From Candidatus Endomicrobiellum roisinitermitis (lineage in GTDB: Bacteria; Elusimicrobiota; Endomicrobiia; Endomicrobiales; Endomicrobiaceae), in NCBI GenBank assembly GCA_031287855.1, contig JAITSL010000030.1, positions 1-44,529 of the forward strand: a stretch of DNA of 44,529 bases, read 5' to 3'. The position numbers were made by a program, and so were the translations under genes. The notes below the pieces were generated by a model. It made no database searches and was not told the DNA's origin. It saw nothing but the letters and a program-made list of their open reading frames with translations. Within the stretch, counting starts at the first letter, position 1. Each line of letters starts with the position of its first letter. Of the stretch, positions 1-44,529 are shown one piece after another.

Positions 1-474
1 ATCATTATAGCAAAAACTTTAAGTTTTTTTGCTTCAATTTTAAGTATACTGCTTTTAGGTTTTATAGCTAACAGAGTTTTTGGTAAAAGAGCATTAGCTT
101 ATATAGAAAGCCTTATAGAAGAAATTCCTGTTTTGGGCACAGTATATTCTTCAGCTAAGAAATTTATAGGTTTTCTTTTTGGTACAGACAGCAAAAAAAG
201 TTTTAAGCAAGTTGTTTTTGTTTGTTATCCCAAAAAAGATATGTATAGTGTAGCTTTTTTAACTGGAGAACAAAATATTGGCGATAAGAAATATTTATGT
301 GTGTTCATGCCAACAACGCCAAACCCAACAACTGGGTTTTTATTGTTATGCCAAGAAGAAGATGTAATCTTTTCAGATTATACAGTAGATAACGCTTTTC
401 AATTTATTATTTCTGCTGGTGTAATAAACATGGACGAAACGCATATGAGAAAAATAAAACAAGGTAAAAAGTAA
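1..474 (+). CDS. DUF502 family membrane protein (5' end outside window)
   Basis: The reading frame is open from the first base, so the gene begins upstream and about 157 codons are visible. The visible N-terminal part is a hydrophobic segment (about residues 8-23 of the fragment). It is followed by the family-typical stretch IPVLGTVYSSAKKF and, further on, PTTPNPTTGF, both hallmarks of DUF502. Members are inner-membrane proteins of unknown function. It ends 15 bases before hisS, whose Shine-Dalgarno (AAGGAGAT) overlaps its stop region, so the two are probably co-transcribed. Family call is good; function unknown. Confidence 0.85.
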   Translation: MIIAKTLSFFASILSILLLGFIANRVFGKRALAYIESLIEEIPVLGTVYSSAKKFIGFLFGTDSKKSFKQVVFVCYPKKDMYSVAFLTGEQNIGDKKYLCVFMPTTPNPTTGFLLLCQEEDVIFSDYTVDNAFQFIISAGVINMDETHMRKIKQGKK

Positions 475-489
475 GGAGATCAATAGTTA

Positions 490-1737
490 ATGAATTATAA
501 AGCGCCACGAGGGACTCATGATATATTTGGAGTTAATGCTTTAAGCATGAGCATATTTGAACAAAAGTCTAAACAGATTTTTGCAAAACATGGGTTTGAA
601 GAAATTAGAACTCCTATTTTTGAAGATGTATCTTTATTTACAAGGTCAATAGGGCAAGCAAGTGATATTGTAGAAAAAGAAATGTACATTTTTGAAGATA
701 AAAAAGGTAGAAAGTTAGCGCTTCGCCCAGAAGGTACTGCTTCTCTTGTAAGATCGTATATTGAGCATAGGTTTGATATTTCTAACCCTGCAGGCAAGTT
801 TTTTTATATTGGAGAGATGTTTCGATACGAAAGGCCTCAAACTGGTAGATATCGACAATTTCAGCAGATAGGTGCTGAATTTTATGGAAGTGTATCACCA
901 AGCGCAGATGCAGAAATTATTTTACTTGCTTGTGATATTCTTTCTTCTCTTGGGATAAACCAAATAAATGTAAACATAAATTCTTTAGGTTGCCAAAAAT
1001 GTAGACCATTGTTTAGAGAAGCATTAGTTAATTATTTTAGTTCTTTTGGTGACTTGTGCCAAGACTGTGTAAGAAGACTAAAACTAAACCCTTTAAGACT
1101 TTTAGATTGTAAAGTTGATACGGATAAATTTATAAATGTCCCTCAAATGGAACATTTTTTATGCGGTGAGTGTAAAGATCATTTTGATTTAGTGCAGGCT
1201 TTACTTAAAAGTGCAAATTGTGATTATGTGGTAGAGTCAAAATTAGTAAGAGGTCTTGACTATTATACAAGGACTGTTTTTGAAATTCGTTCTAATGTGC
1301 TTGGTTTGCAAGATGCTATTGCTGCAGGTGGACGTTATGATAATTTAGTTAAAGAGCTTGGTGGGCAAGATACGCCTGCAGTAGGCTTTGCTGTTGGGTC
1401 AGAAAGGGTGTTAATGGCTGCTCAAGACAGTGGCTTTTTCGATACCTTAAATAAAAGTGAAAAGATTTTTATAGCTATAGTAGATCAAGAACTTTTTAGT
1501 GAAGCTTTTGCTTTTTCTATAAAGTTGGCAAGAAATGGTTTAGTTGGTAATAACAATATTTCTGTTTTTGGTCCATTAAATAATAAAAGCTTAACTTCAC
1601 AATTAAAATTTGCAGATAAAATTGGTGTTTCTAAAGCAATAGTTTTTGCAAAGACAGAGTTTGAAAAGGGCAAAGTATTAATAAAAAACATGCAAGACAA
1701 AACACAAACAGAAGTTTTAATAAACAAACTTCAATGA
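490..1737 (+). CDS. hisS: Histidyl-tRNA synthetase
   Basis: 415 residues, usual length for bacterial HisRS (class II). It starts MNYKAPRGTHDIFG, the typical N-terminus that anchors the active-site domain. Class II motif 2 is seen as FRYERPQTGRYRQFQQIG (about residues 113-130). The histidine-specific motif LVRGLDYYTRTVFE lies near residue 253-266, and a glycine-rich motif 3 stretch (AVGFAVGSERVLMA) near 297-310. The C-terminal anticodon-binding domain is present. It charges tRNA-His in the cytoplasm. The start is supported by AAGGAGAT about 12 bases upstream. It converges with rpsT across a 90-base gap. Confidence 0.98.
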   Translation: MNYKAPRGTHDIFGVNALSMSIFEQKSKQIFAKHGFEEIRTPIFEDVSLFTRSIGQASDIVEKEMYIFEDKKGRKLALRPEGTASLVRSYIEHRFDISNPAGKFFYIGEMFRYERPQTGRYRQFQQIGAEFYGSVSPSADAEIILLACDILSSLGINQINVNINSLGCQKCRPLFREALVNYFSSFGDLCQDCVRRLKLNPLRLLDCKVDTDKFINVPQMEHFLCGECKDHFDLVQALLKSANCDYVVESKLVRGLDYYTRTVFEIRSNVLGLQDAIAAGGRYDNLVKELGGQDTPAVGFAVGSERVLMAAQDSGFFDTLNKSEKIFIAIVDQELFSEAFAFSIKLARNGLVGNNNISVFGPLNNKSLTSQLKFADKIGVSKAIVFAKTEFEKGKVLIKNMQDKTQTEVLINKLQ

Positions 1738-1797
1738 TTTGTTGTCATTTAAGATAAATATCAGTTTAGTATGTATAAATTCTTCTTTTTTCCTTAA

Positions 1798-1813
1798 ACC
1801 CGGGCAAATCAGG
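1798..1813 (+). repeat. Dispersed intergenic motif, copy 1 (CGGGCAAATCAGG)
   Basis: Short motif between the convergent hisS and rpsT genes. A near-identical 13-mer core recurs inverted at 22049-22063, and weaker versions occur at 32714, 34476 and 39749 (inverted). All five are intergenic. No hairpin or T-run explains it. See findings. Confidence 0.4.
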
Positions 1814-1827
1814 TTCTAAACAGCAAG

Positions 1828-2109
1828 TTATTTTTTTATTTTAGAGATTAACTTAGAAAGCCTAGCTTTTTGGTTAGAAGCAGCATTATAGTGAACGACG
1901 TTTTTTTTAGCAGCTTTATCCCAGAGAGAAAAAGCAACAGATAACTGCTCTAAAGCAAGCTTAACATCATTACTTTTTACAGCTTGCTCAACTTTTTTTA
2001 TTGAAGTTTTAATCTTGCTTTTAATGCTAATATTTCTTTTAGTCCTTTTACTTGCTTTCCTAACTTCTTTAAGAGCAGAAGTATGTCTACCAGTTTTAAG
2101 TTTTGCCAC
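1828..2109 (-). CDS. rpsT: 30S ribosomal protein S20
   Basis: 93 residues, lysine/arginine rich and all helical in character. It matches S20: MAKLKTGRHTSALKEVRKA at the N-terminus and HYNAASNQKARLSKLI near the end (the HKNAAARxKSRL signature). It binds 16S rRNA early in 30S assembly. The start codon is GTG (2107-2109), supported by a strong GGAGG at 2120-2124. It is a single-gene unit with its own promoter just upstream, divergent from the TPR/SH3 gene. Confidence 0.97.
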   Translation of the reverse strand: MAKLKTGRHTSALKEVRKASKRTKRNISIKSKIKTSIKKVEQAVKSNDVKLALEQLSVAFSLWDKAAKKNVVHYNAASNQKARLSKLISKIKK

Positions 2110-2138
2110 TTACTTTGTTCCTCCGATTATTTTTGTTG

Positions 2139-2168
2139 ATTATACTTAAAATTTTACAATATAGTCAA
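2139..2168 (-). promoter_or_regulatory. Sigma70-type promoter of rpsT
   Basis: On the minus strand, -35 TTGACT (2163-2168), 18-base spacer, -10 TATAAT (2139-2144). The predicted start near 2132 gives a leader of about 23 nt that contains the GGAGG. This is one of the best promoter matches in the window. Confidence 0.7.
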
Positions 2169-2277
2169 ATTTGTGTACCATACCTATATCTATATTTGCG
2201 ATATATCTTTTTGTTTTGTTTACTTTCCCTTTATCTTTGTTGTAGAGAGAAAATTAATTAAATTAGAGGTAAAATAT

Positions 2278-3021
2278 ATGAGAAATATTATTTTTTTTGC
2301 TTTGCTTTTTGTTTTTTCTTCTAGTTTTTGTTTTTCAGCTAATCTTTACCACTATCAAATAGAGAATGCTGAAAAGAGTTTTAAAGAAGGAAATTTTTCT
2401 AAGAGTATTGAGATATATGAAAGTTTAATAAAAATAGAAAAAGTACAAGATCCATATATTTATTATAATCTTTCTAATGCTTATTATAGGAATGGGGATC
2501 TTGGTAAAGCAATATTAAATATAGAAAAGGCGTTAAAGCTTGCTCCTAGAGATAAAGAAATAAAAAATAATATGCAGTTTCTTTACAGTGTTGTAGGGCA
2601 TAATCAAGAACGAACTATAATAGATATTTTTTTAAAACATTTTACTTTAAATGAGATAACCATACTCGCTTCTATATTGTTAGTTTTATTTCTTTGTGTT
2701 TTGTCTTTATTTATTATAAGAAAAACTTCAATGGTTAAACATTTTCTCATATTTCTTGTATTAGTTTTATTTCTTTGCAGTTGTATTTTAGCTCTTAAGG
2801 GTTGCCAAGAATTTACACTAAAAGAAGCTGTCATTTTATCTTCTCTTAGCACAAAAAGTGGGCCTGGAGACAATAATCCTGAAATATTTACTGTGTCTGA
2901 AGGGAAATTGGTTAACATAGTAGCTCAAAGTGGTGATTGGATTAATATAAAATTTAAGTCAAACAGAAAAGATTTAAGTGGTTGGATACGTAATAGTGAT
3001 ATAGGAAACATAAATGAGTAA
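2278..3021 (+). CDS. Exported TPR and SH3-domain protein (BatE-like)
   Basis: 247 residues from the ATG at 2278, chosen because it follows GAGGT and begins a clear signal peptide (MRNIIFFALLFVFSS...CFSA). An in-frame ATG 105 bases upstream gives an implausible N-terminus. TPR repeats are visible (AEKSFKEGNFSKSIEIYESL; YYNLSNAYYRNGDLGKAI). Two transmembrane segments follow (around residues 120-140 and 150-170). The C-terminal bacterial SH3 domain ends GDWINIKFKSNRKDLSGWI. This architecture matches BatE of the Bacteroides aerotolerance cluster, but no other bat genes are adjacent, so that role is not established. It overlaps nadD by 8 bases. Confidence 0.75.
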   Translation: MRNIIFFALLFVFSSSFCFSANLYHYQIENAEKSFKEGNFSKSIEIYESLIKIEKVQDPYIYYNLSNAYYRNGDLGKAILNIEKALKLAPRDKEIKNNMQFLYSVVGHNQERTIIDIFLKHFTLNEITILASILLVLFLCVLSLFIIRKTSMVKHFLIFLVLVLFLCSCILALKGCQEFTLKEAVILSSLSTKSGPGDNNPEIFTVSEGKLVNIVAQSGDWINIKFKSNRKDLSGWIRNSDIGNINE

Positions 3022-3592
3022 AATTGCTATATTTGGTGGATCGTTTGACCCTATGCATAAAGCTCACATACAAATATCAGAAGCGGTGTTAAAAACATTT
3101 AATTTAAAGAGGTTGATTTTTGTTGTAGCGTATACGCCTCCTCATAAAGATAAACAATACGCAAACTTTAAAGATAGAGTAGATATGTTAAGGTTAGCTA
3201 CTAAAAATTTGAACAACGTTGAAGTTAGTTTATATGAAGCAGAAAAACAAAATATAGTGTACTCGTATCAAACGTTAGATTATTTTCAAAAGATGTACCA
3301 AACAGATGAAATATGCATGGTTATAGGTTCAGATTCTTTAGCTGATTTACCTACTTGGAAAAATATAGATTATTTAGCTAGCAAGTATAAGTTTATAGTT
3401 GCTAGAAGACCAGGTATTTGTGTAAATTCAGATACGAAATATTTGGACAGATGTATTTTTGTATATAAAGAAATAGCAAATATTTCTTCCAGTTTAGTAA
3501 GATGTTGTTTAAAAAATAATAAACAAAAAGCGTCAAAGATGTTGTGTGCAAGTGTTTACAATTACATAATAGAAAAGGGGTTGTATAAATGA
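3014..3592 (+). CDS. nadD: Nicotinate-nucleotide adenylyltransferase
   Basis: 192 residues. The nucleotidyltransferase signature is GGSFDPMHKAH at residues 8-18; the last glycine of the usual GGxFDPxHxGH is alanine here. The C-terminal ISSSLVR corresponds to the ISSTxxR motif. The enzyme transfers AMP to nicotinate mononucleotide, the penultimate step of NAD synthesis. It starts inside the end of the TPR gene and overlaps yqeK by 4 bases. The order nadD-yqeK-(LytR_C)-rsfS is a classic conserved cluster and supports all four calls. Confidence 0.95.
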   Translation: MSKIAIFGGSFDPMHKAHIQISEAVLKTFNLKRLIFVVAYTPPHKDKQYANFKDRVDMLRLATKNLNNVEVSLYEAEKQNIVYSYQTLDYFQKMYQTDEICMVIGSDSLADLPTWKNIDYLASKYKFIVARRPGICVNSDTKYLDRCIFVYKEIANISSSLVRCCLKNNKQKASKMLCASVYNYIIEKGLYK

Positions 3593-4170
3593 ATAAAAGT
3601 TTGGAAAAACAAATATTTGACTATTTATGTGACCATTTAAGTCCTAGTTGCTTTGAACATTCTTATAATGTTGCAATGGCTGCTGCAGAACTTGCGTTAA
3701 AAAATAATGAAAATATTTTAAATGCGCAAATTGCTGGACTTTTACATGATTGTGCAAAGAATGTAAATGGTAAAAAACTTATAAGCCTTTTAACAAAACA
3801 AAAAGATGTAAAGTTTTTTTTAAATTTATACAAGTTTTCTCCAAACTTACTTCACTCTTTTGCAGGCGAGATTATTGCAAAAAAAGAACTTAAAATACAA
3901 AACCAAGACATTTTAAATGCTATAAAAAACCATACTTTAGGTAGACCTAATATGAGCAAATTAGAAAAAATAGTTTTTATTGCTGATTTTTGCTCTAAGG
4001 ATAGAAAATTTAAAAGAGTTAAGAATATTTTTTGTTTAGCTAAAGAAAGTTTAGATAAAGCTTTTATAAAGGTACTTCAAAAAAAAATAAACTATATTAT
4101 TTCTAATTATGGTTGGCTATGCATTAGAGCTATAGATACTTGGAATTTTTATGTTTGTAAAGATAAGTAA
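3589..4170 (+). CDS. yqeK: YqeK-type HD-domain phosphohydrolase
   Basis: 193 residues. HD-domain metal ligands are visible as EHSYNVA (His about residue 23), LLHDCAK (HD about 54-55), and further His/Asp in HSFAGEI and IADFCS. In the YqeK family this fold hydrolyses symmetrical dinucleoside tetraphosphates such as Ap4A. The ATG overlaps the nadD stop by 4 bases (ATGA), implying translational coupling. It has the usual place between nadD and rsfS. Confidence 0.9.
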   Translation: MNKSLEKQIFDYLCDHLSPSCFEHSYNVAMAAAELALKNNENILNAQIAGLLHDCAKNVNGKKLISLLTKQKDVKFFLNLYKFSPNLLHSFAGEIIAKKELKIQNQDILNAIKNHTLGRPNMSKLEKIVFIADFCSKDRKFKRVKNIFCLAKESLDKAFIKVLQKKINYIISNYGWLCIRAIDTWNFYVCKDK

Positions 4171-5224
4171 AACAATAATTGTTGTATCAATATTGTTTTT
4201 GGTAGTAGTATTTACTTTTTATCTTTTTTATAAAACTTCATTTGTTATTAAAAAAATTAACAATAACGACACTATAACTTGTTCTATACTGTTGTACAGT
4301 ACAGGAAATGTTTTGCCTAATCTTTTAAATTGTTACCATGTAAGTTATAATAAAAACTATAATTGTTTGAAAATTTTATCAATAAATACAGATATAGTTT
4401 TGTTGAAAAAATATAAAAAATCAAAGAACTTGAAAAATTTCTTTTATGAAAATTTAAATAAAGGTTTGGAATCTTCTATAGAAAATTTTTATATAGATTT
4501 AAGTGAACTTCTTAAAGGTTATAAAAAGAGTGATTTTTATATCAATATGAGTTTTGAATCGTTTCTTTTAGTGATGGCTGACAAGGATTTGAATCGTATG
4601 ATTTTAGAAGATAACTTTTCAAATAAAGATTTAAAATCATTAAATAATTTAGATTTTCTAGAGCGTACGTTAAAACTTATGCCGTACAAGGCAATTAATG
4701 TTTTTAAACAATATAATTTAGTAAATACAAATATTCCAAAAATATCTTTTTTAGCGTTGCTTACAAAGTTTACAACAAAAAGACCTTTAATTATGTTTTG
4801 TGAGCTCCCGGTTAAATATACAACAAGACAAGTTGAGCTTGATGTGCAAAATGCGGAAGAATTTTTAAATAAAGTCTATTATGCTGATATTGATGCTGAT
4901 TATAACAATAAAAATTGTTTTGTTGACATTAAAAATGCTTCAGGGAAACCTCGTATGGCTCAAAAAGCTACATGGTTATTAAGAGAAAATAACTTTGATG
5001 TTTTAGATTGGAGCAATTTTGATACAGTTTATAAAAGAACATTAATAAAAGATTTTAAAGGTAATTTTAGAAGATGTTTAGATGTTGCCAGGATATTAAA
5101 AACGGGTAAAATTTTAATTTCTTACAATAATAAAATATATTATGGTATAAGTATTTACATTGGCAAGGATTGTAATATATACGATAATTTTGATAAAGCC
5201 GGAGAAAAAGGTGTCAGAAATTGA
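4151..5224 (+). CDS. Membrane-anchored LytR_C-domain protein
   Basis: 357 residues. It has one N-terminal membrane anchor (about residues 8-30) and a long extracytoplasmic part. The C-terminal LytR_C-like domain is recognised by VDIKNASGKPRMAQKATWLL (about residues 259-278). The middle (about 40-240) has the position of a LytR-CpsA-Psr catalytic domain, but its characteristic arginine/aspartate motifs are not clear. It may be a divergent or inactive wall-associated protein. It overlaps yqeK by 20 bases and rsfS by 14. A gene of this family between yqeK and rsfS is common in other phyla. Confidence 0.65.
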   Translation: MFVKISKTIIVVSILFLVVVFTFYLFYKTSFVIKKINNNDTITCSILLYSTGNVLPNLLNCYHVSYNKNYNCLKILSINTDIVLLKKYKKSKNLKNFFYENLNKGLESSIENFYIDLSELLKGYKKSDFYINMSFESFLLVMADKDLNRMILEDNFSNKDLKSLNNLDFLERTLKLMPYKAINVFKQYNLVNTNIPKISFLALLTKFTTKRPLIMFCELPVKYTTRQVELDVQNAEEFLNKVYYADIDADYNNKNCFVDIKNASGKPRMAQKATWLLRENNFDVLDWSNFDTVYKRTLIKDFKGNFRRCLDVARILKTGKILISYNNKIYYGISIYIGKDCNIYDNFDKAGEKGVRN

Positions 5225-5636
5225 TTTTTATAAACTTGCTTTAGAAGCTGCAAAAATAGCAGAAAGTAAAAAAGCTGTTGATACAGTTATTTTAGATATA
5301 GAGAAATTGACAACTGTGGCAAACTATTTTGTTTTAACTACTGGAGAATCTACACCGCAAGTAAATGCAGTATGTGATGAAATTGAAAAACAATTTAAGA
5401 TAAGTGGCTTAAAACCATTAAGAAGAGAAGGTGTTTCTAGTCCGTCTTGGAGAGTTATAGATTTTGGTGGTATTATTGTGCACGTGATGTCTCCAGCAAT
5501 AAGAACTGCATATTCTTTTGAGAAATTGTGGGACAATGCAGATATTGTAGAGCTTGAAGAAACAAAAAATAAAGTTGTTAAGAAAACAGTAAAAAAGAAA
5601 TCTAATTTATTAAAAAATAAGGCAAAGAAAAAATAA
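5211..5636 (+). CDS. rsfS: Ribosomal silencing factor RsfS
   Basis: 141 residues from a GTG start at 5211, preceded by GGAGAAAAAG. An upstream in-frame ATG at 5160 would add 17 residues unlike the family. The family core is clear: YFVLTTGESTPQVNAVCDEI, then GGIIVHVMSPAIRTAYSFEKLW. RsfS binds L14 and blocks 30S/50S joining in slow growth. Unusual is the lysine-rich tail (KKTVKKKSNLLKNKAKKK), which may add nonspecific RNA affinity. The TAA is directly followed by the reverse-complement stop of tsaB. Confidence 0.95.
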   Translation: MSEIDFYKLALEAAKIAESKKAVDTVILDIEKLTTVANYFVLTTGESTPQVNAVCDEIEKQFKISGLKPLRREGVSSPSWRVIDFGGIIVHVMSPAIRTAYSFEKLWDNADIVELEETKNKVVKKTVKKKSNLLKNKAKKK

Positions 5637-6293
5637 TTATTTGTTCTTTGTCTCTTGTGTCCAAGATTTGCGGATATATAAAGGCTTTACTTTAGTATAA
5701 CTTAAATTGTTTGTAGATTTATACGCTAAAGTGGCTAGTACACTTGCTTTAGGCATGTGCATTGTTTCTGGCAAAGATACACTTAAACTTCCTAATTCTT
5801 TTAATAATTTTTCTTTATAAGCTATAGAAGTACTTCCTATTACAATAATTTTGTTATTATATTTTTTTAGACCTTTAATAAATAAGTCTATATTTTTTAT
5901 AATGATTTTTTTATCTTGTTTAATGTAAACGTTGTTCCTTAGGGCATCAATAGATGCTATTATTTTTATACCTTTAATCTTTGGCAAAGAAGCTTCTAAT
6001 ATAGATAATGTATCAATTGCCACTATAGGCTTGTTTAATATTTGTGCAAACGTTTTTATGGCGGCCATAGCCACTCTTATACCTGTAAAACTACCTGGCC
6101 CTACAGATAGAGCAAATTTATCTATAATTTCAAAAGAATTGTTTGTATCTTCTAACATTCTTTCTACAGCAGTAATAATAATTTCAGAATGTATATGACC
6201 ATATTCATAATAAAAAGACGCTATAGTTTTACTGTTTTCATTTAACGCAATACTAAAAGTTTTCCCAGATGTTTCTATACTTAAGATTTTCAT
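5637..6293 (-). CDS. tsaB: tRNA threonylcarbamoyladenosine (t6A) protein TsaB
   Basis: 218 residues. It starts MKILSIETSGKTFSIAL, the ASKHA-fold opening of TsaB, and contains SVGPGSFTGIRVAMAAIKTF, the family signature. TsaB is a non-catalytic partner of TsaD in making t6A at position 37 of ANN-decoding tRNAs. It overlaps tsaE by 4 bases and forms a thiL-tsaE-tsaB unit. The gene ends without any gap against rsfS on the other strand. No tsaD is in this window. Confidence 0.95.
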   Translation of the reverse strand: MKILSIETSGKTFSIALNENSKTIASFYYEYGHIHSEIIITAVERMLEDTNNSFEIIDKFALSVGPGSFTGIRVAMAAIKTFAQILNKPIVAIDTLSILEASLPKIKGIKIIASIDALRNNVYIKQDKKIIIKNIDLFIKGLKKYNNKIIVIGSTSIAYKEKLLKELGSLSVSLPETMHMPKASVLATLAYKSTNNLSYTKVKPLYIRKSWTQETKNK

Positions 6294-6757
6294 TTTTTCT
6301 TCTCTATTGTAATTTTTCTTTTATTTGTTAAGTTTTCAATTTTAATGTTCCAATGATTTTCATTTTGTCCGTCAATAAGTTTTTGAGGCCACTCTATTAA
6401 AGATATATTATCACTATAAAGATACTCTTCTATTCCGATGTCAAAAATACTTGACTTATTTAATCTGTATAAATCTAGATGGAAAAGTTTTAAATTATCA
6501 AAGGCTTGGTATTCATTTACAATCATAAAACTAGAACTTCTGGCAAAGCCTTTGTTCCCAAAAAATTTTGTTATACCTTGAGTAAAAGTTGTTTTACCGC
6601 TACCCAACTCTCCATTTAAAAAAACAATGTCGCCACTTTTTAATGCAGAAGCAAACTTTTTTGCTAAGTTTCTTGTTTCTTGAGGAGTTTTTGTTATAAA
6701 AGCTTTATTTTTAAAAGTGTTTAAAGCCACAATATTTGATTTTTTGTTTTTTACCAT
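6290..6757 (-). CDS. tsaE: tRNA t6A biosynthesis ATPase TsaE
   Basis: 155 residues. Walker A is GELGSGKTT (about residues 49-57). A SSSFMIVNEY segment and HLDLYRL (Walker B region, about residues 97-103) are as in TsaE. It powers the TsaB-TsaD-TsaE cycle. The listed ATG at 6757 gives a 47-base overlap with thiL and about 18 extra N-terminal residues before the usual start region. A GTG at codon 10 is an alternative start. The stop overlaps tsaB by 4 bases. Confidence 0.93.
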   Translation of the reverse strand: MVKNKKSNIVALNTFKNKAFITKTPQETRNLAKKFASALKSGDIVFLNGELGSGKTTFTQGITKFFGNKGFARSSSFMIVNEYQAFDNLKLFHLDLYRLNKSSIFDIGIEEYLYSDNISLIEWPQKLIDGQNENHWNIKIENLTNKRKITIEKKK

Positions 6758-7700
6758 TATAAAAATATTTTACCTTTGTATCAGCAGTAATTTTACCTAT
6801 ATACGTAATACTAGGAACTAATTTTTTTACAATTTTTGCTTTTAATTTTGGCACAGTAAATACTAACTGGTAATCTTCTGCTCCAAACAAAGCAAACTTT
6901 AAAATTTGTTGATTGTTGTTGAACACTGCTTTTAAGCTTTTTGAAATAGGTATTTGCTCCATATTTATGTTTGCGCCTTTAGAAAAACCTTCAATAAGCA
7001 AATTTAATGAAACAAATAGTCCATCTGAAGCATCTGTCAGTGAAGTTAAGTACTTAGACACTTTACAAGCTTCGTTAAGTCTTGCTATGGGGCTATTTTG
7101 CGCTTTTATTAAAGCACGTTCATGTTTTGTATATTTATACTTTGTTCCGTATTTGTTAAGTAAATAAACTCCTGCACCAGAATCACCGAAACTGTTTGTT
7201 ACTCCTATTAGATCACCGATTTGTGCTCCGGTTCTTGTTATGGGTTTATGTTTACTTATTCCTATAGCTGTTACAGATATTATAATTTTATCTGCTTTTA
7301 CTGTATCTCCACCAGAAAGAGCAATAGTATATTTGCTACAAGCTTGTTGTATACCTTTTAGCAAGTTTTTAACAAAATCTTCAGACGTGTTAGCTGGTGC
7401 ACCAAAACCAATAAAGATATATTTTGGAATGACGCTTCCCATAGCAGCTAAATCGCTTATATTTACTTCTATTGCCTTTTTGCCTAGTTCGTATGGACTT
7501 GTCCAGCTTGTTTTAAAATGCACATTTTCTACTAGCATATCTTTGGTTATATAAATGTAATCTTTGCCAGACTTAAAACAAAAGCAATCATCGCCTATAT
7601 CAACGATAATATTTTTATCTTTTGTTATATTTGAAAAAGCTTTTTTTATTAAGTTTATAAGTCTAAATTCACCAAGGCAAGAAATTGTTTGTAATTTCAT
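6711..7700 (-). CDS. thiL: Thiamine-monophosphate kinase
   Basis: 329 residues from the ATG at 7700; an upstream TTG at 7718 would add only 6 residues and is less likely. AIR-synthase-like ATP-binding features are VDIGDDCFCF near residues 34-43, ISDLAAMG, and LSGGDTV. It phosphorylates thiamine phosphate to thiamine diphosphate. No other thiamine biosynthesis genes are nearby, so it may serve salvage. No Shine-Dalgarno precedes the ATG. A TATAAT lies only 9 bases upstream (see findings). It heads the tsaE-tsaB unit. Confidence 0.94.
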   Translation of the reverse strand: MKLQTISCLGEFRLINLIKKAFSNITKDKNIIVDIGDDCFCFKSGKDYIYITKDMLVENVHFKTSWTSPYELGKKAIEVNISDLAAMGSVIPKYIFIGFGAPANTSEDFVKNLLKGIQQACSKYTIALSGGDTVKADKIIISVTAIGISKHKPITRTGAQIGDLIGVTNSFGDSGAGVYLLNKYGTKYKYTKHERALIKAQNSPIARLNEACKVSKYLTSLTDASDGLFVSLNLLIEGFSKGANINMEQIPISKSLKAVFNNNQQILKFALFGAEDYQLVFTVPKLKAKIVKKLVPSITYIGKITADTKVKYFYNGKKQKIKYCGFKHF

Positions 7701-7741
7701 TATTTTGAAATTATACAATTTTGCTATAATAAAAACTACCT
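7701..7741. promoter_or_regulatory. Divergent promoter region thiL / comEC
   Basis: A 41-base divergent spacer contains TATAAT on both strands: minus 7715-7710 for thiL and plus 7725-7730 for comEC. For comEC there is also TTGTAA (7689-7694), 17 bases, TATACA (7712-7717). The proximal -10 boxes would give almost leaderless mRNAs; neither gene has a Shine-Dalgarno. -35 matches are weak. Confidence 0.4.
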
Positions 7742-9139
7742 ATGAAATATCTTTTAAAACTTGTATTTACAAGACCAGTTATAACAGTTTTTGTTGTTTA
7801 TTTTGTGTTAATTATAGTTTTAAATTGGTTAGGGTATTTTTCAGTACAAAGTAGAAGTAATATTTTTAAATTATTTAAAGACAGTGCAAATGTTTTAGTA
7901 GAAGGAAAAGTTGTTTCAGAACCATATGTGTCAAACAAAGCAAAAAAGTTTATATTAAAGACTAATTCTATAAACCATATAGAAGTTAAAGAACAGGTTC
8001 TTATTAGCATGCCAGCAGGATATGTAATAAATTATGGTGATATAATAAGTGTTGAAGGCAAGCTATATAGACCAGTAAGTTCTAAGAATTCTAATTTATT
8101 TGATTATCAAAAATATTTAGAAAGAAATGAGATATTTTTTGCTTTAAGAGTTTATTCTTTTGAATATATAAGATCTCAGCCAAACATTATTAAAAAGATT
8201 TCTATCGATCTTAAAAATGATATAGTTAATAAAATAGATGATTATTTTTTATACCCTAGTTCAGCTATTTTAAAATCTTTAATTATTGGAGACAAAACTT
8301 CTCTAGATCAAAAAATCAAAAGCGTTTTTTCTGATTCTGGGGTAATTCATATTTTAGTTGTAAGTGGCCTTCATGTTGGTTTTGTTAGTGTAATAATTCT
8401 TTTTGTGTTAAAATTATTTTTTATTCCTTTAAATAAAGCATCTTTGATTAGTATACCTTTTATATCCTTTTATGTTATTTCCACAGGTGGTAACCCTCCT
8501 GCCGTAAGAGCTGCGATAATGCTTACTTGTATATTTATCTCACTTGCTCTAGACAGAGAGCCGTTGATATATAATTCAATAGTTTTGTCAGCATTAGTTA
8601 TATTAATATTTAGACCTCAGGATCTTTTTTTAGCTTCTTTTCAAATGTCATATTTAGCAACTCTTGGGATAGTTTTTTTATATAATAAAATCTTTAAATT
8701 ATTTAAAAGTGTCAAAAATTCAGTTTTAAGTTTTTTTTGTGGTGTAGCTTCAGTTACAGTTTCTGCTCAGCTTGCATTAATGCCTGTACTTATGTTTTAT
8801 TTTTCTAAAGTGTCAATAGTATCTTTTTTTGCAAATATAATAGTTGTGCCAGTTACAGGTGTTGTTTTAGGTTGTGTAATTGTGTTTTATATTTCGACTT
8901 TTTTATCTAAACATTTAGCAATGTTTTTTGCTTATATTTTAAACATTTTTGTAAGTTTTATTGTGTACATTACAACTTTTTTAGGCAGTTTACAGTTTTC
9001 ATCTATTGCAGTAAACAGGCCTGCTATTTTAGAACTTTTATTATTTTATACGTTTTTATTTTTGGTTTTCACTTTTAAAAATAAAAGTAGGATTATATTT
9101 TCTAGTATAGTTTTAAGTTTAAATTTTTTGTTTGTTTAA
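7742..9139 (+). CDS. comEC: ComEC/Rec2 competence-type DNA channel, lacking the MBL domain
   Basis: 465 residues, polytopic. An N-terminal soluble OB-like (DUF4131) region at about 55-150 is followed by the Competence domain. That domain carries the family signatures HILVVSGLHVGFV (about 203-215) and GGNPPAVRAAIML (about 248-260), and around eight later transmembrane segments. In transforming bacteria ComEC carries single-stranded DNA across the inner membrane. The C-terminal metallo-beta-lactamase-like domain found in longer homologues is absent; the frame ends cleanly after the last membrane helix. The reading frame is intact while neighbouring genes are decaying, suggesting it is still selected. 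Confidence 0.88.
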   Translation: MKYLLKLVFTRPVITVFVVYFVLIIVLNWLGYFSVQSRSNIFKLFKDSANVLVEGKVVSEPYVSNKAKKFILKTNSINHIEVKEQVLISMPAGYVINYGDIISVEGKLYRPVSSKNSNLFDYQKYLERNEIFFALRVYSFEYIRSQPNIIKKISIDLKNDIVNKIDDYFLYPSSAILKSLIIGDKTSLDQKIKSVFSDSGVIHILVVSGLHVGFVSVIILFVLKLFFIPLNKASLISIPFISFYVISTGGNPPAVRAAIMLTCIFISLALDREPLIYNSIVLSALVILIFRPQDLFLASFQMSYLATLGIVFLYNKIFKLFKSVKNSVLSFFCGVASVTVSAQLALMPVLMFYFSKVSIVSFFANIIVVPVTGVVLGCVIVFYISTFLSKHLAMFFAYILNIFVSFIVYITTFLGSLQFSSIAVNRPAILELLLFYTFLFLVFTFKNKSRIIFSSIVLSLNFLFV

Positions 9140-9170
9140 AAACATTTAATAAAAAGTATTTGCTTTTATG

Positions 9171-9176
9171 TATAAT
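9171..9176 (+). promoter_or_regulatory. Candidate -10 box of nadK (leaderless start)
   Basis: TATAAT directly preceded by TG, in the 43-base gap after comEC. Seven bases after its last T is the A of the ATG at 9183. If used, transcription would start at the start codon. No good -35 is seen. Confidence 0.35.
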
Positions 9177-9182
9177 AAACAT

Positions 9183-10004
9183 ATGAAATATCATGTTGGG
9201 GTTATTTATAATAAGTCTAAATCAAATGCAAAAAAACTTGCACTTGAAATTTCATCTTGGCTTAAACAGAACGATTGTAAGGTTTTTGTGAGTGAGTCCA
9301 TGTCTATAAAACCTAAAAAGTTGGATTTTGTTTTGTCTTTAGGTGGAGACGGTACTATGCTTAAAGTTATAAGAACATTTTCTCCCTTGTCTGTGCCAAT
9401 AAAAGGTATTAATCTAGGTTCTTTAGGTTTTTTGACAGACACAGATACAAATGAAGTTTACGAACTTTTAAATAATATTTTTAAAGTTGGCATAAAAATA
9501 GAAAAGAGAGTTTTGTTAGCTGTTGAGTTTAAATATAAAAATAAAAAGATTAAAAAAATTGCAGCTAACGATTCTGTTGTTAGGTCCTTATCTGGAGGTA
9601 AGCTTATTTCTGTGGATGTAGAAATAGATAAAAACTTTACAGCAGAATACAAATGCGATGGTATGATAGTTTCAACCCCTACAGGTTCTACTGCTTATTC
9701 TTTAGCAGCTTTTGGTCCAATTGTTTATCCAAACCTTCCTGTTTTTATTCTTACACCTATTTCATCTCATACGTTAACTCAAAGGTCAATGCTTTTGTCT
9801 GACAGAAACAGTATTTTTTGTACAGCAAAAAACAAATATAGTAATGGTAAAATTATTGTTTCTATTGATGGTCAAGAAAATCTTACTGTTAATAACGCTA
9901 CTAAAGTAAAGTTTTCTTTATATAAAAAACCTCTTAAACTTATAAAAAATTGTAGTAAGTCGTATTTTGAGACGTTAAAGGCCAAATTGCATTGGAGTGT
10001 ATAA
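9183..10004 (+). CDS. nadK: NAD kinase
   Basis: 273 residues from the ATG at 9183; an in-frame ATG 15 bases upstream overlaps the putative -10 box. The diagnostic GGDGTML lies at about residues 54-60. AANDSVV matches the NE/D motif, and CDGMIVSTPTGSTAYSLAA is the conserved NADP-fold stretch. It makes NADP from NAD and ATP and is the only route to NADP. It is followed without gap by recN, whose GTG start comes right after the nadK TAA; the pairing nadK-recN is widespread. Confidence 0.96.
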   Translation: MKYHVGVIYNKSKSNAKKLALEISSWLKQNDCKVFVSESMSIKPKKLDFVLSLGGDGTMLKVIRTFSPLSVPIKGINLGSLGFLTDTDTNEVYELLNNIFKVGIKIEKRVLLAVEFKYKNKKIKKIAANDSVVRSLSGGKLISVDVEIDKNFTAEYKCDGMIVSTPTGSTAYSLAAFGPIVYPNLPVFILTPISSHTLTQRSMLLSDRNSIFCTAKNKYSNGKIIVSIDGQENLTVNNATKVKFSLYKKPLKLIKNCSKSYFETLKAKLHWSV

Positions 10005-11672
10005 GTGCTTACACACTTGTCAATAAAGAATTATGCTTTGATTGAAGATCTAAGTCTTAATTTTTCAAAAGGTTTTACAGTTATTACTGGCGAAACTGGT
10101 TCTGGTAAATCTATTTTAATTAAATCTATGGAGCTTGTTACAGGAAAAAGAGCAGACTTGTCTTCAATACGTTCAGGATGTAATGAGTGTGTAATAGCAG
10201 CTAATTTCGAATATAATAATTGTAAAATAACAGATTTTTTAAATCGATTTTCTATCCCTTTAGAAGATAATATAATTTTAATACGTAGAACTATAGAAGT
10301 TTCAGGAAAAAGTAAGGCTTTTATAAATGATGTTCAAGTAAGTTTGTCTGTATTATCTGGCCTTGGACAATTGCTAATAGATTTTCATGATCAATATGAA
10401 AGGCACTCTCTTTTAGATTTGGATTTTCAACTAGAAGTTTTGGATACTAAAGTAGACCAAATTAAACTTTTGCTTAATAAATGTTCTATTTTACAAGCAA
10501 ATGTTAAAAGACTAAAAGCAAAATTAGAAGCTATGAATATGTCTGAAATTGATAGATTAAGAAAGGTTGATTTATATTCGTTTCAGATTAAAGAAATTCA
10601 AGAAGCTAAACTTAGAGTTGGGGAAGATGAAGAGCTTGAAGAAGAACTACCAAAATTAAAAAATGCGAAAAAAATATCTGATTTAGCTAAAGAAGTAATA
10701 TCTATTTTATATTCTTGTGAAAATGCGACTTTAAGTAATATTTTAAAAGTAAAGAAGAATATAGAAACAATAAATACTTACGGAGCAAATACTTCAGGAG
10801 CTTTGTCTTTAATAGAACAAGCTTATTATCAGACAGAAGAGGCGTATAGAGAGATAGAATTAATTTTATCAAAAACCAAATTGGATCCAGAAATGTTAAA
10901 TAGTTCTATGGAAAGGTTAGAACTTATTAAAAAACTTAAGAAAAAATATGGCAGTACAATTGAGACTATACTAGAGTACAAAAACAAAATAGAAGAAGAA
11001 CTTAATGCTTTAAACAACTATCATGAAAATTCTTCTAAAGTCAAAGAAGACCTTTTAAAGGAAACTGAGCGCTTAACAAAAGTGTGTGAATCTATAAGTG
11101 AAAAGAGAAAAAAAGTTGCTCTAGATTTTAAAAAATTAGTCCAAGAGAAGTTATTTGACCTTGAAATAAAAAATGCTATTTTTGATATAAAGTTCGATAA
11201 AAAAGAACCATCTGACAATGGTTTTGATATAGTAGAATTTATGTTTTGTGCAAATAAAGGAGAAAAAGTTTTACCTTTAAAAAACACAGCTTCAGGGGGA
11301 GAACTTTCAAGAGTATTACTTGCTATAGAATTAGCATCTCAAATAAAAAGCGATCAAACGACAGTTTTTGATGAAATTGATACAGGTACAAGTGGTAGGG
11401 TAGGAGAAAAAATAGGAGAAAAATTGTTTGAGCTTTCAACAAAGAAACAGGTTTTTGCTATAACGCATTTAGCTCAAGTTTCTGCTTTTGCTCAGACACA
11501 TATAAAGATTTATAAAGAAATAGAAAAATCTAGGACATATACAAAGGCGGTAATGTTAAGTCAAGAAGAACATATTAAAGAAGTTGCAAGGATGATATCT
11601 GGCAAAAATGTAACTGACTCTGCTTTAGAACATGCTAGAGATTTAATATTATCATCTAGTCAGTCTAAATAA
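10005..11672 (+). CDS. recN: DNA repair protein RecN
   Basis: 555 residues, an SMC-like ATPase. Walker A GETGSGKS lies at about 29-36, long coiled-coil arms span about 160-380, and the ABC signature TASGGELSRVLLAIEL is near 426-441. Walker B QTTVFDEIDTGTSG follows, then the His switch AITHLAQVSAFA. It acts early in double-strand break repair. The start is GTG at 10005, immediately after the nadK stop, with GGAG 8 bases upstream inside nadK, so expression is coupled. Length is normal. Confidence 0.97.
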   Translation: MLTHLSIKNYALIEDLSLNFSKGFTVITGETGSGKSILIKSMELVTGKRADLSSIRSGCNECVIAANFEYNNCKITDFLNRFSIPLEDNIILIRRTIEVSGKSKAFINDVQVSLSVLSGLGQLLIDFHDQYERHSLLDLDFQLEVLDTKVDQIKLLLNKCSILQANVKRLKAKLEAMNMSEIDRLRKVDLYSFQIKEIQEAKLRVGEDEELEEELPKLKNAKKISDLAKEVISILYSCENATLSNILKVKKNIETINTYGANTSGALSLIEQAYYQTEEAYREIELILSKTKLDPEMLNSSMERLELIKKLKKKYGSTIETILEYKNKIEEELNALNNYHENSSKVKEDLLKETERLTKVCESISEKRKKVALDFKKLVQEKLFDLEIKNAIFDIKFDKKEPSDNGFDIVEFMFCANKGEKVLPLKNTASGGELSRVLLAIELASQIKSDQTTVFDEIDTGTSGRVGEKIGEKLFELSTKKQVFAITHLAQVSAFAQTHIKIYKEIEKSRTYTKAVMLSQEEHIKEVARMISGKNVTDSALEHARDLILSSSQSK

Positions 11673-11680
11673 AGGTATTT

Positions 11681-12565
11681 ATGTTAGATTATAATAAAAT
11701 TCTAAAAGATTTTATTTCTTATATAATTGTTGAGAAAGGACTTGCTAAAAATACAGCTTTAGCATATAAAGCGGACATTTTAAAGTTTGTTAGTTTTGCA
11801 AAAAAAAACAATCTGTTAATTGAAGATTTGCAACATCATGACATAACAAACTTTTTGTGGGAATCAAAGTCAAGTGGTTTAAAACCGAAGTCGGTGTATA
11901 GGCTTATAGAGTCTTTAAGACAGTTTTATAAATTTTTAACTATTGAAGAATTGTCTAAAAATAATCCAACCATTTATTTAACTGTTTCAAAAATACCTCA
12001 AGACTTACCGCAGATGCTTACTTTTGATGAAGTTGCTAATTTATTGAATTCTATAGATAATGAAAGTCAAATGAACGTTCGTAATAAGGCAATGTTAGAG
12101 TTGTTATATGCAACGGGCTTGAGAGTTTCTGAACTTGTTAACCTTAAAGTTTGTGATGTTAATTTGCAAGATTGTTTCGTAAGGGTTTTAGGAAAAGGTT
12201 CTAAAGAAAGGCTTGTCCCTTTTGGACAGAAAGCTAAAAATTTTATAGATATTTATCTTTCTAAAAGAGAACCTATTTTGAGTGTTAGTGACAATATCTT
12301 CATTTCTAGGCTAGGTAAAAAGATTTCTAGAGTAGAATTTTGGCGTCAGTTAAAAAATATAGCAAAAAATGTAGGTATAACTAAAAATATTACTCCTCAT
12401 ACATTAAGGCACTCTTTTGCAACTCACTTACTTTCAAGAGGAGCAGATATTAGGTTTGTTCAAGAGATGTTAGGCCATTCTTCAATTTCTACAACACAAA
12501 TTTATACTCATTTAAATAAAGACAAAATAATAGAACAACATAAACTGTATCATCCTAGAGGATAA
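11681..12565 (+). CDS. Tyrosine recombinase XerC/XerD
   Basis: 294 residues, the usual Xer length. The N-terminal SAM-like core-binding domain is followed by the catalytic domain. All catalytic residues are visible: Arg148 (ATGLRVSE), Lys172 (GKGSKERLVP), His240 and Arg243 (HTLRHSF), His266 (LGHSS) and Tyr275 (IYTHL). Xer enzymes resolve chromosome dimers at dif. XerC and XerD cannot be separated confidently by eye; the sequence looks XerD-like. It starts 8 bases after recN, probably the same operon. No dif-like site was recognised here. Confidence 0.93.
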   Translation: MLDYNKILKDFISYIIVEKGLAKNTALAYKADILKFVSFAKKNNLLIEDLQHHDITNFLWESKSSGLKPKSVYRLIESLRQFYKFLTIEELSKNNPTIYLTVSKIPQDLPQMLTFDEVANLLNSIDNESQMNVRNKAMLELLYATGLRVSELVNLKVCDVNLQDCFVRVLGKGSKERLVPFGQKAKNFIDIYLSKREPILSVSDNIFISRLGKKISRVEFWRQLKNIAKNVGITKNITPHTLRHSFATHLLSRGADIRFVQEMLGHSSISTTQIYTHLNKDKIIEQHKLYHPRG

Positions 12566-12580
12566 TCTTTATAATCTTGA

Positions 12581-12670
12581 TTTGTCCTTTTTTTCTAGGA
12601 GATAATGTTTTATGTGGTTTTGTAGCAAACTATGAAACAGAATCATCAGATATATACAGATGGCAAGTAA
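12581..12670 (+). pseudogene. Possible remnant of priA N-terminus
   Basis: An open stretch without a start codon reads ...GDNVLCGFVANYETESSD (within about 12594-12650). It resembles the RVLVPFG...GxVV region at the N-terminus of primosomal protein PriA, a frequent neighbour of def. The rest of any such gene is missing; the frame runs into the dead def gene. The similarity was judged from memory and is weak. Confidence 0.25.
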
Positions 12671-13165
12671 ATGAAAACATTTCCTATTATTACTATTTCA
12701 AACCCACTACTTAAACAAGTATCTGCTAATGTGGAAGAAATTACAGAAGGTACGAAAAGTTTAATTAAAAACCTCAAAACAACTTTAATATGCTCATTTG
12801 AGATGTGTCGGCATAGCTGCTGTTCAAGTAGGAATATTCAAACGTATTATTGGTGTAGATCTTTCTCAGAGTTTAAAAGAGCATGAGAGTAGTGGACTTT
12901 TAACAATGATAAATTCTATTATAACGTAGTGCTCAGGCAAGATAAGTTCAAGAGAAGGGTGTTTGAGCGTTTCTGATTTTGTTGGCAATGTTGTAAGGAA
13001 GAAGAAAATTGAAGTTGATTATTACAGACATTAATGCAACAGCACAAAAATTGAAAACTAGTGGATTTGGAGCTATAGTTATTCAACATGAAATAGATTA
13101 TTTAGTCCGAAAAGTTTTTTTAGATAGAGTAAGTAATATCGTTAAAACGGGTGTGTTAGGAAACG
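12671..13165 (+). pseudogene. def: Peptide deformylase, inactivated
   Basis: All three PDF motifs survive but in different frames. The start MKTFPIITISNPLLKQVS is in one frame. GIAAVQVG (motif 1, about 12812-12835) and REGCLSVSDF (motif 2, about 12953-12980) are in a second, which also carries in-frame stops TAG at 12927 and TAA at 13032. IQHEIDYL (motif 3, about 13081-13104) is in a third. So there are at least two frameshifts and a nonsense codon. PDF removes the N-formyl group from new proteins and is normally essential. The remnant ends just before tRNA-Arg. Confidence 0.9.
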
Positions 13166-13168
13166 AAG

Positions 13169-13241
13169 GCGCCTATAGCTTAATTGGATAGAGCATTGGC
13201 TTCCGGAGCCAATTATTCCGGTTCAAGTCCGGATAGGCGCG
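13169..13241 (+). tRNA. tRNA-Arg (anticodon CCG)
   Basis: Full cloverleaf. Acceptor GCGCCTA pairs with TAGGCGC, with discriminator G. D arm is GCTT/GAGC. Anticodon stem TTGGC/GCCAA has loop TTCCGGA, so the anticodon is CCG, reading CGG. T arm is TCCGG/CCGGA with loop TTCAAGT. CCA is not encoded; a run of seven T follows directly and may end transcription. CGG should be a rare codon in this AT-rich genome. Confidence 0.95.
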
Positions 13242-13258
13242 TTTTTTTAATAAGAGAA

Positions 13259-14143
13259 ATGATGGTTAATTTTAAAGTAAATATAGATAAACTTTATTCT
13301 ATGATGGACAAATGTAATATATGTCCAAAAAACTGTGGTGTAAATAGAAATAGGGGACAACAAGGGCTTTGTAAAACTGCAGACAAAATATTTGTTGCAA
13401 GCATAAATGTGCACACTGGCGAAGAGCCTCCTATAAGTGCAAAGTGCGGTTCAGGAACAATATTTTTTTCAAATTGTACTCTAAACTGTGTTTTCTGCCA
13501 GAACTATCCTATCAGTCAACTCGGAAATGGCAAAGAAATAAGTTTGGAGAGTTTGGTAGGCAGCATGTTAGATCTCCAAAAACGTGGTGTACACAATATA
13601 AATTTTGTTACGCCAACTCACTACAGTGCACAAATAGCAAAGGCTGTACATACTGCTAAAGAAAAAGGGTTTAATTTGCCTGTTGTTTACAATTGTAGTG
13701 GTTATGAAAATGTTGAAACACTAAAACTTTTAGAAGGTATAGTTGATATATACTTGCCAGACATAAAATATGCAGATAATGAAATTGCCTTGAAATATTC
13801 TAAAGTTAACAACTATGTTCGAATAAATCAGTTAGCTTTAAAAGAAATGAAAAGACAAGTTGGTGATTTGGAAGTTGATAAAAATACAATAGCAAAAAGA
13901 GGTATTATTGTAAGGCACTTAGTTTTACCTGGCAATATAAACAATACTAAAAATGTTTTAGAATTTATAGCTAAAGACTTATCTACAAACACATACGTCA
14001 CTTTGATGTCACAATATCATACTGCGTATAGATCAAACGATTTTAAAGAACTATCTCATTCGTTAACTCTGCAAGAGTACCAAGAAGCAGTTAGCTATCT
14101 TGAAGTATTAAAATTAAAAAATGGATGGATTCAAGACTTGTAG
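13259..14143 (+). CDS. PflX-like radical SAM protein (COG1313)
   Basis: 294 residues from the ATG at 13259 (a second ATG follows directly); upstream in-frame starts fall inside the tRNA and are rejected. N-terminal cysteines (CNICPKNCGVNR) precede the radical SAM cluster motif CTLNCVFCQN (about residues 78-87), the CxxxCxFC form with Phe-Cys-Gln-Asn typical of this family. Members resemble pyruvate formate-lyase activases but have no settled substrate. No pyruvate formate-lyase gene is adjacent. The last codons overlap the region upstream of the first M16 gene. Confidence 0.85.
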   Translation: MMVNFKVNIDKLYSMMDKCNICPKNCGVNRNRGQQGLCKTADKIFVASINVHTGEEPPISAKCGSGTIFFSNCTLNCVFCQNYPISQLGNGKEISLESLVGSMLDLQKRGVHNINFVTPTHYSAQIAKAVHTAKEKGFNLPVVYNCSGYENVETLKLLEGIVDIYLPDIKYADNEIALKYSKVNNYVRINQLALKEMKRQVGDLEVDKNTIAKRGIIVRHLVLPGNINNTKNVLEFIAKDLSTNTYVTLMSQYHTAYRSNDFKELSHSLTLQEYQEAVSYLEVLKLKNGWIQDL

Positions 14144-14204
14144 ACTTAATTTCACGTATAATATATATTGGGTTTATAAGTTGTTTATCATAGGAGTAAA
14201 AATT

Positions 14205-15425
14205 GTGAAATATGAAAATGGACTTACTTCTATTTTGCTACCTGACATAAATAGTCTTTGTGCATCGATTATTGTTTTTGTTCGAGTGGGTTCTATAGAT
14301 GAAAACCCTTGGCAAGCAGGCCTTTCTCATTTTTTGGAACATTTAATGTTTAAAGGTAGTAAAAATTACCAGGGTGATTTAATGTCTAGAAATGTTGAAA
14401 ATATGGGTGGAGAAATAAATGCTGCCACATTAAAAGAATTTACAATGTACCACATAAACATACAAAAAGATGGGGTTGAAGAAAGCATAAAAATGCTTGC
14501 TGATGCTATAGCAAATCCACTTTTCCTTCAAAATGAAATTGATATGGAAAGAAAAGTTGTTATAGAAGAAATTCAACGACATTTAGATAACCCAGGATCT
14601 GTTCTTTATGAAAAGTTTTATGGAACTCTTTATACTCAAAGTGTATTAAAAAATAGCATAATAGGAACAGCTGATGTTATTGCAAACGTTTCTCATAAAG
14701 AAATAGAGGACTATTATAAAGCGCATTATGTACCTGCAAAAATGTTTGTTGTCGTTGCAGGGAACTTTGATGAAATAAAGGTAAAAAATCTTATAAGTAA
14801 AATATTTGGCAATTTGTCTAAACAAAACGTGCCAAAAGACCCTATGTGTCTAGAAAATATGCGTGTTGGTAAAAATGTAGTTGAGTATGGCAAAGTAGAA
14901 ATTGGATATATGCTTAGCGGTTTTTTGGTAGATGATATAAAGGAAGACAATATTTATATTGCTGATTTAGCTGCAAGTGTTCTAGGAGGGGGAAAAACAT
15001 CTAGACTATATAAATCTCTTTATGAAGATAAACGTATTGTATATACTATAGATTGCTCGTTTTCTGCACATAAGGGAACGTGCAACATGTGTATTATGTC
15101 TGTTTTTGATGCTAAAAATGTTGATTCTATAAGCGCAGAAATTCAAAGACAAATAGAAGACATTATTATTAATGGTATTACATGCGAAGAATTAAATAGA
15201 GCTAAACTTTCAAGAAAAAGTTCTTGGAGTTTCTCTTTAGAGACATCTTTTGATATTGCTGAAACGTACGGTTACTGGCATTTAATGAATAAAAAAGAGT
15301 TTATAGATGAATATATAACAAAAATAGAGTCTATAACAATTGACGATATTAAAAATTTTTTTAAAAGGTTTTATTCTAAAGAAACATTTTCTAATGTAAT
15401 CTTACTACCTAAAGAAAATTTGTAA
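14205..15425 (+). CDS. M16 family zinc peptidase (active subunit)
   Basis: 406 residues from the GTG at 14205, chosen because AGGAG lies 9 bases upstream and homologues begin near (M)KYENGLT; the longer frame starting at 14121 has an unlikely N-terminus. The inverted zinc motif HFLEH is at residues 42-46 (ligands His42 and His46, catalytic Glu45), and the distal ligand Glu is in VVIEEIQRH (about 118-126). M16 enzymes degrade short peptides in a clam-shell chamber. The next gene encodes a motif-less partner, matching bacterial heterodimeric M16B pairs. Confidence 0.93.
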   Translation: MKYENGLTSILLPDINSLCASIIVFVRVGSIDENPWQAGLSHFLEHLMFKGSKNYQGDLMSRNVENMGGEINAATLKEFTMYHINIQKDGVEESIKMLADAIANPLFLQNEIDMERKVVIEEIQRHLDNPGSVLYEKFYGTLYTQSVLKNSIIGTADVIANVSHKEIEDYYKAHYVPAKMFVVVAGNFDEIKVKNLISKIFGNLSKQNVPKDPMCLENMRVGKNVVEYGKVEIGYMLSGFLVDDIKEDNIYIADLAASVLGGGKTSRLYKSLYEDKRIVYTIDCSFSAHKGTCNMCIMSVFDAKNVDSISAEIQRQIEDIIINGITCEELNRAKLSRKSSWSFSLETSFDIAETYGYWHLMNKKEFIDEYITKIESITIDDIKNFFKRFYSKETFSNVILLPKENL

Positions 15426-15466
15426 TGTGTAAGTTCAAACTTTTGTAGTTTGTGCTTGGAGGTTAA

Positions 15467-16687
15467 ATGGAAAGTTTTGCCCTAAAAAATAATATTAAAG
15501 TTGTTTTTAATAAAACAGGGGGAGTTAAAGTTGTTGCTATAAGAATTTTAACGCCAGTTTCTGTTATAGCTGAAAGTTTACACAATGCTGGCATATCATA
15601 TCTTACTTCAAAACTCATGACGCACTCTACTAAAAAATATTCTTCACAGCAGCTTGCAAAAGTTGTAGAGGATATTGGTTCTGAGCTTGTTGGATATGCA
15701 GATTATGATACAGCAGAAATAAGCATGTCTTTTCTTAGTCAATATTTTGATAAGGCTATAGAAATTCTTTCAGATGTTATTTTAAACCCTGAGTTTGATG
15801 AGAAAGAATTATCTTTTGAAAAACAAAATATAATAGCGTCTCTTGGTTCTAGAAAAGATAGTATAGGTAGAACTGCTTTAGACAATTTTATAAAAGTATT
15901 TTATGAGGATGCTTCTTATTCTAACCCTATTTTGGGCTCTAAAGAAACCATTTTAAAAATTACTAGGAATGATTTATTGCAATGGCATAAATATTCTTAT
16001 AATGCTTCAAACATTTTAATTTCAGTGGCGGGTAATATAGATAAGGATCTTGTAGAAGAATCTTTAGAAAAACATCTTTCTTTAATTCCTTCTGGCAAAA
16101 AGTTTAAAAAACCTGTATTTAGTTTAAGACATTTAGAAAATATAAAAAAAGAAATAAAAGGTAAATTTAACCAAGCATATATTCATATTGGATTTCCTGC
16201 CCCTACTTTAAATGACAGAAATTGTATTACAGTTGGAGTTATAAGTGCAGTTCTTGGCTCAAAAATGACAAGCAGGCTGTTTGTTGAGTTAAGAGAGAAA
16301 CTGGGCCTTGCTTATGAAGTAAATACTATGTATCCACTAAGAGTAGAAAAAAGTTTTTTTTCAATTTATATAGGTCTTGATAAGAAAAATATAGAACTAA
16401 CTTTAAAAAAAATTGAAGAGATTTTAAAAGATTTTTGTACAATAAAAATTTCTAAGCAAGAGCTAGAGAATACAAAAAGATATATTAAAGGTATACATTC
16501 TATGAGTAGGCAAACAGTAAGTAAACAAACTTTTTATTATGGCTGGCTTGAAATTGTTGGGCGGGGATTTAAATATGAAGAACAATATCTAAGAGACTTG
16601 GATATGGTGACTTCGGAAGATTTAATTGATGTAGCAAATAAAATGTTTTCTCAAAACTCTGTAACCATTATTGTAAACCCAGAATAA
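15467..16687 (+). CDS. M16 family peptidase homologue, catalytically dead partner
   Basis: 406 residues, the same length as its upstream neighbour. At the place of HxxEH it has SYLTS (residues 44-48): both zinc histidines and the glutamate are replaced. The C-terminal half keeps the substrate-binding region (SRLFVELREKLGLAYEVN, about residues 272-289). In known M16B heterodimers the inactive subunit supplies an Arg/Tyr pair in this C-terminal half for substrate binding. GGAGG sits 5 bases before the ATG. It is probably co-transcribed with the active subunit. Confidence 0.9.
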   Translation: MESFALKNNIKVVFNKTGGVKVVAIRILTPVSVIAESLHNAGISYLTSKLMTHSTKKYSSQQLAKVVEDIGSELVGYADYDTAEISMSFLSQYFDKAIEILSDVILNPEFDEKELSFEKQNIIASLGSRKDSIGRTALDNFIKVFYEDASYSNPILGSKETILKITRNDLLQWHKYSYNASNILISVAGNIDKDLVEESLEKHLSLIPSGKKFKKPVFSLRHLENIKKEIKGKFNQAYIHIGFPAPTLNDRNCITVGVISAVLGSKMTSRLFVELREKLGLAYEVNTMYPLRVEKSFFSIYIGLDKKNIELTLKKIEEILKDFCTIKISKQELENTKRYIKGIHSMSRQTVSKQTFYYGWLEIVGRGFKYEEQYLRDLDMVTSEDLIDVANKMFSQNSVTIIVNPE

Positions 16688-16707
16688 AAAGATATGGCGG
16701 TTTTCAA

Positions 16708-18153
16708 TTGAACAAACTTATTGAAAAAATTAACAATTTATCACAAGGATACGACGTTTATGCAGTAGGCGGCTTTGTTAGAGACTTATATCTAAACCGC
16801 AAAAATGAGGACATAGATTTAGTTGTAAATAAAGAACCTTTAAAGTATGCTAAAAAATTGGCAAAATCTTTCAAAGCAAAACTTATAACTTTAGATAAGG
16901 TGTCTGAAACTTATAGAATAATTCTAAAAGAGAATAAAATTAAAAATATAGATATATCACGTGTTTGCGCAAACACAATAGAAGAAGATCTGCAAAGCAG
17001 AGATTTCACGGTTAATGCAATAGCTTTTAATTTAAAAGATTTCAAGAATTTTAAACAGCATGTAATTTTATCAAAAAAGACCGCTTTAAAAGATTTAAAA
17101 GCAAAAATATTGAATCCAGTTTCTTCTAAATCTTTTAAAACAGATGCTTTAAGGATGTTAAGAGGATTTCGTTTTATGGCAGAACATAGCTTTAAAATTT
17201 CAGAATCCTCTTTAAAACAAATAAAAAGCAAAGCAAAACTTATAAGTGCTGTGCCTAAAGAAAGAGTAAAAAACGAATTTTCAAGAATTCTTGCAACAAA
17301 CAATGCGGCAAATGTGTTAAAGATGATGGATAAAGTTGGCCTTTTAGATGCGGTTTTTCCTGAAATTGTTAAAATGAAAAAAGCCAGTAAAAAGTATTAT
17401 TATCATAAAGGCGGACTATTTGAGCATTCTTTTAAAACTTTTGAATGTTCAGAGAACATTTTAAGTAATTTGAAGAAATATTTTCCTCAAAATTATATTG
17501 ATTTACAAAAACATTTTAAAGACAACTTTTCTTTTTCAGAAAACGTTACAAGAGAAGGTTTAATAAAGTTTGTAGCTTTGTTTCACGATAATGCAAAGCC
17601 AGAAACAGCGTTTTTTGAAAATGGTAAAATACATTTTTTTGGTCATGAAGAGAAAGGTGCACAAAAAATAAAAGAAATAATGTCTGCTTTAAAATTTAGT
17701 AAAAAGGATATTGAATTTTCAGTATTTTTAGTTAAGCATCATATGAGATTGTCAATTTTAACAAGAGACAATGTAGTAACTAAAAGAGCTTCCTTAAAAG
17801 TTTTTAGAGATATAGGTGATTTTACTTCAGATTTGTTGGTTGTTTCTATGTCAGATTGGCATTCATACAAAAACTTAAAAGTTTTTTCAAAGAGCAAATT
17901 AAATCTTCAAGAACAATCTTTAAGAGAACTTGTAAGATATTATTACGAGTTAAAAAATGCTAAGCCTTTAGAGAAGATTATTGACGGCAACGTAATAATG
18001 AAAAAGTTTTCTTTAAACCCAGGTCCCATAATTGGTAAACTTTTAAAAAACGTATTGATAGCTCAAGAAGAAGGAAAAGTGTCAAATGTAAAGGAAGCTT
18101 TAGAATTTGTTTCTTTAAAATTGACACAGATTAAAAAAAAGGTTAGAATCTGA
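16708..18153 (+). CDS. CCA-adding enzyme / poly(A) polymerase family with HD domain
   Basis: 481 residues from a TTG start at 16708. Class II nucleotidyltransferase head: GGFVRD (about 21-26) and DIDLVV (about 35-40), then SRDFTVNAIAF and ALRMLRGFRF. A C-terminal HD domain is seen as LFHDNAKPETAFF...FFGHEEKGA. Family members add CCA to tRNA 3' ends or act as poly(A) polymerases. Because both tRNA genes nearby lack an encoded CCA, a CCA-adding role is likely. The 20-base gap after the M16 gene suggests the same transcript. Confidence 0.88.
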   Translation: MNKLIEKINNLSQGYDVYAVGGFVRDLYLNRKNEDIDLVVNKEPLKYAKKLAKSFKAKLITLDKVSETYRIILKENKIKNIDISRVCANTIEEDLQSRDFTVNAIAFNLKDFKNFKQHVILSKKTALKDLKAKILNPVSSKSFKTDALRMLRGFRFMAEHSFKISESSLKQIKSKAKLISAVPKERVKNEFSRILATNNAANVLKMMDKVGLLDAVFPEIVKMKKASKKYYYHKGGLFEHSFKTFECSENILSNLKKYFPQNYIDLQKHFKDNFSFSENVTREGLIKFVALFHDNAKPETAFFENGKIHFFGHEEKGAQKIKEIMSALKFSKKDIEFSVFLVKHHMRLSILTRDNVVTKRASLKVFRDIGDFTSDLLVVSMSDWHSYKNLKVFSKSKLNLQEQSLRELVRYYYELKNAKPLEKIIDGNVIMKKFSLNPGPIIGKLLKNVLIAQEEGKVSNVKEALEFVSLKLTQIKKKVRI

Positions 18154-18176
18154 CGATGTTAAATCAAATATTTATT

Positions 18177-18247
18177 GCGGGCGTAGTCTAGTGGTAAAAC
18201 CCAAGCTTCCCAAGCTTGTGATGTGGGTTCGATTCCCATCGCCCGCT
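18177..18247 (+). tRNA. tRNA-Gly (anticodon CCC)
   Basis: 71-nt cloverleaf. Acceptor GCGGGCG/CGCCCGC with discriminator T, D arm GTCT...AAAC. Anticodon stem CAAGC/GCTTG with loop TTCCCAA gives anticodon CCC (reads GGG). T arm is GTGGG/CCCAT with loop TTCGATT. CCA is not encoded. A run of T follows the acceptor stem. Confidence 0.95.
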
Positions 18248-18280
18248 TTTTTTAAAACAATACATTAAAGAGGTGTTATC

Positions 18281-18430
18281 ATGGCAGAGGCAAGATGTAT
18301 GAAATGCAAAAAACAAGTAGAAGTTAAAGACCCTCAAGATGTAGTAATGAAAAATGGCATGAAAGCCATTTCTGGAGTATGTCCACATTGCTCAACAAAA
18401 GTCTTTAAGATTGTTGGTAAAAATAAATAG
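18281..18430 (+). CDS. Small zinc-ribbon protein (DUF5679-like)
   Basis: 49 residues: MAEARCMKCKKQVEVKDPQD at the N-terminus and GVCPHCSTKVFKIVGKNK at the end. Two CxxC pairs (CMKC and CPHC) should bind one zinc. It resembles the short DUF5679 proteins, whose function is unknown. AAGAGGTG lies 7 bases before the ATG. It directly follows tRNA-Gly and may be read from the same transcript. Too short for many gene finders; an antisense ORF overlaps it but is spurious. Confidence 0.8.
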   Translation: MAEARCMKCKKQVEVKDPQDVVMKNGMKAISGVCPHCSTKVFKIVGKNK

Positions 18431-18443
18431 TTTCTCTATAATA

Positions 18444-18521
18444 TTGCTTAGGTTTAGTACAATTATTGTATTTTTAGCAATACAAGTTATTGCTTCTTGG
18501 TTATTGAAATACTATAATTAG
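18444..18521 (+). CDS. Possible tiny single-span membrane peptide
   Basis: A TTG-initiated frame of 25 residues is mostly hydrophobic (STIIVFLAIQVIASWLL) and ends LKYYN. It lies in the 230-base gap between the zinc-ribbon gene and rplM. No Shine-Dalgarno is visible, so it may be chance in AT-rich DNA or the remains of a longer gene. Confidence 0.2.
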   Translation: MLRFSTIIVFLAIQVIASWLLKYYN

Positions 18522-18576
18522 CTAATATTAAGTTGCCCAGCTAATAGTACTAAATTATATATAAGTAGCTAGAGTA

Positions 18577-18603
18577 TAGTAAAATATGCTTATACTTTTA
18601 CTA
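18577..18603 (+). promoter_or_regulatory. Hairpin in the rplM leader
   Basis: TAGTAAAA pairs with TTTTACTA (8 bp), extended by TAT/ATA across a single bulged C with a GCTT loop. It lies 57 bases before the rplM ATG and has no T-run, so a terminator is unlikely. L13 leaders autoregulate rplM-rpsI in other bacteria; a similar role here is only inferred. Confidence 0.4.
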
Positions 18604-18660
18604 GTGCTTGTTACTGTGGTGTAATTAAAAAACAATTTTTATAGGACAAGGTTTTTAAAG

Positions 18661-19092
18661 ATGAATAAAAAGACTTATTTACCAAAACATGATGCAATTG
18701 AGAGAAAGTGGCATTTAATAGACGCAAGCGGGAAAGTTTTAGGAAGACTTGCTGTGGAAGTAGCAGCTCTTTTAAGAGGCAAAGGAAAAGTTTTTTATAT
18801 TAACCACATAGATTGTGGCGATTTTGTTATTGTTACAAATGCTAGCAAAATAGTCCTTACAGGGAAGAAGCTTGACCAAAAAACGTATTTTACATTTTCA
18901 GGATACCCAGGTGGAGCCAAACTGACGCCTTATTCTGTTTTAATGGCACAAAGTCCGCAAAAAGCTTTACTTGCTGCTGTTAAAGGGATGTTGCCTAAAA
19001 ATAAGCTTGCTGATAGGCAAATAACAAGACTTAAAGTTTTTAAAGATGACAAACATAATCACAGTGCGCAATTAGCAGCTTCTGTAAAGTAA
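18661..19092 (+). CDS. rplM: 50S ribosomal protein L13
   Basis: 143 residues, standard length. Family motifs: WHLIDASGKVLGRLA (about 17-31), ALLRGKGK, VIVTNASKIVLTGKK, and AVKGMLPKNKLADRQ (about 107-121). It binds 23S rRNA early in 50S assembly. It pairs with rpsI 13 bases downstream, the near-universal L13-S9 operon. A 27-base hairpin sits in its leader. Confidence 0.98.
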   Translation: MNKKTYLPKHDAIERKWHLIDASGKVLGRLAVEVAALLRGKGKVFYINHIDCGDFVIVTNASKIVLTGKKLDQKTYFTFSGYPGGAKLTPYSVLMAQSPQKALLAAVKGMLPKNKLADRQITRLKVFKDDKHNHSAQLAASVK

Positions 19093-19105
19093 AGAGGAGA
19101 AAAAA

Positions 19106-19507
19106 ATGAGTAATGTTTCTTATTTAAGCATGAGCACAGGCCGCAGAAAAAATGCAATTGCCAGAGTAAAAGTTTCAAGCGGTAGTGGCAAAATTATAGT
19201 TAATGATAAATCAGTAGATGAATATTTTATAGGTTTAGGCAGACTAAAAAAATTGGCTTTAGAACCCATAAATGTTTGGGATGGCGTTAAAAGTTATGAT
19301 TTTTTTGTAAACGTTTCTGGTGGCGGTGTAAGTGGACAAGCTGGTGCTGTAAGTCATGGTTTAGCAAGGGCGATTTTAGAACTTAACGAATCGTCTAGAG
19401 AATCTCTGAGAAAGGAAGGTCTTTTAACTAGGGACTCTAGAATGGTTGAGAGAAAAAAATCTGGAAGGCCAAAAGCTAGAAAGCGGTTCCAATTTTCAAA
19501 ACGTTAG
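19106..19507 (+). CDS. rpsI: 30S ribosomal protein S9
   Basis: 133 residues. STGRRKNAIARVKVSSGSGK is the S9 N-terminal signature, followed by NVSGGGVSGQAGAVSHGLAR. The C-terminal tail KKSGRPKARKRFQFSKR ends in the invariant KR that reaches the P-site tRNA. The start follows AGAGGAG with good spacing. Second gene of the rplM operon. Confidence 0.98.
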   Translation: MSNVSYLSMSTGRRKNAIARVKVSSGSGKIIVNDKSVDEYFIGLGRLKKLALEPINVWDGVKSYDFFVNVSGGGVSGQAGAVSHGLARAILELNESSRESLRKEGLLTRDSRMVERKKSGRPKARKRFQFSKR

Positions 19508-19688
19508 TTTTATATTACACATCAATAAAATTTGTTAGTTGTAGAGAACTTTAATAGTTAAGTTATACAGAAATTTCACAAAAAGTTCATATTTATCTTC
19601 AAAAATTTAGAATATTTAGTAGTATACTATTATAAAAGGTAGGATTTGTATTAATTTTGCAAATATAGATTATTAAGGGGTTACATAA

Positions 19689-20438
19689 ATGTTTAAAAAT
19701 TTTTTGTTTACAATTTTGTTAGTGCTTTGTATCTTCATTTGTGGATGCGGCAGTGACAATTACAACATTTTTAGAAGAATTGCAAAAACTACAGCAACCA
19801 CAGGAAGTACTGTTAGTGAGGGGCAAACTGTATTAGCAAATGGGGACTATGATCAAGCTAAAGAAATTTTTAAACAGATTATAGATAGATCTCCTAACGA
19901 TAGAAAAGCTATTGCAGGGTATATAGCAGCAGTAGTGCGCATTCCTGAACTTATAGGTGACATAGTGGAAGCTAGTCAAGAATTTAAAGATAGCGGGAAC
20001 AAAACAATAGATATTAATAAGTACAAAAAAGTTGCTATAGATAGAGTTCACGAAATGAAAGAAGACCTTGGCCATTTGCTAAAAAATACATCTGTTGTAC
20101 AAACAATGTTAAATGAACAGGAACCTCAAGCAAATGTTAACAACGCGTTAGCTTTTGGCTTTGCTGCTGTTGTAACAATTGCTGATAATAGTGCTATAAA
20201 AGAGGCTCTTGGGATAGTCGGAGACGATGTTGATTTTAACGAGATAAATAATAAAAATTTACCGGACACTCTTAAAGCAATACCAGAAGCAAGAGATGCA
20301 ATTATGCAAGCTAGCCAGTTTCTCGATTTTGCTCGAAATTGTGCTACTAAGATAGCTGATGAAGAGGGGGTTATTACGCCAGAAATGATTGCTAAATTAC
20401 AAGATGCTAAAGATCAATTATTCAGGCTTCTACAATAA
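19689..20438 (+). CDS. TPR-containing lipoprotein
   Basis: 249 residues. The signal sequence has a lipobox-like ICGC ending in Cys20, so it should be lipidated and exported. One TPR-like unit is visible (ANGDYDQAKEIFKQIIDRSP, about residues 54-73), and a helical remainder has no recognised domain. It precedes an outer-membrane PorV-like gene by 30 bases, so the two may act together in the envelope. RBS AAGGGG lies about 8 bases upstream of the ATG. Function unknown. Confidence 0.7.
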   Translation: MFKNFLFTILLVLCIFICGCGSDNYNIFRRIAKTTATTGSTVSEGQTVLANGDYDQAKEIFKQIIDRSPNDRKAIAGYIAAVVRIPELIGDIVEASQEFKDSGNKTIDINKYKKVAIDRVHEMKEDLGHLLKNTSVVQTMLNEQEPQANVNNALAFGFAAVVTIADNSAIKEALGIVGDDVDFNEINNKNLPDTLKAIPEARDAIMQASQFLDFARNCATKIADEEGVITPEMIAKLQDAKDQLFRLLQ

Positions 20439-20468
20439 ATAAAAGACAAGAATGAATAGCAAACTATT

Positions 20469-21794
20469 ATGAAATATAATGTTAAGTTTAAGTTATTAAT
20501 GTCTTTTATTGTATTAAGTATTGGTTTTCCAAAAATACTTTTTGCAATAAAATATGAAAACAATCTTTTTATAAAAGGGGTCCGCCCTATGGGTATGGGT
20601 GGAGCATTTACTGCCATTTCCGATGATGAGAATGCGTTTTTTTATAATTGCGCAGGCATAACCCAAATATATGATGACACACTTCAAATTTTTTCTTTAA
20701 GGGCAGATGTGGATAATCACGTAGTTAAAGCTTATGCTTTTTATAATGAAAACAAAGACAATATACTCCATTTTATGGACATTTCTCCTGAAAAACAAGG
20801 AGGATTTGTTGATGAGGTAGTAAATAGTATGTTAAATTGTGCTCCAAACGTTTTGGTTTCTTTACCAAACATATTATTTATAAAAAGACCAATAGACATT
20901 AACAGAAACAAAAATTCTTTAAATTTTGGGTTAGGTTTTTTTTCTTATGTTAAAGCTATTGTAGGGTTTGACAAAGGTGCGTTACTTCCATCATTATCAT
21001 ATAAAGGTGAGGTTACAGGTGTTGGGATGTTACCGATAGCATTTAGAATATATTCTTTAAATTCATTAAACCTTCCAGGCGTGCTATCTTTGGGGGTTAA
21101 TTTAAAATATATGTATAGGCTAGTAAATTCAAAGGAAGACCTTTCTCTTATAGAAATAGGAAAGTTTGATTTTGGCGGTAATTTTTTTGATGCAACAGCT
21201 TTTGGGATGGATTTTGGAGTGATATATTATTTAAACTCTAGGTGTTTTTTCGGGATAAACGCAACAGATTTGTATAATTCTCAATTTAAATATAAAAAAT
21301 CTAAAATCCATTTTGGTGATGAAAAAAAATTAAGTTCAACAATAGATACTTATGACCCTCAAGAAATCAATCCGATCTTAAATATAGGTTGTGCATATAT
21401 CCCAGAAAAGCTTTATTATTGGCCTGGCAGTTATATATATACAAATGATAATATTACATTTGCGTTTGATTTGACAGATTTAAATAATCCTAATGAATCG
21501 TTTTCTTTAACACCTTTTAAAAAGATTCATATTGGAACTGAGTGTAGGTTAAACTTATTTTCTTTAAGAGCAGGTTTAAATTCAGGTTATCCATCCTTTG
21601 GTGCGGGTATTAGTTTAAAAGCGGTTAATCTAGAATATGCTTTTTATGGTGAAGAAAAAGGCATATTGCCAGGGCAAGAGCCAGATTGGGTACACAGTTT
21701 TTTGCTGTCTATTAAGTTACGTTGGGGCAACAAATTTACTCGACAGTTAGTAAGGATGAAGAAAAAAGTCTTGTTAGATATTTGCCTGTCTTGA
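20469..21794 (+). CDS. PorV/UPF0164-like outer-membrane beta-barrel protein, 3' end frameshifted
   Basis: 441 residues. Signal peptide about 1-26 (cleavage after LFA). The mature start GVRPMGMGGAFTAISDDENA is the hallmark of the UPF0164/PorV/FadL-like barrel family. The barrel appears to end at HSFLLSIKLRW (about 416). The following residues (about 420-441, ending KKKVLLDICLS) look out of frame: the +2 frame here reads SKDEEKSLVRYLPVL, and the duplicated copy at 43 kb has the matching KFSKEEKRIVRYLPVL. So the natural C-terminus was probably longer and is now shifted. The barrel itself may still be functional. Confidence 0.7.
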   Translation: MKYNVKFKLLMSFIVLSIGFPKILFAIKYENNLFIKGVRPMGMGGAFTAISDDENAFFYNCAGITQIYDDTLQIFSLRADVDNHVVKAYAFYNENKDNILHFMDISPEKQGGFVDEVVNSMLNCAPNVLVSLPNILFIKRPIDINRNKNSLNFGLGFFSYVKAIVGFDKGALLPSLSYKGEVTGVGMLPIAFRIYSLNSLNLPGVLSLGVNLKYMYRLVNSKEDLSLIEIGKFDFGGNFFDATAFGMDFGVIYYLNSRCFFGINATDLYNSQFKYKKSKIHFGDEKKLSSTIDTYDPQEINPILNIGCAYIPEKLYYWPGSYIYTNDNITFAFDLTDLNNPNESFSLTPFKKIHIGTECRLNLFSLRAGLNSGYPSFGAGISLKAVNLEYAFYGEEKGILPGQEPDWVHSFLLSIKLRWGNKFTRQLVRMKKKVLLDICLS

Positions 21795-21829
21795 TGGAAA
21801 CAAAAATAGTTTAAAACTCAAGTTATTTT
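21555..21829 (+). repeat. Duplicated segment, copy A (partner 42823-43056)
   Basis: The 3' part of the outer-membrane gene and about 40 bases beyond it recur near 43 kb at roughly 90% identity by eye. Copy A has 33 bases that copy B lacks (LNSGYPSFGAG in protein terms). Both copies are directly oriented. Confidence 0.85.
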
Positions 21830-22020
21830 TAAGCTTTTATAATTCTGTCAAAAATGGGAAAGGCGATGCTTATATGTACAAATGTAAAGTAAACATTAAG
21901 GATGTAATAATTAATGCAGAAATGAATGTAGACGAAGATGTAGATGTTGATGACAAGTATATTTTTGTTAAAAGTTACGGTGGTTTTGAGGGGGTTTGGT
22001 TAGCAAAGAGATTGAGGTAA
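21795..22020 (+). pseudogene. Out-of-frame continuation of the outer-membrane gene region
   Basis: After the stop at 21794, a third frame is open to TAA at 22018-22020 and reads SLKLKLFLSFYNSVKNGKGD..., ending SYGGFEGVWLAKRLR. An ATG at 21874 would give a 48-residue protein. It is more likely the former C-terminal part of the upstream gene, lost through two frameshifts, than an independent gene. No family recognised. Confidence 0.4.
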
Positions 22021-22048
22021 AACAAGGTGTATTAAGCAGATATGAAGT

Positions 22049-22063
22049 CCTGATTTGCCCCCG
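22049..22063 (-). repeat. Dispersed intergenic motif, copy 2
   Basis: The reverse complement reads CGGGGGCAAATCAGG, matching the motif at 1801-1813. It lies in the 177-base convergent gap between the outer-membrane gene remains and the RNase H gene. Nothing else was recognised in that gap. Confidence 0.4.
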
Positions 22064-22197
22064 AATAATTAAGGATAAGAGTGATAGCTAATATATAATT
22101 GTCAAGCATAAAACATAACTTAAATACAGCCTTTATCCTACATTTCTGTGTAAATCCCTTATGAATTTATTGGTTTAAGTTCCATTATAGGTTAAGG

Positions 22198-22905
22198 TCA
22201 ATTTGTATTAGCTGTCTGTGTAGCTGCTTTTTTTGCAAGCATGTCTACTCTATCGTTTTTAAGGTTTCCTGTATGGCTTTTAATATGTCTCCACTGGATT
22301 TGGATATTTGTGTTCCTTATAAAATTTACGTATTCTAACGAAAGCTCATTTTTTGCTTGCCATTTGCCTGTAGCAAAACTTTCTATCCCTTGATAATCAT
22401 AGTTTATTCTTATTTTTTTCACATTATTTTTTTCGCACCATTTTAAAGTTTCTACTACGGATTTAAGTTCTCCACCAAATTGTCTAAACTGAGTATCTTT
22501 TATAGTGCCAAATAATTCTGTTTGTATATTATTGCCTAAATAAATAATAGATGCATAACTTGTTATGCCATTAATATATGCCCCATCAACAAAGGCTTCA
22601 TAAATATCGCTTGAACTGTCATAAATTTTAAAACCGTTTAGTTTGTCCCATGTAGAGTCAATAATTAAATCTATTTCGGAACTTGATATTTGCCTTTTTA
22701 AGGAATAAGTTTGTTTTGTAGGTTTATAGTATAAAAATAGGATACCTTGAAATATGCCATTTTGGTTAACAAGAAGTTTTACTAGATAGTCTTTAAAAGA
22801 ATTGTTGTCAAATGAAATATTTATGTTTTCTCTTTCAAGAGCTTTCTTTAGTCCCCAAGCTTTATTATTGAGTTTAGTTTTACACATTGTTATTTTTTCT
22901 GTCAT
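22198..22905 (-). CDS. Ribonuclease HI-like protein with N-terminal extension
   Basis: 235 residues. The C-terminal half is RNase HI: Asp107 (FVDGAY), Glu146 (GGELKSV), Asp170 (NYDYQGIE), His211 (HIKSHTG) and Asp221 (DRVDMLAKKA) form the expected active site. The N-terminal about 95 residues are an extension not typical of E. coli RNase HI. It may be a substrate-binding module, but the viroplasmin (hybrid-binding) signature is not clear. It removes RNA from RNA:DNA hybrids. The ATG overlaps the rmuC stop (ATGA), so it is translationally coupled to rmuC. Confidence 0.88.
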   Translation of the reverse strand: MTEKITMCKTKLNNKAWGLKKALERENINISFDNNSFKDYLVKLLVNQNGIFQGILFLYYKPTKQTYSLKRQISSSEIDLIIDSTWDKLNGFKIYDSSSDIYEAFVDGAYINGITSYASIIYLGNNIQTELFGTIKDTQFRQFGGELKSVVETLKWCEKNNVKKIRINYDYQGIESFATGKWQAKNELSLEYVNFIRNTNIQIQWRHIKSHTGNLKNDRVDMLAKKAATQTANTN

Positions 22906-24086
22906 TGTTGCTCCGGAGGTTGTTTTAATAGTTCATGTGGTATTTCTTTTTTTGTTGATGCTCCAAGTTCTTTTAATTTTTGAACTCTATCTATAAGACT
23001 ATCTCCTTTTTTGTCCGAAGAAGAAAGTCTTTTTAAGGACTCTTCAATTTTATTTTTTGCTTCAGATATTTTTTTGTCTGCCTCAAGCAAAGTTTGTGTA
23101 AACGTTACAAATTTATCGTATAGGTTTCCACCTTGTTTAGCAATTTCGATTACATTTTTTTTCTGATATTCTTGCCTCCATATATATTCTACAGTTTTTA
23201 ATGTGGCAAGCAGTGTTGAAGGGGTTACAATTGCTATATTTTTCTTAAAAGCATAAGACACAAGGTCAGGTTTATCCTGCAGAGCAAGAGGGATAGCATT
23301 TTCTATTGGCACAAACATCAATACATACTCAGGTTGGTTAATGTCTGTCAAGGATGCGTAGTCTTTTGAAGCAAGCTCATCAATATGTTTTTTTATGCTT
23401 GTTGAATGTTCTTTTAGATAAGTTTTTTTATCCATCCCATTTTGAGTATTATAGTATTTTTCATAAGCTAAGAGAGAAGTTTTTGCATCTATTATAATGT
23501 GCTTATCTTCGGGAAGTTTTACTATATAGTCAGGTATTTTTGTGTTAGCAGTATCTTTAAACTGTTTTTGAGATAAATAGTTTACACCTTCTATCATGCC
23601 AACGTACTCAAAAATACGTTCAAGAGTTAGTTCCCCCCAAATTCCTTGGAGTTTAGAGTCTCCTTTTAATGCATCTGCAAGATTGTTAGCTTCTTTACTT
23701 AATTTATTATTTAGAGCTACTAATTTTTCTAATTCCTTTTGCAAACTAGACATTTTTTCTGCTTCGTAAACTTGCAGCGAATCTACTTTAATTTTAAATT
23801 CGTCAATTTTTGTTTTAAATGGAGAAACTATAGTTTCTAAAGACAATTTGTTTAAATCTATAATTTTGGTGTTTTTTTCTTCTAATACTTTTGAAGCGAT
23901 ATTTTCAAATTGCATTGCTAAAGAAGAGTTTAACTTTTCTTGATTTTTTGAAGTTTCTGTTAAATCTTCTATTTTTTGTTTTTTTGTCGCAAGATCTTTG
24001 GAAATGGATATATATTTTTTTATAAATAACATACTGCCAATAGCAATTCCAAGAAAAAATAATAATATAGATAATAATATACTCAT
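22902..24086 (-). CDS. rmuC: DNA recombination protein RmuC homologue
   Basis: 394 residues from the ATG at 24086 (MSILLSILLFFLG), which gives a clean N-terminal membrane anchor; 12 more codons upstream are open. A coiled coil spans about 35-140. The RmuC core is GIWGELTLERIFEYVGMIEG (about 150-169), then DYIVKLPEDKHIIIDAKTSL, the PD-(D/E)XK-like segment, and FVPIENAIPLAL. RmuC limits DNA inversion at short inverted repeats in E. coli; its biochemistry is poorly known. First gene of a pair with the RNase H gene. Confidence 0.93.
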   Translation of the reverse strand: MSILLSILLFFLGIAIGSMLFIKKYISISKDLATKKQKIEDLTETSKNQEKLNSSLAMQFENIASKVLEEKNTKIIDLNKLSLETIVSPFKTKIDEFKIKVDSLQVYEAEKMSSLQKELEKLVALNNKLSKEANNLADALKGDSKLQGIWGELTLERIFEYVGMIEGVNYLSQKQFKDTANTKIPDYIVKLPEDKHIIIDAKTSLLAYEKYYNTQNGMDKKTYLKEHSTSIKKHIDELASKDYASLTDINQPEYVLMFVPIENAIPLALQDKPDLVSYAFKKNIAIVTPSTLLATLKTVEYIWRQEYQKKNVIEIAKQGGNLYDKFVTFTQTLLEADKKISEAKNKIEESLKRLSSSDKKGDSLIDRVQKLKELGASTKKEIPHELLKQPPEQQ

Positions 24087-24195
24087 AATTCCTCTAAATT
24101 TATACTTAATTAAAAAAGACAATAAACTTTTATCATGACATTAACAAAAATATGCTAGGAAGCTTTTATGTAAACATTTCACTTTATTGTTTTTT

Positions 24196-24580
24196 TTAAG
24201 TTGCTACATGGAATTTTACATAAAAGGTGATACCTTTGCCAAGCTCGCTTTCAACGTAAATTTGACCTTGCATATTTTGAATTATTGCATAGTATATTGA
24301 TATGATAATCCAAATCCAGTACTCTTACAAACTTCTTTAGTTGTAAAAAAGTGTCAAAAATTTTAGAAATATTTTTATTTGCTATTCCATCCACGGTATC
24401 AGTAATGGACAAGATCTAAGAATTATTATTTAAAGCAGTAGATATTCTAACTTTACCACCATTTGGCATGGCGTCTTTGGCGTTTAATAGAATATTTAAA
24501 AGAACTTGTTGCATTTGCATAGGATTTATGTCAATTATACGATATATTTTTCTTTAATTATCTCATCAATGATTTGCATT
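24196..24580 (-). pseudogene. Histidine kinase ATPase-domain remnant
   Basis: This otherwise gene-free 466-base gap holds the end of a sensor kinase on the minus strand. The N-box LLNILLNAKDAMPNGGKVRIS lies in about 24450-24520, followed by a stop. A degenerate G1 box ITDTVDGI and IFDTF come next, in another frame KEVCKSTGFGLS (G2 box), and in a third frame IYVESELGKGITFYVKF up to TAA at 24196. There are at least two frameshifts plus a nonsense codon. The sensor and dimerisation parts are gone. Confidence 0.85.
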
Positions 24581-24588
24581 TTTAATTT

Positions 24589-25488
24589 TTAAAAGTTATT
24601 AGTTTTACTTCCAGGACAAATTTCTTTATAGTTACAATATTTACAAAAAAAAGTATTACTAGTTAAAGAAAACTCTTTTTTATCTTTAGGAATATTTTGC
24701 TCTATGCCTGTTAAATATTCGTACATATCTTTTGTTTCTTTTTCTACATTACATGCAAGTTCTGATATTTTAGAGTCTGAAATTTGAATATTTTTTTCAG
24801 TGTAGTAGGGATATAGGTAAACCACTATAGGCACAATATTTTCTGCTTTTATTCCAAAATTATAGCTTGCCCAAAAAGCATAACATAATAGTTGTTTAGA
24901 ATGCTTTTTTTCGTCTGCTTTACCGGTTTTCCAATCAAGAATATAAACTTTATCTTCTATTGGAAACAAAAAATCTACTTTGCAAAAAGCTTTTAAATTA
25001 TTTATTCTTGTTTCTCCAAAACCATCTGGCTCTATGATCCATTTATCGAGTTGTTTTATAGCATTTTTTTCAATCCAAGCAAATCTTTGGCTTTTTAAAA
25101 GATTTTCTAATATATTTTTTACTTTTATATAAATTTCCTCAAAATAAATTATTTGGCCATTATAGTAATGTTCAAAGAAAGTTTTTGATGAACAATACTT
25201 TTTTGTTATATCAAGTACATATTTAAAAAGCTTATCTTTATTTATTTGTTTTGTACTTTTTTTATATCTTGCAAGTATGTCTCTTATAATGCCGTGTACT
25301 ATATTACCTGTTTCTAACGCTTTTGAAGTTAAACTTTTTAAGAATAGAAGTTTTTCTATAGGTATGTCTTTGTCATATTTTGCATAATAATCATAAAAAT
25401 ATTGACGTTTACAATTTATAAATTTGTCATATCTTGATATAGACCAACCCAAAATATCTGTATATTCAAACCTTTTTATTTCACTCAT
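24589..25488 (-). CDS. PD-(D/E)XK nuclease with Fe-S cysteine ring (Cas4/AddB-like fold)
   Basis: 299 residues. Near the N-terminus WSISRYDKFINCKRQYFYD carries Cys26. The catalytic core is KVDFLFP...KVYILDWKTGK (about 188-205: Asp, then Asp and Lys of the motif). The C-terminus has FCKYCNYKEICPG (Cys282, 285, 291). One N-terminal and three C-terminal cysteines around a PD-(D/E)XK core is the Fe-S nuclease pattern of AddB and Cas4. No CRISPR array, cas gene or helicase is adjacent, so a stand-alone repair or processing role is more likely. The reading frame is intact. Confidence 0.85.
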   Translation of the reverse strand: MSEIKRFEYTDILGWSISRYDKFINCKRQYFYDYYAKYDKDIPIEKLLFLKSLTSKALETGNIVHGIIRDILARYKKSTKQINKDKLFKYVLDITKKYCSSKTFFEHYYNGQIIYFEEIYIKVKNILENLLKSQRFAWIEKNAIKQLDKWIIEPDGFGETRINNLKAFCKVDFLFPIEDKVYILDWKTGKADEKKHSKQLLCYAFWASYNFGIKAENIVPIVVYLYPYYTEKNIQISDSKISELACNVEKETKDMYEYLTGIEQNIPKDKKEFSLTSNTFFCKYCNYKEICPGSKTNNF

Positions 25489-25501
25489 AAATATTCCTTA
25501 T

Positions 25502-26059
25502 TTAAAAAATTAAAAATAAATTATAAATCCCAAATGTTAAAAATATTGCACAAGACAATAGCCTTACAGTTTTTTTATTAATTTTTTTACCTAGTATAGA
25601 CCCAAGATAAATAGCTACAATATCTGCTGTTACTATTCCTAAAGTTGTACTTATTAAAATAATAAAAGGCATGTTATACTTTATTGATAATGTAATTGTT
25701 GCAAGTTGTGACTTATCTCCTATTTCTGCAATTAGAAACGCAATAATCATAGAATAAAGAGAGTGCCCTGTTACTGTACTTATATTAGTACTTTTTGCAA
25801 AAGCATTAAATAGCTCATATATACCAAACGAAATAAAAAAAACAGATGTTGTAACTTGCAGATATATGTCAGGCAACGTTATAGCAACAACACGTCCTAC
25901 ACTAACTGCTAAAATGTGCGATAAGAGTGTAGAGATAATTACTGCCCAAATTATATCTAAAGGCTTAGTTCTTGTTGCAAATGATAGGACAAGTAGTTGT
26001 GTTTTGTCGCCAAACTCTGCTATGAACATAAAAATAAAAGAAGATAAAAAAATTTTCAC
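25502..26059 (-). CDS. GDT1/TMEM165 (UPF0016) family cation exporter
   Basis: 185 residues, about six transmembrane helices in two repeated halves. Each half carries the family motif E-x-G-D-(K/R)-(T/S): EFGDKTQ (residues 15-21) and EIGDKSQ (about 112-118). Bacterial two-repeat members such as MneA/MntX-like proteins export Mn2+ ; substrate here is inferred. It sits 13 bases before the nuclease gene and may share its transcript. Confidence 0.88.
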   Translation of the reverse strand: MKIFLSSFIFMFIAEFGDKTQLLVLSFATRTKPLDIIWAVIISTLLSHILAVSVGRVVAITLPDIYLQVTTSVFFISFGIYELFNAFAKSTNISTVTGHSLYSMIIAFLIAEIGDKSQLATITLSIKYNMPFIILISTTLGIVTADIVAIYLGSILGKKINKKTVRLLSCAIFLTFGIYNLFLIF

Positions 26060-26216
26060 TTAACTATTCTACATTAATGACTTGTTTAAATCAACAAATT
26101 ATTGCTGATTATACACATTAACATAAAGCTTAACTTAAGCTATACAGTTCTCTAAAACTAGATCATATTTCCACACTTTCCTTTACTATTTTTGTAAATG
26201 ATTTATTCTGGAAATT

Positions 26217-26742
26217 TTAGCCTGTTGTTAAATTGCCTTTAAAATTGTCTAGCATTTTGTTAAGTATTTTTGTTTGTCGTTTGTTAGAAGATGTATTTTG
26301 ATGTTTTTTCCAAAATTCAGCTTTTTGCAAAACAGACTTTAACAATTCTTGAGAAGATTCTATTGCCAAAATTAAGTTTTCTAAAAACCATTTAAGCCAT
26401 AAAGTAATATCCAAAAAAGATTTTTGTGTAATTTCTAATGCTTTATAGTATGATTTTCTTTCCTTTTTAATTTGAGATGACATTGAGTAAAATCTGTTTT
26501 GGAGAACTTTCACTTCTTGTAAGAAACATATCGCTTAATGCTCGTGCTATTGTGCCGTTACCATATTCAAACGGATGTATAATTACAAACCATAAATGGA
26601 CAATAGCCGATTTAATAATTAAATCTATTTTTTTGCTTTTGTCGTTAGAATAAGAAATTAACATATTCATTTCTTTGTCTAAAATAGTTGCAGAAGGCGC
26701 TTGATAGTGAACACTTTCTTTACCTGTCGGGCCAGAAACAAT
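26217..26742 (-). pseudogene. Fic family (adenylyltransferase-type) pseudogene
   Basis: Two adjacent frames together give the middle and rear of a Fic protein. The first runs from about VSGPTGKESVHYQAP through AIVHLWFVIIHPFEYGNGTI to the motif end ARALSDMFLTRSE. After a one-base shift near 26505, the second reads RFYSMSSQIKKERKSYYKAL and on to DNFKGNLTTG, where it stops short of the usual C-terminal winged-helix part. The Fic motif has GNGT where GNGR is expected. N-terminal sequence beyond 26742 is broken by a TAG. Fic enzymes usually AMPylate proteins; this copy cannot make a full protein. Confidence 0.9.
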
Positions 26743-26852
26743 TTGCTAATTTGTTTAAATGGTTACTTGCGACTGCTCTGGTAACGTAGATAAGGTTCTA
26801 AACTAGACCAAACTAACTGTTTGTGTGTCAAGCGACTCTAAAAGTACAATAT

Positions 26853-26936
26853 ATGTTTGAATTTTTAAATAATGATACTTCAGATAGTAAAAAATATAGC
26901 TATAAACTTAAGTTTTCTGTGATAAGGGAAGGATAG
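26853..26936 (+). other. Unrecognised short open stretch
   Basis: Between the Fic remnant and the cardiolipin-synthase-like gene, a plus-strand frame reads MFEFLNNDTSDSKKYSYKLK and ends FSVIREG. It has no Shine-Dalgarno. It may be the tail of a deleted gene or chance. No family recognised. Confidence 0.15.
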
Positions 26937-26939
26937 ATA

Positions 26940-28400
26940 TTATCCGTATGGTGTTAAAAGTCTATACATGTTATTTCTTAACTTTTTTAATGTAGAAATA
27001 TTTTTGCAATATTCTGCTGTTACAAGAGTTGCTTTTTCTTTTTTTTCTTTTGCAATAATTTCTAATTTTTTTGCTAGACTTTTACTAAAAATTTCTATAT
27101 TCGACTCAAAATTTAGCTTAAAACTCCTAACATCCCAATTTGCAGAGCCTACAAAAACCCATTCGCTGTCTACCACAAAAATTTTGCTGTGGTCAAAAGG
27201 TGCAAAAGTGCGAAAAATTTTTACTCCACAGTTAATTAAATTTAAAAAGTTTGCTTCAGAAGCTTTTGATATAAAACTGTTGTGTATTTTAGGGAGGATT
27301 ATTTCTACTTCCACACCTTTCATAGCTGCCATTTCAAGAGCTATTAAAATATTTCTTTCAGGAAGAAAATAAGGTGTTATAATAAGAATTTTTTTTATTG
27401 CAGCATTTATTGCACCAAGAGCAATAAGCTCTATTATATTGCTCTTTTTATCAGGTCCGTCAGGTATAACTCTAGCTGCAAGTCCTTTAGAGTTTGTATA
27501 TTTTATAGATTTTGCTATAGAATTAAATTTTTTTTCTGTAACAAATTCCCAATCTTCTTCAAAAATTTCTGCCATTTGTTGTATTGCAGGTCCATTAATT
27601 TTAAAAGTAATATCTATAATTGCATTTTTGTTATCATTTATTAAATTTATTAAACAGTTATTTTTTGATAAATTCATACCTCCAAAAAATGCCGTTTTAC
27701 CGTCTATTATCATAATTTTTCTGTGGTTTCTTAAGTTTACAAAAGGTAAAGTTAATGGAAATTTTAACGGTAAAAATATTCCATATTCTAACCCTTTAAT
27801 TTCTTTTAATTTTTTTTCTATTGAACGTCCAAAAATGCTTAAAGTTCCTATAGCGTCAATCAAAACTTTTATTTTAGCTCCATTACTAGTAGCTATTTTA
27901 AATGCGTCTAAAAATTTTTCTGTTTCAGAATCATAATCAAAAATGTAGCTAGAGATTAGCACTTCTTTTTTTGCTTCTTTTATAGCGTTTATCATTTCTG
28001 GATATGCTTGTGAACCATTTTGTAAAGGTTTTATGAAATTTCCAAAAACAAAGCTTTGGGTATAAACTTTATGGCCAAACGTTATAAACTGTTTATAGTT
28101 AACTGGTAAGTTTTCAAAAATGTCATTTATTAACGTGTGTGAGTAACTTTCATTTAAATTAGTAACTCTTTTCAGTTTTAAACTTTTACGTTTTACTCTG
28201 TTAATTCCTAAAAATATATAAAGAATAGTCCCTATAAATGGAGATAAAAAGACAAGAGCTATCCATCCTATAGAACTTTTAATGTCGTCTTTATGTAAAA
28301 GGATGTGTATGCTAGTCCCTATGGCTAATGCTAGATAAAATATAGCTAGAATTAAACTTTGAAAGTTGAATTTTATAAAATTTAAAAGTATATTTGGCAT
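26940..28400 (-). CDS. Cardiolipin synthase-like phospholipase D family protein
   Basis: 486 residues. Two N-terminal transmembrane segments (about 13-34 and 45-65) precede two phospholipase D domains. Their HKD motifs are His226-Lys228-Asp233 (NHRKIMIID) and His404-Lys406-Asp411 (DHSKIFVVD), each followed by the usual GGMN and GSANWD. This is the architecture and length of bacterial Cls, which condenses phosphatidylglycerol into cardiolipin at the inner membrane. It is divergent from the GNAT gene that starts 54 bases away. Confidence 0.93.
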   Translation of the reverse strand: MPNILLNFIKFNFQSLILAIFYLALAIGTSIHILLHKDDIKSSIGWIALVFLSPFIGTILYIFLGINRVKRKSLKLKRVTNLNESYSHTLINDIFENLPVNYKQFITFGHKVYTQSFVFGNFIKPLQNGSQAYPEMINAIKEAKKEVLISSYIFDYDSETEKFLDAFKIATSNGAKIKVLIDAIGTLSIFGRSIEKKLKEIKGLEYGIFLPLKFPLTLPFVNLRNHRKIMIIDGKTAFFGGMNLSKNNCLINLINDNKNAIIDITFKINGPAIQQMAEIFEEDWEFVTEKKFNSIAKSIKYTNSKGLAARVIPDGPDKKSNIIELIALGAINAAIKKILIITPYFLPERNILIALEMAAMKGVEVEIILPKIHNSFISKASEANFLNLINCGVKIFRTFAPFDHSKIFVVDSEWVFVGSANWDVRSFKLNFESNIEIFSKSLAKKLEIIAKEKKEKATLVTAEYCKNISTLKKLRNNMYRLLTPYG

Positions 28401-28454
28401 ATTTGCAGTATGCTATCAAAGTTGAGTTTCTTTAGCAAGAGGAAGTTTTTGTAT

Positions 28455-28886
28455 ATGAAAATAGAACAGTTAAAAAGGCAAGATTATGAAAGTGTGCTAA
28501 TTTTGTGGGAAAAATCAGTTAGAAGTTCTCACATTTTTTTAAAAGAACAAGATTTTAATATTATAAAGAATGCAGTTATGTTAAGTTTTAAAAATATTAG
28601 TTTGTATGGTATTAAAAAAAATTGCAAACTTTGTGGTTTTGTTGGAACTTCACATAATCAAATAGAAGCACTTTTTGTAGATCCTACTTATTTTGGGCAA
28701 GGTTTAGGTAAAAAACTTGTAGATTATGCTATAAAGAAATTAAACTTGAAAAAAGTATGTGTAAATGAGCAAAATAAAAAAGCTTGTACTTTCTATAATA
28801 AGATGGGTTTTAAGTTTGTAAGTAGGGACGAGTTTGATTTTTTAAATCTCCCTTATCCAATTTTACATTTAGAATTACAAAAATAG
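28455..28886 (+). CDS. GNAT family N-acetyltransferase
   Basis: 143 residues from the ATG at 28455, which follows AAGAGGAAG; an ATG at 28410 would add 15 residues. Acetyl-CoA binding motif A: IEALFVDPTYFGQGLGKKLV (about 73-92), with the Q/RxxGxG signature QGLGKK. The C-terminal NKKACTFYNKMGFKFVSRDE is motif B. It resembles PhnO/YjaB-type acetyltransferases; substrate unknown. It ends in a 138-base gap that holds the promoter of the next operon. Confidence 0.88.
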   Translation: MKIEQLKRQDYESVLILWEKSVRSSHIFLKEQDFNIIKNAVMLSFKNISLYGIKKNCKLCGFVGTSHNQIEALFVDPTYFGQGLGKKLVDYAIKKLNLKKVCVNEQNKKACTFYNKMGFKFVSRDEFDFLNLPYPILHLELQK

Positions 28887-28965
28887 CAGTATTATAATTG
28901 TATTATTAAATGTTTATTACAAATGCTTGTGACAATGCAAAACAAAAAAGCTAGAACATATTTGA

Positions 28966-28994
28966 TTGATAAACTATGGGCTTTGTTGTAAAAT
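28966..28994 (+). promoter_or_regulatory. Sigma70-type promoter of the TRAM-ispD-ispF-cysS operon
   Basis: -35 TTGATA (28966-28971), 17-base spacer, -10 TAAAAT (28989-28994). Predicted start near 29001, 24 bases before the ATG at 29025, with TGAGGT between. Confidence 0.6.
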
Positions 28995-29024
28995 ATGTTT
29001 GTGACAAATGGCTTGAGGTTTAAA

Positions 29025-29228
29025 ATGACAAATACTACACTAGCGTCTCTTTATCCGATACTCCTTCCTAGGCAAAGTGCCTATGCTTATTTAGTCAGAG
29101 GCGGTATGCAGCATAAGCAAGCTAGAGGTTACTTTGACGAAAAAACTACAATAGTTGTTAAAGGTGATAAAAATTATATAGGCAAAAATGTTCAAATAGT
29201 AATTACTTCTTCAAAGGTGATTACATGA
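29025..29228 (+). CDS. TRAM-domain-only protein, relic of PIN/TRAM protein YacL
   Basis: 67 residues from the ATG at 29025, preceded by TGAGGT; an in-frame ATG at 28995 lies right at the -10 box. The sequence matches only the C-terminal TRAM part of YacL: LASLYPILLPRQSAYAYLV, KQARGYFDEKTTIVV, then NYIGKNVQIVITS. YacL normally has membrane helices and a PIN nuclease domain before this. Its place before ispD-ispF-cysS is exactly that of yacL in Firmicutes and others. It keeps a promoter and a ribosome site, so a free RNA-binding TRAM protein may be made. It overlaps ispD by 4 bases. Confidence 0.7.
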   Translation: MTNTTLASLYPILLPRQSAYAYLVRGGMQHKQARGYFDEKTTIVVKGDKNYIGKNVQIVITSSKVIT

Positions 29229-29881
29229 AGAATGCTGTTATAATATTAGCTGCAGGGTTAGGTAAAAGGTTTGGGTCTAAAGTTTCAAAACAGTTTTTAA
29301 CGCTAAAGAAAAAACCTATGTTTTTATGGAGTGTTAAAACATTTGCAAAGTTAAAAAGTTTTAAGCAAATTATTGTAGTTGTACCTGAAAATGTAGTAAA
29401 AGATTTGTCTTTAAAATATAAAAACGTTTTTGAATGTGTTGCAGGTGGGAAAGAGAGGTTCGATTCTGTTAAAAATGGGTTAAAGATTGTAAAAAAAGAT
29501 GTGGACTTTGTTGCTATTCACGATGGTGCAAGGCCGCTTATATCAAAAATAGACATAGATTTAATTTTAAAAGAAGCGCAAAAAACAAAAGCTGCTATTG
29601 CTGTAGAGCAAACAAAAGATACAATAAAAGTTGTATCTAAAAGGAATAAGATTATAAAAACATTAGACAGATCCACTTTGAAAAATGCGCAAACTCCTCA
29701 AATTTTTGAAGTAAATTTGTTAAAAAAAGCTTATTTTAAAAAAATACCCAAAAACATTACTGACGACTCAAGCCTCATAGAAAAATTAAATGTAAAAGTT
29801 TCTGCAGTAGAAACTAAGCTCCCAAACTTCAAGATAACGACAAAGCAAGACTTTCTTGTAGCAGAAAAATTGTTAGATTAA
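29225..29881 (+). CDS. ispD: 2-C-methyl-D-erythritol 4-phosphate cytidylyltransferase
   Basis: 218 residues. The N-terminal CTP-binding loop is ILAAGLGKRFGSKVSKQF (about 7-24). AIHDGARPLIS (about 99-109) and the later TPQIFEV and DDSSLIE segments are typical of IspD. Third step of the MEP isoprenoid pathway. The ATG overlaps the TRAM gene stop (ATGA), and ispF follows after 12 bases. Confidence 0.96.
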   Translation: MKNAVIILAAGLGKRFGSKVSKQFLTLKKKPMFLWSVKTFAKLKSFKQIIVVVPENVVKDLSLKYKNVFECVAGGKERFDSVKNGLKIVKKDVDFVAIHDGARPLISKIDIDLILKEAQKTKAAIAVEQTKDTIKVVSKRNKIIKTLDRSTLKNAQTPQIFEVNLLKKAYFKKIPKNITDDSSLIEKLNVKVSAVETKLPNFKITTKQDFLVAEKLLD

Positions 29882-29893
29882 GGGGTAAAAAGT

Positions 29894-30379
29894 ATGTATG
29901 TTGGATTAGGCTATGATGTGCACAGGTTAAAAAAAGGGCGTCCTCTTTTTTTAGGTGGTGTTAAAATAGACAATTCCTTAGGGTTGGATGGCCATAGTGA
30001 TGCAGATGTTCTACTTCACGCTGTAATGGACGCCTTGTTAGGGGCGTGTGGTTTAAACGATATAGGTCATTTCTTTCCAAACACGGACATGAAATTAAAA
30101 AATATTTCTAGCGTTTTTCTTTTAGAAACGGTGTATAAAGAATTAAAAAGACGAAAGTTTTCTGTAAATAACGTTGATGTTACTATAATTGCAGAATATC
30201 CCAAAATATCTCCCTTTATAGACAAAATGAAAAATGTGATATCAAAAACAATAAAAATAAAAAAAGAAAGGGTCGGCATAAAGTCAACCACAAATGAAAA
30301 AATGGGATTTTTAGGTAGAGGCAAAGGTGTTGCAGCTATGGCGATTGCAAGTATAAAGAAGATGCAAAGTAAACACTAA
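29894..30379 (+). CDS. ispF: 2-C-methyl-D-erythritol 2,4-cyclodiphosphate synthase
   Basis: 161 residues, standard. It starts with GLGYDVHRL (metal ligands Asp8 and His10), then [19 protein letters not shown] with His42 as third ligand, and [19 protein letters not shown] at the C-terminus. Fifth step of the MEP pathway. AAGGGG precedes the ATG. ispD-ispF adjacency is the usual arrangement. Confidence 0.97.
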
Positions 30380-30396
30380 TAGTAACAGGTGCTATT

Positions 30397-31791
30397 GTGA
30401 CAATTAAAATTCATAATACTTTAACAAACACAAAGGAAGATTTTAAACCTCAACAAGAAGGTGTTGTGTCCATGTATGTGTGTGGAGTAACTCCTTATGA
30501 TAGAGTACATTTAGGGCACGCAAGAGCATACATTGTTTTTGACATAATAAAACGTCACTTGTTGCAAAGAGGCTACGCAGTAACTCATGTTCAAAATTTT
30601 ACAGATGTTGATGATAAAATAATAAAAAGAGCTTTAGAAAAAAACATAAGCCCATCACAATTAGCGCAAATTTATATAGATGACTATTTTGTTCAGATGG
30701 AGAAGTTAAATGTTTTAAAAGCTCAAAAGTATCCTCGTGTTACGGATATGATCACTGAAATTGTTAACTTTATAAAAGAACTCGTTTCTAAAGAGTTTGC
30801 TTATGAAGTAGATGGAGATGTGTACTTTTCTATAGAAAAATTTAAAAGTTATGGTAAATTGTCAAAAAGAAAATTAGATAGCTTAAAAGCTGGTGCAAGA
30901 GTTAATGCTTGTGATGAAAAAACTGCAGTTTTTGATTTTGCTTTGTGGAAAAAAACAAAAGAAAATGAGCCTCAAGGAGTGTCTTGGGATAGTCCTTGGG
31001 GTAAAGGAAGACCTGGCTGGCATATAGAATGCTCTGCAATGTCTTCTCATTTATTAGGTGATACTGTAGATATACACGGTGGAGGTCAAGACTTAATTTT
31101 TCCTCATCATGAAAATGAAATAGCTCAAAGTGAGGCTAAAACTGGAAAACAGTTTGTTAAATATTGGATACATAATGGTTTTCTCGCAATAAACAAAGAG
31201 AAAATGTCAAAATCTTTGAACAATTTTTTTACTTTAAACACAATTTTTCAAAAGCATAACCCTAGAATAGTGCGTTACTATCTCCTAACTCAGCATTATT
31301 CTAGTCCGTTAGATTTTTCAGATGTTGGTTTAGATTCTGCAAAAAATGCTTTGCAAGGTTTAGATGATGCGTATTTAAGGCTTGTTTGTAACGCAAAAGA
31401 AATAGTTTTTGATGTAAAAGATAAAGATTTAGTAAAGTTAAAAGAAGATTTTTTGTCAGCATTAGATGACGATTTTAATTCTGAAAAAGCGCTTTCTTAC
31501 TTGCATGAACTTAAAAGCATAATATTAAATGAGCTATTTAACTCTAACAAACAGAGACTTTCTTCTTTAAGAAAACTGTTTGAAGATTTAACAGAAAAGT
31601 CTTTAGGAATTTTGCTTCCTCAAGAAAAAAATTTAAACGATGACTTACAGAACCTTATGATAGAAAGAAACCAAGCAAGAAAAAACAAGAACTGGAAAGA
31701 ATCTGATAGGATAAGAGACATTATAAACGAGAAAGGATATAAAATAGTAGACAATAAAGACGGTACATCCGTGTTAGTTAAAAAGATTTAA
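30397..31791 (+). CDS. cysS: Cysteinyl-tRNA synthetase
   Basis: 464 residues from GTG at 30397. Class I HIGH motif HLGHARAY (about 36-43) and KMSKS (KEKMSKSLNNF, about 267-277). Zinc ligands are Cys28 (VCGVTPYD), Cys in HIECSAM, and His/Glu in FPHHENEIAQSE. The C-terminal DALR-like helical domain is shortish but complete. ispD-ispF-cysS is a frequent cluster. The 17-base gap to ispF supports a single transcript. Confidence 0.97.
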   Translation: MTIKIHNTLTNTKEDFKPQQEGVVSMYVCGVTPYDRVHLGHARAYIVFDIIKRHLLQRGYAVTHVQNFTDVDDKIIKRALEKNISPSQLAQIYIDDYFVQMEKLNVLKAQKYPRVTDMITEIVNFIKELVSKEFAYEVDGDVYFSIEKFKSYGKLSKRKLDSLKAGARVNACDEKTAVFDFALWKKTKENEPQGVSWDSPWGKGRPGWHIECSAMSSHLLGDTVDIHGGGQDLIFPHHENEIAQSEAKTGKQFVKYWIHNGFLAINKEKMSKSLNNFFTLNTIFQKHNPRIVRYYLLTQHYSSPLDFSDVGLDSAKNALQGLDDAYLRLVCNAKEIVFDVKDKDLVKLKEDFLSALDDDFNSEKALSYLHELKSIILNELFNSNKQRLSSLRKLFEDLTEKSLGILLPQEKNLNDDLQNLMIERNQARKNKNWKESDRIRDIINEKGYKIVDNKDGTSVLVKKI

Positions 31792-31866
31792 TAACTTATT
31801 TTAGTTTGTGTTGTAATGTTGTATGTTCTAGATGTATAGTTTAAAATTCTGTTTAAAAGGCATTAA

Positions 31867-32622
31867 ATGTACAATAAAAACATTGAAAAAGACACTTCGC
31901 TTCAAAATGTTGTGTTTGGTCGTAACGCAGTTAAAGAGCTTTTAAAAGCTAATAAACGTACTATTAACAAAGTTATAGTTTCAAAGACAGCAAGAGGGAA
32001 CGTTGTTTCTGAAATTATAAGTATTGCAAAGCAAAAGAATATAGCTGTGCACAGTGTTCCTCCGGAAAAACTAGATAAATTTTCGCAACAGTCACAAGGA
32101 ATAGTTGCAGAAGTTTCGCCAGTAGTATATTTAGATCTTGTGAATTTAATAAATAAATCAAAACAATCATTGAAACCTTTATTAGTAATATTAGACGGTA
32201 TAGAAGATCCACATAATTTAGGTGCGATTATAAGAAACTGTGTTGCTTTTGGAGCTAATGGTGTAATAATACCAAAATGGAGGGCAGTTAGTGTAAACGA
32301 AACTGTTGCTAAATCTTCTGCTGGAGCCATAGAGTATATTTCTGTTTCTAAAGTTTCAAATTTAAATCAAGCAATAACTTTGTTAAAAGACAACAACTTT
32401 TGGATAGTTGGCGCAGAAAATGGTAGTCAAACATTAGAAACAATAGATTTACCTTTCCCTCTTGCAGTTATAATAGGTAGTGAAGGCTTTGGTCTTCATG
32501 ATTTAACAAAAAAAAATTGCGATTATTTAGTGTCAATCCCTCAAAAAAACACTATATCTTCGTTAAACGCTTCATGTGCGTCTGCCATAATTTTATATGA
32601 AATATCCAAAAAAATGAAATAG
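31867..32622 (+). CDS. rlmB: 23S rRNA 2'-O-methyltransferase (RlmB/TrmH family)
   Basis: 251 residues. An N-terminal L30e-like substrate-binding domain (VVFGRNAVKELLKA start) precedes the SPOUT domain. Motif 1 is LDGIEDPHNLGAIIRN (about 107-122), motif 2 VIIGSEGFGL (about 197-206), motif 3 SIPQKNTISSLNASCASAI (about 219-237). RlmB methylates G2251 of 23S rRNA in E. coli; the precise target here is inferred. It is commonly found next to cysS. Confidence 0.9.
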   Translation: MYNKNIEKDTSLQNVVFGRNAVKELLKANKRTINKVIVSKTARGNVVSEIISIAKQKNIAVHSVPPEKLDKFSQQSQGIVAEVSPVVYLDLVNLINKSKQSLKPLLVILDGIEDPHNLGAIIRNCVAFGANGVIIPKWRAVSVNETVAKSSAGAIEYISVSKVSNLNQAITLLKDNNFWIVGAENGSQTLETIDLPFPLAVIIGSEGFGLHDLTKKNCDYLVSIPQKNTISSLNASCASAIILYEISKKMK

Positions 32623-32713
32623 ATAAAAACACTTAAAAATCAATTATTTTTATATAAATATTATAATAAGTAGAGTAAGTATCTTGTGTTTTTTCTAATG
32701 AAAATTTATAATA

Positions 32714-32727
32714 CCGGTCAAGTCAGG
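32714..32727 (+). repeat. Dispersed intergenic motif, copy 3
   Basis: CCGGTCAAGTCAGG, 11 of 13 positions as in copy 1, in the gap between rlmB and the first DUF4143 ATPase. Confidence 0.3.
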
Positions 32728-32830
32728 CAATATAACAAGTTTTTTCTAATGCAATGTATATGTTTGTCTTATCTTTTATTAAAAAAAGTATTATCAATCA
32801 TTATAAAAAATATGTGGTAGAGGTTTCTAT

Positions 32831-32899
32831 ATGAAAAGAACTGCGCTAGAAAAGCTTAAAGAATAGAAAAATCGTTCTGATAAGAAACCGCTGCAGTGA
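32831..32899 (+). pseudogene. N-terminal ghost of an AAA/DUF4143-type ATPase
   Basis: Reads MKRTALEKLKE, a TAG, then KNRSDKKPLQ and TGA. It matches the usual opening of this ATPase family (MKRTALEKLxEWKN...KPL), with the conserved Trp codon changed to a stop. The P-loop and everything after it are missing. It ends 12 bases from the stop of an intact relative on the other strand. RBS-like GTAGAGG still precedes the ATG. Confidence 0.6.
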
Positions 32900-32910
32900 T
32901 TTGTTATAAA

Positions 32911-34122
32911 TCAAATATCCCATATGGAAATAGAGTTGGCGTTTTCTGTTAAAGGGCGTGGTCTGTCCGTAAGGCAAATTAAGCTTCCATACCCTGTTTT
33001 TTCAATCTTTGCAAACTTTTCAAAAGCATGAACGTCATTTTTATTAGGATTAGATGTCTTCTTTATTTCAATAGGATAAAATTTTCCGTCTCTTTCTATT
33101 AATAAATCAATTTCAGTTTGATTGGAATCCCTATAATAATATAATGATGGAAACAATCCGTTATGGTGATAAGATTTAATTATCTCAGAAATTACAAATG
33201 TTTCAAAAAAAGCTCCATTCATTGCTCCTGTTTCTAAACTTTTTGGAATATTCCAAGATGTAAGATAAGCGCACAAACCAGTATCTGTAAAATAAAGCTT
33301 AGGTTTTTTGGTAAACCGCTTTGCGATATTTTTATAATATGGTTTTAATAAATATACAATACCTGAAGTTTCAAGAATAGAAAGCCATTGTTTTGCAGTA
33401 TTTGGAGAAATTTCAACATCTTTTGCAATATCTGCAATATTTAATTCTTGTCCTGTTCTTGATGCAACAACACTTAAAAATCTTATAAACGACGATACAT
33501 TTTCTATACTTGTAATTTGTCTTACGTCTCTTTCAATATAAGATTGAACGTAAGAAGAATAAAAAAGAGACCACTTAGCATCGCTTTCTGTGTCAATTTC
33601 TGGGAAAGAACCTTTCCAAATAATTCTGTATGTTTCGGATAAATCTTTCTTTTCTAGCAAACATGCAGGAGTAAATGCAGGGATAAACGGTTTTTGAATT
33701 GCTCCTTTGTTTGCCCTTTCATATATTGATAAACCTAACATATTTATAATTGCAATCCTTCCTGCTAAACTTTCTGTAACACCCTTCATAAGAGAATATT
33801 GTTGAGATCCTGTCATCCAAATAGTTCCTTTTTTATCGGAATTGTCAACATACATTTTTATATATTTAAATAGTTCAGGAGCGTACTGTATTTCATCTAT
33901 AAAAACAGGTGGCTTGTAAGTTTGGAAAAAAAAATCTGCTTCATCTTTTGCAAGAAGTAAATCTTTGGGATTATCTAAGGTAACATACTGTCTATTATTT
34001 TTTTCTATATACTGAAGAAGTGTAGTTTTTCCGATTTGCCTCATACCTGTTAAGAGAATAGTTTTAAAACTTTTTGACGCTTCTAAAACAATTTTTTGTA
34101 AAGTTCTTTCCTTATATAGCAC
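32911..34122 (-). CDS. AAA_14/DUF4143 family ATPase (1)
   Basis: 403 residues from GTG at 34122, preceded by GGAGG. Walker A is GMRQIGKTT (about 26-34), Walker B VFIDEIQYAPELF (about 73-85), sensor-type WMTGSQQYSLM. A C-terminal DUF4143 domain (winged helix then a PD-(D/E)XK-like fold: EIDLLIERDGKFYPIEIK, about 343-360) follows. The family is common in gut bacteria; function is unproven. A second, only distantly similar member is at 38.3 kb. It has its own promoter and is intact. Confidence 0.9.
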   Translation of the reverse strand: MLYKERTLQKIVLEASKSFKTILLTGMRQIGKTTLLQYIEKNNRQYVTLDNPKDLLLAKDEADFFFQTYKPPVFIDEIQYAPELFKYIKMYVDNSDKKGTIWMTGSQQYSLMKGVTESLAGRIAIINMLGLSIYERANKGAIQKPFIPAFTPACLLEKKDLSETYRIIWKGSFPEIDTESDAKWSLFYSSYVQSYIERDVRQITSIENVSSFIRFLSVVASRTGQELNIADIAKDVEISPNTAKQWLSILETSGIVYLLKPYYKNIAKRFTKKPKLYFTDTGLCAYLTSWNIPKSLETGAMNGAFFETFVISEIIKSYHHNGLFPSLYYYRDSNQTEIDLLIERDGKFYPIEIKKTSNPNKNDVHAFEKFAKIEKTGYGSLICLTDRPRPLTENANSISIWDI

Positions 34123-34158
34123 AGAACCTCCAATTATGCAAATATGTGATACAGATGC

Positions 34159-34188
34159 ATTTTAGCATAATAGCTTGCTTGTAGTCAA
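34159..34188 (-). promoter_or_regulatory. Promoter of ATPase (1)
   Basis: Minus strand: -35 TTGACT (34183-34188), 18-base spacer, -10 TAAAAT (34159-34164), about 37 bases before the GTG. Confidence 0.55.
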
Positions 34189-34511
34189 TGCAAATCTGCG
34201 GTATAATTGCATTTTTGTATAAACAACCTATTTTATATAAGAATAATTGTCTGATTATTCTGATTATAAAGTTAGAAAAGTGAATGTCTACATACATTAT
34301 AGAGGTTATTAGATATAGTAAACATTTGAAGCTTATTGTAGTCCTTTTTCAAAGTTAAATTCAACATTGTTTTGTAAGTATTGGTATATTGGAAGCGTTT
34401 AATATTGAGTTTAAATAACTTTCGTTTGGCTCTATGAAGGAAAAACGGCAATAATATAATTTTCATTTTTTAAAACTAGGCAAGTCAGATAGTAAAAAAC
34501 TCAAATAAATT
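34189..34511. other. Gene-free AT-rich gap with motif copy 4
   Basis: No credible gene; short minus-strand ORFs here lack ribosome sites and family features. It contains CTAGGCAAGTCAGA (34476-34489), a fourth version of the dispersed motif. An 11-base sequence near 34403 (AATATTGAGTT) recurs inverted with one mismatch near 34515. Confidence 0.4.
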
Positions 34512-34540
34512 TTGAACTCAATATAAATATTTTGTAAAAT
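34512..34540 (+). promoter_or_regulatory. Promoter of the LTA-synthase-like gene
   Basis: -35 TTGAAC (34512-34517), 17-base spacer, -10 TAAAAT (34535-34540), giving a leader of about 40 nt. Confidence 0.55.
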
Positions 34541-34586
34541 AACTTTAAATATACGCATATTTAAAAATGGTAGTTTTTTTTTACAA

Positions 34587-36569
34587 ATGATAATAAAAAC
34601 ATTTAATTTTGAAAAATATGTCGATTGTATAATTAAAATAATACCCTTAAACATCGCTATGTTTTTAATGATGACTTTGTACAGGGTATTTTTTTTCTTT
34701 TATTTTAAAAATGGACTTACATTGGGCGGAGTGTACAGTTCTTTATTTAAATCGTTTATCCTTGGCGCCCAGTTTGACTTATCCATACTTGCCTACATAA
34801 ACTTAGTTGCAATATTCACATTTACTATTTTTCTTATTTTAAAGAATTTACTAGCATTTAAAATTTCTATGTTTTTCTTAAAAGTTTATTATTGTTTAGC
34901 TTTTTTTGCTATTGTTCTTTTAGATATTATAGATTTTGGATTTTACACATTTTTTGACCAACATATTAGTATTTTAGTCTTTGACTTTTTTTCAGATGAT
35001 ACTTCGGCTCTTATAAAAACAATACTTTATGATCACCGCTTTTTGATAGCTTTAATTTCTTTGTTTGTTACAACTTTTATAATATATAAGTTAGTTGCAT
35101 TTACAACATGCAAACTTACGTCTAAACATAGCATTATAGACACTTCCATATTTAATACTGTAACTAAAATGTTGTTTGTTTTACTTGTACCGTTTTTTAC
35201 GTTCTGTTTAGCTAGAGGTACATTTTCTATGTTTCCTTTAGGTAAATTTCATGCTCAAATATCTAGTAACCAGTTTATAAATGATGTGGCATTAACAAGT
35301 GTCCACTCTTTTCAAGATGCATTGGATGCAAAAATTTCTCAAGTAAACAACTATGTTGATATAGCAAAAAAATTTGATGTAAAAAAAGAAGAAATAGATG
35401 TCAACATGTTTAATAAAGTTTCTATTGTTAACACAACAGCGCAAGAAGTAAAACCGAATGTAGTTTTTATTGTTTTGGAAGGTTTTGGTGAACTGCCAAT
35501 ATTGTACAACAATCACAATTTTGACGTTTTAGGTGAGCTCGATAAACATTTTCAAGAAGATTTTGTTTTTTATAATTTTTTATCTGCTGGGAAAATAACT
35601 GTACATGCTTTAGAATCCACAGTGCTTAACATGCCTCAAAGACCATTTTCTTTGCAAGTTACTCAGACTTCAAAAGCGTTTAAACAGTTTTCAAGTTCAA
35701 TAGTTTTGCCATACAAAAAAGCAAATTATCTTACAAAAGCTGTTTATGGTGGAAGTTTGTCATGGAGAAACATCCACAACTTTTTAAAAGCTCAAGGTTT
35801 TGATGAAGTTTATGGTGAAGGTTCTATAGAAAATGAGTATAGACACCAGTGGGGTATAAACGACGCACAATTTTTTGAGTTACTCTTAAGAGAGCTAAAA
35901 AATAGTAATGGCCCTACGTTCATTTATGCAATGTCTACAGCAACTCATCCTCCTTACCAAACGCCTCCATATTACAAGCCGTTAAATATTAATATACCTG
36001 AAGACATTTTACATATGATGCCAGGAGAAGCTAAGTATGGCAACAAAATATTTGAAACTTACCAATTTGCAAATAGAGAAGCTGCAAAGTTTTTAAGTGA
36101 AATAAAAAATTCTGAACTTGCCCAGAATACAATTGTTGTAATAACTGGAGACCACAGTTTAAGGGAGTTTAAAGCTACTGTACCAGAAGAACTGTTCAAA
36201 AAGTATTCAGTTCCAATGTACATGTATGTGCCGGAAAGACTAAGAAAAAATATGGACGTAAACCTTACTGGTTGCCATATGGACATTGCTCCTACATTGT
36301 ACGATTTATCTCTTTCACAAGTGGAATACGTTGCAGCAGGCCAAAGCTTGGTAAAGGATAATATAAGCCATATTGCTTTTAACAGTGATGGGTTTATACT
36401 GGCTAAAGATAAAGCTGTTTTGTATAATCCTGACAATGCAAACACAATATACTTTAATTTTGACACTAAAACTAAAATGTTGGAAATAGCACAAGAAACG
36501 CAAGAACACCAAGAAATGCTTAAATATTATAAAAAAGTAGTTGCTACTTCAAATGATTATTTAAATTAA
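34587..36569 (+). CDS. LTA synthase-like sulfatase-superfamily membrane enzyme
   Basis: 660 residues. Five N-terminal transmembrane segments (between about 20 and 205) are followed by a large periplasmic sulfatase-fold domain. VVFIVLEGFGE (metal-binding Glu298) and SAGKITVHALEST (probable Thr nucleophile about 338) are visible. Further ligands lie in THPPYQTP and VVITGDHSLREF. Relatives make lipoteichoic acid in Gram-positives or transfer phosphoglycerol/phosphoethanolamine to periplasmic glycans or lipids in Gram-negatives; the latter is more likely here. No Shine-Dalgarno is obvious. lemA and the htpX-like gene follow closely, implying an envelope operon. Confidence 0.88.
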   Translation: MIIKTFNFEKYVDCIIKIIPLNIAMFLMMTLYRVFFFFYFKNGLTLGGVYSSLFKSFILGAQFDLSILAYINLVAIFTFTIFLILKNLLAFKISMFFLKVYYCLAFFAIVLLDIIDFGFYTFFDQHISILVFDFFSDDTSALIKTILYDHRFLIALISLFVTTFIIYKLVAFTTCKLTSKHSIIDTSIFNTVTKMLFVLLVPFFTFCLARGTFSMFPLGKFHAQISSNQFINDVALTSVHSFQDALDAKISQVNNYVDIAKKFDVKKEEIDVNMFNKVSIVNTTAQEVKPNVVFIVLEGFGELPILYNNHNFDVLGELDKHFQEDFVFYNFLSAGKITVHALESTVLNMPQRPFSLQVTQTSKAFKQFSSSIVLPYKKANYLTKAVYGGSLSWRNIHNFLKAQGFDEVYGEGSIENEYRHQWGINDAQFFELLLRELKNSNGPTFIYAMSTATHPPYQTPPYYKPLNINIPEDILHMMPGEAKYGNKIFETYQFANREAAKFLSEIKNSELAQNTIVVITGDHSLREFKATVPEELFKKYSVPMYMYVPERLRKNMDVNLTGCHMDIAPTLYDLSLSQVEYVAAGQSLVKDNISHIAFNSDGFILAKDKAVLYNPDNANTIYFNFDTKTKMLEIAQETQEHQEMLKYYKKVVATSNDYLN

Positions 36570-36588
36570 GAATGTTGGAGGCTATTAT

Positions 36589-37149
36589 ATGCAAGCTTTT
36601 ATGATTATGGGTGTTTTAATTGCCCTTATAGGAGCATACGTACTTTTAATTTACAACAAACTTGTAACTTTTAAAAACAGGGTAATAGAATCTTGGAGCG
36701 ACGTAGAAGTACAAATGAGGCGTCGTTACGACTTAATACCTACCCTTGTTGAAACTGTTAAAAGTTACGCTTTACATGAAAAAAATACTTTAGATGCAGT
36801 TATAAAAGCTAGAAATACAGCTGTTAGTGTAATTAGTATTGAAGATAAAGCAAAAGCAGAAAATGTTTTGTCTGGCACGTTAAAGTCTCTTTTTGCACTA
36901 TCTGAAAATTACCCTAACCTTAAAGCAAACGAGAATTTTTTAGAGCTTCAAAAAGAACTTGCAAATACAGAAAACAAAATACAAGCAAGTCGCAGATTTT
37001 ACAACTCAAACGTTCTTGCTTTAAATATCAGGCTTGAAGCGTTTCCAAGCAACATTATTGGTAAGATGTTTAATTTTGAAAAACAAAATTTCTTTAAATT
37101 AAACGAGTCAGAACAAAATGCAAAAAATCCTGTGAAGGTCTCTTTTTAG
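36589..37149 (+). CDS. lemA: LemA family protein
   Basis: 186 residues. N-terminal transmembrane helix (about 3-22), then the helical LemA core NRVIESWSDVEVQMRRRYDL (about 31-50) with IPTLVETVKSY, and FYNSNVLALNIRLEAFPSNI near the C-terminus. Function is unclear; lemA is repeatedly found next to M48 peptidases, as here. GGAGG lies 8 bases before the ATG. The M48 gene starts 4 bases after its stop. Confidence 0.95.
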   Translation: MQAFMIMGVLIALIGAYVLLIYNKLVTFKNRVIESWSDVEVQMRRRYDLIPTLVETVKSYALHEKNTLDAVIKARNTAVSVISIEDKAKAENVLSGTLKSLFALSENYPNLKANENFLELQKELANTENKIQASRRFYNSNVLALNIRLEAFPSNIIGKMFNFEKQNFFKLNESEQNAKNPVKVSF

Positions 37150-37153
37150 TTAA

Positions 37154-38167
37154 ATGGCAAAGATTACAACTTATGATTTTATAGACTCTAACACTAAAAA
37201 GACAATTTGGTTAATGGTATTGTTTTTTATTAGTTTAATTGTGTTTGTATATTTAGGAATTTTGTGTGTAAGTATACTACGACTTGAAAATGTACCAAAA
37301 GAATATTCTCAAATATACACTCAAAGTTCTGTGGTTGCTCTTACTAACCAAACTGCAATGTATGTTTTACCTATAGTTTCTGCTGTAGCAATTTTGTGGA
37401 TTTTGATAAGTTATTATTCTGGCCACCAGTTTATTTTGTCTACTGTTAAAGCTGTAGAACTTAATAAGCAAAATGCTCCGGAAATAGTAAAAATTGTAGA
37501 AGATATTGCTATAGCTGCTGGTCTTCCTATGCCTAAAGTGTACTCCATAAATGATACTGGCATAAACGCTTTTGCTACGGGCCAAGACCCAGAGCATTCT
37601 TGCGTTGTGCTAACTAAAGGGATAATAAACGGGTTAGAAAAAGGTGAGTTAGAAGGTGTTATTGCTCATGAAATGGCACATATAGGCAACAGGGACATAA
37701 AACTCATGCTTGTAATGGTTGTATGTATTAGTTTTGCAACTATTATTGCAGAGATGCTTTTAAGAATATCATTAACAGCGCGGGCAAACAAGTCTAAAAA
37801 TAGTGCAGGTGCGATACAAATGTTTTTATTTGTTTTTGCAATATCTTTATATGTTTATGGATATTTATTAGCTCCATTGATAAAGTTTGCAGTTTCTCGT
37901 ACAAGGGAATTTCAAGCTGATGCAACAGCTGCTTTAATAACTAGAAATCCGCAAGGGTTGATAAGCGCTTTAGAGAAAATTTCTGGTAATTCTATAGTAA
38001 AAAATTTAAGCGATAAGCAGACAATGTCGCCAATGTGTATAGCAAACCCTTTAATAAAAAGCAAACAAAATACTTTCTTTTCAAAAATTTCTGGTCTTTT
38101 TGCAACTCACCCGCCAATAGAGGAAAGAATAAAAGCTCTTAAAATTATGGATAGATACGGACAATAA
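37154..38167 (+). CDS. M48 family membrane metalloprotease (HtpX-like)
   Basis: 337 residues. Transmembrane segments lie at about 18-40 and 70-88, then the zinc motif HEMAH (His172, Glu173, His176), two more hydrophobic segments (about 183-203 and 222-242), and SRTREFQADATAA carrying the third ligand Glu. HtpX proteases degrade misfolded membrane proteins facing the cytoplasm. The lemA-M48 pair is conserved in many phyla. It converges with the second DUF4143 ATPase over a 167-base gap without a clear terminator. Confidence 0.92.
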   Translation: MAKITTYDFIDSNTKKTIWLMVLFFISLIVFVYLGILCVSILRLENVPKEYSQIYTQSSVVALTNQTAMYVLPIVSAVAILWILISYYSGHQFILSTVKAVELNKQNAPEIVKIVEDIAIAAGLPMPKVYSINDTGINAFATGQDPEHSCVVLTKGIINGLEKGELEGVIAHEMAHIGNRDIKLMLVMVVCISFATIIAEMLLRISLTARANKSKNSAGAIQMFLFVFAISLYVYGYLLAPLIKFAVSRTREFQADATAALITRNPQGLISALEKISGNSIVKNLSDKQTMSPMCIANPLIKSKQNTFFSKISGLFATHPPIEERIKALKIMDRYGQ

Positions 38168-38334
38168 TACACCAAGAGTCTATCTAAAAGCACTAGTATT
38201 TTATAATTTTTCAAAAATATGATTTACTAATTTAAATACTCTTTATCTTATAGCATGTAGGATTTTAGTACTATAAGGTTCTACCGGTTTCGACAAAATT
38301 TGCTATGACATATTGAATATTGGTAAAATTTTTT

Positions 38335-39582
38335 TTATATTTGTTCCAACAGCCAATTTAAAATATTTTTGACGATTATTCCCTCATAAGATTTAACAAA
38401 AGGCGTGTCTGCCGTTAATATTGTTTTTTTATAGTTGTCTTTTAAGGTCATAAGCGATGTAAGTTCGCGTTGTTTTGTGTTTTCGTTTAGCATTGTTTGC
38501 GTCACTTGATAATACTCAACACCCTCAACATCTTCAACTACAAAATCTATTTCTGCAGATTTCATTTTTGCATCTTTTTTATCATAAATGTCAAACTTGC
38601 CGACATAAACTTTAAATCCGCGTCTTATTAGTTCCAAATAAACAATATTTTCTAAAATTCTACCACTGTCGCAATCCTTGTCACCAAGCAAATAATACCT
38701 TAAACCTATATCTGAAAGATAATATTTGTCCTGCGTTCTTAAGAGATTTTTCCCTTTAATATCATATCTTTGCACCTTATAGAAAATATAGCTGTCGCAC
38801 AAGGCGTCGATATAATTTTCAAGCGTTTGTGAATGAATTTTAAACCCCTCAGAAGACATAATGTCGCTTATTTTTTTTATAGACGTTAAGTTGCCTATAT
38901 TGTCTGCCATAAAACGAATTACTCGCTCTAAACGAGATATGTCCTGTACTTTTTTGTGTTCTCCAACATCTTTTAAGACTATGGAATTATATATTCCGGA
39001 TATATATTCTTGTATTTGCAAGGATAAATTTTGAACGTTATTTTGCACAATCATTTGAGCAACATATGGGAATCCACTAAATCTTAGATATTGCTGAAGC
39101 AGGCTGCTCTTGTCTTGATCTTTGTCAAAAATATCGTTATATTCCTTAAATGATAAAGGCAAAATATGTAGCTCTATATAACGTCCAGCAAGCATAGTAG
39201 CCCACTGACCGGATTGGAAATGTGAGTTTGATCCCGTTAAGTATAAATCAACATTGCCTTTAATAAACAACCCATCTGCGGCACGCTGAAAGTCTTTGAC
39301 ATTTTGAATTTCATCTAAAAAGACATAATTTTTCTTATCATTTAATAACTTGGATTGAACATAGTCAAATAATATTTTCCAGTCTAATAAGTTATGATAA
39401 TTAGGGTCTTCAAGATTTATGTTTATTATTTGACTTTTACCTACACCTTCAGACAGCAATTTTTCTTGATATAATTTAAACAAAGTTGACTTGCCCGAAC
39501 GGCGAATGCCTGTAATAATTTTAATTACTTGTTTGTCTTTCCAAGATACTAGTTTTTGAATATACTGCAGTCTTTGAAACAT
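38335..39582 (-). CDS. AAA_14/DUF4143 family ATPase (2)
   Basis: 415 residues from the ATG at 39582, supported by AAAAGGAG 9 bases upstream; an earlier in-frame ATG at 39615 is less likely. Walker A is GIRRSGKST (about 25-33), Walker B NYVFLDEIQNVKDF, sensor LYLTGSNS. The C-terminal DUF4143 has AEIDFVVEDVEGVEYYQVTQ. It is clearly a different subfamily from the ATPase at 33 kb (GIRRSGKST versus GMRQIGKTT type). Its composition looks slightly richer in G+C than its surroundings, possibly a recent arrival. Confidence 0.9.
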   Translation of the reverse strand: MFQRLQYIQKLVSWKDKQVIKIITGIRRSGKSTLFKLYQEKLLSEGVGKSQIININLEDPNYHNLLDWKILFDYVQSKLLNDKKNYVFLDEIQNVKDFQRAADGLFIKGNVDLYLTGSNSHFQSGQWATMLAGRYIELHILPLSFKEYNDIFDKDQDKSSLLQQYLRFSGFPYVAQMIVQNNVQNLSLQIQEYISGIYNSIVLKDVGEHKKVQDISRLERVIRFMADNIGNLTSIKKISDIMSSEGFKIHSQTLENYIDALCDSYIFYKVQRYDIKGKNLLRTQDKYYLSDIGLRYYLLGDKDCDSGRILENIVYLELIRRGFKVYVGKFDIYDKKDAKMKSAEIDFVVEDVEGVEYYQVTQTMLNENTKQRELTSLMTLKDNYKKTILTADTPFVKSYEGIIVKNILNWLLEQI

Positions 39583-39748
39583 AATGATGTCTCCTTTTAT
39601 TAAAAGACAACACAAATATACTATAAAAATTCATAATTTACAATGCTTCTTTAGGTTTATTTATAAAAACATATAATTTATTTGATTTTTTTATAATTTA
39701 TGATAAATTTTAATTAAACAGAACCAAATTTGTGCCTGGCATTTTCTC

Positions 39749-39762
39749 CTGACTTATCTGGT
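39749..39762 (-). repeat. Dispersed intergenic motif, copy 5
   Basis: The reverse complement reads CCAGATAAGTCAGG, sharing AAGTCAGG with copies 3 and 4. It lies in the 340-base gap between ATPase (2) and the macro-domain gene. Apart from the two palindromes below, nothing else is recognised in this gap. Confidence 0.3.
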
Positions 39763-39765
39763 TTT

Positions 39766-39777
39766 GTAAACGTTTAC
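39766..39777. promoter_or_regulatory. Perfect 12-bp palindrome, LacI/CcpA-operator-like
   Basis: GTAAACGTTTAC; with flanks, TGTAAACGTTTACT is one base from the half-symmetric cre-type consensus bound by LacI-family repressors (central CG). It lies about 180 bases upstream of ATPase (2). No regulator gene is nearby. Confidence 0.3.
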
Positions 39778-39801
39778 TTAACACTAACTTAAATGCATAA
39801 A

Positions 39802-39837
39802 ATAGCATAAGGCTATGTTAACATAGCCTTATGCTAT
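39802..39837 (-). terminator. Perfect 36-bp palindrome, probable terminator of the macro-domain gene
   Basis: Two 18-base arms centred on GTTAAC are perfectly self-complementary (39802-39819 and 39820-39837). Read on the minus strand it lies about 85 bases after the macro-domain stop and is followed by TTTT, so it could end that transcript. The stem is longer and more perfect than a usual terminator. Confidence 0.5.
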
Positions 39838-39922
39838 AGTTTAAACTCTTTAGTTAAGCTTTTACTAGATATTTATAGTTACCCTTATGTTTAAATTACC
39901 CAAAAGATTACGCCAAGAGGTA

Positions 39923-40609
39923 TTAAATTAAAGATTCGTAAATTTTGTAGTTTTCTTTCCCATCTGAACCATAGCAAACAATAATTATTTCGTCAAAATC
40001 TCTGTTATTAGAAACAAGAAAAGTTTTTATAGCATTTAAAGCTATGGGCGCTGCTTTATCTTTTGGATAGCCAAATATGGCAGTTGAAATACAAGGAAAA
40101 GCTATAGTGCGTAGATTGTTTGTTTTTGCAACTTGTAAAGAGCTTGTGTAGGCACTTGCAAGTAGATTAGAAGCTTGCGTGTCAGAATAGTTTGAGTATA
40201 CTGGCCCAACTGCATGTATAATAAAACGAGCAGTCAAATTAAATCCTGGCGTTATTTTTGCATCTCCAATATTGCATCTGTCTATACTTGATCCTGGAAT
40301 AAAGGGTATATTATTCTTTATATATGAATCTAACAAATTGTGTCCTGCAGCACCATATATAGCACCGCAGACACCACCTCCGGGATTAAGTTGTGCGTTG
40401 GCAGCATTTACTATAGCATCAACTGGTATTTTTGTAATATCTTCGTAAACTAAGCTAACTTTTCCTTTAGTAATTTTTTTGTAACTAGTGTCACCGCTAT
40501 TTGTACTATTATTTTCGTTAATGCGTTGGACAGTATTTGAAGCATTATCTTTTGAGCAACCTAAAAAGAATATTATCGTAAAAAATAAAATTACAGTAAG
40601 CTGTTTCAT
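39923..40609 (-). CDS. Predicted lipoprotein with macro domain (ADP-ribose binding/hydrolase)
   Basis: 228 residues. A signal peptide ends in the lipobox FLGC (Cys18), then a Ser/Asn-rich linker (about 19-45). A complete macro domain follows from about 47: VDAIVNAANAQLNPGGGVCG is the ADP-ribose-binding signature, then FIIHAVGPVYSN and FPCISTAIFGYP. Cytoplasmic relatives (YmdB, Af1521 type) hydrolyse O-acetyl-ADP-ribose or remove ADP-ribose from proteins. Here the sequence predicts membrane anchoring outside the cytoplasm, which is unusual. GGAGG precedes the ATG with good spacing. It could act on ADP-ribosylated surface or host-derived molecules, but this is inference. Confidence 0.85.
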   Translation of the reverse strand: MKQLTVILFFTIIFFLGCSKDNASNTVQRINENNSTNSGDTSYKKITKGKVSLVYEDITKIPVDAIVNAANAQLNPGGGVCGAIYGAAGHNLLDSYIKNNIPFIPGSSIDRCNIGDAKITPGFNLTARFIIHAVGPVYSNYSDTQASNLLASAYTSSLQVAKTNNLRTIAFPCISTAIFGYPKDKAAPIALNAIKTFLVSNNRDFDEIIIVCYGSDGKENYKIYESLI

Positions 40610-40653
40610 TTACTAATTCCTCCGGATTATAAATTATCAATTGTCTTTATTAA

Positions 40654-40683
40654 ATTATAGCTTATCTTTTTTATATGAAGCAA
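40654..40683 (-). promoter_or_regulatory. Candidate promoter of the macro-domain gene
   Basis: Minus strand: -35 TTGCTT (40678-40683), 18-base spacer, -10 TATAAT (40654-40659), 45 bases before the ATG. Confidence 0.5.
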
Positions 40684-40723
40684 ACACTAAAATGAAAAAA
40701 AGTGATGAAATAAATTGCAAACT

Positions 40724-41479
40724 TTAATAAATGTCTATAGAAATAGGGCAATGGTCAGATCCTAAAGTTTTGTTTGCTATGTTAGCTGCTTTTAAAAATT
40801 TGGTTGCGCTTTTTGAAACAAAAAAGTAGTCTATTCTCCAACCAACATTTCTTTCTCTAGAATCTGTTTTGTAGTCCCACCAAGTATAGTTGCTAGGTTC
40901 ATTGTTAAAATGTCTAAACGTGTCAACAAAATTGCTAGCAACAAGCTTATCTAGTTTTTCTCTTTCTATTAGCATAAACCCTGAAGTTTCTTTGTTTTGT
41001 TTTGGTCTTGCTAAATCTATTGGCAAGTGTGCAGTGTTATAATCTCCACATATAATTACATCTACATTTTTTAAAGCTTTAATATATTCTAAAAAATAAT
41101 CATAAAATTCTAGCTTATAGTTAAGACGATCTTTTGATGCTCCACCGTTTGGAAAGTATACATTAAAAAGCACAAACTTTTCAAAATCAAGTTTTAAGAC
41201 TCTCCCTTCTTTGTCAAACTTTTCATTTTCTACACTAGCGCTTACAGATTTTGGCTTTATTTTAGACCACACAGCAACACCGCTATAGCCTTTTTTTTCT
41301 GCGCAGGAACAATAAAAATTGTATTCTTTTATTGTCTCTACATCTTTTGGAAATTTAGCTTTGTCTGCTTTTGTTTCTTGCACACATACAATTTCAGCAT
41401 TTTCTTGATTAAACCAGTTAAGAAAGTTCTTTTTATATATTGCTCTTATACCATTTACGTTCCAAGACACTATTTTCAT
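40724..41479 (-). CDS. xth: Exodeoxyribonuclease III (AP endonuclease)
   Basis: 251 residues, normal length. EEP fold: MKIVSWNVNGIRA, IVCVQETKAD (Glu34 metal ligand), CGDYNTAHLPIDLARP (Asp/Asn pair near 145-147), WRIDYFFVS and GSDHCPISIDI (catalytic Asp-His at the end). It cleaves at abasic sites in base excision repair. AAGGAATT lies just upstream of the ATG, which follows 9 bases after the stop of the broken surface-repeat gene on the same strand. Confidence 0.96.
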   Translation of the reverse strand: MKIVSWNVNGIRAIYKKNFLNWFNQENAEIVCVQETKADKAKFPKDVETIKEYNFYCSCAEKKGYSGVAVWSKIKPKSVSASVENEKFDKEGRVLKLDFEKFVLFNVYFPNGGASKDRLNYKLEFYDYFLEYIKALKNVDVIICGDYNTAHLPIDLARPKQNKETSGFMLIEREKLDKLVASNFVDTFRHFNNEPSNYTWWDYKTDSRERNVGWRIDYFFVSKSATKFLKAANIANKTLGSDHCPISIDIY

Positions 41480-41488
41480 TTTAATTCC

Positions 41489-41962
41489 TTAAAAAAAAAT
41501 AGCTGCCATCATGATTATTATACACCAAAATAATATTATCATAACAGGCAGCTTGCCTGTTTTAATAAAATTTACAAGACCTAATTGGATACCTTGCATA
41601 TCTTCTGTAACGTTTATAAAACCAAGCTGTAATCCTTTAACAGATTGAGCTTTATTAAAAAAGCCCCACTGCCCTTCGGAAACTTCATTTTCGTTCCAGT
41701 TTACAAAACCTAACTGTAACCCATCAAACGAGTTTGTAATTGTAACAATTCCTGCTTGTCAGGCTGTTGAGTTGTCAGTTTTAGAATAAATCCAGTTGAA
41801 CACTACACCTTTAACGTTTGGAGTATATATACCAATACCTAGCTCGAGCCCTTTGAGTGTGTCGTCTTTAGGTATAGCAATTTCGTCCCATAAGGAAAGT
41901 TTAATTGGTGTTGACGCAAAAGAAAACCAAGCAAATCCTGCTAATAAAAGTAAAGCTAACAC
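41489..41962 (-). pseudogene. Exported surface-repeat protein interrupted by one TGA
   Basis: From the GTG at 41962 there is a signal peptide (LALLLLAGFAWFSFAS), then KLSLWDEIAIPKDDTLKGLE and the first repeat-like units. A TGA at 41759-41761 stops the frame after KTDNSTA, but the same frame continues without any other stop for 89 codons. It carries repeats GLQLGFVNW, GLQLGFIN and IQLGLVN and ends at TAA (41489-41491) after a hydrophobic segment. The GLQLGxVN repeats resemble LA_2272-type surface proteins. A single nonsense change in an otherwise intact frame suggests very recent loss. AAAGGAGG lies 17 bases before the GTG. Confidence 0.75.
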
Positions 41963-42176
41963 AAGTTTTTCGTTTACTACCTCCTTTTAGAGGTGCATTA
42001 ATTAGTGCTGAATATGCAAAGTTATCACTTAAAATGCTGCTTTTATGTCAAATAGGTTACATAATTTGTAAGAGGTTCACAAGGTTTATGCTTTGTCAAC
42101 AATATTCTTATAAGGTTTAATAAGTTTAAGATATTCACACATTTTAAAGGGTTTGAGCTTTTTTAGTTGATTATGT

Positions 42177-42410
42177 TCAAACGCTGATGACATATACGCT
42201 ATTTCTTTTTCTTTGTGATTTTATTTCAGCTATAATATCTTTTTGTGAGATGTTAGTTTGTGATGCAATCTTTTGCCCGTAAGCAAATAAATGTTGCCAC
42301 TTTCTTTTACGTTCAATGTACATTCTAGAAGCTTCACGTATTAGCTCAGAACGCGAACGCACTTCGATAGTTCAAGCCACTTAAAAGTCTAAAATTCACA
42401 AACTGTTTAC
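42177..42410 (-). pseudogene. CopG/VapB-type antitoxin fragment
   Basis: A 61-residue frame from the GTG at 42362 reads RSRSELIREASRMYIERKRK, the second half of a ribbon-helix-helix domain. It is followed by WQHLFAYGQKIASQ and DIIAEIKSQRKR, the usual toxin-binding tail. The missing first part is partly visible upstream in another frame as KWLELSKCVR, so a frameshift or deletion has hit the 5' end. No toxin gene follows. A 35-residue frame overlapping its end (MSSAFEHNQLKKLKPFKM..., about 42190-42083) could be the tail of a PIN-type toxin. Confidence 0.6.
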
Positions 42411-42499
42411 ATGCCTATCTAAAACTCAACCTTTTTTCTAACTATGCTTTTGGAGGAAGTACAATACAGTTTAGTTTTAAGTATAAATGTTTACTTTAA
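42377..42499 (+). pseudogene. Possible C-terminal fragment of an outer-membrane barrel protein
   Basis: A frame without start reads ...AYLKLNLFSNYAFGGSTI then QFSFKYKCLL and TAA (42497-42499). Alternating hydrophobic residues near the end look like a final beta-strand. Weak call. Confidence 0.25.
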
Positions 42500-42640
42500 A
42501 AATGAGGTTTTTGTTTCTGCTAGCCTCTTAATTTTTAGAGTAAAGATGGAGTTTTCATTTAATTATTACTTGGTTTCACAACTTTTTTACATTCTCGTAT
42601 TTGGAATTGGTATTTTTTAAATTATAATTATATTATATAT
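42500..42640 (+). other. Non-coding AT-rich stretch with candidate promoter
   Basis: No gene seen. TTGGAA (42601-42606), 16 bases, TATAAT (42623-42628) could have driven the decayed gene that follows. Confidence 0.3.
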
Positions 42641-43056
42641 GCAGAAGGGTTTGAGAGTATTTTAAATCAATAGTTGGACAATTTTTTCGAAAGAAGATAA
42701 AAAAAACTTGAAAACTTAGTGAGATATTTTGTAGAAACTATAAATAATAGGGTCATAACTATGGAGACTCAATTCTATGAGGAGTTTGCTCGGACTAATG
42801 TTCAAATGAATCTCAACGTCTTTTTATTTTCTTTAAGAGCAGATATTAGTTTAAAAGTGGTTAATCTAGAATATGCTTTTTATGGTGAAGAAAAAGGGAT
42901 ATTGCCAGGGCAAGATCCAGGCTGGATACACAGTTTTTTAGTGTCTATTTAAGTTACGTTGGTGGTGACAAGTTTAGTAAAGAAGAAAAACGCATTGTTA
43001 GATATTTGCCTGTCTTGATGAAAACAAAAATAGTTTAAAACTTAAGTTATTCTATA
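42640..43056 (+). pseudogene. Decayed chimeric gene ending in a second copy of the outer-membrane barrel 3' end
   Basis: One frame runs AEGFESILNQ, stop, LDNFFERR, stop, then KKLENLVRYFVETINNRV...NVQMNLNV (a helical segment, no family recognised), and joins LFSLRADISLKVVNLEYAFY...HSFLVSI. The last part is the end of the PorV-like protein at 20.5 kb with 11 residues deleted in frame. An extra T after HSFLVSI causes the stop at 42952; the former tail KFSKEEKRIVRYLPVL follows in another frame. Confidence 0.7.
42823..43056 (+). repeat. Duplicated segment, copy B (partner 21555-21829)
   Basis: About 234 bases at roughly 90% identity by eye to the 3' end and downstream flank of the outer-membrane gene, in the same orientation, 21 kb apart. 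It ends shortly before the large repeat-protein gene. Confidence 0.85.
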
Positions 43057-43072
43057 AAATGGAACCTTGGAG

Positions 43073-44529
43073 ATGATAAATAAGTATACAGGAGTAAGAT
43101 TATTAGTAATATGTTGCCTGATTTTGAATATATCTAGTTACTCTACTATGGCTCAAAATATAGCCATAAATAATAATGTAGTTAATCATAACGTTATTGG
43201 AAACGGAACCCCCCCAAACGGTGCTCCTCCTTCAGTAGTAGCCGCTTCTAATAATGCGGTAACTCTTAGCGGTGGAACAGGAGTTAATGGATTTGTTGTA
43301 GGAGGTATAAAGCGAGGGGGAATTGTAGAAGATGTTGTATCTAATACAGTTAGCATAGACATAAATAATGGAGGCCTCCCAGGTGCGGGAGTTATTACAG
43401 TGTCGGCATACGGAGGACGTGCTGAAGATGCTTTACAAGACAGCAATGCAATAAATAACAGGTTAAGTATACTAAATGGAATTATTAATGTGTCGGGTGT
43501 GGGTGGTATTGCAGCAAGAGGAAGAGCAGGAGAGAACGTATTGGAGATGACAGGAGGGAGTGTTGATGATTATGTGTGCGGAGGGCTAAGTACTAGAGAC
43601 GCGCTAAACAACAGGTTAACAATATCAGGAGGGAATATTGGCGTGGGAATAGTAGTAGCGGACGGAGTGTATGGTGGGCGTTCTTCTCAAGAGAGAGCGG
43701 AAGGGAACGTAATGGAGATGACAGGAGGGGTTGTTGTTGGTAATGCGTACGGAGGGTGGGGTCAGTTAGACGCGCTAAACAACAAGCTAACAATATCAGG
43801 AGGGAATATTAACGGTGCAATTGGAGCGTATGGTGGACATTCTGTGGCAGGGAGAGCAGAAGGGAACGTAATGGAGATGACAGGAGGGACAATTACCAAT
43901 AATGCGTGTGGGGGATATGGTAATGGTAACGGTGATGCGATAAATAACAAGTTGAAGATTTCGAGTGGAAATATTGGAGGAGGAGCGCATGGAGGGTATT
44001 CTCAGGCAGGGAGAGCGGAAAGGAACGAGTTGGAAATGGCAGGAGGGACGATAGGCAGAAATGCATGTGGAGGGATTAGTATTGTAGGAGGTGCAATAAA
44101 TAACAGGATAACGATAACAAATGGAAATATTGAAGGGCTATGTGTAGGTGGTGTAGGTGCGGTAATAGCGACTGATAATCAAGTTAAGATACTAGCTGGA
44201 AATTTTCGTAATGAGGTTAATAGTGGGAGATGTATAAATGGAGAAGCAAAGGCAAATATATTGGAGATTGCAGGTGGAGTATTTGCAAAAGACGTCATAT
44301 CAGGATACTCTCGAACATCTAATGCGAATGAGAACAAAGTAATAATTAGTGGGGGAGAGTTTTTTGCAGATGTTTATGGAGGCAAGTCTAAAGATGGAGG
44401 GGCAGTAGGGAACACGGTAGAAATTAGCGGGGATCCAAAATTTTCAACAAATACATTTATATATGGAGGATTCACTTCTACTGCTTCAGTAGCAGATGTT
44501 TTTACGAATAATACTTTAAATATAAAGAC
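43073..44529 (+). CDS. Large exported glycine-rich repeat protein (adhesin/autotransporter-like), 3' end outside window
   Basis: At least 485 residues, open to the window edge. Signal peptide about 1-28 (RLLVICCLILNISS..., cleavage after TMA). Then comes a short Pro-rich part (GNGTPPNGAPPSV) and from about residue 140 a series of units of 53-57 residues. Each unit has two halves: NNKLTISGGNI...AYGG and RAEGNVMEMTGG...ACGG. This pattern suits a beta-helix passenger domain. Base composition (many GGA/GGG/GCG codons) is clearly richer in G+C than the rest of the window. A C7 run lies at codons 46-48. GGAG abuts the ATG, an unusually short spacing. Homologous family not identified. Confidence 0.8.
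   Translation, partial: MINKYTGVRLLVICCLILNISSYSTMAQNIAINNNVVNHNVIGNGTPPNGAPPSVVAASNNAVTLSGGTGVNGFVVGGIKRGGIVEDVVSNTVSIDINNGGLPGAGVITVSAYGGRAEDALQDSNAINNRLSILNGIINVSGVGGIAARGRAGENVLEMTGGSVDDYVCGGLSTRDALNNRLTISGGNIGVGIVVADGVYGGRSSQERAEGNVMEMTGGVVVGNAYGGWGQLDALNNKLTISGGNINGAIGAYGGHSVAGRAEGNVMEMTGGTITNNACGGYGNGNGDAINNKLKISSGNIGGGAHGGYSQAGRAERNELEMAGGTIGRNACGGISIVGGAINNRITITNGNIEGLCVGGVGAVIATDNQVKILAGNFRNEVNSGRCINGEAKANILEIAGGVFAKDVISGYSRTSNANENKVIISGGEFFADVYGGKSKDGGAVGNTVEISGDPKFSTNTFIYGGFTSTASVADVFTNNTLNIK
43209..43215 (+). repeat. C7 homopolymer near the start of the repeat-protein gene
   Basis: Seven consecutive C in a genome where such runs should be very rare, placed about 137 bases after the ATG. 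In the present state the frame is open. A candidate slippage site. Confidence 0.6.

Follow-up and report, generated by a model that had tools for sequence, protein, structure and literature searches.

The open reading frame that runs off the end of the window very probably encodes the N-terminal 485 residues of a type Va (classical) autotransporter of about 898 residues, a surface-displayed protein that probably serves as an adhesin or host-contact protein. The window, the whole 44,529-nucleotide stretch of DNA analyzed here, corresponds to contig C44 in the MAG (1.26 Mb in 57 contigs; G000) of a Candidatus Endomicrobiellum (Elusimicrobiota), an endosymbiont of termite flagellates. All characterised Endomicrobia that live as endosymbionts in termite gut flagellates belong to this genus (PMC11257099). 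Its nearest relatives in the named genome collection belong to the same genus: Ca. Endomicrobiellum incisitermitis (G030, contig C34), Ca. E. cubanum (G019, contig C7) and Ca. E. siamense (G004, contig C9).

The window protein and its repeats

The frame (43073-44527, 485 aa) is free of stop codons up to the contig end. Its translation begins with what appears by eye to be an export signal, MINKYTGVRLLVICCLILNISSYSTMA-Q (43073..43156, + strand), which has a basic start, a hydrophobic stretch LLVICCLIL and then ...STMA-Q, so that cleavage would take place after A27. The signal region forms a helix (residues 4-21) in the AlphaFold model and aligns with the same feature in the relatives. The passenger that follows (43157..44480, + strand), as outlined by repeat analysis and by the AlphaFold β-solenoid, contains about 16 half-units rich in glycine and asparagine, each about 26 residues long. 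They have the pattern N-x-h-x-h-x-G-G-x-I-...-Y-G-G-x-S, are mostly 25-28 residues apart and form 53-residue pairs in the middle of the passenger.

The repeats are also visible at the DNA level as two families, D1 (four copies of 103 nt, spaced by 159-171 nt) and D2 (four copies of 59 nt). The autocorrelation of the protein sequence peaks at 0.266 at a lag of 53, compared with a maximum of 0.202 over 500 shuffles, and Gly, Asn and Ala make up 19%, 12% and 9% of the window protein, respectively. The initial annotation had described an exported repeat protein of no recognised family. The signal-like N-terminus and the excess of repeats over the shuffled expectation bear out the first part of this description. 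The second part holds for the truncated 485-residue protein, which matched no family in Pfam and NCBIfam scans, but not for its continuation on contig C32, which belongs to PF03797.

Structure of the passenger

The structure prediction proposed in that annotation, carried out with AlphaFold on the window protein, gave a confident model of a regular β-solenoid (pLDDT 89.6, pTM 0.88), a typical 26-residue coil of which is composed of short strands (EE--EEEE---EE---EE--EE). In a PDB fold search, no solved structure matched the passenger model at E ≤ 0.001. The top match was a Ca-dependent β-helical antifreeze protein (E 0.013), with Antigen 43 (Ag43) and UpaB being weaker. The solenoid fold may perhaps be unlike the canonical three-stranded passenger helix. 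A search of a viral fold library produced three matches with E < 0.001, and as their TM-scores were about 0.1, they were judged to be a chance likeness of repetitive strands.

Continuation across the contig break

The last 52 bp of the window (44478..44529, + strand) mark the contig break and are exactly identical to the first 52 bp of the reverse-complemented contig C32. Across this overlap, the reading frame continues for another 413 residues, which comprise a linker and an autotransporter barrel, and stops after ...MFKVKFYL, resulting in a total length of 898 residues. Given the C32 join, the protein does extend well beyond the window, as had been proposed, instead of terminating soon after it, and the extension of the contig revealed an anchor of the suspected type, the autotransporter β-domain PF03797.

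The assembly graph at this point has two entries (C44 and C42) and one exit (C32), as the last 119 bp of C44 are identical to the end of contig C42, which encodes a shorter paralogue. The MAG assemblies of these symbionts break at such loci because the autotransporter genes are repeated, and the 119-bp end common to both contigs makes the passenger partner of the C32 barrel ambiguous in the window genome. The C44 gene might then be a truncated, barrel-less passenger (a pseudogene or a freely secreted protein), with the C32 barrel belonging only to the C42 paralogue. This ambiguity and two precedents, a truncated barrel-less paralogue on contig C19 and a remnant at 21820-22060, speak for such an arrangement, which we nevertheless regard as improbable. 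The C44 frame is unbroken up to the end of its contig and contains the conserved junction DVFTNNTLNIK, which precedes the barrel in every complete relative. Whatever comes next, the two copies do not differ over the final 119 bp ahead of the break. Furthermore, in Ca. E. incisitermitis, contig C34 (the exonuclease/autotransporter side) overlaps contig C13 (the autotransporter end, a lipoprotein and guaB) by exactly 119 bp. Since the flanks of this C34/C13 pair match those of C44 and C32 around one gene, the sequence comparison favours C44 to C32 as the right join.

Ca. E. siamense and Ca. E. cubanum have a different gene, of unknown family, after the autotransporter, and in Ca. E. siamense this gene leads into TonB/ExbB/ExbD genes. 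In the window genome, the TonB/ExbB/ExbD operon begins at the edge of contig C46. Both downstream arrangements would follow if the surroundings of the locus had been rearranged or if the same barrel were present in a second copy. In Ca. E. siamense (L043:8795-12634), TonB, ExbB and ExbD are found behind a 692-residue repetitive protein that has no Pfam match.

The C-terminal barrel and the export route

The C32 continuation matches PF03797 with 50.7 bits (cut-off 26, E 2.7e-13), and it aligns along almost its entire length (residues 6-427) with annotated autotransporters of other phyla at an E-value of about 1e-28. The orthologues of Ca. E. siamense (973 aa) and Ca. E. cubanum (931 aa) are uninterrupted and carry the signal, the repeats and PF03797 in a single frame. 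In the full-length model (four sequences), the barrel had a pLDDT of 25-35, too low to resolve the 12 strands and the α-helical linker expected of a type Va barrel. As the barrel is poorly modelled, its fold rests on the profile evidence. PDB sequence searches with the barrel and passenger profiles returned no match. In Ca. E. siamense (L043:12645-15563) and Ca. E. cubanum (L047:353-3145), a lysine-rich, probably helical extension continues for several dozen residues past the end of the barrel; it is absent in C32.

With its signal-like N-terminus, modelled β-solenoid passenger, linker and C-terminal PF03797 domain, the protein resembles type Va autotransporters (AT-1, PF03797/TIGR01414), and the genome also encodes a BamA-like protein, a 759-residue Omp85 on contig C12 (204.9 bits). 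It differs from them in its 26-residue coil, for which no solved passenger structure gave a match at the E-value threshold given above. The type Va route, as outlined in PMC9289746, consists of Sec export, BamA-assisted barrel insertion and display of the passenger as a rod. By this route, the protein would be exported by Sec and its signal cleaved, the C-terminal β-domain would enter the outer membrane with the help of BamA, and the solenoid passenger would be threaded outward and stay there as an extended surface rod. We infer secretion and surface display on these grounds. By analogy, the protein would then mediate adhesion to, or contact with, the host flagellate or neighbouring cells, a reading based on the autotransporter class, the repeats, the divergence of the passenger and the intracellular life style.

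The locus and its remnants

An exodeoxyribonuclease III-like gene, named from its sequence (40727..41479, − strand), is the conserved, divergently oriented neighbour by which the locus can be recognised in the sister species. It is 92.4% identical to its counterpart in Ca. E. incisitermitis and 76.9% identical to that in Ca. E. siamense. Between it and the autotransporter (41500-41980, − strand) lies a broken frame with repeated GLQLG-type motifs, which is probably a decaying gene. Immediately upstream of the autotransporter, a remnant (42844..43051, + strand) duplicates positions 21608-21827 of the window with 85% identity over 222 nt. The latter correspond to the 3' end of a PorV-like gene region, and a PorV-like gene lies ahead of the orthologous autotransporter of Ca. 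E. incisitermitis.

Next to this second site is a decayed autotransporter copy (21820..22060, + strand), in which the junction region is frameshifted (tblastn identities of 56% and 74%, E 5e-11). Some paralogues being truncated or decaying, the window copy could also be on its way out. In Ca. E. incisitermitis (L044:1-2910), the autotransporter start is closely preceded by a barrel remnant that is fused to it in frame, which suggests an old tandem copy. On the other side of the break, near guaB on C32 (L050:14301-15812), there is what appears by eye to be an ATP/ADP (nucleotide) translocase-like protein; such a translocase has been reported for the genus (PMC11257099).

G+C content and origin

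The G+C content of the gene is well above that of its neighbours, as had been noted initially (42.0% versus 29.9% for the window; 50.7, 46.8 and 28.5% at codon positions 1, 2 and 3). It had also been suggested that the gene was acquired by transfer, and its overall G+C content is indeed 2.3 points (about 3.8 s.d.) higher than expected, with a GC3 of 28.5 versus an expected 22.1. However, the excess resides mainly at codon positions 1 and 2, where its G+C equals or exceeds the highest values among the other window genes, and a few of them reach the same GC3. Its amino acid sequence written with host codon usage is expected to have a G+C content of 39.65 ± 0.62%, so that about four fifths of the excess can be attributed to the Gly/Ala-rich composition of the protein. 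A small residual preference for purine-rich codons (GGA, GGG, GAG and AAG) has no explanation in the composition.

The distribution of relatives also argues against a recent foreign source. The locus is conserved in the sister species, other genera of the family have homologues of the same architecture, similar proteins are found further afield in the phylum, and the passenger had no match in the plasmids searched. Passenger matches were found in 5 of 100 genera, namely the genus itself, three others of the Endomicrobiaceae and one distant Elusimicrobiota genus. Both Endomicrobiaceae members from other genera that were scanned have TIGR01414 barrels. In the proteins of the distant genus, the repeats are similar and the C-terminus resembles a barrel by eye, with no barrel family match. 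With a G+C excess that is mostly compositional, a syntenic locus and relatives elsewhere in the Elusimicrobiota, there is no support for a recent acquisition, which we consider unlikely. Transfer may have occurred at the origin of the family, as distinct from recent acquisition, donor searches outside the phylum having been limited. Single-protein and alignment searches of genome contigs, which used short degenerate patterns insensitive to repeats, found no relatives outside the genus, and unannotated faecal phage records gave two weak matches.

Paralogues, divergence and distribution

The paralogue search suggested in the initial annotation found several related genes in the window genome, some of them truncated: those on C22 (1000 aa), C5, C17, C32/C44/C42 and C49 (the last from a Pfam search), the C19 copy and the remnant described above. 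Between the window genome and Ca. E. incisitermitis, the identity is 55.5% for the passenger, 81.7% for the barrel and 92-95% for the flanking genes. Among the orthologues at the exonuclease locus, passengers are 48-56% identical to that of the window and barrels are 68-82% identical to that of C32. The rapid divergence of the passenger may reflect host-specific binding. It is not general to all family members, since the C22-type orthologue is conserved throughout, including its passenger (87.3%).

Either PF03797 or the passenger profile was detected in 22 of 42 genomes of the genus, a count that takes no account of kinship. By the same kinship-blind count, the family is present in none of the 13 genomes with an estimated size below 1.05 Mb and in 22 of the 29 above it; two larger near-complete genomes (one of 1.3 Mb and one of 1.1 Mb) also have no family member. 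As a surface family that diverges fast, persists in part of the eroding intracellular genomes and is missing from the 13 smallest, it offers a concrete candidate for the means by which symbiont and flagellate make contact.

Comparison with known systems

The export class is well known, and the autotransporter anchor makes the initially suggested role as an adhesin or host-contact protein plausible. PMC11257099, the principal comparative study of the genomes of these symbionts, makes no mention of autotransporters. In the literature search, no paper paired Endomicrobium with autotransporters or dealt with autotransporters in Elusimicrobiota, a phylum that the available text of PMC3419190, PMC9289746 and PMC4827864 does not name among autotransporter holders. 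The fast-changing repeat family of these symbionts has apparently been undescribed so far.

Antigen 43, UpaB and AIDA-type adhesins likewise have passengers built of a solenoid only. Their fold matches to the window protein (7koh, 4kh3 and 6bea) are weak (E 0.3-0.7, query TM-scores 0.12-0.20) and demonstrate no close relation in structure or sequence. The occurrence of Antigen 43 and S-layer β-solenoids among such matches, together with regular repeats that have no inserted catalytic domains, would fit a factor of cell-cell or self-association like Ag43, or a structural surface layer, instead of a host-binding adhesin. All the PDB fold matches are non-significant, however, and we hold this to be the less likely function, albeit one to be taken seriously.

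The chlamydial Pmp proteins, as described in the available text of PMC10715098, are also multi-copy, divergent autotransporters with repeat passengers in an intracellular bacterium. Their repeat motifs (FxxN and GGA[ILV]) are unlike those of the window protein, and the comparison is one of analogy, not of sequence. Speculatively, flagellate-dwelling Endomicrobiellum might possess recombining multi-copy autotransporters with a non-canonical 26-residue-coil solenoid and nearly shared barrels, which would form a Pmp-like, host-facing variable surface system that is lost stepwise as the genome shrinks.

The LOFI repeat protein of Campylobacter (NCBIfam NF038205) has a repeat of similar length (about 23-26 residues). 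The window protein does not match this family. The C42 paralogue (30.3 bits) and one homologue in Ca. E. incisitermitis (27.5 bits) exceed its cut-off of 25 bits, and the other relatives fall below it. In the window genome (C42:1-825) and in G022 (contig C24, L085:1127-3910), an autotransporter-like barrel continues in the same frame into a C-terminal peptidoglycan-binding domain of the OmpA/Pal type (PF00691; for the homologue in G022, 1.1e-18), and there are hints of comparable fusions in genomes G026 and G009. Such a fusion would link the cell wall with a passenger on the surface.
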